Below are positions 1 through 34,559 of a stretch of DNA of 34,559 bases, piece by piece. The DNA is taken from the IMG/VR virus record IMGVR_UViG_3300028388_003675, positions 1-34,559 of that record. One strand, 5' to 3'. Made by a program: the position numbers and the translations under genes. The notes under the pieces are model-generated. The model was not told the origin of the DNA and did no database searches. It worked only from the letters and a program-made list of their open reading frames with translations. This DNA is from a virus. Position 1 is the stretch's first letter. Each line of letters opens with the position of its first letter.

Positions 1-1
1 A

Positions 2-607
2 CAAGGAAATTCGCCAAAAGGGAATAGAGGACCTCAAGGGGCTTCTCCACAAGGACCAACGGGAGACAAGGGTCCAAAAATAAAAGGTTATAGAGGTGCG
101 TTAGGTGCCAGAGGTCCACAAGGTTCCACAGGACCTACAGGGGTTACAACACCTGGACCACAAGGTTCAACAGGTACTACAGGTGATAAGGGACCTAAAG
201 GTTACAAAGGTCCTATCGACCGTGGTGGTACAGGTTCTACTGGTCCTACTTCAAACGATAAGGGACCTAAAGGTTATGCCAATCCAGGTCCGAAGGGTCC
301 AAAGGGATATACAGGTAACAAAGGTGCACGAGGTCCACAAGGTGATGCAGGACCAGGAGGTTCAACAGGTGCATCACCGCAAGGTCCTCAAGGAGGTGCA
401 GGTAACCAAGGTTCGACAGGTCCTACAGGTCTCAAAGGTCCACAGGGTAATCAGGGTGGTGTTGGACCAAAAGGACCAAAAGGTAATAGAGGGCCAAATG
501 GTAGTACAGGACCGAAAGGATACACAGGTTATAAAGGACCTAAGGGTTACATAGGACCACAGGGTAATAAAGGGCCTAAGGGTTATATTGGGGCACCTGG
601 ACCACCA
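2..607 (+). repeat. Collagen-like Gly-X-Y coding repeat
   Basis: The DNA repeats degenerate 9-base units of the type GGT-CCN-AAR, encoding GPK, GPQ, GST and GYT triplets. Proline sits mostly in the X position and lysine mostly in Y, the position used by lysyl hydroxylases in animal collagen. Interruptions such as [15 protein letters not shown] and GPTSNDKG break strict periodicity. Such low-complexity DNA is prone to length change by recombination. Confidence 0.9.
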
Positions 608-943
608 TCAGATAGAAGACTTAAGAAGAACTATAGACAGATTGAAGATGCTTTAGACCGTGTATTAAAGATGAGAGGTGTAAGTTTCCAATGGAGAGAA
701 ATTGTTAATGGTGTACCACAAAATACTAAGGATGACCCAACAGTAGGTTTCATCGCACAGGAAGTTGAAGAATATTTCCCACAAGCGATATCAGAATCAC
801 CTGACGGAACTAAATTAGTAAACTATCCGATTATGATTGCTGTTGTCACAGAAGCTCTTCAACAACAAAACAAACTTATAAGTACAAAACAACAAAAAGT
901 AGAAGACTTGGAACAAAGAGCAAAAGAGAAAGGATTAATCTGA
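2..943 (+). CDS. Collagen-like tail fibre with C-terminal S74 chaperone domain (5' partial)
   Basis: An open frame enters the window at base 2 and runs without a stop to 943, giving 313 residues of a larger protein. Visible residues 1-202 are Gly-X-Y triplets of collagen type with a few interruptions; about 17 are Gly-X-Lys, most often GPK. From residue 203 the motif SDRRLKKN opens an intramolecular chaperone domain of the endosialidase/peptidase S74 family, which trimerises fibres and then cuts itself off at the Ser-Asp bond. [12 protein letters not shown] and a C-terminal coiled coil (ALQQQNKLI onward) are typical of the family. The role is most likely host recognition at the virion tip. 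The last 9 bases overlap the convergent glycosyltransferase gene. An internal ATG at 671 is not the start. The missing N terminus hides the attachment domain. Confidence 0.9.
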
Positions 944-2416
944 TAAGTATCTTTCATAATACTGAGGATAATAATCCCAATCACCAACTTCCAATATCAC
1001 ATCACCATCATACAGAGGGTATTCATTCTTGAAGAAGTTACACAAATACCATCCTCTGAATTGTATAATGGAGTGTACAGGCTCATCCTTCATAAGATAA
1101 AATTTATGAAGTGATGACTTATTCATGTTTTCATAGGAAGTTAAAATAGTACCGTAATAATTATCGTTCAATTCATTTTTGAAATCTTGATAAAACCATC
1201 GCATTTTTAATGTTACGAACTCAAGTTCAAACCTATTGAAATCAAAATAATTAACTTCCAAAGCTTCATATGAAGGTATACATTCAATTTGTGAGAAATA
1301 TATAAAATCATTATCTTTTAACTCTAAGTAATTTAAAGATTTTTGTAACATGTTAATCTCATGTTCTTCTATATTCTGTATATTGTCATAATCTTCGAGT
1401 TGAACATATATAATTTTATCATCGTATTGTTTCAGCTGTGTTTGTATATTCTTAAACTTATAATCAGATTCTAGATTTCCTTCAAGTATTACAAAGTAGT
1501 CAACGGCATCGTAAAGTTCGTATAATCTCATCAAAAGTGCATCATCTTCACCATTATAAATGAAAGTATCATATACATTCGGTAAAGACTCACCATTGAA
1601 GTAGGGTAAGGATTTATAATTATGTGGTAACTCATTAGTTTTTGTTTCTTCTAAGGTTTCAATGTGTGAAGTATTGATACTCGGGTACCTTTTTGATAGG
1701 TATAGGTCTCTGAAGTTTTTTCTTCTATAGTAAAAATGTTGGTCTCTTTCCCTGAAAGAAGTGGTATAGATTTTAGTTATAAATGATTCTTCATTTCCAA
1801 ACCAATTAAAGTGCCATCCTGATTCTATTGTAAAATACTCATTTTGGAATTCATCAATGTCTACTAATCTAATAAGATTCAATTCATCAGGATTTTGTAT
1901 TAGATGTGTATAATAAAATGCTGAGGTTCCTTGCCACTTTTTTCTTCTCTTGAAATTATAATTCCATACCAACCAATTTTGTTTGTACTTTAAAGGTGAG
2001 ATTGAGAGAAACTTTGGTAATTTAGAAAAAGATTGGATATTAGGTACTTCATCAATATTTGAAACTAAAACAATATCTTCATAGTCTAATTCCAATTCTC
2101 TAAGTCCATCTAATATTTTTTTTCTTTGAAGTTGTTCTCTATATATGTAGTCATCACCATCACACAAAGGATTATTATCCAAATTTTCTTGATAAACTTT
2201 CTTTGGTACCTCAGTTGTCAGAACATGAATGATTTTATCCTCATACTTTTTGAATCTATCTTTATATAAAGAATAGTAAGTTGTTTTTGGAACACCTCTG
2301 TGGGTGACCGTTGATTCCACAATTACAAAATGGTCTACGTGGTCGTATAAGTATTCTAATCTGAACTCTAACAAGTCAAGTTCATTATTCAACATGAAGG
2401 TATCTATAATTTTCAT
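935..2416 (-). CDS. Tandem-domain GT17 family glycosyltransferase
   Basis: The 493-residue protein holds two copies of a glycosyltransferase family 17 domain (the family of beta-1,4-mannosyl-glycoprotein N-acetylglucosaminyltransferase and many phage and bacterial relatives). Copy 1 (about 1-245) begins [19 protein letters not shown] and has the acidic motif SNIDEVP (D122, E123) and the GWHFNWFGN segment (200-208). Copy 2 (about 280-480) begins [20 protein letters not shown]. Its acidic motif reads SQIECIP, so the Asp is lost, and its GWH segment reads GWYL. Copy 2 is probably non-catalytic or altered. There is no signal peptide, so it acts in the cytoplasm. It faces the collagen-like fibre gene and overlaps it by 9 bases; a neighbouring oxygenase starts 55 bases away on the other strand. 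The acceptor is unknown; the fibre protein is an obvious candidate. Confidence 0.85.
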
Positions 2417-2471
2417 TTCTGTCTACTTTATTTTCATCAAAAAATAATCTATATTTCTAAAAATTAAAGTT

Positions 2472-3089
2472 ATGGAATACATTTACTCAGACCCATTTGT
2501 AGATTACTACAGAGATAGAATGGTCGAACATTTACACTATTATTATTTTGAAAACTTATTTTCCGAAGAGGAGATTGAATATATCATCCAATGGGGTGAA
2601 TTAGCCGACCTAAGTGAAGGTGAAGTTGGTGGTGGAGAATCAGGTCTCCATGTTGTACCTGAAATTAGAAAAAGTACTGTCGGGTGGATTGACATCAGCG
2701 ACAATACTAAATGGATTTTTGACCGATTAGCTATGGGTACATTAGAAGCTAATGAAGAAATGAGATGGAACTTTGATTTGATTGGTTTTGGTGATACACT
2801 TCAATATACTCAGTACTTTGGTGAACAGAAAGGACATTATTCATGGCACGCAGATATAGGACCAGGTGTTTCACATCGTAAACTCTCTATAATCGTTCAA
2901 CTCAGCGATGAAGAAGATTATGAAGGTGGTGATGTAGAATTGAAAATTGGTTCAAGAGATTTAATTTTACCAAAGAAAAAAGGTAGTGTCGTAATCTTCC
3001 CTTCTTTTATTCTTCATAGAGTACTTCCTGTCACTGAAGGTGAAAGAAAATCTTTAGTTGCGTGGATTTCTGGTCCAAACTATAAGTAA
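2472..3089 (+). CDS. Fe(II)/2-oxoglutarate-dependent oxygenase (PKHD/prolyl hydroxylase type)
   Basis: The 205-residue protein carries the full facial triad of the family: H126 and D128 in YSWHADIG, and H182 in ILHRVLP, with R192 ten residues later for the 2-oxoglutarate carboxylate. The strand EGGDVELKIG (151-160) and GSVVIFPS (171-178) are typical of PKHD-type and prolyl 4-hydroxylase-like enzymes. It would hydroxylate a protein side chain or small molecule using O2 and 2-oxoglutarate in the cytoplasm. It diverges from the glycosyltransferase gene across a 55-base AT-rich gap and is followed after one base by an unknown gene, so those two probably share a transcript. The substrate cannot be read from the sequence; collagen-like Lys or Pro residues in the adjacent fibre are an inference. 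Confidence 0.88.
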   Translation: MEYIYSDPFVDYYRDRMVEHLHYYYFENLFSEEEIEYIIQWGELADLSEGEVGGGESGLHVVPEIRKSTVGWIDISDNTKWIFDRLAMGTLEANEEMRWNFDLIGFGDTLQYTQYFGEQKGHYSWHADIGPGVSHRKLSIIVQLSDEEDYEGGDVELKIGSRDLILPKKKGSVVIFPSFILHRVLPVTEGERKSLVAWISGPNYK

Positions 3090-3090
3090 T

Positions 3091-3552
3091 ATGTTTGTTA
3101 GATACGACAAAGAAGATTATAACGAACTTTTTGATGATGGTACACCTTTCCTACTTATGGTGTACTTTATGAAACAAGGAGAGTATGATAAAAAGACTGA
3201 AAGGTTTTATGATATGCTTGCGTTATATCCGTCCTATCATAAAAAATATGACAAATTAAAAGACTTTCACTTACCCAATCAATTGGTGACCTTTGAAGAA
3301 TTGTATCCTGATATAAAAATTGTTGAGGCTTATCATCACGAGGTTTACGATTTGGTTATGGAGTGTGGTATAGATTATAATACCCTATGGAAAGATTTTG
3401 ATAGGGTATTTCAACCTTTGATTTTTGCTTTTAAAAATAAAGAAGATTATAAACACTCATATTCAGAGTGTTACTGCGTTGAGACATTGACAGATTTGTC
3501 AATTTTTATCAGACCTGATTTATTTATACCATCCCGTATAGGTGAGTCGTAG
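3091..3552 (+). CDS. Hypothetical protein, 153 residues
   Basis: I do not recognise this protein. I start it at the ATG at 3091, one base after the oxygenase stop; the frame stays open upstream to 3058, but that would need an overlap into the oxygenase. It is mixed charged and aromatic (MFVRYDKEDYNELF at the N terminus) with no membrane segment or signal peptide. A run of close aromatic, His and Cys residues (YSECYC) lies in the C-terminal third. Its 3' end overlaps the convergent oxygenase gene by 33 bases. The position between two oxygenases suggests a role in the same modification, but this is only context. Confidence 0.65.
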   Translation: MFVRYDKEDYNELFDDGTPFLLMVYFMKQGEYDKKTERFYDMLALYPSYHKKYDKLKDFHLPNQLVTFEELYPDIKIVEAYHHEVYDLVMECGIDYNTLWKDFDRVFQPLIFAFKNKEDYKHSYSECYCVETLTDLSIFIRPDLFIPSRIGES

Positions 3553-4251
3553 TTCTTCAACACCAGGTGAAACCGTTGATACGTAATGCCACTTACCAAC
3601 ACCTTTAGGTAAATCAAATATAGTCAAAGTATTAAACTGAGGTACTTCGATTCTTTCAACATTACCGTCGGGACCATCCATAAAATGAAGGTTACCACCG
3701 AATTGTGGTTTCCAGTCTTTTGTCAGTTGTAAAACAAAACCCAAAGTCCCATTCGGTGAATCTTGGTGTGGTGATAAAAAGTCACCAGGAAGATACACTG
3801 CACCGAAGACTTCATCAGTATCGGTCAGACCTTGGTTAGTAATTCTGTTGAGAAAATCAAGTATTTCATCACTTACCAAACCTTCTCTAAAACCACATTC
3901 ATAACAATCACAACCGTCGACGTGGTCGTTAATAGTCCTATGAAAATTGTATGCGAATTTATTATCTTTGAAGTGACTGATGGCGTTAGTATACATAGAA
4001 CGAATGTCATCATTATACTCATCATTAAAAGGAATCAAATCAAAACCTTCTCCCCCGTCAATTTTAGGGTAAGATGATATTCTCCACCAATCTTTAGGCA
4101 TCTCCTCAGTAAACCACATGTGTAGTCTTTCTGCGACATTCGGATTTAAGAAATCTTTGATTACTACAACCCTATTATTTTCAAATTCTTTTCTCAAAGA
4201 ATTAATATCGTGTTTAGGGTTCAATAGTGATTGATTAAAAAAACTTTTCAT
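3520..4251 (-). CDS. Fe(II)/2-oxoglutarate-dependent oxygenase
   Basis: The 243-residue protein begins like many phage oxygenases (RVVVIKDFLNPNVAERLHMW) and has H162 and D164 in FLSPHQDSP, H222 in GKWHYVS and R235 in EELRLTYTGW, which complete the metal and 2-oxoglutarate site. FGGNLHFMD (184-192) is the usual strand before the distal His. A CDCYEC cluster (C114, C116, C119) in the middle could bind a second metal and is unusual. The fold resembles prolyl 4-hydroxylase/OGFOD-type proteins. It is followed after two bases by the next oxygenase on the same strand, so 4254-4832 and this gene form a leftward pair. It overlaps the rightward unknown gene by 33 bases at its 3' end. Confidence 0.85.
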   Translation of the reverse strand: MKSFFNQSLLNPKHDINSLRKEFENNRVVVIKDFLNPNVAERLHMWFTEEMPKDWWRISSYPKIDGGEGFDLIPFNDEYNDDIRSMYTNAISHFKDNKFAYNFHRTINDHVDGCDCYECGFREGLVSDEILDFLNRITNQGLTDTDEVFGAVYLPGDFLSPHQDSPNGTLGFVLQLTKDWKPQFGGNLHFMDGPDGNVERIEVPQFNTLTIFDLPKGVGKWHYVSTVSPGVEELRLTYTGWYK

Positions 4252-4253
4252 TT

Positions 4254-4832
4254 TTATTTTTCAGTGTTAAAAAAGAAGACTTGGAAAAGTCTTCCATCAT
4301 TTAGGTCTTTACCAAAGTAATCTAATGATACATGGAAATTATCTGCACGATAAAGAATAAGTCGATTGAATATATTACCAAATCTATCAACCATATCCCA
4401 CTTAGTAATATCCTTTGCGGTTTCCATCGGTGATTGTGGGTCATATTCATCATCTTTATGAAGTTCGTAGTCCCAATTCATTAGACCTGAATGTTTATGT
4501 TTGAAAATTCCAGTACCTGCGGTGATGGGTGCGTCGGGTGTCAGATATAAAACACCTGCCCAATCAGTATATGAGTCTGAATGAATCCAAGAACGGTCTT
4601 GTGCGGTTGTATATTGAAAAGAGCCAGTATATTCACCACCCCACCATGTGATTTCACCCGCAAATGGTCTAATGATGTCACCTATCGTATTTTTGATTGA
4701 ATCATTTGTGAAAGGTTTTGTTCTAAAACCAGGAAAATTACCCTCAACATCAAAATCTTGTTGTAAAGCAAAGTCTCTGACCTCAAAAGGGTTGTTATAA
4801 AAATCGTCTATGACTAATGAATTGACTCTCAT
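4254..4832 (-). CDS. 2-oxoglutarate oxygenase-like protein (DUF6445-like)
   Basis: The 192-residue protein starts VNSLVIDDFYNNPFEVRDFAL and includes NFPGFRTKPF, a pattern I associate with the DUF6445 group of oxygenase-like phage and bacterial proteins. H84 and D86 in SWIHSDS, H167 in DNFHVSLDYFG and R181 match a complete Fe(II)/2-oxoglutarate site. The segment GVLYLTPDAPITAGTGIF is the expected jelly-roll strand and turn. It is the third oxygenase within 2.4 kb and sits two bases upstream of the second on the same strand. The substrate is unknown. The domain-family name is from memory of the pattern; the catalytic residues are seen directly. Confidence 0.75.
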   Translation of the reverse strand: MRVNSLVIDDFYNNPFEVRDFALQQDFDVEGNFPGFRTKPFTNDSIKNTIGDIIRPFAGEITWWGGEYTGSFQYTTAQDRSWIHSDSYTDWAGVLYLTPDAPITAGTGIFKHKHSGLMNWDYELHKDDEYDPQSPMETAKDITKWDMVDRFGNIFNRLILYRADNFHVSLDYFGKDLNDGRLFQVFFFNTEK

Positions 4833-4884
4833 ATATTAATTTTTATAGAAAGATAAAAAGGAATGTTATAAAGAAAATAAGATG

Positions 4885-5859
4885 TTATAGATATTCTTGG
4901 AAGTCGTCATTGATATAATCTCTGACTCTTTCATCGTCAGACCATTCAGGCCAAGAAACTCGGATTTGTTCACCTTCCTCATCTAAGTAATATTCTAAAA
5001 GTGACTCCAAACTACCGTAGTATTCAAAGTCGTTATCACTACTGTAACCTCCCCAACTTAATACTGTCTTAACAACTTTTGGTAAAAGTTTTGTAACATC
5101 AACCTGATAGTGATAATCTTGAACTTCGATAGGTTCATTGGTACCGGATTTGTAAGTCTTCCTTTTATATGGAATCTCACGTGAGAAGAAATGTTCATCA
5201 AACAAATCTCGTAATCCATTCATAACATCATCATACAATTCGTCATAGATTGCTGCCTCCTCAGCGTTTCTATTTAAATTTTCTAATTCTTGTAAAGTGT
5301 CAGGGACATTTTTTTTGATGAATGTCGATAACTCATCATCATCCATATTATTAATGATATCGACAGTAACAATATCTTTTACACCATCAATTTCAACTTC
5401 TTCACCTTCAACTTCATTATAAACCAAAGACTTCAGATAATTTACATTCTCAGGTGTAAGGTCACCAATAAAACTAGTGAGGTCATAAATTTCAGAGTCT
5501 ATATCTAAAAAAGGTACATCTTCCTGTAAAACTAATTTGGCTATTGATTGAGAGTTATCTCTATTATCTTCAAAAAACTTAGACATATCTTCACGGTCAA
5601 TGGTCATCCAATATTTGCCACCATCCATAGTGACATCATCAAGGTAACCCAATAAGAATTCAACAACGAACTTAGGATTCTCCTCGTAGTGCATACTCAT
5701 AACATCAGTTAGGTAACCTTCTTCGATTAAGTGGTCCATCATCTCTTCAATGAGATTTTTGGATTGAAGGAATTTCATAAAAGATTGAGTATCACCATTG
5801 AAATATTTCTTGATGAAATCCTCGAGGTCGTTATCTTCTAAAAATTGAATTAAGTCCAT
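4885..5859 (-). CDS. Hypothetical acidic phage protein, 324 residues
   Basis: I do not recognise a domain. The protein is strongly acidic, rich in Asp, Glu and aromatic residues, with the N terminus MDLIQFLEDNDLEDFIKKYF and the C-terminal stretch WPEWSDDERVRDYINDD. No signal peptide or membrane segment is visible. It resembles in composition several other proteins of this window (6801-8396, 20090-20971, 21326-22111, 22105-23400). It has its own phage-type promoter motif at 5873-5883, 13 bases upstream of the start codon. The following oxygenase genes lie 52 bases downstream and may be read through from it. It could be virion-associated, but nothing in the sequence proves that. Confidence 0.7.
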   Translation of the reverse strand: MDLIQFLEDNDLEDFIKKYFNGDTQSFMKFLQSKNLIEEMMDHLIEEGYLTDVMSMHYEENPKFVVEFLLGYLDDVTMDGGKYWMTIDREDMSKFFEDNRDNSQSIAKLVLQEDVPFLDIDSEIYDLTSFIGDLTPENVNYLKSLVYNEVEGEEVEIDGVKDIVTVDIINNMDDDELSTFIKKNVPDTLQELENLNRNAEEAAIYDELYDDVMNGLRDLFDEHFFSREIPYKRKTYKSGTNEPIEVQDYHYQVDVTKLLPKVVKTVLSWGGYSSDNDFEYYGSLESLLEYYLDEEGEQIRVSWPEWSDDERVRDYINDDFQEYL

Positions 5860-5872
5860 TGTGATGTTATTT

Positions 5873-5883
5873 TACTATAAATA
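5873..5883 (-). promoter_or_regulatory. Phage-type promoter motif TATTTATAGTA
   Basis: On the minus strand TATTTATAGTA is followed by AAAATAAC and the ATG of the 324-residue gene, close to the copies at 6779 and 11483. It lies just left of the bidirectional hairpin terminator at 5888-5912, so it begins a new leftward unit. Confidence 0.55.
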
Positions 5884-5887
5884 CAAA

Positions 5888-5912
5888 AAAAGGGAGAATT
5901 GCTCTCCCTTTT
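5888..5912 (-). terminator. Intrinsic terminator
   Basis: GGGAGA (5892-5897) pairs with TCTCCC (5903-5908) around an ATTGC loop, extended by four A-T pairs. Read leftward the hairpin runs into a T tract of seven, ending the 41-residue gene's transcript; on the plus strand the flank is also T-rich, so it may work both ways. Confidence 0.85.
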
Positions 5913-5937
5913 GTTTAATCTTTAAGTTTTAGTTGAA

Positions 5938-6063
5938 TTACTTTTTTTCGTAATACTTCTCAACCGTTTTCTTGATGGCGTTTTGCACCTGAGTTTGTGT
6001 ATTAGAGTTTTGATTTTGTGACTGAGTCTGTGCACTTTGTTTGTTTTTACATCCGCATCCCAT
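5938..6063 (-). CDS. Small Cys/Gln/Asn-rich protein, 41 residues
   Basis: A short frame reads MGCGCKNKQSAQTQSQ at its N terminus, then a Gln/Asn/Thr low-complexity middle, then a basic amphipathic helix (NAIKKTVEKYYEKK). It is followed 26 bases later by a strong hairpin terminator, which supports a real transcript. The MGCGCK start resembles tiny proteins often seen in Bacteroidota phages and could bind metal; the function is unknown. Confidence 0.7.
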   Translation of the reverse strand: MGCGCKNKQSAQTQSQNQNSNTQTQVQNAIKKTVEKYYEKK

Positions 6064-6100
6064 GATAATGTTTCTTTACAATAGTTTAAGTTTATTATTC

Positions 6101-6112
6101 ATTTATAAATAT
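6101..6112 (+). promoter_or_regulatory. Phage-type promoter motif (ATTTATAAATA)
   Basis: ATTTATAAATAT lies 24 bases before the ATG of the sulfotransferase in an AT-rich gap between divergent genes. It also reads TATAAATA, the T4 late-promoter box. It is a near-palindrome, so it could also serve the 41-residue gene on the other strand. Confidence 0.5.
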
Positions 6113-6136
6113 ATGTAAAATAAAATATCTGTAAAT

Positions 6137-6775
6137 ATGAATGCAACTTATAAGTTTGGGTTTATTTGGTGGGCAACTGCCGGATGTGGGTCGAGGTCAA
6201 CATCATTATGTTTTTTGGAGTTGGGTGTTGATGACATGTACAACTATTTGGAAAATTTCATAAATGGACAAGGAGGTTCTTTTACACATACTCAGGGATT
6301 TCCTGTAGGAAAGGAAGACTGGCCTGTTGTGTGTAATATAAGGAATCCATATTCTTTAGCTGTTTCAGGTTATTTGGATATATTGAAAGATTACACTGAT
6401 GAAGGAAGACATTTGGAATATAAAGATTATTTATTATACCATTATTTTACTGAGGAGAATTTGAAACATGAAGACCCATTCTTTTTCAATGTATGGAAAG
6501 ATTTCCATAAAGAACCTGAATATATTATTCACATGGAGACTATGGGTGAGGATTTAAGAAAATTACCTTTTTTTACCGATAGAAAAAAAGTTGAAGAGGT
6601 TATAAAGGAGTTTGTCGATAATAATAGGTTCAAAAATGGTTCACCTCACGATGAATACGAAGGTCAATTTCAAAAATTCAAAAGATTCTATAACCAAGAA
6701 CTTGCAGATATCGTTTATGACAATATGAAAGAATACTTTATCAAGTTTGGTTACGATAAAGATTCTTGGAAATAA
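6137..6775 (+). CDS. Sulfotransferase-like protein
   Basis: The 212-residue protein has the two PAPS-binding signatures of the sulfotransferase superfamily: the P-loop-like 5'-phosphosulfate loop TAGCGSRSTS (14-23), and the 3'-phosphate motif NIRNPYSLAVSGY (67-79) with R69 and S77. IIHMETMGEDLRKLPFF matches the later family segment in which the enzyme closes over the cofactor. It would move sulfate from PAPS to a sugar, lipid or protein in the cytoplasm. Homologues in marine phages are usually annotated the same way. An APS kinase that could make PAPS is encoded at 29536-29970. The acceptor is unknown. It has its own promoter motif at 6101 and is followed by the motif at 6779. Confidence 0.78.
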   Translation: MNATYKFGFIWWATAGCGSRSTSLCFLELGVDDMYNYLENFINGQGGSFTHTQGFPVGKEDWPVVCNIRNPYSLAVSGYLDILKDYTDEGRHLEYKDYLLYHYFTEENLKHEDPFFFNVWKDFHKEPEYIIHMETMGEDLRKLPFFTDRKKVEEVIKEFVDNNRFKNGSPHDEYEGQFQKFKRFYNQELADIVYDNMKEYFIKFGYDKDSWK

Positions 6776-6778
6776 GAG

Positions 6779-6790
6779 TATTTATAAGTA
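6779..6790 (+). promoter_or_regulatory. Phage-type promoter motif TATTTATAAGTA
   Basis: TATTTATAAGTAAAGATTT is matched at 18 of 19 bases by the copy upstream of the lysozyme gene at 11483. It sits 10 bases before the ATG at 6801 and four bases after the previous stop codon. Confidence 0.65.
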
Positions 6791-6800
6791 AAGATTTATT

Positions 6801-8396
6801 ATGAGTTTGACACAGGTTTTATTGGAGGGAAGAAAAGATGATTTCCTGAATAAGTTTAGGGAGAAGTTCACCAACCAAGAATTGAAAGATATCTTTATGC
6901 TTTCAAGAGACCTGGCCTCTAACCATAAGTTCTTAATGTTCTTGGGTAAGGTGTTGGAGACAGGTAAGATTGACATCAACAAGACCAGAGAGCTCATTCA
7001 GAATTTCATAAAATATCAAAAGGTATTACCAACAAAAGATATCTATCTATTTGATAGTCTTCAATCTATTCAAGATGAGATTGACCAACACGAAAATAAA
7101 GTCAGAAGACAGGTTAAAGAGTTGGAAGGTGCAGACCAAGTGTATGAGGATAATAGGTTCGTTATCGTAACCCCAAAGAATCACAAAACAAGCTGTTATT
7201 ATGGTGCGGGTACTAAATGGTGTACGGCATCTATGAATGGTTCTTCACACTTTGACCGTTACAATCAAGACGGAAAGTTGTTTTACATCATTGATAAGAA
7301 AGCTAAGTCTCAAGACCGTTTCTATAAAGTAGCATTACTAAACAAATACGATGGTGACCAAACATTCTATGATGCTCCTGATAAGGCATTTAGAGAAGGT
7401 TGGATTTTAGGTTCAGAACAATGGAACAAAATGAATGGTGCAATCCAAGATTACATTCAAAGTAATTTCAAAAGAGAGATAGACATCTTCAAAGATAAGG
7501 AAGCTGCACGTCTCGAGATGGAAAGAATCCGTAGAGAACAACAGGCTGAAAGAACCAGACAAAAACTACAAGCTCAAAGACAGCGTAAAGAAAACGATGA
7601 ATGGAATCTTAATAACAATCCTGATGAGATGGGTATTCATGCTAATGCTATATTTGATATACTTGAAGATTTAGGTATTAGTCTTGAAGAAGGTGAGAGT
7701 ATCTATAATTTAGTTCCTGCAGACCATGGTCATATGGGTCTATCAACTTTTGAGTGGTTAGGTGAAGACGAACAAGGAAGAGAGTTAGCTGTTGGAGATT
7801 GGGACCAAGCTTGGGAAGCTGCCAAAGATTATTATCAAAACATTTGGGATGAAATGGGTATCGAAGGTTGGAGAAGAGATTTTGTTGAGCAACATATGGA
7901 TATGAACAAGATTGAAGAATACTTCGAGGAGATGTATGAATCAATGATAGAAGATGACCCGCAGTCTTACTTTGATGAAGGTGAGTTACCTTTGTCTGAA
8001 GAACAACAACAGAAGGTTGAAAAATATAGAGAAGAGATTGAGGAGTTGAATGACATTATTAATCACTCTGAAGATGATGATGAGGTTGGTGCTGCAGAGG
8101 AAAGAATTGAAGAAATTGAATCTGAGATAGAATACGAACAAAGTAATCCTGAAGGTGAACCCACTGTAGGTCAGATTGAAGATATGGTATCAAATATGAT
8201 GTATGATGTTAAACAAGACCCTCTATCATATTTGAATGATTATGGATTTGATGTTACTAATTTTGTTGATGTTGACGACCTCATCGAAGACTCACTTAAT
8301 TACGACGGTGTTGGACCAGCATTATCATCTTATGATGGTGAGGTATACGAATCGTTAGTAAATGATGATTGGTATCACATAGTTATTGTTGAATAA
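6801..8396 (+). CDS. Conserved phage protein with GTKWCTA motif domain
   Basis: The 531-residue protein starts MSLTQVLLEGRKDDF and has a helical N terminus. The central block CYYGAGTKWCTAS (132-144), followed by SSHFDRYNQDGKLFYIID, is a pattern I recognise from many marine and freshwater phage proteins and which recalls the PcfJ group. A charged coiled coil spans about 225-268 (many Arg, Glu and Gln). The C-terminal half is very acidic, with a second coiled coil near 395-450. There is no membrane segment. Such proteins are often encoded among structural genes, so a virion or DNA-packaging role is possible, but I cannot assign one. A strong copy of the phage promoter motif precedes it. Cys132 and Cys141 flank the motif and may be functional. 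Confidence 0.75.
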   Translation: MSLTQVLLEGRKDDFLNKFREKFTNQELKDIFMLSRDLASNHKFLMFLGKVLETGKIDINKTRELIQNFIKYQKVLPTKDIYLFDSLQSIQDEIDQHENKVRRQVKELEGADQVYEDNRFVIVTPKNHKTSCYYGAGTKWCTASMNGSSHFDRYNQDGKLFYIIDKKAKSQDRFYKVALLNKYDGDQTFYDAPDKAFREGWILGSEQWNKMNGAIQDYIQSNFKREIDIFKDKEAARLEMERIRREQQAERTRQKLQAQRQRKENDEWNLNNNPDEMGIHANAIFDILEDLGISLEEGESIYNLVPADHGHMGLSTFEWLGEDEQGRELAVGDWDQAWEAAKDYYQNIWDEMGIEGWRRDFVEQHMDMNKIEEYFEEMYESMIEDDPQSYFDEGELPLSEEQQQKVEKYREEIEELNDIINHSEDDDEVGAAEERIEEIESEIEYEQSNPEGEPTVGQIEDMVSNMMYDVKQDPLSYLNDYGFDVTNFVDVDDLIEDSLNYDGVGPALSSYDGEVYESLVNDDWYHIVIVE

Positions 8397-8432
8397 TTCT
8401 TTCAATAACTTATATTACTTAAAATTTTAAGG

Positions 8433-9182
8433 ATGGAATTAGACTGGATTATACAAGAACCCATAGACTACGAATACAAACAATATTTATTACTCGATTA
8501 TATTAAAAAAACGGGTGACAAATTAGAAAACTTTGAATTGTATCCAGCATTCCAAGAATTATCAATCTTATATAGTAGTGCTCAGAGAGTCATTGACCAT
8601 GGGCAATTTATAACATTCAAAAGAGAACCTGAAGATATTGATGATGAAATATTACTCGTTGATTTAATATACAACACAATTCGGTTCAAAGATTCGGAAG
8701 AAATGAAAGAAATACTAAGTATTGCTGAATTTGCCAGTAAAAACTTCAAAGACTTATTCATGGTTGCTAAATCTCTTTGGTCGATAGTCAATGAAAGTAT
8801 AAGTTTAGAAATTACTAATAATTTGGATATGGCTAAAGGTGGTCAAGGTTATTTTTATTTCGACTATAAAGATGAATTATATGTTTACGAATATGCTATC
8901 AACCTTCAGAATCCCAAATCCTTACATAATAAATGTCATATTGAGAAAATATATCAAGGTGAATTCAAGGAAGTTAAGGGTCTGATTACTAAATTTGGTA
9001 GTTTTGGATTTGGAAACAAAAGAGAGAATGAAGTTCAGCATCATAGATTAGATTTCCCGATTTTTAAATTAACATTAGACCAAACTTTCCCTTTAGAAGG
9101 ATGTTTACTATCATTGGGTAGGAGAAAAGTTATGAATTACATTTTTCAATCAGTAAATTTTAATAAATTAAAAACGACGTAA
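8433..9182 (+). CDS. Conserved phage hypothetical protein, 249 residues
   Basis: The N terminus MELDWIIQEPIDYEYKQYLL matches a widespread uncharacterised phage family that I recall from large aquatic phages; no domain function is known to me. The protein is soluble, with helices in the first half and a beta-rich second half (GYFYFDYKDELYVYEYAI). It follows the previous gene by 36 bases and precedes a run of overlapping small genes, so it may be the first or second cistron of the 6801-10030 unit. Confidence 0.7.
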   Translation: MELDWIIQEPIDYEYKQYLLLDYIKKTGDKLENFELYPAFQELSILYSSAQRVIDHGQFITFKREPEDIDDEILLVDLIYNTIRFKDSEEMKEILSIAEFASKNFKDLFMVAKSLWSIVNESISLEITNNLDMAKGGQGYFYFDYKDELYVYEYAINLQNPKSLHNKCHIEKIYQGEFKEVKGLITKFGSFGFGNKRENEVQHHRLDFPIFKLTLDQTFPLEGCLLSLGRRKVMNYIFQSVNFNKLKTT

Positions 9183-9183
9183 T

Positions 9184-9300
9184 ATGGACACTATCAATAT
9201 CGATACTGACTACCTTTATCAATTAGTAAAAGAAACACCAAACGATTTAGAGTTGGGTGGAAAAATCAGAGCCTACATTTATGAAGTCGAAGAAGCCTGA
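9184..9300 (+). CDS. Small protein, 38 residues
   Basis: This short frame begins MDTINIDTDYLYQLVKE one base after the preceding stop and ends inside the next gene, overlapping its start by 20 bases. The tight packing on both sides and sensible amphipathic composition argue for a real gene. No function can be assigned. Confidence 0.55.
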   Translation: MDTINIDTDYLYQLVKETPNDLELGGKIRAYIYEVEEA

Positions 9301-9688
9301 TAATATAGTTTGGGACGAAGATAATCAAAAATACAATGCATCTCTATTACCTTATGCTACCAGTCTTAGCGGACCTGTCATTAAATTAGATGACGTTGGT
9401 GCTTTCAAAGAAAGAGGTGTTAATAGAGTACAAAAGACCTTCAACGCGAAATACAAAGAGTTAGTAGATGAGTACAATCATTTGGTAGATGAAGTTACGC
9501 TCAATGATATGATTTATAACTCCAACTATTCTTTCGAACCTGTGATTGGTGAAATTTATCATTTGTATATTAGAAATAACGGAAAATATTTCTTATCTTT
9601 GATTGGTCCACAAGAGTGGAACATGGAACATATAACTTCAGTAAGACTTAATTCAGAACATAAATGGGTTTCAACAAAAGATTCGTAA
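9281..9688 (+). CDS. DUF2452 domain protein
   Basis: From the ATG at 9281 the protein is 135 residues and reads KPDNIVWDEDNQKYNASLLPY at the N terminus, then a helical middle (KYKELVDEYNHLVDEV), then EPVIGEIYHLY and LSLIGPQEWN. I recognise this order as the DUF2452 family, which is also common in Bacteroidota chromosomes. Its role is unknown. The open frame reaches back to 9257, but 9281 matches the family's usual start and limits the overlap with the 38-residue gene to 20 bases. A phage copy of a host-type family suggests acquisition from a Bacteroidota host. Confidence 0.82.
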   Translation: MKSKKPDNIVWDEDNQKYNASLLPYATSLSGPVIKLDDVGAFKERGVNRVQKTFNAKYKELVDEYNHLVDEVTLNDMIYNSNYSFEPVIGEIYHLYIRNNGKYFLSLIGPQEWNMEHITSVRLNSEHKWVSTKDS

Positions 9689-9843
9689 CAAAAGAAAGTA
9701 TCTTAAGAACATCTAACGAAAGATTAGAACAACTATTCAGTGCGGATGGGTTGATTACAGATATGTGGTCTTCCAAGTTTATTGAGTTATTTCAACAGGG
9801 TAAAACTAAAGACGAAATTATTAAACAACTGAACAATGCGTAG
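9664..9843 (+). CDS. Small helical protein, 59 residues
   Basis: This frame begins MGFNKRFVTKESILRTSNE, overlapping the end of the DUF2452 gene by 25 bases, and ends 8 bases inside the next gene. It is helical and moderately basic at the N terminus. The double overlap is the pattern of translationally coupled small phage genes. I do not recognise a family. Confidence 0.6.
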   Translation: MGFNKRFVTKESILRTSNERLEQLFSADGLITDMWSSKFIELFQQGKTKDEIIKQLNNA

Positions 9844-10030
9844 AAAAAAAACTGATTTAGAACTATTAGAAGGTAAATTAAGACAACCTATTCACATTAG
9901 CTATTTAGCTAAACATGTACTCAAAAAGAGTATTGAGGAAACTCAAGAAGTTATCAATAGAGGTATTGAACGAGGGTTATTCGAAGAAGTAAAATTCGAA
10001 GGATACTACAAACTAAAAAACCAAGATTAA
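9836..10030 (+). CDS. Small basic protein, 64 residues, possibly winged-helix-like
   Basis: The protein reads MRRKKTDLELLEGKLRQPIH at its start and continues with a helix-turn-helix-like stretch (SYLAKHVLKKSIEETQEVINRGIERGLFEEV) and a short beta ending (GYYKLKN). The layout, two helices followed by a hairpin, resembles a small winged helix, which would fit DNA binding; this is inference from pattern only. It overlaps its neighbour upstream and ends one base before the DUF3310 gene. Confidence 0.6.
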   Translation: MRRKKTDLELLEGKLRQPIHISYLAKHVLKKSIEETQEVINRGIERGLFEEVKFEGYYKLKNQD

Positions 10031-10031
10031 T

Positions 10032-10253
10032 ATGAGTAAGGAGATGGTAAATCATCCCGACCATTACGGTGGGGAAGAGAACCCTTATGAGGTTGTTAAG
10101 ATTGCTGAGGCAACAGGATTAGATAAAGATGCCTATCTGTTCAACGTACTAAAATATATCGTTAGAAGTGGTAAGAAAGATGGTAACCCACCTTTACAAG
10201 ACATGAAAAAAGCGTTATGGTATTTGGAGAGAAGAATTAAGACGATGGAATAA
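10032..10253 (+). CDS. DUF3310 protein (SaV-like)
   Basis: The 73-residue protein opens VNHPDHYGG and has the typical order NPYEVVKIAEATGLD, FNVLKYIVRSGKKDG and DMKKALWYLERRI. This is the DUF3310 family, found in a large share of tailed phages with diverse hosts and often near nucleotide-metabolism genes. Its biochemical role is unsettled. Start and stop overlap neighbouring genes by one base or less (TAATG with the next gene). It is one of the clearest signs that the window is phage DNA. Confidence 0.9.
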   Translation: MSKEMVNHPDHYGGEENPYEVVKIAEATGLDKDAYLFNVLKYIVRSGKKDGNPPLQDMKKALWYLERRIKTME

Positions 10254-10432
10254 TGTTGTCGTTTTTAATAAAATATCTTTTAATAGGTGCGGTCACTGGA
10301 CTTGTGTTGGAGACATTGGTAGATAAGGTGACGGACCAAAGATTTACGGGTGGTGAACGAGTGTTTGTCATCGTATTATGGCCTATATCATTAGTAGTTT
10401 TTTTGATTGGGTTTTTTAATAAAGGAGAATGA
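10253..10432 (+). CDS. Small two-helix membrane protein, 59 residues
   Basis: The start codon overlaps the DUF3310 stop (TAATG) and the stop overlaps the methyltransferase start (ATGA). Two hydrophobic segments, about 3-19 (SFLIKYLLIGAVTGLVL) and 37-55 (VFVIVLWPISLVVFLIGFF), are joined by a polar loop (ETLVDKVTDQRFTGGER). It is probably an inner-membrane protein. Small membrane proteins in this position of phage genomes are often lysis or exclusion factors, but nothing specific is visible. Confidence 0.65.
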   Translation: MLSFLIKYLLIGAVTGLVLETLVDKVTDQRFTGGERVFVIVLWPISLVVFLIGFFNKGE

Positions 10433-11313
10433 AAGAAATGAAAGAATTAATTGGGGACATTCACTGTTCAGAGTCAGTGAAGTTTATGAATGAAATGCCA
10501 GAGAAGTCGGTTGACTTGATTGTTACCTCACCACCTTATGGTGTGGGTATTGACTATGACAGTTGGGACGACGATAAATACTTTGATGAGTATATGAGAT
10601 TTACTCGTGAGTGGTTGAGTGCTGCGTACAGAGTCTTAAGAGATGATGGTCGTATTGCGGTGAACATTCCTTATGAGATTAACCGTCAGAAGAAGGGTGG
10701 TCGTATTTATTTCTCTTCAGAGGTTTGGCAGGTGATGAAACAGCTGGGTTTTGGGTTCTTTGGAATCGTAGATTTGGAGGAGAGTTCACCACATAGAAGT
10801 AAGACAACTGCGTGGGGAAGTTGGATGAGTCCATCTGCACCATACATCTATAACCCAAAGGAGTGTGTAATTCTTGCATATAAGAACTTACCAAAGAAGC
10901 AGGTGAAGGGGACTCCTCAATGGGAAGGAGAGTACCAAATGGTACCAAACGAAAAGATTGAGGGTGAGTTCAGAAAGAAGTTGGTATACGATGATAAGGA
11001 TAAGAAAGACTTTATGTCATTGGTCTTCGGTCAGTGGAACTACTTCGCCGATACACAACAAAAGACTAAAGCAACATTCTCATTGGATATTCCATATAGA
11101 GCAATCAAAATCTTATCCTATAAAGAAGATTTGGTGTTTGACCCATTCAACGGTTCAGGGACGACCTGTTTAGCTGCTGAGATGTTGGGAAGGCCGTGGT
11201 TGGGATGTGATATCTCACCAAACTATGTGAAGGTTGCTCAGGAAAGACTCAAGGAGTATAAACTAAACCAACAGCAATTAGAAATCGTAGTAGATGAGCA
11301 TTCAAAACATTAA
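10429..11313 (+). CDS. Orphan DNA methyltransferase, beta class (N6-adenine or N4-cytosine)
   Basis: The 294-residue protein has catalytic motif IV as TSPPYGVG (SPPY at 34-37) before the AdoMet-binding motif I DPFNGSGTT (238-246), the order of beta-class amino-methyltransferases. The final helix GCDISPNYVKVAQERL matches the class. The target site lies in the variable middle (about 85-210). No restriction gene is visible nearby, so it is probably a solitary methyltransferase that protects phage DNA or marks it. Two starts are possible: 10429 (ATGA overlap with the membrane gene) and 10438, which is better spaced from the AAAGGAG at 10421-10427, one of the few clear Shine-Dalgarno-like sites here. 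Confidence 0.88.
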   Translation: MKEMKELIGDIHCSESVKFMNEMPEKSVDLIVTSPPYGVGIDYDSWDDDKYFDEYMRFTREWLSAAYRVLRDDGRIAVNIPYEINRQKKGGRIYFSSEVWQVMKQLGFGFFGIVDLEESSPHRSKTTAWGSWMSPSAPYIYNPKECVILAYKNLPKKQVKGTPQWEGEYQMVPNEKIEGEFRKKLVYDDKDKKDFMSLVFGQWNYFADTQQKTKATFSLDIPYRAIKILSYKEDLVFDPFNGSGTTCLAAEMLGRPWLGCDISPNYVKVAQERLKEYKLNQQQLEIVVDEHSKH

Positions 11314-11461
11314 AGTAATAGATAAAGAAACATTAATTATTACCACCACAGACAATGAAGTGGTATGGTTCGAGAAAGACCAACTTGAAGGACCTGAAAG
11401 GGTTTGGTTTGATAATATTTTGGCCTGTTCCATATCACTTTTAAGTAAAACCCCTAAATAA
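11294..11461 (+). CDS. Small protein, 55 residues
   Basis: This frame starts inside the methyltransferase gene (20-base overlap) and reads MSIQNIKVIDKETLIITTTD, then EVVWFEKDQLEGPERVWF. Beta-strand-like hydrophobic alternation suggests a small beta-rich fold. Its stop codon lies in the loop of the intrinsic terminator that ends the unit, so it is the last gene of the transcript. The function is unknown. Confidence 0.62.
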   Translation: MSIQNIKVIDKETLIITTTDNEVVWFEKDQLEGPERVWFDNILACSISLLSKTPK

Positions 11462-11471
11462 GGGGTTTTTT
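11447..11471 (+). terminator. Intrinsic terminator
   Basis: AAAACCCC (11447-11454) pairs with GGGGTTTT (11462-11469) around a TAAATAA loop, followed by a T run. It closes the 9.2-11.5 kb small-gene and methyltransferase unit just before the promoter motif of the lysozyme gene. Confidence 0.88.
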
Positions 11472-11482
11472 CTTTATATGGA

Positions 11483-11494
11483 TATTTATTAGTA
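11483..11494 (+). promoter_or_regulatory. Phage-type promoter motif TATTTATTAGTA
   Basis: TATTTATTAGTAAAGATTT sits directly after a terminator and 12 bases before the lysozyme ATG at 11507. It differs from the copy at 6779 at one of 19 bases, and it clearly begins a new transcript. Confidence 0.7.
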
Positions 11495-11506
11495 AAGATT
11501 TTGTAG

Positions 11507-12118
11507 ATGAGACCGTATAGGATTAATGAGTCAGAGAAGAGAAGGATATTAAATCTTCATGAAACCGCGACAAAAAATGTGTATTTGAGTGAACAGAATA
11601 CTGATTTTGGTTATGGATATGAAGGAAAGCCGGCTGGTCAAGAAGTATTTGACCATGTCAGAAAACAAGAAGGAGGATTTGTTCCTTATGTTTATGACGA
11701 TGCTTTTTTCCCTCCAAAACCATATGACCCAAACTCGGGTTCACCAAAAGGTACGTTAACTATTGGTTATGGAACAACAAACCCTGAGATTATCAAAAAA
11801 TATCTCAATAAAATGACTAAGGAAGAGGCTATGAGTCTTTCCGCTAAAGATATATTAGATGCGGCTAAGACAGTTAAAGAATGGCAAAGTGAGGACCCTG
11901 AAAATAGAAAACTCACTAAAGGTATGTATATCGCTTTGATTGATATGGCATATAATAGAGGTGAGGGTAACTTTAAACAAAGTGGGGTATTGAAACAAAT
12001 CACAAATGGAAATTATAAACAAGCGGCACAGGAAATATTGAATGGTAAAGGTATTTGGGGTCATCCAGAGAGATTGCAAGCCGACTATAAGATGTTCTGT
12101 AGAGACGGAGGTTGTTAA
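11507..12118 (+). CDS. GH24-type lysozyme with virion-protein-like N terminus
   Basis: The 203-residue protein has a phage (T4-type) muramidase domain from about 45: catalytic E55 in RKQEGGFVPYVYDD, an Asp at 64 or 65, and T85 in LTIGYGT, then LIDMAYNRG in the C-terminal lobe. The gap between Asp and Thr is longer than in T4 lysozyme (about 20 against 6 residues). It would cut the glycan strands of peptidoglycan. The N terminus RINESEKRRILNLHE resembles short leader segments that I have seen on several virion proteins of large aquatic phages, so it may be a particle-bound lysin rather than a cytoplasmic endolysin; no signal peptide is present. It is transcribed from the motif at 11483. Confidence 0.85.
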   Translation: MRPYRINESEKRRILNLHETATKNVYLSEQNTDFGYGYEGKPAGQEVFDHVRKQEGGFVPYVYDDAFFPPKPYDPNSGSPKGTLTIGYGTTNPEIIKKYLNKMTKEEAMSLSAKDILDAAKTVKEWQSEDPENRKLTKGMYIALIDMAYNRGEGNFKQSGVLKQITNGNYKQAAQEILNGKGIWGHPERLQADYKMFCRDGGC

Positions 12119-12129
12119 AAAATAGACAT

Positions 12130-13545
12130 ATGAAACAATTAATTAAAGAATCGGGTTTACGTAATATTGGTGAGTTAGCCAAGAGATACCCAAAGGCAAA
12201 AATTTACTTCCACCAAGATTTGGATGGTGTGACGACAGCCTTAGCGATGAAGAACTATTTGGAAGATAACGGTATCAAAGTTGTTGATGCTGAAATCATT
12301 CAATATGGTGATAAGGAGTTTGCGGTTAAGAAGCAAGATGCTACAGGTGATACAATGCCAGTCTTGGTCGACTTTGCTCACGGTAAGCCGATGTTCGTTA
12401 TTCACACTGACCACCACGACAGTCAAAGTGGTGTTGAAGGTGATACAGCAACTTCATTCAGACCATCACGTTCTAATGTTGCTACAATATCTGATGTTAT
12501 GTCACCAAAGGACATCTTCCCTTCTGAGGATATCACATTGATTTCTACTGTGGATTCTGCTGACTTTGCTAAGTATGGTTTGGAACCACAAGATATTATG
12601 AACTTCATATTCCGTTTGGATAAGGATAAGTCTTTACAGAAAAACAGAATGGCTTTGGGATTGGCAACTAACAAATTGATGTTGGCGTATAAGAACAAAC
12701 CAGGTTTCATGGAGGAGTTGGTGATGACATCAAAACCATCATTATTGAATATCTTCCAAAACATCAGAAGAATCGCTGACAGAGAAAATTATGCATCTGC
12801 TGCGATGATGGCTGGTAACCAAGAAGATTATGTGAAACAAAGAAGTGAGGACCCTAATCTAAATTACCAAGACGGTATCATCTATCAGTACGGTGGTGGT
12901 AGAATGTTCAAACCAGGTTCATACGATAGATACACACCATTTAAGTTACATCCTGATGCTGACTTCTTAATTACGGTTTGGCCGATGGGATTGGTTCAAG
13001 CGTCATGTAACCCATTTAAGAAAGAGAGAGAACTCAAAGGTGTAAACTTGGGTGAGATTGCTCAGGAAGTATTAGGTAAGTGGGAAGCGAAGTTAAGAGA
13101 GAAAATCATTCCTTTATCGACAATCAAATGGATTTCAGAATCTGCTAAAGACTTTGGTTCTGAATCTGTAGGTTTTACTAATGCTGATTTGGAAGCCTTC
13201 TATGGTGATAAGATTAGAAGTATGGAAGGCGGTGATGCATATATGGAAAACTTAAAACAGGTTATGGATAAGTCTTTCAGTGAATTGAGTGAAGATGAAA
13301 TGGCGTTGTTGGATAAGTTGGGTGTACCTGCTTGGGAGATGATTCAAGCAAACTCAGGTGGACACAAATGTATCACAAACATTTCAGCGTTGAATTACTT
13401 TGGTAGAAGTAAGAGACCACCTCAAGGAAAATACAAATACAATAAAGACAGTGGTGATGCACCATATGTTAAGTTCTCAAAGATGATAGGACAGGAGTTC
13501 TACAGAAAGCTGAGAGAAAAGATTGACGGAAGTAAATCAGAATAA
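12130..13545 (+). CDS. DHH-family phosphoesterase (RecJ/NrnA-like)
   Basis: From the ATG at 12130 the protein is 471 residues; the frame reaches back to a TTG at 12112, but that overlaps the lysozyme stop. Motif I is FHQDLDG (D30, D32), the DHH motif is HTDHHDS (D94, H95, H96), and D142 in STVDSADF supplies the last metal ligand. SGGHKCITNIS late in the protein resembles the GGH element of DHHA1 domains, which bind substrate. Such enzymes degrade single-stranded DNA, nanoRNA or cyclic dinucleotides with Mn2+. The length suits a RecJ-like exonuclease more than a short NrnA, but the substrate is open. It may help DNA turnover or counter a host cyclic-nucleotide signal. Confidence 0.82.
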   Translation: MKQLIKESGLRNIGELAKRYPKAKIYFHQDLDGVTTALAMKNYLEDNGIKVVDAEIIQYGDKEFAVKKQDATGDTMPVLVDFAHGKPMFVIHTDHHDSQSGVEGDTATSFRPSRSNVATISDVMSPKDIFPSEDITLISTVDSADFAKYGLEPQDIMNFIFRLDKDKSLQKNRMALGLATNKLMLAYKNKPGFMEELVMTSKPSLLNIFQNIRRIADRENYASAAMMAGNQEDYVKQRSEDPNLNYQDGIIYQYGGGRMFKPGSYDRYTPFKLHPDADFLITVWPMGLVQASCNPFKKERELKGVNLGEIAQEVLGKWEAKLREKIIPLSTIKWISESAKDFGSESVGFTNADLEAFYGDKIRSMEGGDAYMENLKQVMDKSFSELSEDEMALLDKLGVPAWEMIQANSGGHKCITNISALNYFGRSKRPPQGKYKYNKDSGDAPYVKFSKMIGQEFYRKLREKIDGSKSE

Positions 13546-13893
13546 TGAGAAGGAGACGATGTCTCCTTTTTTTATGTCCAACTGTTTCGACATACCAGCT
13601 GGTAGTTCCAATACTTTGTCACCATAACCTTTATAGGATTCACATTCCAACTCATCTGTACAGATAGGACAGTTTTCGTGGATGGTATCAACTTCATCAT
13701 TATTGATAAAGATAATATCTAATGGAATGACACAATCGTACATCCAAAATGATTGTTCACCTTTGGTTGGCATAAGAAAATACATACCTTGGAAGTCCTC
13801 GTTGAAACGTTGACCTTGCATTCCTTTGGTAATTGCTTCCTTTGTTACACAAAGTTTGACACTTATTTTATTTTCACCTATAGTTATAGTCAT
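13537..13893 (-). CDS. DUF192 family protein
   Basis: The 118-residue protein shows the DUF192 order: KGMQGQRF, GMYFLMP, SFWMYDCVIPLDIIFIN, CESY and LELPAGMSKQL. The family occurs in bacteria, archaea and phages and has no firm function. This copy has no signal peptide, unlike many bacterial ones, and has three extra Cys in PICTDELEC. It converges on the DHH gene with a 9-base overlap, and the two share the hairpin terminator at 13552. The start codon abuts the palindromic promoter motif at 13893-13904. Confidence 0.87.
   Translation of the reverse strand: MTITIGENKISVKLCVTKEAITKGMQGQRFNEDFQGMYFLMPTKGEQSFWMYDCVIPLDIIFINNDEVDTIHENCPICTDELECESYKGYGDKVLELPAGMSKQLDIKKGDIVSFSLF
13552..13573 (+). 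terminator. Intrinsic terminator between convergent genes
   Basis: GGAGAC (13552-13557) pairs with GTCTCC (13561-13566) around a GAT loop, followed by seven T. It ends the DHH gene's transcript and lies inside the 3' end of the DUF192 gene on the other strand. Confidence 0.85.
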
Positions 13894-13904
13894 ATTTATA
13901 AATA
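13893..13904. promoter_or_regulatory. Palindromic phage-type promoter motif TATTTATAAATA
   Basis: The 12 bases are a perfect palindrome in the 27-base gap between the divergent DUF192 (leftward) and NUDIX (rightward) genes. Read leftward it runs straight into the DUF192 start codon; read rightward it is 16 bases before the NUDIX ATG. One element may drive both genes. Confidence 0.6.
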
Positions 13905-13920
13905 TCTAAAAGAATATAAT

Positions 13921-14328
13921 ATGAACAAATACGGAGGAGTAATTGTTAGATGTAACAATAAGGTTTTACTTTGTAAAAGAAATGCTGACAGTTCATTACC
14001 GGGTCATTGGTCGTGTCCTGCGGGAAGTATTGAAGAAGGTGAAGAACCATTAAGAGGTGCGATGAGAGAGTTTTATGAAGAAACTGACATTCAACTGTTG
14101 AAACAACCAGAGTTTTGTGGTATAATTAAACGAACAAATAGAGATGGTAGTAAAATTAAAGGTGAGATGTATTGTTTCCTTTATGATTGTGACGAAGAGA
14201 TTTACCCTGACTTAGACAAAGCTAAGGATGGTGATGAACATACAGAGTGTGGATACTTCGGTAAAGATGAGTTACCTTCTCCAATGACAGAACAATTTAA
14301 TAAATTACTAAATATTATACTAAAATGA
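13921..14328 (+). CDS. NUDIX hydrolase
   Basis: From the ATG at 13921 the protein is 135 residues. The NUDIX box reads GSIEEGEEPLRGAMREFYEE, followed by TDI: the G, the first E and the REFYEE core are in place, while the usual final Gly is Asp. The opening GGVIVRCNNKVLLCKRN and PGHWSCPAGS are typical of MutT-like enzymes. It would hydrolyse a nucleoside diphosphate linked to another group X, for example damaged dNTPs, NAD or capped RNA; the exact substrate is unknown. The frame is open further upstream, but that part overlaps the DUF192 gene. The stop overlaps the next start (ATGA). Confidence 0.9.
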   Translation: MNKYGGVIVRCNNKVLLCKRNADSSLPGHWSCPAGSIEEGEEPLRGAMREFYEETDIQLLKQPEFCGIIKRTNRDGSKIKGEMYCFLYDCDEEIYPDLDKAKDGDEHTECGYFGKDELPSPMTEQFNKLLNIILK

Positions 14329-14540
14329 GTTTAATGTACAAAGCCCTCGTAGCGAAATACGAAGCAGAACTGTTGGAAGCAAAAGCAACATTGGAAGTTT
14401 ACTTTAATAATTCCGTTGGAATTGGTGAACACCCTCAACACTTGGAAGAGATGAATGGGTTGGTTGATAAGATGGCTTCAGCGAGTGATAAATTAGAAGC
14501 ACTTAAATCTAACTTTGATGAAAAGGGTATGGCCCGTTGA
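14325..14540 (+). CDS. Small coiled-coil protein, 71 residues
   Basis: The protein begins with a long helix (KALVAKYEAELLEAKATLEVY), continues with a short loop (NNSVGIGEHPQHLEE) and ends with a second helix (MASASDKLEALKSNF), so a helical hairpin is likely. It is translationally coupled to the NUDIX gene by ATGA. A second ATG three codons in is an alternative start. The family is not recognised. It is the last gene before the large non-coding RNA region. Confidence 0.65.
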   Translation: MSLMYKALVAKYEAELLEAKATLEVYFNNSVGIGEHPQHLEEMNGLVDKMASASDKLEALKSNFDEKGMAR

Positions 14541-14608
14541 TGGTCCAAAAGACAGATATAGTGGATACTTTAAGTTATCCTACAACCCAATGTCCTTACT
14601 TTTTGTTT

Positions 14609-14616
14609 TAATTTTG
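14609..14616 (+). promoter_or_regulatory. Possible host-type -7 box for the large RNA
   Basis: TAATTTTG fits the Bacteroidota TAnnTTTG box. No TTG element is seen at the expected 17-23 base distance, so this is weak. If used, RNA would begin near 14622, just before the first paired element of the structured region. Confidence 0.3.
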
Positions 14617-14619
14617 TCA

Positions 14620-15521
14620 GAGTTCTTTGAAATATTGGTCGTGTTTATATGTCGACTTTGAATTACATCTTCGGGTGTAATCCTTTCCAAAAGGAGATTA
14701 TAAACAGACACGGCGGTTTAGCGTCGATAGATAACCCCAGCAATGGGACTATAGGGATTGAAACGGGATTAGTACACCGTGAATATTCGCAATCGTGAGG
14801 TTGACAACTAAACAAAGTGGCTACGGCCAATTCCCCGAGGGCAACTGCTGGGGGGAAGAGGTCACTCTGAGTCCGTGGAATATCAGAGTTGAGATGGTGA
14901 CATCAAAAGGAAAAGCTACAGGTGACGGTTCGACACACCCTGCAAGGTGTCGTAGGGCTGGGTACCAGTCTGACGGGTTTCCGAGGTGAGTAAACCAACG
15001 AAGTCCTGACTGACCGTAAGTTTGCAGACTTACAGAGAGGTGTGAAGCATTCTGTTCTCCAAAGGGACGGACCTTCTCCCGAAGCACATCTTTCCTTCTT
15101 CCACAATTGCTAGTTTAATAACAATCCCGTAATCAGGGTAATACAATTAAATGAAAAGCAAGAGTCTTCGGGCGTTGATAACGAAAGGTGTCTAATACTC
15201 TGAGTGTAAACTAACAGAGTCATTGATAAGACCGCAAGTCTTTCGATGTCAATAACAAAAGACCTGTTGGGACGGCCATCCCTTCATGAACTCGCAAGGT
15301 TCAACAGAGTTAAGTAGTTGTTGAGTAGTTATTGACGAATACGATTGGTTAACGTAAGTAACCGACACTGACTTGATACGATGGGCAACTATCGTGGACA
15401 ATGTGAGCAACCGACTATTAGGGTAATCTCACGAAAGACAGGTCACATAAACGTGTAGTCTCAGCGTTCTATACCTCATATACCTTCCTTGACCTCGGTG
15501 TTAACCCACCGAGGTTTTTTT
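14620..15521 (+). ncRNA. Giant structured non-coding RNA (GOLLD/ROOL-like candidate)
   Basis: The 1,042 bases between the genes at 14540 and 15583 lack a credible gene but hold many exact hairpins. Examples: GTTTATA 14643-14649 with 14699-14705; an 8-pair stem with a UUCG loop at 14662-14681; CCCA-GCAA-TGGG at 14736-14747; CTCTGA with TCAGAG (14865-14888) nested in GTCAC with GTGAC (14861-14901); GTAAGT with ACTTAC (15016-15033); AAGAC-CGCAA-GTCTT at 15228-15242; TGAAC with GTTCA around TCGCAAG (15287-15303); and GGTTA with TAACC around a GTAA loop (15347-15363). A strong terminator closes it at 15492-15521. The size, dense GNRA and UUCG loops and phage setting recall GOLLD (about 800-900 nt) or ROOL RNAs, which occur in phages and self-assemble into cages. 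I found no RNase P, tmRNA, rRNA, group I or group II signature. The RNA is well supported; the family name is a guess. Confidence 0.8.
15492..15521 (+). terminator. Strong intrinsic terminator of the large RNA
   Basis: ACCTCGGTG (15492-15500) pairs perfectly with CACCGAGGT (15507-15515), followed by seven T. It sets the 3' end of the RNA and insulates the next promoter only 11 bases downstream. Confidence 0.93.
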
Positions 15522-15531
15522 ATGCCAATAG

Positions 15532-15562
15532 TTGTCGGTATCAAATATATTTCTTATCTTTG
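15532..15562 (+). promoter_or_regulatory. Consensus Bacteroidota promoter (TTG-N20-TATCTTTG)
   Basis: The -33 element TTG is at 15532-15534 and the -7 box TATCTTTG at 15555-15562, with a 20-base spacer. This is the form used by the primary sigma factor of Bacteroidota. Transcription would start near 15568, 15 bases before the ATG at 15583, and drive the four-gene operon that ends at 16977. Confidence 0.85.
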
Positions 15563-15582
15563 TATAACAAATAAAGAGAACT

Positions 15583-15858
15583 ATGGTATTAGAAAGAAAC
15601 ATCAAAATCATCCACCCACAATTCGGAAACCTTCTTAATGACAACTACGCTGACGAAGTTCAGTTTAAGTTATTCTTGCAGATGGTTCATTCATGTGTAG
15701 AGTTGAAGCAGGACTTATCGTTCTTCAATGGTCGTGATTTCTTGGTTCACATTCCTTATGAGTTACTTCGTCAATCCATCATTTTGGGTAATGCGAAACC
15801 TCAAGAGGAGTTGACGTTGGGTGAGTATGCTATCCGTAAATCTAAAATGGAGGAATAA
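15583..15858 (+). CDS. Hypothetical protein, 91 residues
   Basis: First gene of the host-promoter operon. The protein is soluble, with the N terminus MVLERNIKIIHPQFGNLLND and a helical middle (VQFKLFLQMVHSCVELKQ); the segment RDFLVHIPYELLRQSII suggests a compact alpha/beta fold. I recognise no family. Its stop overlaps the start of the HAD gene (TAATG), with GGAGG just before that start. Confidence 0.65.
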   Translation: MVLERNIKIIHPQFGNLLNDNYADEVQFKLFLQMVHSCVELKQDLSFFNGRDFLVHIPYELLRQSIILGNAKPQEELTLGEYAIRKSKMEE

Positions 15859-16286
15859 TGAAAAAGGAGATTAAATTACAAAATGTGGTTGGTGACGATG
15901 GATTACCAATAAGTCCTCGTTTACCTGAGGGTGTTAAGAACTATATGATAGATATAGATGGTACAATAACGGACGATGTACCTAATGAGGAGATTGAAAG
16001 GATGAAGTTGGTTTTACCATTTCCTGATGCACTTGAGACTCTCAATCGATGGTATGATGAGGGTCATATTATAACTTTTTTTACTTCAAGAACTGAAGAA
16101 ACTCGTGATGTTACTGAAGAATGGTTGGATAATCATGGGTTCAAATATCATGGATTATTAATGGGTAAACCTCGTGGTGGTAATTACCATTGGATTGATA
16201 ACCATATCGTTAAGGGAACGAGATATAATGGTGTGTGGGGTGATTTAGTGGAAAAAGAAGTTAAGATTCAGGTCTTTGAAAAGTAA
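15858..16286 (+). CDS. HAD-superfamily phosphatase-like protein
   Basis: The 142-residue protein has HAD motif I as IDIDGTITD (D32 nucleophile, D34 acid), a motif II-like FFTSRTEE, and a late GKPRGGNYHWIDNHIVKGTRY with Lys and Asp that can serve motifs III and IV. It has no large cap domain, as in the short phosphatases near capsule and polysaccharide genes. It would remove phosphate from a small metabolite such as a sugar or nucleotide. A second short HAD protein is encoded at 29963-30313. The gene is coupled to its neighbours by TAATG on both sides. Confidence 0.8.
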   Translation: MKKEIKLQNVVGDDGLPISPRLPEGVKNYMIDIDGTITDDVPNEEIERMKLVLPFPDALETLNRWYDEGHIITFFTSRTEETRDVTEEWLDNHGFKYHGLLMGKPRGGNYHWIDNHIVKGTRYNGVWGDLVEKEVKIQVFEK

Positions 16287-16480
16287 TGTATAAGGTTGGT
16301 GACATGGTGGTGATACCTGAAACGAAAGAAATCAAAGAAATTCAGGAGATAGAAAGGTTTGAGAACGATGTTGTTATTTACACTACCGATGGAAATGCTT
16401 ATGGTATTAGGGAATGTAATACGGTACACCAAGCGTACTCTGATGAAATAAATAACTTATTGAAGAAATGGAAGGTATAA
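16286..16480 (+). CDS. Small hypothetical protein, 64 residues
   Basis: The protein starts MYKVGDMVVIPETKEI and alternates hydrophobic and charged residues (VVIYTTDGNAYGI), as in a small SH3- or KOW-like beta barrel, with a C-terminal helix (YSDEINNLLKKW). The barrel reading is only a pattern impression. It begins with a TAATG overlap and ends 13 bases inside the glutathione peroxidase gene, so it is part of the same operon. Confidence 0.65.
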   Translation: MYKVGDMVVIPETKEIKEIQEIERFENDVVIYTTDGNAYGIRECNTVHQAYSDEINNLLKKWKV

Positions 16481-16977
16481 CTAACTTTTACGATAAAATC
16501 CTTATCACTCAAAATGATGGGTTTGTTAACCCTGAAACATTGAATACGAGACATATAGTCATTAATGTTGCTTCTGAGTGTGGGTATACCGATACTAACT
16601 ATAAAGACCTCAAACAATTCTTAGAAACTGTTGATAAGGATAAAGTAACGGTGTGGTTGTATCCATCAAATGACTTCGGAGGACAGGAACCTGGGACAAT
16701 GGAAGAAATCAAAACCTTCTGTGATAGTTATGGTGTATTGGACCACTCAAATGTATATTTGATGCCAAAGACGGAACTTAAACTGTCTGAGATGTGGCAT
16801 TGGTTACAATATACCAATGAGGGTTCAACACAATATGGTTTTGATTTTGAAGCCAAATGGAACTTCTTCAAATATTTAATTGATAGTGATGGTAACACAT
16901 GGGGACTGTCATACTCTGAGGAGAGTCTTTTGGATGAAGAAGTTATGGAGTGGATTAATTCACCCATTGAGGAATAG
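16468..16977 (+). CDS. Glutathione peroxidase-like thiol peroxidase
   Basis: The 169-residue protein follows the glutathione peroxidase order closely: NVASECGYT with peroxidatic C38, YPSNDFGGQEPGT with Q73, and FEAKWNFFKYLI with W131 and N132, which together form the catalytic tetrad. C85 in the helix after the FGGQEPG motif (EEIKTFC) is a possible resolving Cys, so the enzyme may use thioredoxin, as most bacterial forms do. It would reduce hydrogen or lipid peroxides in the infected cell. Length and motifs look intact. Phage-encoded copies are uncommon. It is the last gene of the host-promoter operon and is followed by a terminator at 17041. Confidence 0.88.
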   Translation: MEGITNFYDKILITQNDGFVNPETLNTRHIVINVASECGYTDTNYKDLKQFLETVDKDKVTVWLYPSNDFGGQEPGTMEEIKTFCDSYGVLDHSNVYLMPKTELKLSEMWHWLQYTNEGSTQYGFDFEAKWNFFKYLIDSDGNTWGLSYSEESLLDEEVMEWINSPIEE

Positions 16978-17040
16978 ATTTCCCTGTTAGATTAAATAGG
17001 GTGGTGGAGTTGCCGGCCTTAACCTTGTCGGTCCTAAAAG

Positions 17041-17066
17041 GGTGAGATTTATTCTCACCTTTTTTA
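17041..17066 (+). terminator. Intrinsic terminator
   Basis: GGTGAGA (17041-17047) pairs with TCTCACC (17053-17059), followed by a T run. It ends the 15583-16977 operon. The 63 bases before it contain a further weak CCCT/AGGG hairpin but no gene. Confidence 0.88.
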
Positions 17067-17075
17067 TTTCTTAGA

Positions 17076-17087
17076 TATTTATGAGTA
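17076..17087 (+). promoter_or_regulatory. Phage-type promoter motif TATTTATGAGTA overlapping a start codon
   Basis: TATTTATGAGTATGGAT contains the two candidate ATG codons (17081 and 17087) of the M23 peptidase gene. The same arrangement, TATTTATTAGTATGGAT, recurs at 21315. Either the message is leaderless or the motif acts differently from a normal -10 box. Confidence 0.5.
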
Positions 17088-17683
17088 TGGATTTTATAAA
17101 CATATTAAAGGATGTGATTCAGGAACAACTTAGACCTAGAGCTGGTGCCAATCCAATTGGGGGTGCGGTTGCTGGGGCTACACAAGGTGCTCAGGCTGGT
17201 TCACAATCAGGGGGTTCATCAAGAGGTGGTACTTCACATAGTTGGCAAAGTGGTGATAAGATTGCTTCAGCTTTGAAAAATCCTGGTAAATGTAAAAGAT
17301 ATCACGAATGGAGACAGAGATATAATGGAGGAAGAGGTGGTTATCATGATGCTTGTGATATATCGGTACCTGTTGGAACTGCTCTTTTTGCACCACACGA
17401 TGGAACGTTCAAAAAGGTGGATGATAATGTTTGTGGTAACGGTATTATCATCAAAGGTAAAGATGAAAATGGTAAGGAGTTACATTCAGGTTTTTGTCAC
17501 TTAAGGAGTCGTGAAGTTCCTTCTGATGGTAAAGTAAAGAAAGGTGACCTTATTGGATTTACTGGAGGTGGTAAAACATTGTCGAATGAAATGGAACCTG
17601 GAGCGGGTAAAAGTACAGGTCCTCACTTACACTGGACTTTCAAAGTTGGAGGTCAAAGAACAAATCCATATACTTACAATTAA
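17081..17683 (+). CDS. M23 family (LytM-like) metalloendopeptidase
   Basis: The 200-residue protein has a helical N terminus (MDFINILKDVIQEQL) and a Gly/Ser/Ala-rich linker (about 21-55). The M23 domain follows: zinc ligands H89 and D93 in GGYHDACDIS and H184 in GPHLHW, with H140 and H182 as the catalytic histidines. It would cut peptide cross-links in peptidoglycan and so complements the GH24 lysozyme at 11507. There is no secretion signal, so it is either released at lysis or carried in the virion; the short helical leader and linker favour attachment to the particle. The ATG at 17087 may be the real start, because both lie within the promoter-like motif. Confidence 0.88.
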   Translation: MSMDFINILKDVIQEQLRPRAGANPIGGAVAGATQGAQAGSQSGGSSRGGTSHSWQSGDKIASALKNPGKCKRYHEWRQRYNGGRGGYHDACDISVPVGTALFAPHDGTFKKVDDNVCGNGIIIKGKDENGKELHSGFCHLRSREVPSDGKVKKGDLIGFTGGGKTLSNEMEPGAGKSTGPHLHWTFKVGGQRTNPYTYN

Positions 17684-17686
17684 GCC

Positions 17687-17704
17687 TAATCCGCAATTGG
17701 ATTA
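17687..17704 (+). terminator. Possible weak terminator hairpin
   Basis: TAATCC (17687-17692) pairs with GGATTA (17699-17704) just after the M23 stop. The following bases are only partly T and merge with the next promoter motif, so its strength is doubtful. Confidence 0.4.
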
Positions 17705-17716
17705 TATTTATAATTA
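17705..17716 (+). promoter_or_regulatory. Phage-type promoter motif TATTTATAATTA
   Basis: The motif lies 14 bases before the ATG at 17731, between the hairpin that ends the M23 gene and a gene with virion-like features. Confidence 0.55.
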
Positions 17717-17730
17717 AACACAGATAAAGT

Positions 17731-18030
17731 ATGGGACAGATTATTCTTACAGAAGCACAATTGGAAAGGTTGAAAGCTTCCTTGACTGAAGGAAAACATG
17801 ACGGGTCGTATATGGCTAAACAACAACTATTCACCATCGCCACCTTAGCGTATAAGATGTGGGAAATGATGGAAGACGGAGAGCAAATCGAAGATTGGAT
17901 GGAAAGTAAACTAGCCCAAGCTGAACAAGGCGTAGTTGCCGTAGTGAAAGCTTACATGTACGACGAGGTTGAGGAAGAAATAAAAGGTATGGGAAAATTA
18001 GACTATTCCGATTTAGTCATCGGAAAATAA
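17731..18030 (+). CDS. Probable virion-associated helical protein, 99 residues
   Basis: The N terminus GQIILTEAQLERLKASL matches the short LTE-x-x-L leader seen on several proteins of large aquatic phages; a similar leader begins the protein at 30928. The segment IEDWMESKLAQAEQGVVAVV resembles a helical motif (D/E-W-x-x-K-I/L-x-x-A) that I recall from structural proteins of marine phages. The whole protein is helical and soluble. A structural role is inference. It is a single-gene unit with its own promoter motif at 17705 and a terminator at 18055. Confidence 0.65.
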   Translation: MGQIILTEAQLERLKASLTEGKHDGSYMAKQQLFTIATLAYKMWEMMEDGEQIEDWMESKLAQAEQGVVAVVKAYMYDEVEEEIKGMGKLDYSDLVIGK

Positions 18031-18054
18031 GTCGAATAATAATTGATTATTAAG

Positions 18055-18087
18055 ACCCCTTTGTTATAATAGACGAAGGGGTTTTTT
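18055..18087 (+). terminator. Intrinsic terminator
   Basis: ACCCCTT (18055-18061) pairs with AAGGGGT (18076-18082) around a 14-base loop, followed by six T. It ends the 99-residue gene's transcript before the thymidylate synthase unit. Confidence 0.82.
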
Positions 18088-18121
18088 ATGCTCCATTAAC
18101 AATTACAATAACAAATATAAT

Positions 18122-18331
18122 ATGCAAAACTATCTTAAGTTTAACACAAAAAAACACAAATTAACAGTCATTTACATTGACGGTACTTTTGGAGTAACTG
18201 ACCTTGAGGATGTTACAACTATCAGAGAAGGTGAAGGTTTTTATGAAGTCCTTCAAAGACAGGAGAATGGTAAGAACGCACCAATCTACAGATTTCCAAT
18301 ACATAACACAGTAATAAGATATTTCCACTGA
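18122..18331 (+). CDS. Small hypothetical protein, 69 residues
   Basis: The protein is beta-rich and basic at the N terminus (MQNYLKFNTKKHKLTVIYI), followed by DGTFGVTDLEDVTTIREGEG. It resembles small single-domain proteins that sit beside metabolic genes in phages, but I recognise no family. The stop and the thymidylate synthase start share bases (TGATG), so the two are translationally coupled. Confidence 0.65.
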   Translation: MQNYLKFNTKKHKLTVIYIDGTFGVTDLEDVTTIREGEGFYEVLQRQENGKNAPIYRFPIHNTVIRYFH

Positions 18332-19311
18332 TGAATCAATTAGATATAGATTACTTAGAATTATTAAAAGACATCATGACCAATGGTGTTGAGAAAGATG
18401 ACCGTACAGGTACTGGTACTATTTCAGTATTTGGTCGTCAGATACGTCACGACATGAGTAAAGGGTTTCCTTTATTAACCACAAAGAAGATGGCAGTCAA
18501 AACTATGATGACCGAATTGAAGTGGTTCTTAAAAGGAGATACTAACATCAAGTATTTGGTAGACAACGGATGTAACATTTGGAATGGAGATGCGTATAAA
18601 AGATACAAAGAAGATAAGGGAACATTGGGTATGGGTCCTAAGTCATTCATTCAGAAGATTAAGACTCAGGATAGATTTGCTGAGATGTGGGGTGAGTTAG
18701 GTCCTATCTATGGAAAACAATGGAGAGAATGGAAAACTGAATCGATTATTAAAACTACTCTCAAAGACCCATTATCAGGTGAAGATACATATGTGAATGG
18801 TACTAAGTATATTGACCAAATCAAAAATCTAATCAACGACCTTAAAACAAACCCAGACTCAAGACGATTGATGGTTAATGCGTGGAATGTTGGTGAGTTG
18901 GACCAAATGACTCTTCCCCCATGTCATTATGGATTTCAGGTTTACACAAGACCTTCAACGAGAGACGAAAAGATTGTTAATCCAGGAAAATATCATGTGT
19001 TGTCGTTAATGTGGAATCAAAGAAGTGTGGATACATTCTTAGGATTACCATTTAATATTGCATCGTATGGAACTTTACTTATGTTATTGGCTGAGGAATG
19101 TGACATGATTCCTGGTGAGCTTATTGGAAACTTAGGTGATACTCACTTATATAAGAATCACATTGACCAAGCTAACGAACAATGTGGGAGACAGTCTTAT
19201 AATTTACCAACGATTGAGTTATCCAATGTTGATGTATTAAACGGTGAGTTTGATTATGAGATTAAAGATTACGAATATCACCCAACCATAAAGGCACCCT
19301 TAAGTAATTAA
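18331..19311 (+). CDS. thyA: Thymidylate synthase
   Basis: The 326-residue protein carries the ThyA hallmarks. DDRTGTGT is the dUMP phosphate loop. SRRLMVNAWN holds R178 and R179. LPPCHYGFQ carries the nucleophile C198. LGLPFNIASY has N242, the Asn that selects dUMP, where dCMP hydroxymethylases have Asp. GDTHLYKNH follows. It makes dTMP from dUMP and methylene-tetrahydrofolate for phage DNA synthesis. It is longer than the E. coli enzyme (264) because of inserts near 95-165 and 205-220, as in several phage and Bacteroidota forms. No base-modification gene is visible next to it, so ordinary thymine supply is the simplest role. Confidence 0.95.
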   Translation: MNQLDIDYLELLKDIMTNGVEKDDRTGTGTISVFGRQIRHDMSKGFPLLTTKKMAVKTMMTELKWFLKGDTNIKYLVDNGCNIWNGDAYKRYKEDKGTLGMGPKSFIQKIKTQDRFAEMWGELGPIYGKQWREWKTESIIKTTLKDPLSGEDTYVNGTKYIDQIKNLINDLKTNPDSRRLMVNAWNVGELDQMTLPPCHYGFQVYTRPSTRDEKIVNPGKYHVLSLMWNQRSVDTFLGLPFNIASYGTLLMLLAEECDMIPGELIGNLGDTHLYKNHIDQANEQCGRQSYNLPTIELSNVDVLNGEFDYEIKDYEYHPTIKAPLSN

Positions 19312-19313
19312 TT

Positions 19314-19502
19314 ATGAGAATAGGTTTTCAGAATTATCCGTTGGAACAGTGTCCTGAGTATATCATTACGATTCCTGACGATGCTGACCCGCACACAGAA
19401 ATAAAGAAAAGAATGATAAGTCCTAATATGACGTATCGATGGAGGATTGTATCTGACGATGAGGAATCAATGATTGCTGAACCACCAATACGTAATAAAT
19501 AA
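19314..19502 (+). CDS. Small hypothetical protein, 62 residues
   Basis: The protein reads MRIGFQNYPLEQCPEYIITI and then DDADPHTEIKKRM; short beta strands and one helix are likely. It starts two bases after thyA and ends with a TAATG overlap into the next gene, so it belongs to the thyA unit. No family is recognised. Confidence 0.58.
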   Translation: MRIGFQNYPLEQCPEYIITIPDDADPHTEIKKRMISPNMTYRWRIVSDDEESMIAEPPIRNK

Positions 19503-19732
19503 TGAGAATAGAGATAACTACAAACGAGTTTAACCCTGAGATTAGGGAAATGTACCACAACAACGAATTGGTGTCATTCTCGATTGATTATATGTTTAAT
19601 GCTGTGATGGCGTGGTGTGAAGGTGTGGAATATAAGGTTGTGGATTTCAACAAATATTTCAGGTTAGATAATAGGTATAATACTTATGAGTTGGAAACAT
19701 TCTCAGATAAGATAGTTATAGATATACGATGA
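19502..19732 (+). CDS. Small hypothetical protein, 76 residues
   Basis: The N terminus MRIEITTNEFNPEIREMYHN and the middle DYMFNAVMAWCEGVEYKVVD suggest a small alpha/beta fold. It is coupled upstream by TAATG, and the next gene begins 3 bases after its stop. The function is unknown. Confidence 0.58.
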   Translation: MRIEITTNEFNPEIREMYHNNELVSFSIDYMFNAVMAWCEGVEYKVVDFNKYFRLDNRYNTYELETFSDKIVIDIR

Positions 19733-19735
19733 TTG

Positions 19736-20116
19736 ATGAGGGACATAAAGGGAGGATTAATAGAATTTATACGAGAGATGTATGTCATCCAGTACTCTTC
19801 CCGTCCCAATCAGCGTTTGGTTATCAAACACGTCCACGAGAACTTCAAAGACAAGGGCATCACCATAGTACCAATTACTGTAGGAAGAAACGTGAACGTG
19901 GATTTCATTTGGGGTAAGTCAAAGAAGGTCACTGCCATAGATTTATACCGAAAAGATTTTAATGATATGCCAGGAAATGTGATGAAGTTGTTTCGTCACA
20001 AAAGAAGTTTGGATTTCTATGATTTCTTAACTGAGAGTGATGAACCTGTTACTATTCCGTTGAATATGATTACTGAGGAATTCCCTTTATTATTTCCTTT
20101 TGAGGAAGGTGAATAA
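19736..20116 (+). CDS. Hypothetical protein, 126 residues
   Basis: I start this protein at the ATG at 19736; a TTG at 19733 also lies in frame. It reads MRDIKGGLIEFIREMYV, then RPNQRLVIKHVHENFKDKG and SKKVTAIDLYRKDF; it is basic in the first half and acidic at the end (FPLLFPFEEGE). No family is recognised. It is the last gene of the thyA unit, and its 3' end overlaps the convergent gene by 27 bases. Confidence 0.62.
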   Translation: MRDIKGGLIEFIREMYVIQYSSRPNQRLVIKHVHENFKDKGITIVPITVGRNVNVDFIWGKSKKVTAIDLYRKDFNDMPGNVMKLFRHKRSLDFYDFLTESDEPVTIPLNMITEEFPLLFPFEEGE

Positions 20117-20971
20117 GTTTTCCACGTTTTCGAAGTCAGATGTCACTGTTTCTTTATAGTGACCATAGCTTACTATGGGGTAACTTATTCCGTTAACAAG
20201 TATTTCCAATTGTGAAAAGTAATCTTCGTAGAGTCCTTCGTCCCATGAAACATATTGACCTAAACAATTATAGAATTCAGGAATAATTGTTCCTGAATCA
20301 ATTTGTTCTTGTATTGCAAAGGATGTTGAAGAAAGTATCGATTCTATGACCTCTTTCTCACTGTCCCAATATGGTTCGCCGTCTTCACCTCCATGATTTA
20401 CAAATTCTTTTATATCTTCAAGTGTTACTTTCACTGATTGTCCTTCTTTATTGGTTAAAAGAATATAATCAGGAACAACATAGATATAAAAATGAAGAAA
20501 GGAGTCATTGGAGTCTATGTCACTATTCATTACGGTATTATTTACCAAAGTCACAGTATAGTCACCCATGGCTTCACTTATATTTATAAATGCGGTTCTG
20601 AGTTTAGTTGGATTGTTTTCTATGTATTCTATTGTTGAGTTGAAACAATCCAATATTGGTTGACTCAGTCTTACATCATTTGAATAACCTGTGAGTGTAT
20701 GACCATTATCTTCTATTATGATATCAACATTAGAGTAAACCTCCATGGCGATTGGTAAGTATTTTGACGCGGCTCTAAAGGACCTCCAAACCTTTTGGTT
20801 GATTAAATTCCTGCTTACAATAGGTACAATATTGTCGGGGTCAACAAGATTTGCGATGATGCCTGTCTCATCAGTTCGGTATTCTATTTTATAGTCTTCA
20901 TGTGATGAAAAAATGGCATTTAATAACTTAACGACAAGTTCTTTCCCTTTATTTAATTCTTCTGCAGTCAT
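20090..20971 (-). CDS. Hypothetical acidic phage protein, 293 residues
   Basis: I do not recognise a family. The protein is acidic and mixed alpha/beta, starting TAEELNKGKELVVKLLNAIF, with a beta-rich middle (MGDYTVTLVNNTVMN) and a repeating DYFSQLEILVNG-type ending. No membrane or signal segment is visible. It belongs by composition to the group of acidic proteins at 4885, 21326 and 22105. It diverges from the gene at 20999 across a 27-base gap that holds the motif at 20985-20996. Confidence 0.65.
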   Translation of the reverse strand: MTAEELNKGKELVVKLLNAIFSSHEDYKIEYRTDETGIIANLVDPDNIVPIVSRNLINQKVWRSFRAASKYLPIAMEVYSNVDIIIEDNGHTLTGYSNDVRLSQPILDCFNSTIEYIENNPTKLRTAFINISEAMGDYTVTLVNNTVMNSDIDSNDSFLHFYIYVVPDYILLTNKEGQSVKVTLEDIKEFVNHGGEDGEPYWDSEKEVIESILSSTSFAIQEQIDSGTIIPEFYNCLGQYVSWDEGLYEDYFSQLEILVNGISYPIVSYGHYKETVTSDFENVENLFTFLKRK

Positions 20972-20984
20972 ATAATTGAAGTAT

Positions 20985-20996
20985 TAACTATAAATA
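20985..20996. promoter_or_regulatory. Phage-type promoter motif in a divergent gap
   Basis: Read leftward this is TATTTATAGTTA, 13 bases before the ATG at 20971; read rightward it contains TATAAATA just before the ATG at 20999. The flanks GTATT and AATAC extend the symmetry. It is the second divergent gap of exactly 27 bases with a central symmetric copy (compare 13893). Confidence 0.55.
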
Positions 20997-20998
20997 CT

Positions 20999-21301
20999 AT
21001 GAGTTCAATAAATAATATAATCCCAAAAGTCTTTTCTACCCTTACATATGAGTTTGGACAGGAGAAGATTATCTATGATATTATCTTTGAAAGTGTGATG
21101 GCTTGGGACTTCGAGGGTTCACCGAGAATAAGTACGGTGGTAAAGTTCAAAAGACAAACACCAAAGACAAAGGTAACAGTGGCTAACAGAGTCCTCAACG
21201 AACATTTATGGAAAGAGATGAATGATAAATGTCACTACCTTGGTTTGAATCTTATTCACGTTAGTCTGAGTAAAGATATTAGTAAGACTGAGTGTATATA
21301 A
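20999..21301 (+). CDS. Hypothetical protein, 100 residues
   Basis: The protein begins SSINNIIPKVFSTLTYEF, with a basic centre (VVKFKRQTPKTKVTVANRV) and an acidic-aromatic stretch (ESVMAWDFEG). It is soluble and unrecognised. It has its own promoter motif, and the next gene has another only 14 bases after its stop, so it may be a single-gene unit. Confidence 0.58.
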   Translation: MSSINNIIPKVFSTLTYEFGQEKIIYDIIFESVMAWDFEGSPRISTVVKFKRQTPKTKVTVANRVLNEHLWKEMNDKCHYLGLNLIHVSLSKDISKTECI

Positions 21302-21314
21302 TAATATTATGAAG

Positions 21315-21326
21315 TATTTATTAGTA
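21315..21326 (+). promoter_or_regulatory. Phage-type promoter motif TATTTATTAGTA overlapping a start codon
   Basis: The last A of the motif is the A of the ATG at 21326, giving TATTTATTAGTATGGAT. The copy at 17076 has the same layout, with only one base changed over 17. Confidence 0.5.
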
Positions 21327-22111
21327 TGGATATAATCGATAAATATTTTCAGGTTGCTGGTGATAAGTTAGATACTCAGGTAATGAAGTATTTTGGCTTT
21401 AACCGAGAAATGGAGACTGAAGCTGAACTCAGACTTTCAAATAAGTTGGGTATTGAGGGTATTGATGAGATTATCAAAGAAAAAACTAAGAATGTAATCA
21501 ACATTTCTTCAGGTGGTTATGATATGAATGTCTTGATAAAGAATTGGGACATCAGTAAAGGGGATGATGTTTACAATAATGGTCTTTGGTATGTTGATAA
21601 TATTGATGTTGCTGTCGACCCAAAATCTACCGTTGAAGTCATTGGAGGTAACGGTCACGAATATGAATTAGGTGATTTGTATAATTATTCAGATATCGAT
21701 GAGTTGAATGCAAATTACAACACTGAAGACAACCCGACTACTGAAGATGATATCAATGAGATTGGATATGAAGTTCAGGATTTGATTAAAGATTGGTTGT
21801 ATCAAGAAATATATCCAATTACAGGTGTTAATTTTGAAGATGTACATCCTGCTAATGAGAAAGTGGACCAATTGGTTGAGAGTTACGGGTTGAACGAACA
21901 ATATGATGGTTATGAAGTTGAGCCATTCGCCTTACATTCTGACATCTTTGAAAAGATGTGGAATGGATTCAAAGACAATAACTTATTGAGAACATATTTG
22001 AGTTTGAGAATGAAATTCCCAAAAAGAGAAAAGTATGTTGACTACTTTTATGAGTTCATCAGAAATAATGGTGAGAGAATTAAAAGAAGAGAGGAAGAAA
22101 AGAATCAATAA
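21326..22111 (+). CDS. Hypothetical acidic phage protein, 261 residues
   Basis: I do not recognise this protein. The N terminus is helical (MDIIDKYFQVAGDKLDTQVM), the centre very acidic (around residues 120-165), and the C terminus basic (KRREEEKNQ). No signal or membrane segment is present. It converges on the next gene with a 7-base overlap. Composition and promoter type place it with the other acidic proteins that may belong to the late or structural group. Confidence 0.62.
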   Translation: MDIIDKYFQVAGDKLDTQVMKYFGFNREMETEAELRLSNKLGIEGIDEIIKEKTKNVINISSGGYDMNVLIKNWDISKGDDVYNNGLWYVDNIDVAVDPKSTVEVIGGNGHEYELGDLYNYSDIDELNANYNTEDNPTTEDDINEIGYEVQDLIKDWLYQEIYPITGVNFEDVHPANEKVDQLVESYGLNEQYDGYEVEPFALHSDIFEKMWNGFKDNNLLRTYLSLRMKFPKREKYVDYFYEFIRNNGERIKRREEEKNQ

Positions 22112-23400
22112 TTAGTCCACCACTCTATATCATTGTCATTGACAAGCATTGAAAGGTGTTTGTATTTTTCAATAATACTCCAAACGGTATTTTCAAATAG
22201 ATTGACTCCTTCATCAGGAATATCTGGTCCACCTGCTTCTACGGTAATGTATGGATAGTCATCTTCACGATAATGGGCATTAATCCAAGTATCATTTGCT
22301 TGTTCTGTGGTGAATACACCACTTTTTATTAAAGCTTCATGTAGTTCCTTGGTTGCTTGATAAGATTCTTCATCAAGGAAATCGTTATTGAAATAATTAA
22401 TGCCGACATAAATTTGGTTACTTAGTCCTAAATACTTTTCAACGGTATCAAAAACATTTTCTAAATCATAAACTACATCTGCGTACCTTTCGTCGTAATT
22501 TTCATGACTGTATACAATTCTACTTACATCGACATCAATATCTAAACTGATATAATCTTTATCACGATGTGGCATTCTATATAAATTATATGAGACATCT
22601 AAACCATCAAAGTATAAAGTTTGAAGTAGTTTCTTTACTGAGGAAAGTATTAAGTCTTCATTTTCATCGTCTACGCTATCTGGTGTTGATGGCACTTTCT
22701 CCAAATCTTCATTGATTCCGTCCATTAAAGACATGGACCAAATCTCATCTGCTTTTGATTCTTCGTAGTTTTGGTTGAAGTCCAACTGCATTTGTTCTAA
22801 GTCCATATCAATTATACATTGACCCTGAGAACCTTCATTGATTTCCCAACCAGGAAAGTCTCTCAACATTCTATAGAACATATCTTCGGCTGGTTCATAA
22901 AGTTTGGTTTCTCCATCAAAATCTGAATTCCCGCCATCTTCAATATATCCTGAGTCACCACCACCATGAAATTGGAATGTGATGTTACCTCTACATATTT
23001 CTTCTTTTTTACAATAGTGGTCAATAATTTCTTTTACTTCAGGCTCTTCTTCACTATCTACTATTACGGTTCGAGTATCTTCAGTGTGGTATTCAGAATA
23101 AAGTTCAAAGACTGAGATTTTCTTTGTATCAGGATAAAGTCTTGTTTCGAAACCGTAAGGGTCTTCTCCGAAACCATCAAAGTCTTTTTGGTGTTTGTCG
23201 ATAAGTCTTTCTATATCATCTGTGATGTCTATTGGAAGACGCAGTACACCTCTACTTTTTTGAGAAACACAATACCACTGATTGTTTTGGTCGTAGAAGC
23301 TCATATTATAGAAGTCACCTTCCTTTTCAGCGTAGTGACAACCATTCATTTTCAGGTATTCAAAAACTAATAGTAACTTCTTTTTTATGTTTGCGTCCAT
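22105..23400 (-). CDS. Acidic protein with a DUF6878-like segment, 431 residues
   Basis: The protein has an N-terminal helix, then the stretch FQFHGGGDSGYIEDGG, then DFPGWEINEGSQGQCIIDMD. The order GGGDSG...GWEINxG...D is what I recall of the DUF6878 family, of unknown function. The C-terminal part is acidic and helical (ENTVWSIIEKYKHL). There is no membrane segment. A motif of the phage promoter type (23401-23412) directly abuts the start codon. The upstream gene at 23413 is on the same strand, so the two could also be co-transcribed. Confidence 0.65.
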   Translation of the reverse strand: MDANIKKKLLLVFEYLKMNGCHYAEKEGDFYNMSFYDQNNQWYCVSQKSRGVLRLPIDITDDIERLIDKHQKDFDGFGEDPYGFETRLYPDTKKISVFELYSEYHTEDTRTVIVDSEEEPEVKEIIDHYCKKEEICRGNITFQFHGGGDSGYIEDGGNSDFDGETKLYEPAEDMFYRMLRDFPGWEINEGSQGQCIIDMDLEQMQLDFNQNYEESKADEIWSMSLMDGINEDLEKVPSTPDSVDDENEDLILSSVKKLLQTLYFDGLDVSYNLYRMPHRDKDYISLDIDVDVSRIVYSHENYDERYADVVYDLENVFDTVEKYLGLSNQIYVGINYFNNDFLDEESYQATKELHEALIKSGVFTTEQANDTWINAHYREDDYPYITVEAGGPDIPDEGVNLFENTVWSIIEKYKHLSMLVNDNDIEWWTNY

Positions 23401-23412
23401 AAATTATAAATA
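23401..23412 (-). promoter_or_regulatory. Phage-type promoter motif TATTTATAATTT
   Basis: On the minus strand the motif is followed immediately by the ATG of the 431-residue gene and exactly fills the 12 bases between it and the stop codon of the upstream gene. Confidence 0.5.
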
Positions 23413-23766
23413 TCAGTCTTCTATGTTTAATTTCATAGTTTTCATCATCCATATGGGTTTTTTCTCTGATAGAATACCTTCAATCCATTCTTTTGCGGTT
23501 GGGACGTGGTTGTTACAATCTTCTCTGACGTGTTGTTCACCGATGTAACGAGTATAAACGGTTTTCCCGTCACTATTCTCAAAGGACATACCAAACACTT
23601 CCTCACACTCAAAGATACCTTCAGAGTGGTGTCTGAACATCCTGTGATAGATATGGGCGTACCAACCTTTGGTTTCATCGAACCATTGGTGGATGTGGAT
23701 GTAATCATCAGGTTTCCCACCGAACTTGTTTGCGGATGATATTGAATGTTGCCAAGGGTGTGCCAT
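23413..23766 (-). CDS. DUF6915-like protein
   Basis: The 117-residue protein reads MAHPWQHSISSANKFGGKP at the start, then IHQWFDETKGW, then RHHSEGIFECEEVFG and YIGEQHVRED. I recognise this as the DUF6915 pattern, found in phages and bacteria and of unknown role. The many His residues (HIH, HRMFRHH, EQH) in conserved places suggest a metal site. It diverges from the 23796 unit over 29 bases that contain the motif at 23782. Confidence 0.78.
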   Translation of the reverse strand: MAHPWQHSISSANKFGGKPDDYIHIHQWFDETKGWYAHIYHRMFRHHSEGIFECEEVFGMSFENSDGKTVYTRYIGEQHVREDCNNHVPTAKEWIEGILSEKKPIWMMKTMKLNIED

Positions 23767-23781
23767 TATAAATTGAGTTTA

Positions 23782-23794
23782 TATTTATAAAGTA
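23782..23794 (+). promoter_or_regulatory. Phage-type promoter motif TATTTATAAAGTA
   Basis: The motif ends one base before the ATG at 23796 and is the only promoter-like element found ahead of the signalling and cell-surface block that runs to 29486. TATAAATATAAA on the other strand may serve the DUF6915 gene. Confidence 0.55.
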
Positions 23795-23795
23795 T

Positions 23796-23921
23796 ATGAA
23801 ATCAGAAGAAATTAAAGAATTGGAAGATATTTTCAGAACTGAAGAGTTCAAATCCTTACCTGTGATGCAAAGGTTATGGATAAGAATAAAAATTGCATTA
23901 ATACAAACAATTTCATTATGA
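23796..23921 (+). CDS. Small protein, 41 residues
   Basis: The frame reads MKSEEIKELEDIFRTEEF, followed by a basic-hydrophobic C terminus (RLWIRIKIALIQTISL) that may sit on the membrane. Its stop overlaps the start of the next membrane gene (ATGA), which supports it as the first cistron of the kinase unit. The function is unknown. Confidence 0.55.
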   Translation: MKSEEIKELEDIFRTEEFKSLPVMQRLWIRIKIALIQTISL

Positions 23922-24118
23922 AAGAATTATTAAACAGTATCACCGATACGAGAATGGTTTACCTTTTGATGTCTCTCGTTTTATTAACGGGTTATTTACT
24001 CGATAGTTGGGGTGTGGTTATTTTTGTGACATTCATGTTGAACGTTGGAGTATGGACAGGTTTTTGTCCATCAAAATGGTTCTTCGGTAAATGTGGTTTT
24101 AAGAAGGCTGACCTATAA
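23918..24118 (+). CDS. Small membrane protein, 66 residues (DUF2892-like)
   Basis: From the ATG at 23918 the protein has two membrane segments, about 13-26 (MVYLLMSLVLLTGY) and 31-46 (GVVIFVTFMLNVGVWT), followed by GFCPSKWFFGKCGFK. The short double-span layout ending in a Gly-Phe-Cys-Pro motif recalls the DUF2892 (YgaP-type) membrane domain. Two Cys (CPSKWFFGKC) could be redox-active. It overlaps the kinase start (TAATG), so it may be a membrane partner or sensor for that kinase; this is context only. Confidence 0.6.
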   Translation: MKELLNSITDTRMVYLLMSLVLLTGYLLDSWGVVIFVTFMLNVGVWTGFCPSKWFFGKCGFKKADL

Positions 24119-25017
24119 TGAGTGCATTGGATGGTATATCGTTAAACGCCAAAATATCTTTAGGTGTTGCTGGTGTGATTATGCTCACTTTCTTTGTGGT
24201 GCAGACATGTATTGTATTCGGTCTTTGTGAACCATCTTTAGAATTGGCTAAATTTGGTTGGGGGTGTGTTGTATTCTTTATGCCACCATTCTTCAAAGTC
24301 GTTCAGGAGTTTATTCAAAACAAACAGAAGATTAGGGACGACTTAAAAAAGAAGAACATTTACTTAGAACATGCTGCGAAGATTATCAGACACGATATGC
24401 ATTCAGGTATTAACACTTATTTACCGAGAGGTATAAAGTCCTTGAAAAGAAGGTTGGACGAGGACCAAATCAAAGAAATGAAGATAGGTTCACCATTGAA
24501 ACTTATTGAAGATGGTTTACATCATGCTCAGAAAGTATATTCAGGAGTGTATGAATTTACTAATTTGGTAAAGGTAAATGCTCAGATGGATAAAAAAGAA
24601 TGTAACATCAAAGATATATTAGAAGATTATCTGAGATTGACGGCCTATAAGAATCAGGTATTACTACACAGTAATCTACCTGCAGAATTGGAAGTTAATG
24701 AACCATTGTTTTGTACTGCGATAGACAACTTAGTTAGAAACGGTTTGAAATATAATGATTCACCAACGAAATGGGTAAAGATATACCATGATGGTAACTA
24801 TAATGATGGTGCGTTCATTGTTGTGGAAGATAACGGTAGAGGGATTACCAATGAAGAGTTCAAAGAGTTGTCAGAGCCATATGCCAGAAAAGAAGGTCAA
24901 AAAGAAACAGGGACAGGTTTGGGTCTTAATATTTGTGTTGAGATATTAAAAGAACATGGTTTCAATGTCTCTGCAGAAAAGACTGAAGAAGGTACAAAAA
25001 TTAAAATTGAAATATAA
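24118..25017 (+). CDS. Membrane-bound sensor histidine kinase
   Basis: The 299-residue protein has two membrane helices (about 14-35 and 46-65), a short coiled linker, then a HisKA dimerisation helix with the H-box IIRHDMHSGI (phosphoacceptor H92). The HATPase domain has the N-box DNLVRN (N204, N208), the G1 box EDNGRG (D238) and the G2 box GTGLGL (265-270). All catalytic motifs are present, so it should autophosphorylate with ATP. There is no large periplasmic domain (only about 10 residues between the helices), so it may sense membrane state or a partner such as the small Cys-containing protein just upstream. The response regulator follows after 8 bases. A complete two-component pair is rare in phage genomes. 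Confidence 0.93.
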   Translation: MSALDGISLNAKISLGVAGVIMLTFFVVQTCIVFGLCEPSLELAKFGWGCVVFFMPPFFKVVQEFIQNKQKIRDDLKKKNIYLEHAAKIIRHDMHSGINTYLPRGIKSLKRRLDEDQIKEMKIGSPLKLIEDGLHHAQKVYSGVYEFTNLVKVNAQMDKKECNIKDILEDYLRLTAYKNQVLLHSNLPAELEVNEPLFCTAIDNLVRNGLKYNDSPTKWVKIYHDGNYNDGAFIVVEDNGRGITNEEFKELSEPYARKEGQKETGTGLGLNICVEILKEHGFNVSAEKTEEGTKIKIEI

Positions 25018-25025
25018 AAAATATT

Positions 25026-25463
25026 ATGATTAATACATTAATGTTAATTGACGACGAGAACCTCTTCCATTTAGTATTTGAAGATGCGTGTTCTCTTTTA
25101 GATATTGCTTTGTCCATTGAGGCATTAGATAGTTCAGATGAAGCTGACCGTAAATTCAAGGGATGGTTTCCTGATGACCCTGCCCACGAACGTCCTGAAT
25201 GTGTGTTCGTTGATTTGAATATCATCGGTTCATCTTATGATGGTATTGAAATGATTCGTAAGATTAACTATGAATATGGTAACGGTTGTGTTGTAGGTAT
25301 CATATCCTCATCTCAGGACGAAGTTGAAATTGAGAAGGCTAAGAAGGTTGGTGCTCAGTTTTGGATTATTAAATCAGATGATATCGAACCAAGATTGGAA
25401 GAATTCAGAGAAGACTACGAAGGTTACGTTAATAAAACGGCACCGTTTAAGGTTTATAAATAA
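25026..25463 (+). CDS. Receiver-only response regulator
   Basis: The 145-residue protein is a single CheY-like receiver: acidic pocket D9 and D10 in LMLIDDEN, phosphoacceptor D63 in CVFVDLNI, switch Ser/Thr in GIISSSQ (near 95), and K116 in WIIKSDD. An insert (GWFPDDPAHERP, about 47-57) lengthens the loop before beta-3. There is no DNA-binding or enzymatic output domain; about 20 extra residues follow the receiver. It therefore probably acts by protein contact, like Spo0F or CheY, or as a phosphate sink. The partner could be a host protein or the coiled-coil membrane protein encoded next. Confidence 0.92.
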   Translation: MINTLMLIDDENLFHLVFEDACSLLDIALSIEALDSSDEADRKFKGWFPDDPAHERPECVFVDLNIIGSSYDGIEMIRKINYEYGNGCVVGIISSSQDEVEIEKAKKVGAQFWIIKSDDIEPRLEEFREDYEGYVNKTAPFKVYK

Positions 25464-25501
25464 TATTCTTTTGATATTTTTGGTTCTGTATACCTTATTA
25501 T

Positions 25502-26098
25502 ATGGAACTTACTAAAACAGACAGAGACCTACTATTAAAACTATCCAAGGAAAAGAAGATTTTCTTGGAGGGTAATATCGTTAAGGTCATCAAAGCGGCA
25601 GAAGGTGACAAGGAATTCAAAGATTACCTTGAGGAATGTCGTAAAAGAGATACTACTGCTCGTAGAAAAAGACTACAGGTTACCAAACAAGTTCAAGAGC
25701 AAAATAAGGAATTAGAAAGAGCCAACGATGAGAACGTCAAACTCATGGAGGAGTTGAAAGATTCGTTGGACGAAACATCCAAACTCAAAGATGCTGCCGA
25801 ACAGGCAAGAGAAGTTGCTGAACAGGCAAAAGATGAAGCTTTGGAGGATTTGGAGGTCATGCAAAAGAAGACTCAGTTTGAGTTAATATCAATCATTGTA
25901 AGATTGGCGTTAGCCGTCATTGTTGGTGTGGGTGTCACTACATCTGCATTGTATGCATTTGTGTTATATATGGGTTATGATTCAAAGATTATTGAGTCGA
26001 CATGGTCAAATTTATTTGGTATACTTTTAACAAACTCATTTAGTATCGTTGGCACGATTATGGGTGTTAAGTATGCAACTGAAAATAAAGACAAATAA
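25502..26098 (+). CDS. Coiled-coil protein with two C-terminal membrane helices
   Basis: The 198-residue protein has a helical N terminus (TKTDRDLLLKLSKEKKIFLEG), a long charged coiled coil (about 50-122, with heptads such as AAEQAREVAEQAKDEA), and two membrane segments near 127-156 and 168-187. Both ends face the cytoplasm by the simplest topology. No enzyme motif is visible. Its place after a receiver-only regulator makes it a possible effector or anchor, but it could also be an unrelated spanin- or exclusion-type protein. It is separated from the regulator by 38 bases. Confidence 0.7.
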   Translation: MELTKTDRDLLLKLSKEKKIFLEGNIVKVIKAAEGDKEFKDYLEECRKRDTTARRKRLQVTKQVQEQNKELERANDENVKLMEELKDSLDETSKLKDAAEQAREVAEQAKDEALEDLEVMQKKTQFELISIIVRLALAVIVGVGVTTSALYAFVLYMGYDSKIIESTWSNLFGILLTNSFSIVGTIMGVKYATENKDK

Positions 26099-26100
26099 AT

Positions 26101-26178
26101 ATGGATGACCAATTTGAAGACTTTGTAGACTTTTACGATGTAGATGTTTATTCTGAACCTACGTTCTCTGAAGACTAA
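26101..26178 (+). CDS. Putative 25-residue acidic peptide
   Basis: A very short frame, MDDQFEDFVDFYDVDVYSE followed by PTFSED, begins two bases after the coiled-coil gene's stop and ends 19 bases before the next gene. It is almost entirely acidic and aromatic. The spacing fits a cistron, but a frame of this size can arise by chance. Confidence 0.4.
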   Translation: MDDQFEDFVDFYDVDVYSEPTFSED

Positions 26179-26197
26179 TTATTATTAAAGACCGACT

Positions 26198-27028
26198 ATG
26201 AAAAAGTTAATACTATTAGTGGTATGTGTGTTTTTTACACACACCACTTTTGCGCAATCAGAAAGGGAGCAGAAGATTCAAAAGGTTGAGGAGAAACGTT
26301 CTAATACCAACTCTTTTACCAACCCTAATACCAATTCTAATACCAACTATAATAACGGATATCAGAATGGATATAACAATGGTTACAATGACGGTAGGTG
26401 GAACAATAGATGGAATACAACACCGTATTACTATAATCCTTATGACGTAGGTTATTATCCTTATTGGAATGTGAATAGAGGATGGGACAGGAGAAACTAC
26501 GTGATGACCACTGACTCTGAGTTACTTCAAAAGAATACTACAAAACCAATGAGAATATCATTTGGTGTATTGGTTGAAAGAGATAATTTTCAATATCAAA
26601 TGTCACCATATATTATTACAGGTGGTGAGACCTTTATGGTTATTCAATACCATACAACCTTACCTTTAATTTATCCATACTACGAAAATATTATGACGTG
26701 GGAAGTGGAAGATTGGGGTGATAAAACTGCAGGTAACGTTGAAACGAAGGGTGACTTCTCCATCGGTGCTGGTAGAACAATGGACCGATTCTCACCATTT
26801 ATGACTGTTGGAATCACATCGAGAAAAAGATACGATGCGTACTACGATGAGTTATATGTATTATCTTCAATAAATCAAAATGGTATCTACTTGATTAACG
26901 AACAAAAAATGTTTAATATGAGTATACGTGGTGGATTTTTATACCATTGGAATTATTTAGAACTCATAACTCAAGCCCGTTATGATGGAAGATTCGGAGT
27001 AGGTTTTGGTATGGGATTAAAACTATAG
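26198..27028 (+). CDS. Exported outer-membrane-type protein with Asn-rich linker
   Basis: The 276-residue protein has a signal peptide (KKLILLVVCVFFTHTTFA, cut before Q20), a coiled start of the mature part, then an Asn/Tyr/Gly-rich low-complexity region (about 36-95, with repeats such as NGYNNGYND). A beta-rich domain with alternating hydrophobic strands follows, ending GFGMGLKL. The final strand and Gly/Tyr pattern are typical of Bacteroidota outer-membrane proteins. It is probably sent to the periplasm and outer membrane by the host Sec and BAM systems. Next come the T9SS cargo gene, after 3 bases, and a lipoprotein gene. Exported proteins of this kind are unusual for a phage and may alter the host surface. 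Confidence 0.75.
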   Translation: MKKLILLVVCVFFTHTTFAQSEREQKIQKVEEKRSNTNSFTNPNTNSNTNYNNGYQNGYNNGYNDGRWNNRWNTTPYYYNPYDVGYYPYWNVNRGWDRRNYVMTTDSELLQKNTTKPMRISFGVLVERDNFQYQMSPYIITGGETFMVIQYHTTLPLIYPYYENIMTWEVEDWGDKTAGNVETKGDFSIGAGRTMDRFSPFMTVGITSRKRYDAYYDELYVLSSINQNGIYLINEQKMFNMSIRGGFLYHWNYLELITQARYDGRFGVGFGMGLKL

Positions 27029-27031
27029 ATT

Positions 27032-29086
27032 ATGAAAAAACTTTTTACCTTAATTGCCTTTATCTTTTCCCTAACGATGTTGGGGTCACACCTATCGGGT
27101 GGAGATATACAATACCGTTATATCGGTGATTCTACGAACGTTGCACGTCAATATGAGGTGTTACTCCGCATCTACCGAGATAACTCAGGAATACCAATGG
27201 GAAACACTCAGACGGTATATATTAATTCGTCTTGTTATTCTCAACAGAGTATGACGGTAACATTGTTACCAGGTTCAGGAGGTATTGCACCAACCTTATT
27301 TGATTGTGTGGTTCCATCCACAACAACAAAGACCTTAGAGATTTATGCGTATAAGGGTGTGGTTACGTTACCTGGTAACTGTAGTAATTTTAACTTCTCG
27401 TGGAATCAATGTTGTCGTCCAGGTGGTATAGATAACATTAATACTTCCAATGGTTTCGGTTCTGATGGTTTTTATTTCGATGCGTTATTGGATAATACTA
27501 ACGGTCAGAACTCATCACCTATCTTTATCTCAGAACCTGTAAGAGCCTTCTGTGTAAACAATCCGTTCAATTGGAAACAAACAGTATTGGAGACCGATGG
27601 TGATTCCATCATCTTCTCAATGATTAAATGTAGAGAGAATGCATATCCTGGTACGGATATTAACTTTGACGCAGGGTGGACGGCGTCACAACCAATTACT
27701 TCATCATATTTCAATCTAAATCCATCGACAGGACTTATAAGTTTCTTGCCGACAATGCAAGAGATTGATGTGGCGTCAGTGTTGGTGGAGGAATATAGAT
27801 ATGATTCTTTGTATGGTGTATGGAATAAGATTGGTTCGGCATCGAGAGATATGATGATTCAAATTGAAGCGAACTGTGCACCTGCGGTTATGGATGGTGT
27901 TGGATTGGACTTCGATGCGCCAGGTCATTACATCGATACTATCACAGGATTACCGACTGTGGATTATGAGTGTGGTGATACTGCTGTGACCATCTACTTA
28001 GACATCTTCTTAGATTGTTATTCTATCTCACCTGATGGTACAGATTTCAGAATGACATCACCAACGGGTCAGCCATGGGCAATTAAGAATGTGATTGGTA
28101 ACTGTAATCCAAATGGTGAAACAGATTCATTAACCATTGTATTGAACAGACCATTGGCGGTGAATGGAAAATATTATCTATACTCAAAGGTGGGTAATGA
28201 TGGTAATACCATTCTAAACAAATGTGGTATTGCGATGGATGAGTTTGATACTCTCGTTATCAATGTAGAAGATTGTGTTAATTTAGTAATGGAATTAGAA
28301 AACGTTACGGTTGTAAATGGTAATCATCCACAGGTTCAATGGTCCGTAGACACTACAACATTCTTCAAAGACCAATTTGAAAGATATGTAATTCTACGTG
28401 AAGATATGGGTTGGGGTTCAGTAGGTAACGTATTAAATCCTGATAAGTTATTCTATGATGATTACTCGGCGAATGATGTAAACGGTCAGAGTTACAACTA
28501 TAAAGTCTATATGGTTTACAACTCATTCAATATGGATACTACGAGAGATGTTCACTCTATACTGTTACAAACGAACGGTAAATGTGATACATTATGTTTC
28601 AATTGGAACAGTTATAATGGTTGGGACTCAGCGGTCTATGACATCTATGTTGACAACGGATTGAATTGGTTGAAACTAAATCCAACACCAATAGCAGATA
28701 CCGTTTACTGTGGTAATTTTGATACTTTACCTGTTGGGTTTAATATATTCAAAGTGGTAACAACAAACGGAATTGACACGTCAGAAAGTAATTACGCAAT
28801 CTGTAATCAACCTGAACCACCTGTGGTTACTGTTCCAAATGTAATCACACCAAACGATGATGGGTGGAACGATATCTTTATGATTGACTATCTAAATCAA
28901 TACGACATCAGAAAGTTGACAATCTTCAACAGATGGGGTACAATTGTATATCAGAGTGATGATTACCAAAACAATTGGGATGGTGGTAATGTTGCTGATG
29001 GTGTATACTTCTATGTGTTAGAACTATGGAAGGGTAATGTTGATACGTATTATTATGGAACTTTAACTGTAATGGATAATGATTAA
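27032..29086 (+). CDS. Secreted T9SS cargo protein with type B sorting domain
   Basis: The 684-residue protein has a signal peptide (KKLFTLIAFIFSLTMLGSH) and then beta-rich Ig-like repeats. The N-terminal domain (SGGDIQYRYIGDS, EVLLRIYRD) resembles the start of large Bacteroidota gliding- and adhesin-type surface proteins. Several Cys (CYSQQ, NQCCRPGG, DCYSIS) could form disulfides after export. The last 85 or so residues match the gliding-motility-associated C-terminal domain (T9SS type B): VPNVITPNDDGWNDIF, LTIFNRWGTIVYQ, NNWDGG and DGVYFYVLEL. The host type IX system should therefore move it through the outer membrane and leave it on the surface or outside. In a phage this suggests receptor masking, exclusion of other phages, adhesion or a change in gliding. 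The 3' end overlaps the lipoprotein gene by 8 bases. Confidence 0.88.
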   Translation: MKKLFTLIAFIFSLTMLGSHLSGGDIQYRYIGDSTNVARQYEVLLRIYRDNSGIPMGNTQTVYINSSCYSQQSMTVTLLPGSGGIAPTLFDCVVPSTTTKTLEIYAYKGVVTLPGNCSNFNFSWNQCCRPGGIDNINTSNGFGSDGFYFDALLDNTNGQNSSPIFISEPVRAFCVNNPFNWKQTVLETDGDSIIFSMIKCRENAYPGTDINFDAGWTASQPITSSYFNLNPSTGLISFLPTMQEIDVASVLVEEYRYDSLYGVWNKIGSASRDMMIQIEANCAPAVMDGVGLDFDAPGHYIDTITGLPTVDYECGDTAVTIYLDIFLDCYSISPDGTDFRMTSPTGQPWAIKNVIGNCNPNGETDSLTIVLNRPLAVNGKYYLYSKVGNDGNTILNKCGIAMDEFDTLVINVEDCVNLVMELENVTVVNGNHPQVQWSVDTTTFFKDQFERYVILREDMGWGSVGNVLNPDKLFYDDYSANDVNGQSYNYKVYMVYNSFNMDTTRDVHSILLQTNGKCDTLCFNWNSYNGWDSAVYDIYVDNGLNWLKLNPTPIADTVYCGNFDTLPVGFNIFKVVTTNGIDTSESNYAICNQPEPPVVTVPNVITPNDDGWNDIFMIDYLNQYDIRKLTIFNRWGTIVYQSDDYQNNWDGGNVADGVYFYVLELWKGNVDTYYYGTLTVMDND

Positions 29087-29486
29087 AAAAATTCAATCTT
29101 TTATTAAGAAATATTGGTGGTTAGCAGTAATATGGTATGGTATGAAGTTTACACTTCTAATCTTCACCATATTGTGGTTAACATCATGTGAGAATACTTA
29201 CAAACCCAATAAGAATTACCGTTATACGTTCAGTGGGATGTCTCACAGGGACAATCTCGGTAGAAAGATATATGGGTCCCACTATTTTATTTTGGACGAG
29301 AAGATAAAGGATATGGAATCCTTTAAGGAATGTTATGTGAATTACTTGCAATGGTCAGGGTTAGATGAAAAAGGTTTATATAAAAAGAACTTCTACGAGG
29401 ACCGTAAGAATGTTTATTTTACCTTAGAAGATGAGGTATGGGGACGAGTTACGGTCACAGATGCGGACCTATGTAATGTAAAATAA
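29079..29486 (+). CDS. Putative lipoprotein, 135 residues
   Basis: A basic N terminus and a hydrophobic stretch (about 13-35) lead to the lipobox LTSC with lipidation at C37. The long N-region before the hydrophobic core is atypical. The mature part is a small soluble domain with YTFSGMSHRDNLGRK and a beta-strand ending (VWGRVTVTDADLCNV). It would sit on the periplasmic face of a membrane. The gene overlaps the T9SS cargo gene, so both are probably made together. Small phage lipoproteins often block superinfection, which fits the setting but is not proven. Confidence 0.68.
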   Translation: MIKKIQSFIKKYWWLAVIWYGMKFTLLIFTILWLTSCENTYKPNKNYRYTFSGMSHRDNLGRKIYGSHYFILDEKIKDMESFKECYVNYLQWSGLDEKGLYKKNFYEDRKNVYFTLEDEVWGRVTVTDADLCNVK

Positions 29487-29522
29487 AATAATTTTAATCC
29501 TACCATTTTAGTATGTTTATAC

Positions 29523-29530
29523 TATATTTG
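29523..29530 (+). promoter_or_regulatory. Possible host-type -7 box TATATTTG
   Basis: The box fits TAnnTTTG, but no clear TTG element lies 17-23 bases upstream. RNA would start around 29536, exactly where the APS kinase ATG lies, so the message would be leaderless. It stands in the 43-base gap that begins the sulfur cassette. Confidence 0.42.
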
Positions 29531-29535
29531 TGATT

Positions 29536-29970
29536 ATGATTTATTGGTTCACTGGCCAACCTTCTCAAGGTAAGACGGTTTTGGCAAATCTACTACACAA
29601 AGAAATCCCCGAAGCATTTCGAATTGATGGGGATGACATCAGAGAGTTATTTACAAACAAAGACTATACGATAAATGGTCGTATTAAGAATGTATCAGCA
29701 GCACAGAATATTGCCCAATATCTTAATAATCAGGGACATGATGTGATTGTTTCATTGGTATCACCATATGTTGACCAAAGAGAAGATTTCAAAGAGATTA
29801 TGGGTGATGATATTGTAGAAATATATGTTCACTCATTAGTTAAGAGGGAAAGGTCACATTTCAATGCGATTGGATATGTGGCACCCAAAGATAATTTTAT
29901 CGATATTGATACGTCATTAGACACACCTGAACAATCATTAACAAAAATACTAAAAGAATTAAATGGATAA
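29536..29970 (+). CDS. cysC: Adenylylsulfate (APS) kinase
   Basis: From the ATG at 29536 the protein is 144 residues (a GTG at 29530 is also possible). It has the P-loop GQPSQGKT (7-14), DGDDIRELF (31-39) and SLVSPYVDQRE (73-83), the APS- and ATP-binding motifs of CysC; it is shorter than the roughly 200-residue bacterial enzyme. It would phosphorylate APS to PAPS, the sulfate donor for the sulfotransferase at 6137. A caution: in Campylobacter a CysC homologue instead phosphorylates a cytidine diphosphoramidate in capsule synthesis together with a cytidylyltransferase, and a nucleotidyltransferase gene is also present here. The HAD gene overlaps its stop. Confidence 0.83.
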   Translation: MIYWFTGQPSQGKTVLANLLHKEIPEAFRIDGDDIRELFTNKDYTINGRIKNVSAAQNIAQYLNNQGHDVIVSLVSPYVDQREDFKEIMGDDIVEIYVHSLVKRERSHFNAIGYVAPKDNFIDIDTSLDTPEQSLTKILKELNG

Positions 29971-30313
29971 GAAAGATACATATTTCGTAGATATCGATGG
30001 AACCATATTTGTTTACAGAAAGTTTGAAACATATAAATCCACCGAAGCAAAGGTAATCGAGAGTACAAAAGAATTACTCATCAAAGTATTTAATGAAGGT
30101 CATACAATCGTTTTAACGACCGCAAGACCTGAAGAGATGAGAGAACATACCGAACATGAATTGAGAGTTAATGAGATACCCTACAATCAACTTGTGATGG
30201 GTATAGGACGTGGGATTAGATATCTAATCAATGATATGGACCCAAATAAACTTGAAAACAGAGCAGTTGCAGTCAATTTATTAAGAGATGAGGGAATTAA
30301 AGGCCAAAGCTGA
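29963..30313 (+). CDS. Short HAD-superfamily phosphatase-like protein
   Basis: The 116-residue protein has FVDIDGTIFVY (D10 nucleophile, D12), a motif II-like LTTARPEEMREHTEH, and a late RGIRYLINDMDPN segment with the expected Asp. It is capless, as is the HAD protein at 15858, with which it shares the general layout. It overlaps the kinase by 8 bases and the nucleotidyltransferase by 26 bases, so it belongs to the same pathway. Removal of a phosphate from a nucleotide or sugar product is likely; one option is breakdown of adenosine 3',5'-bisphosphate left by sulfotransfer, but this is a guess. Confidence 0.78.
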   Translation: MDKKDTYFVDIDGTIFVYRKFETYKSTEAKVIESTKELLIKVFNEGHTIVLTTARPEEMREHTEHELRVNEIPYNQLVMGIGRGIRYLINDMDPNKLENRAVAVNLLRDEGIKGQS

Positions 30314-30689
30314 TAAGGAAAGTTCGAGCACCGAGACAAAGTATTCTATGTTCATAGGAAGGTGGCAACCTTTACACAAAGGACATTTATGGTTAATCAA
30401 TGAAAGATTAAAAGAAGGTAAAAATATTTGTTTAGCGATTAGAGATGTGGAGACTGATGATAAGAATCCATGGACGGCTAAGGAGATAGAGGAAATGATT
30501 CATGAAGGTGAATTGAAAGAATTAGTTGAAAAGGGAAAAGTTGTTACTACAATTATTCCTGATATTGAATCGATAAATTATGGTAGAGGTGTTGGTTACG
30601 ATGTGATTGAGCACATTCCACCAAAAGAAATAGGTGACATATCGGCAACATCAATAAGAGAACAAATGAGAAAAGATGGTAAGTTATAA
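30288..30689 (+). CDS. HIGH-type nucleotidyltransferase
   Basis: The 133-residue protein has FIGRWQPLHKGH (HxGH motif H30-H33) and ISATSIR (118-124), the two nucleotide-binding signatures of the cytidylyltransferase/NMN adenylyltransferase superfamily. It adds AMP or CMP to a phosphate- or sulfate-containing acceptor. It is far smaller than ATP sulfurylase, though of the same fold, so making APS is possible only in principle; NMN adenylylation or a CTP-dependent step are alternatives. The 20 residues before the core may be extra, with a second ATG at 30348. Its place between the HAD and DUF2061 genes ties it to the APS kinase. Confidence 0.82.
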   Translation: MRELKAKADKESSSTETKYSMFIGRWQPLHKGHLWLINERLKEGKNICLAIRDVETDDKNPWTAKEIEEMIHEGELKELVEKGKVVTTIIPDIESINYGRGVGYDVIEHIPPKEIGDISATSIREQMRKDGKL

Positions 30690-30900
30690 GCGACATTTAG
30701 CTAAAACAATATCGTGGAGAATTATTGGTACGATAGATACCATGATTCTTTCTGCGGTGGTTACAGGTTCATGGGAATTAGGATTAACTATCGGTGGAGT
30801 GGAAGTATTCACAAAGATGTTTTTATACTTCTTACACGAAAGGGTGTGGTATAAGTTCAGTGATTTTGGTGTGAAGGAGAAAAAGGGGCTTGGGGATTAA
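30676..30900 (+). CDS. DUF2061 membrane protein
   Basis: The 74-residue protein reads KRHLAKTISWRIIGTIDTM, then VTGSWELGLTIGGVEVFTKM and FLYFLHERVW. This is the DUF2061 pattern, with two membrane helices. In bacteria this domain is often found fused to, or beside, APS kinase and sulfate-activation genes, which supports a sulfur role for the cassette; its own function is unknown. It overlaps the nucleotidyltransferase gene by 14 bases and is the last gene of the unit. Confidence 0.88.
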   Translation: MVSYKRHLAKTISWRIIGTIDTMILSAVVTGSWELGLTIGGVEVFTKMFLYFLHERVWYKFSDFGVKEKKGLGD

Positions 30901-30927
30901 ATGCCGGCCACCATCAGAGAGATATTA

Positions 30928-31317
30928 TTATTCCCAACCTTTTACGGTCTCCCATTGTCTTTTACTCGTTTCAACACTAACGAAATCAAAATCATAAGTT
31001 TCTTCGAACCAATCAGAGATGATGTCGATTACTTTGTGTTTTCTGATACCGACATGTTTGGTCAACATATCCACAAGTTCTTCATCAATTCTTAATACAT
31101 TACGAGGACCATCATTATCATCGTAATCAAAACTTTCAGAATATTCAAAAAGGATAAACATTACCTCATTACCTGCGGTGATAAAAGCATTTAATAAACT
31201 TCCTTTAGAGTACTTATTCCTAACGGTTTTTACTCGACCACCTCTCATCTTTTCATCAAGGAAGTTGCCGACCAAACCGTCCAATTGTTCACGTGTAATT
31301 AAATATTGTTTTTTCAT
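30928..31317 (-). CDS. Hypothetical protein with LITREQL leader, 129 residues
   Basis: The N terminus KKQYLITREQLDGLVGNFLD resembles the short helical leader of several virion or DNA-associated proteins in this window (17731: IILTEAQLERL). The rest is mixed alpha/beta with an acidic stretch (FDYDDNDGP). It is unrecognised. It is the last gene of a leftward unit; its start overlaps the upstream stop (TAATG). It converges on DUF2061 with a 27-base gap. Confidence 0.62.
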   Translation of the reverse strand: MKKQYLITREQLDGLVGNFLDEKMRGGRVKTVRNKYSKGSLLNAFITAGNEVMFILFEYSESFDYDDNDGPRNVLRIDEELVDMLTKHVGIRKHKVIDIISDWFEETYDFDFVSVETSKRQWETVKGWE

Positions 31318-31895
31318 TACTTTATATCAAAATATAGTTCGATTTGTTCATCGACGTTCATGTTATTAGATAAATAGTCGTCAAAGGACGGAGAGTAAGT
31401 ATGAATTATATCTTTTCCTTTTTTACTAACAACAATCTTAACACTCAATTCGGGTTCAACATCCGTACCAGATATTCTATACCCACCCGTGAACCATACG
31501 AAATCAACTTTAGCATCAGTATTTTCAACAATCCCTTGTTTATCTTCAGGAAGGTAATCTGTTTCAAAGAACATCGGGATAAGGTATTCAAGGTTTTTAA
31601 GATAATCATTAAAGTATTCACCCCAATCTTTTGACAATGTATATTCAGGTCTGTTATACGACAAATTACTTTTACCGATATATTTCAAAGAGTCTTCGAG
31701 AAGTTTATCAAAGTTATCATGGTACAATAGTTTCTCATACTCAGGGTTGTAATCCTTACTGTTTTTCAAAAACTTATAAGGGTAGACAATCATCTTCGGA
31801 TATAACCAACCGTTGTTGTCGACAATATAAACATCGGCATCATAAACTGTTTTAACGAACTTATCTAAGAAGTTATTTATTTGATTTGTGTCCAT
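31317..31895 (-). CDS. Hypothetical protein, 192 residues
   Basis: The protein starts MDTNQINNFLDKFVKTVYD and has an aromatic, Asp- and Lys-rich body, with VWFTGGYRISGTDVEPELSV late in the sequence. The layout (short helix, beta region, conserved acidic end) is like that of the three neighbouring small genes, so they may be distant members of one group. It is soluble and of unknown function, and is coupled to the downstream gene by TAATG. Confidence 0.6.
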   Translation of the reverse strand: MDTNQINNFLDKFVKTVYDADVYIVDNNGWLYPKMIVYPYKFLKNSKDYNPEYEKLLYHDNFDKLLEDSLKYIGKSNLSYNRPEYTLSKDWGEYFNDYLKNLEYLIPMFFETDYLPEDKQGIVENTDAKVDFVWFTGGYRISGTDVEPELSVKIVVSKKGKDIIHTYSPSFDDYLSNNMNVDEQIELYFDIK

Positions 31896-31898
31896 AAC

Positions 31899-32189
31899 TT
31901 AATCTTCTAATACAAATAAACTTACTGTGGAGTTTGTGGGTCCCAATCCAACATACCTCAAAGTATCTTTAACGTCTTTCTCCACCTTACTATCCAATCC
32001 TGAGAATGGGTTTCCATTATAAGTTTCCATTTCGTTATACCTTTCAGGTTTCACGATAACTCCAACAGCGTAGGCTTTCCATTCATCTCCCTCAGATGAT
32101 TTTACCATATAGTCATGAATCAAATCAGGGTATTTCGGGTTAACCAAGCTAACCAAAAGGTTTTTAATTATTTCAGGGGAGATACTCAT
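31899..32189 (-). CDS. Small protein, 96 residues, tandem paralogue
   Basis: From the ATG at 32189 the protein starts MSISPEIIKNLLVSLVNPKY and ends near RYVGLGPTNSTVSLFVLED. The order of motifs matches the next gene (MNITPEIVKNLLYTFVSPEY), so the pair probably arose by duplication. The frame extends upstream to 32228, but that would overlap the paralogue; 32189 starts right after its stop. The function is unknown. Confidence 0.65.
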   Translation of the reverse strand: MSISPEIIKNLLVSLVNPKYPDLIHDYMVKSSEGDEWKAYAVGVIVKPERYNEMETYNGNPFSGLDSKVEKDVKDTLRYVGLGPTNSTVSLFVLED

Positions 32190-32190
32190 A

Positions 32191-32451
32191 TTAATAATTA
32201 TTAGTGGCGTAGAACTCAACCATAACAAAGGCGGGGGAAAGATATTTCATAACATCTCTAATACTACGTTCAATGGCGTATTCTTCAGTTTTACTAATGT
32301 AGATTCTATGTTTCATAATAACATCGACACCGATACCCGTTTTACCATCAGCGTTCTGACGCAAGATAACATCGTAATCCACAATTTCATCATACTCAGG
32401 GGAGACGAATGTGTATAATAAGTTCTTAACTATTTCGGGAGTAATGTTCAT
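32191..32451 (-). CDS. Small protein, 86 residues, tandem paralogue
   Basis: The protein starts MNITPEIVKNLLYTFVSPEY, has a beta-rich centre (GIGVDVIMKHRIYIS) and a helix (AIERSIRDVMKYLSPAF). It is a clear relative of the gene just downstream. The motif at 32453 abuts its start codon. No family is recognised. Confidence 0.65.
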   Translation of the reverse strand: MNITPEIVKNLLYTFVSPEYDEIVDYDVILRQNADGKTGIGVDVIMKHRIYISKTEEYAIERSIRDVMKYLSPAFVMVEFYATNNY

Positions 32452-32452
32452 A

Positions 32453-32464
32453 TAAAGATAAATA
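32453..32464 (-). promoter_or_regulatory. Phage-type promoter motif TATTTATCTTTA
   Basis: On the minus strand the motif is followed by TATG, with the ATG of the 86-residue gene directly adjacent. It fits the start-overlapping type seen at 17076 and 21315 and would head the leftward 32451-30928 unit. Confidence 0.45.
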
Positions 32465-32466
32465 TA

Positions 32467-32586
32467 TCATTTATCGTTATATTGTCTAAAGTAATCACGG
32501 ATTTTAAGAAATACAAATATAAGGGAATAACCGAATAAAGTTATCCTCATCATAATGAATAAACCTCTAAGGATGTTATCAAGCAC
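32467..32586 (-). CDS. Small single-span membrane protein, 39 residues
   Basis: A GTG at 32586 overlaps the stop codon of the upstream membrane gene and opens a frame reading LDNILRGLFIMMRITLFGY, then SLIFVFLKIRDYFRQYNDK. It has one hydrophobic helix with a basic, aromatic C terminus. Two internal ATG codons are alternative starts. The coupling and composition support a real small membrane gene. Confidence 0.5.
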   Translation of the reverse strand: MLDNILRGLFIMMRITLFGYSLIFVFLKIRDYFRQYNDK

Positions 32587-33061
32587 CCACATGATAGAAG
32601 AGAGGGAGGGCATCATACATACCTGTAATGATACATAAGAAACTAATCACCTCAAACCACCACAACTTATTAGGAGTATTCTTAAAGATTAAGAGATAGA
32701 GACCGAACATAGTCAATACCAATAATGGATACCATATACCCAAAGTATAAAGAAACACCACAGGAAGGAATATCCCAACAGCTGCACCTGTAAAGTGTAC
32801 GTGTTTAGTATATGAATTCATCATCTTAAACTGAGTGGCAGCACCCACAAAAGATAATCCCACACCCGATAAGAATAAAAGAAGGGGACCATAAAACAAC
32901 ATAGGTATTCCAATTCCCCAACAGAAGAAAGTAAAGGTCCATTTATACTTCAATGGTAATGAATACCACGAATCACTAATGGACGGTAATATACCAAACC
33001 AATCCAAGATAAATGTCATATAACCCAAGAAGATAAACGACTGTATAAATAATAACTCCAT
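32579..33061 (-). CDS. Multi-span membrane protein, 160 residues
   Basis: About five hydrophobic helices are visible (for example SFIFLGYMTFILDWFGI, WTFTFFCWGIGIPMLFYG, LLLFLSGVGLSFVGAA, GIFLPVVFLYTLGIWYPLLV and VISFLCIITGMY). A short HVH stretch lies between helices. I recognise no family. It is the first gene of the leftward unit next to the non-coding region, whose two leftward promoters (34263, 34412) point toward it, though 1.2 kb away. Confidence 0.68.
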   Translation of the reverse strand: MELLFIQSFIFLGYMTFILDWFGILPSISDSWYSLPLKYKWTFTFFCWGIGIPMLFYGPLLLFLSGVGLSFVGAATQFKMMNSYTKHVHFTGAAVGIFLPVVFLYTLGIWYPLLVLTMFGLYLLIFKNTPNKLWWFEVISFLCIITGMYDALPLFYHVGA

Positions 33062-33847
33062 AATAAAATAATATATAATTCTAATATACTACAAAGGGAT
33101 ATAGGTGTAAAGTAATCTCCATCCCCCTTTACCCTTTCAGGGACGTTCATTCCCCTATCGGGTCATTCACTTACGGGGTCTGAAAATAACTTTACCCCAA
33201 ATCCCCTACAGAAGGTCATCTAAAGACTTATTCACTAAAACTAATAGAGGATATCCATACAATACTTATTCATTACCCTAAAGGGATATATCACAATAGT
33301 ATATACACAATATCCACTGAAGAGAAATATACCCATAGTATATAAACAATAACCCATAAGGGTTATAAATAACAATACTTTATCCCACTTTCTCCCACTT
33401 ATGAAAGTCTACTTACAAGACCTTGTCTAACAGGTCATATTAAATAATTCACCCCTACGGGGACGTTGAGGGTAATTAATTAAAACCTATAAGACTTCGT
33501 CTCGGCCGCATCACTATACATACTACTATTATTTACTGGAAATTATATATACCTATTTTAACCCTATTTATAACACTACAAAATCAAAAAAGTGGGGATT
33601 TCACCGATGAAATCACAGAAAAAGTGGTGTTTTACTATTCTCAGGGGTAAGTGGGGCATAGTGGGAAAACCCCTCAAGGGATTATCCCCCATGTAGCTCC
33701 CCTCTGACATTTTGACAAATCCAAGAAAATCGGTATAAAGTTTTTCACAAAATCCTGTTTATAAGTTTCTCAGGGGGAATTCCCCTACGGGAAAGGAGTG
33801 TACCATAACCCTATACAAATGGTACGGGGGTATTATACTTATGGGAT
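33062..33847. other. Non-coding region with hairpins and direct repeats
   Basis: These 786 bases hold no credible gene on either strand, although the rest of the window is densely coded. They alternate AT-rich runs with short G/C runs in inverted form. Examples are ATAACCC with GGGTTAT around 33350-33366, CCCCTACGGGG near 33451, GATTTCA with TGAAATC (33597-33614), and GTACCAT with ATGGTAC (33800-33825) just before the gene at 33848. A 17-base near-perfect direct repeat is at 33296 and 33335. The content suits a replication origin, a recombination or packaging site, or a structured RNA; none is proven. Confidence 0.6.
33296..33351 (+). repeat. 17-base direct repeat pair (iteron-like)
   Basis: ATAGTATATACACAATA (33296-33312) and ATAGTATATAAACAATA (33335-33351) differ at one base and lie 39 bases apart, about four helical turns, so bound proteins would face the same side. 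Further partial TATA-type repeats surround them. Confidence 0.6.
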
Positions 33848-34165
33848 ATGGAAATGATTGACTACATAAAGGAGAACTTTACCCCAAGGGTGGAGGAGGA
33901 TAAGAATGGTATGAAGGTGATACTCTCCAATAACAGTGAGGTGGTTCCTGATTGTATCATATGGTTTGAGCCAGCCAAGAGGGGATGGTCAAAGAAACCT
34001 GTGGGGAATACCAATCAGTATATTATTGTGGACGGTTACTTGTTACCCCTATTTGAATTCTTCTCAAAGTATATGGGAATGGGGGAAGACAAACAGGAGG
34101 AACTTAGAAAGGAACTTATCTATTACTGTATGGATATCATGGACAACTATTTCAATCCCGACTAA
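33848..34165 (+). CDS. Hypothetical protein, 105 residues
   Basis: The protein reads MEMIDYIKENFTPRVEEDKN, then NSEVVPDCIIWFEPAKRGW, then a helical C terminus (KQEELRKELIYYCMDIMDNYF). It is soluble and unrecognised. Its DNA has more G/C runs than its neighbours. It stands alone between two non-coding regions; an inverted repeat (GTACCAT/ATGGTAC, 33800-33825) just upstream could be an operator or hairpin controlling it. The two leftward promoters downstream would produce antisense RNA across it. Confidence 0.6.
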   Translation: MEMIDYIKENFTPRVEEDKNGMKVILSNNSEVVPDCIIWFEPAKRGWSKKPVGNTNQYIIVDGYLLPLFEFFSKYMGMGEDKQEELRKELIYYCMDIMDNYFNPD

Positions 34166-34182
34166 AGAAAGTTACAATTGGA

Positions 34183-34214
34183 TTTGGTTGTTACATTTAT
34201 TTTCCATATCTTTG
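34183..34214 (+). promoter_or_regulatory. Consensus Bacteroidota promoter, rightward
   Basis: TTTG (34183-34186), a 20-base spacer and TATCTTTG (34207-34214) match the primary Bacteroidota promoter exactly. Transcription would start near 34220 and run into the region covered by two opposing promoters. No clear gene follows, so the product may be a regulatory RNA or a gene beyond the window. Confidence 0.75.
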
Positions 34215-34261
34215 TTATGGTGCTTTGGCCCCAAGGGGGAAGGACACACCAAAGCGTCAAC

Positions 34262-34426
34262 ACAAAGATACAACATTCTTTTTAATTACACAACTTGTAT
34301 ATGAACTTTTTTATCCTTACCTTTGTGGTGTAACCATCATCACCGATGGGGACCGAGTAGACTCCAACCTGCCCCTAAGTGTCGGGGATATGAAACTAAA
34401 GAGCATCAGTACAAAGATACAACATT
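34262..34426 (-). repeat. 16-base direct repeat marking two promoters
   Basis: ACAAAGATACAACATT occurs at 34262-34277 and 34411-34426 without mismatch. Each copy covers the -7 box of a leftward promoter, so the repeat is probably a duplicated promoter core and perhaps an operator. Confidence 0.75.
34263..34293 (-). promoter_or_regulatory. Consensus Bacteroidota promoter, leftward (proximal)
   Basis: On the minus strand TTG (34293-34291), a 20-base spacer and TATCTTTG (34270-34263) match the consensus. RNA would start near 34257, less than 40 bases from the opposing rightward start. Confidence 0.75.
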
Positions 34427-34443
34427 ATTTCTACACTACCAAA
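34412..34443 (-). promoter_or_regulatory. Consensus Bacteroidota promoter, leftward (distal)
   Basis: On the minus strand TTTG (34443-34440), a 20-base spacer and TATCTTTG (34419-34412) repeat the layout of the proximal copy 149 bases away. RNA would start near 34406. Confidence 0.75.
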
Positions 34444-34559
34444 TAAGTGGACACATTGTCATCACCCTATATGACCACCACATAACACCCACCCCCTTAT
34501 ATCACCATACGGGGTCTCCCCATTAAAATTCCTTATACACCCCCCATATAGGGCCCCCC

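Follow-up and report, generated by a model that had tools for sequence, protein, structure and literature searches.

The window analyzed here, the whole 34,559-nucleotide stretch of the IMG/VR virus record IMGVR_UViG_3300028388_003675, carries a 1,042-base interval between two open reading frames (ORFs; 14325–14540 and 15583–15858) that contains no credible gene. tRNAs were sought in this gap (14541–15582) and in the whole window, and none was found. The original prediction, made from the letters of the DNA, placed about 900 gene-free bases of structured RNA at 14609–15521. The interval is indeed gene-free, and these limits were nearly exact: 14609 is the first base of a promoter −7 box and 15521 lies within the T run of a terminator. 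The gene stands alone, consisting of a Bacteroidota-type promoter box, the RNA, and an intrinsic terminator, with no tRNAs.

All features of the gene lie on the + strand. The −7 box TAATTTTG (14609–14616) is of the Bacteroidota type TAnnTTTG, and a boxA-like antitermination element AGAGTTCTTTGAAATATT (14619–14636) follows where the RNA is predicted to start. Comparison of leaders delimited a variable 5′ stem region (14640–14710), whose sequence is very different among relatives and whose end-to-end complementarity was seen by eye. In the window, it has an outer stem (GTTTATA, 14643–14649/TATAAAC, 14699–14705) and an internal UUCG hairpin (14662–14681; UUCG loop, 14670–14673). The GOLLD 5′ domain core (14711–15033), a cap domain by homology, and the GOLLD 3′ domain (15035–15467) follow. 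The gene ends with the terminator GACCTCGGTG...CACCGAGGTT plus a T run (15491–15521), whose 10-bp stem (15491–15500/15507–15516) has compensatory changes at five pairs among the homologues; the strong terminator that had been proposed is thus present.

To identify the RNA, 14541–15582 was searched with Rfam covariance models up to an E value of 10, as the original prediction had suggested for GOLLD, ROOL, OLE, HEARO, and introns. The Rfam GOLLD model (RF02032) matched 15035–15467 (+) with 297.8 bits (E = 1.9e-84) over model positions 1–416 of 416, about twice the gathering score of 150 bits. GOLLD was the sole significant family; ROOL, OLE, HEARO, and introns gave no significant match, and besides GOLLD there were merely three sub-threshold chance matches. 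The structured RNA is a real, full-length GOLLD RNA. Of the earlier proposal of a GOLLD or ROOL RNA, the GOLLD half therefore stands and the ROOL half falls, and the statement that the RNA matched no known family, made without a database, was wrong. The reading that it is a new class (the fallback offered in case neither family matched), ROOL, OLE, or an intron could draw on the fact that RF02032 spans the 3′ domain alone and that the 5′ half by itself matches no Rfam family. It is refuted by the GOLLD match, which is full-length and scores twice the cut-off, the lack of any other significant family, and the homology, described below, between the 5′ half and that of other GOLLDs, and we assign it a negligible probability. 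ROOL is similar in being phage-linked, giant, and cage-forming (PMC12286853), and differs in its sequence and fold.

A 2025 survey gathered 806 GOLLD sequences (PMC12286853). To find relatives of the window copy, we used the 91-residue protein encoded immediately downstream (15583–15855), which led to 13 close viral contigs, all 13 of which had GOLLD in the same place. A GOLLD-specific DNA pattern found 76 IMG/VR stretches, on contigs of up to 297 kb. Removal of near duplicates reduced 44 full-length Bacteroidota-type sequences to 29 representatives, and the 28 others were 58–94% identical to the window. Most loci encode a small protein (phrog_1811) upstream, and many encode the 91-residue protein downstream; given these recurring neighbours, the RNA appears to be inherited with the locus. 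Outside these viral records, an exact-pattern scan of 84,980 cellular genomes found no GOLLD, a weak negative for a clade-specific pattern, and a search of Bacteroidota genomes found none in 99, also a weak negative as it had no positive control. The GOLLD consensus had no match in plasmids, and the 91-residue protein had no relative in named phages.

The presence of the tail-fibre, minor coat, lysozyme, and thymidylate synthase matches in the window and of the pattern in 76 viral stretches indicates the phage or prophage origin expected of a GOLLD RNA. Additionally, the window encodes a 684-residue protein (27032–29086) that has a CHU_C type IX secretion signal domain at its C terminus. Together with the promoter type and the boxA type, this domain points to Bacteroidota as the probable host, so that the earlier attribution to a Bacteroidota phage is supported. 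The window also has auxiliary genes for a family 17 glycosyltransferase (935–2416), a 2OG-Fe(II) oxygenase (3520–4251), and a glutathione-peroxidase-like protein (16468–16977).

We then evaluated the folding of the RNA. Its predicted free energy was −276.3 kcal/mol compared with −250.1 kcal/mol (standard deviation, 6.8) for dinucleotide shuffles (z = −3.9), and none of 20 shuffles was as stable. The stems, tetraloops, and long-range pairing originally described could be located as the UUCG loop given above, CGCAA-type loops, and a 10-bp long-range stem (15173–15182/15328–15337). The homologue and covariation search that had been called for yielded a consensus fold of the 29 homologues with 226 pairs in about 40 helices, 103 pairs of which had at least one compensatory change. 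Because the Rfam model covers the 3′ domain alone, the 5′ domain (14700–15034) was tested separately. Across the 29 loci, 97.7% of its cells were paired and 44 of 95 pairs were compensated, compared with maxima of 32 in 200 row shuffles and 17 when partners were slid by 1–3 columns. The 3′ domain had 54 of 115 pairs compensated, the corresponding maxima being 38 and 15. In a separate pair count of 14816–14967, 99.4% of cells were paired and 19 pairs had changed on both sides (shuffled mean, 10.3, with 0 of 500 shuffles reaching 19; slid partners, at most 8). In these comparisons, the consensus structure is favoured over slid versions because it was derived from the same 29 sequences, and row shuffles ignore the relatedness among sequences. 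Both domains have covarying structure beyond the shuffled and slid controls.

A covariance model built from 14816–14967 found the 5′ domain in seven divergent GOLLDs (L024, L030, L040, L022, L017, L026, and L021; E = 1e-10 to 1e-7) and, more weakly, in the GOLLD of a 635-kb phage genome (L213; E = 9e-5), and found no match in the GOLLDs of mycobacteriophage, Acinetobacter phage, and DSS3_MAL1 origin. This homologous segment and the covariation agree with the less conserved yet structured 5′ domain of GOLLD RNAs. As separate observations, two loci (L058 and L072) have no variable 5′ stem and an altered L21b loop and could form different assemblies. The Acinetobacter phage GOLLD (L212, 1275–1643) has no hairpin P21a, the carrier of bridge B8, and could also assemble differently.

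The TAnnTTTG box was found ahead of the RNA in all 29 representatives by alignment, and a −33 box (TTTG/TTGA) lay 19–21 nt away from it in 24 of them. The window copy has no −33 box, and fewer bases separate it from the gene before it than in most relatives. Its transcription may depend on read-through; alternatively, this copy may represent a recombinant or assembly variant. These two features also favour the reading that the window GOLLD is a decaying or silent copy that has lost the upstream half of its promoter and is no longer made in quantity. Both domains, the boxA, the −7 box, and the terminator are intact, however, its Rfam score equals that of the relatives, and read-through from the upstream gene on the same strand is possible; we consider decay quite unlikely.

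In the alignment of close relatives, AGTTCTTTGAAATA immediately after the promoter box was invariant, while its flanks varied. To compare this element with rRNA leaders, Bacteroidota 16S rRNA genes were fetched by a pattern without any boxA component. Promoter-related ones aside, AGTTCTTTGA and GTTCTTTGAA were the commonest 10-mers in the 16S rRNA leaders. An 18-base motif was refined on the 16S leaders alone, starting from the enriched 8-mer GTTCTTTG as the seed; the phage sequence was not used to build the motif, though it had suggested the seed. The refined consensus, aAAGTTCtTTGAaAtatT, fits 98 of 112 16S leaders. When both strands of the whole window were scanned with this motif, the best site was 14619–14636 (+) with 22.3 bits, and the next best had 11.9 bits. 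This segment is, by its sequence, a near-perfect boxA match and the same type of element as in Bacteroidota rRNA leaders, where the boxA role is itself deduced from enrichment. As in those leaders, the promoter is of the TAnnTTTG type, the boxA consensus is the same, and a hairpin sometimes lies just before boxA; the difference is that the downstream RNA is rRNA there and a phage GOLLD here.

Among 47 non-redundant GOLLD loci, 34 of the 41 Bacteroidota-type leaders scored more than 14 bits. Outside GOLLD leaders, 13 sites in 439 kb (both strands) exceeded 14 bits and none exceeded 18.3 bits. The exact 16-mer occurred once each in records of 297, 113, 34.6, and 32.7 kb, shortly upstream of the GOLLD match. 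In eight whole Bacteroidota genomes, a near match occurred 0–5 times per genome; such rarity in host genomes indicates that the element is not a common feature of start sites. The boxA was kept in many loci although a 20-nt insert or a hairpin parts it from the promoter. One subclade had a degenerate boxA alone (GTTCTTACA), and the motif was not found in the more divergent GOLLDs, some of which have a TAnnTTTG box. A boxB-like hairpin before boxA was rejected as a general rule, since 13 of 29 GOLLD leaders have one and the share in rRNA leaders is 18%, compared with 6% in shuffles; such a hairpin is occasional and weakly enriched in rRNA leaders.

In rRNA operons, boxA in the nascent RNA helps to load NusB-S10 and other Nus factors on RNA polymerase (PMC7819879), and a boxA preceding a CRISPR array increased transcription of the array about ten-fold (PMC7862264). 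By analogy, we consider it likely that a clade of large Bacteroidota phages expresses GOLLD through host rRNA antitermination, copying the layout of the rRNA leader. Another reading accepts the GOLLD and takes the 5′ GTTCTTTGAAATATT as a structural or protein-binding part of the RNA or a start preference instead of an antitermination signal. The element is transcribed in all cases and invariant in close relatives, and the GOLLDs of other phages do without a boxA element, both of which would suit such a role. On the other hand, the consensus fold gives boxA a mere spurious 3-bp pairing, the element matches the motif of rRNA leaders in the host phylum, lies at varying distances from the promoter, and seldom occurs at other places in these phages or in host genomes. 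We regard this reading as improbable, though less so than decay of the window copy.

Under rRNA-type antitermination, host RNA polymerase would start at the Bacteroidota-type promoter, and the first nucleotides of the RNA would form boxA and recruit NusB-S10 (NusE) along with further Nus factors. Transcription would then continue through about 900 bases of untranslated, heavily structured RNA, escaping premature or Rho-dependent termination, until the intrinsic terminator stops the polymerase. The RNA folds into the 5′ and 3′ domains joined by a variable linker, as the Rfam match and the covariation show, and would probably assemble via kissing loops into a hollow homo-oligomeric cage like that of its marine homologue env-38. 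The transcription start, antitermination, caging, and abundance during infection are predicted. Taken as a whole, a complete stand-alone GOLLD gene that is host-promoted, boxA-antiterminated, and cage-forming in a large phage of probable Bacteroidota is a highly likely explanation of the locus.

Few natural RNAs have been shown to assemble a closed cage, and GOLLD is one of them. The solved cage, that of env-38 from a marine metagenome, is a 14-mer whose half-shells are each capped by the 5′ domain and whose ring is built from the 3′ domain; the variable linker is enclosed within it, and bridge B8 arises where two copies of L21a kiss via a self-complementary core (PMC12286853). We assigned L21a and L21b by their position on the Rfam alignment, which covered bridges B8 and B9. 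In the window, hairpin P21a (GGGA-CGGCCA-TCCC, 15269–15282) has a loop with a self-complementary GGCC at the position of the B8 self-kissing loop. The L21a loop had a self-complementary GC core in all 29 representatives, mostly GGCC, and the L21b loop CGCAA was kept in 27 of 29. In two huge phages, the L21a core is UCGA. The variable linker (15095–15155; 33–64 nt in relatives) would lie in the interior of the cage by homology (PMC12286853). These loop and linker features fit caging and do not prove it, and the window RNA probably forms a hollow homo-oligomeric cage through kissing loops. Pairing of the L20 loop with linker UUGC, a candidate for bridge B7, was plausible in the window and broken in two relatives (L061 and L041), and was rejected.

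tRNAs are common, not required, neighbours of GOLLD. The window and 26 loci, either related or divergent, yielded no tRNA, and tRNA as the linker cargo in the window's clade was rejected. The lack of tRNAs within or next to the gene in this clade speaks against an obligatory role of phage tRNA as cargo. The leading, though tentative, idea of the role of the cage is that it might be an abundant infection-stage container or sink for the linker or for a host translation component. GOLLD was reported to bind ribosomes in pull-downs (PMC12286853), and NusE is ribosomal protein S10; a link between GOLLD and translation on these grounds is speculation.

Like the GOLLDs in RF02032, including env-38, the window RNA has a full 3′ domain, a two-domain layout, a variable linker, a phage origin, a self-complementary L21a loop, and a length of more than 800 nt. 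It differs from them in that the gene has a promoter of its own with an rRNA-type boxA, a terminator of its own, and no tRNA within or next to it, the 5′ domain lies outside the Rfam model, and its clade is one of probable Bacteroidota phages. The RNA itself belongs to the known GOLLD kind, and the novel part is the boxA leader; a literature search, largely without subscription papers, found no report of a boxA at a GOLLD gene or of GOLLD in Bacteroidota phages. The window's clade represents a clean version of GOLLD (one gene, no tRNAs, its own terminator, and usually its own promoter) and offers 29 representative homologues for covariation as well as a well-supported 5′ domain absent from Rfam. 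The boxA leader, if functional, would explain how a 900-base untranslated RNA is produced in quantity during infection, and it offers a testable way into the timing of, and the reason for, cage production. If so, a cage RNA would be tied to NusB-S10 and the ribosome-production machinery.

Three further observations concern other loci. Vibrio phage ICP1 (NC_015157, 80097–81107) makes an abundant non-coding RNA of about 800 bases to 1 kb, and a paper likened its size to GOLLD/ROOL; it was considered as kin and rejected, having no GOLLD match. Its sub-threshold isrJ match was the only one, and it may be another giant RNA. An 83-base tmRNA-like gene lies upstream of divergent GOLLDs (L017, 5274–5356; L026, 7716–7798, − strand; L022, 1188–1270); it is not called by ARAGORN and has both ends of the tmRNA model with no room for a tag region. 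In the 635-kb phage (L213; LR745206.1), a hairpin and boxA precede GOLLD, and a second promoter, hairpin, and boxA lie ahead of a tRNA (boxA at 440–457 and 999–1016). Huge phages may use boxA for stable RNAs more generally.
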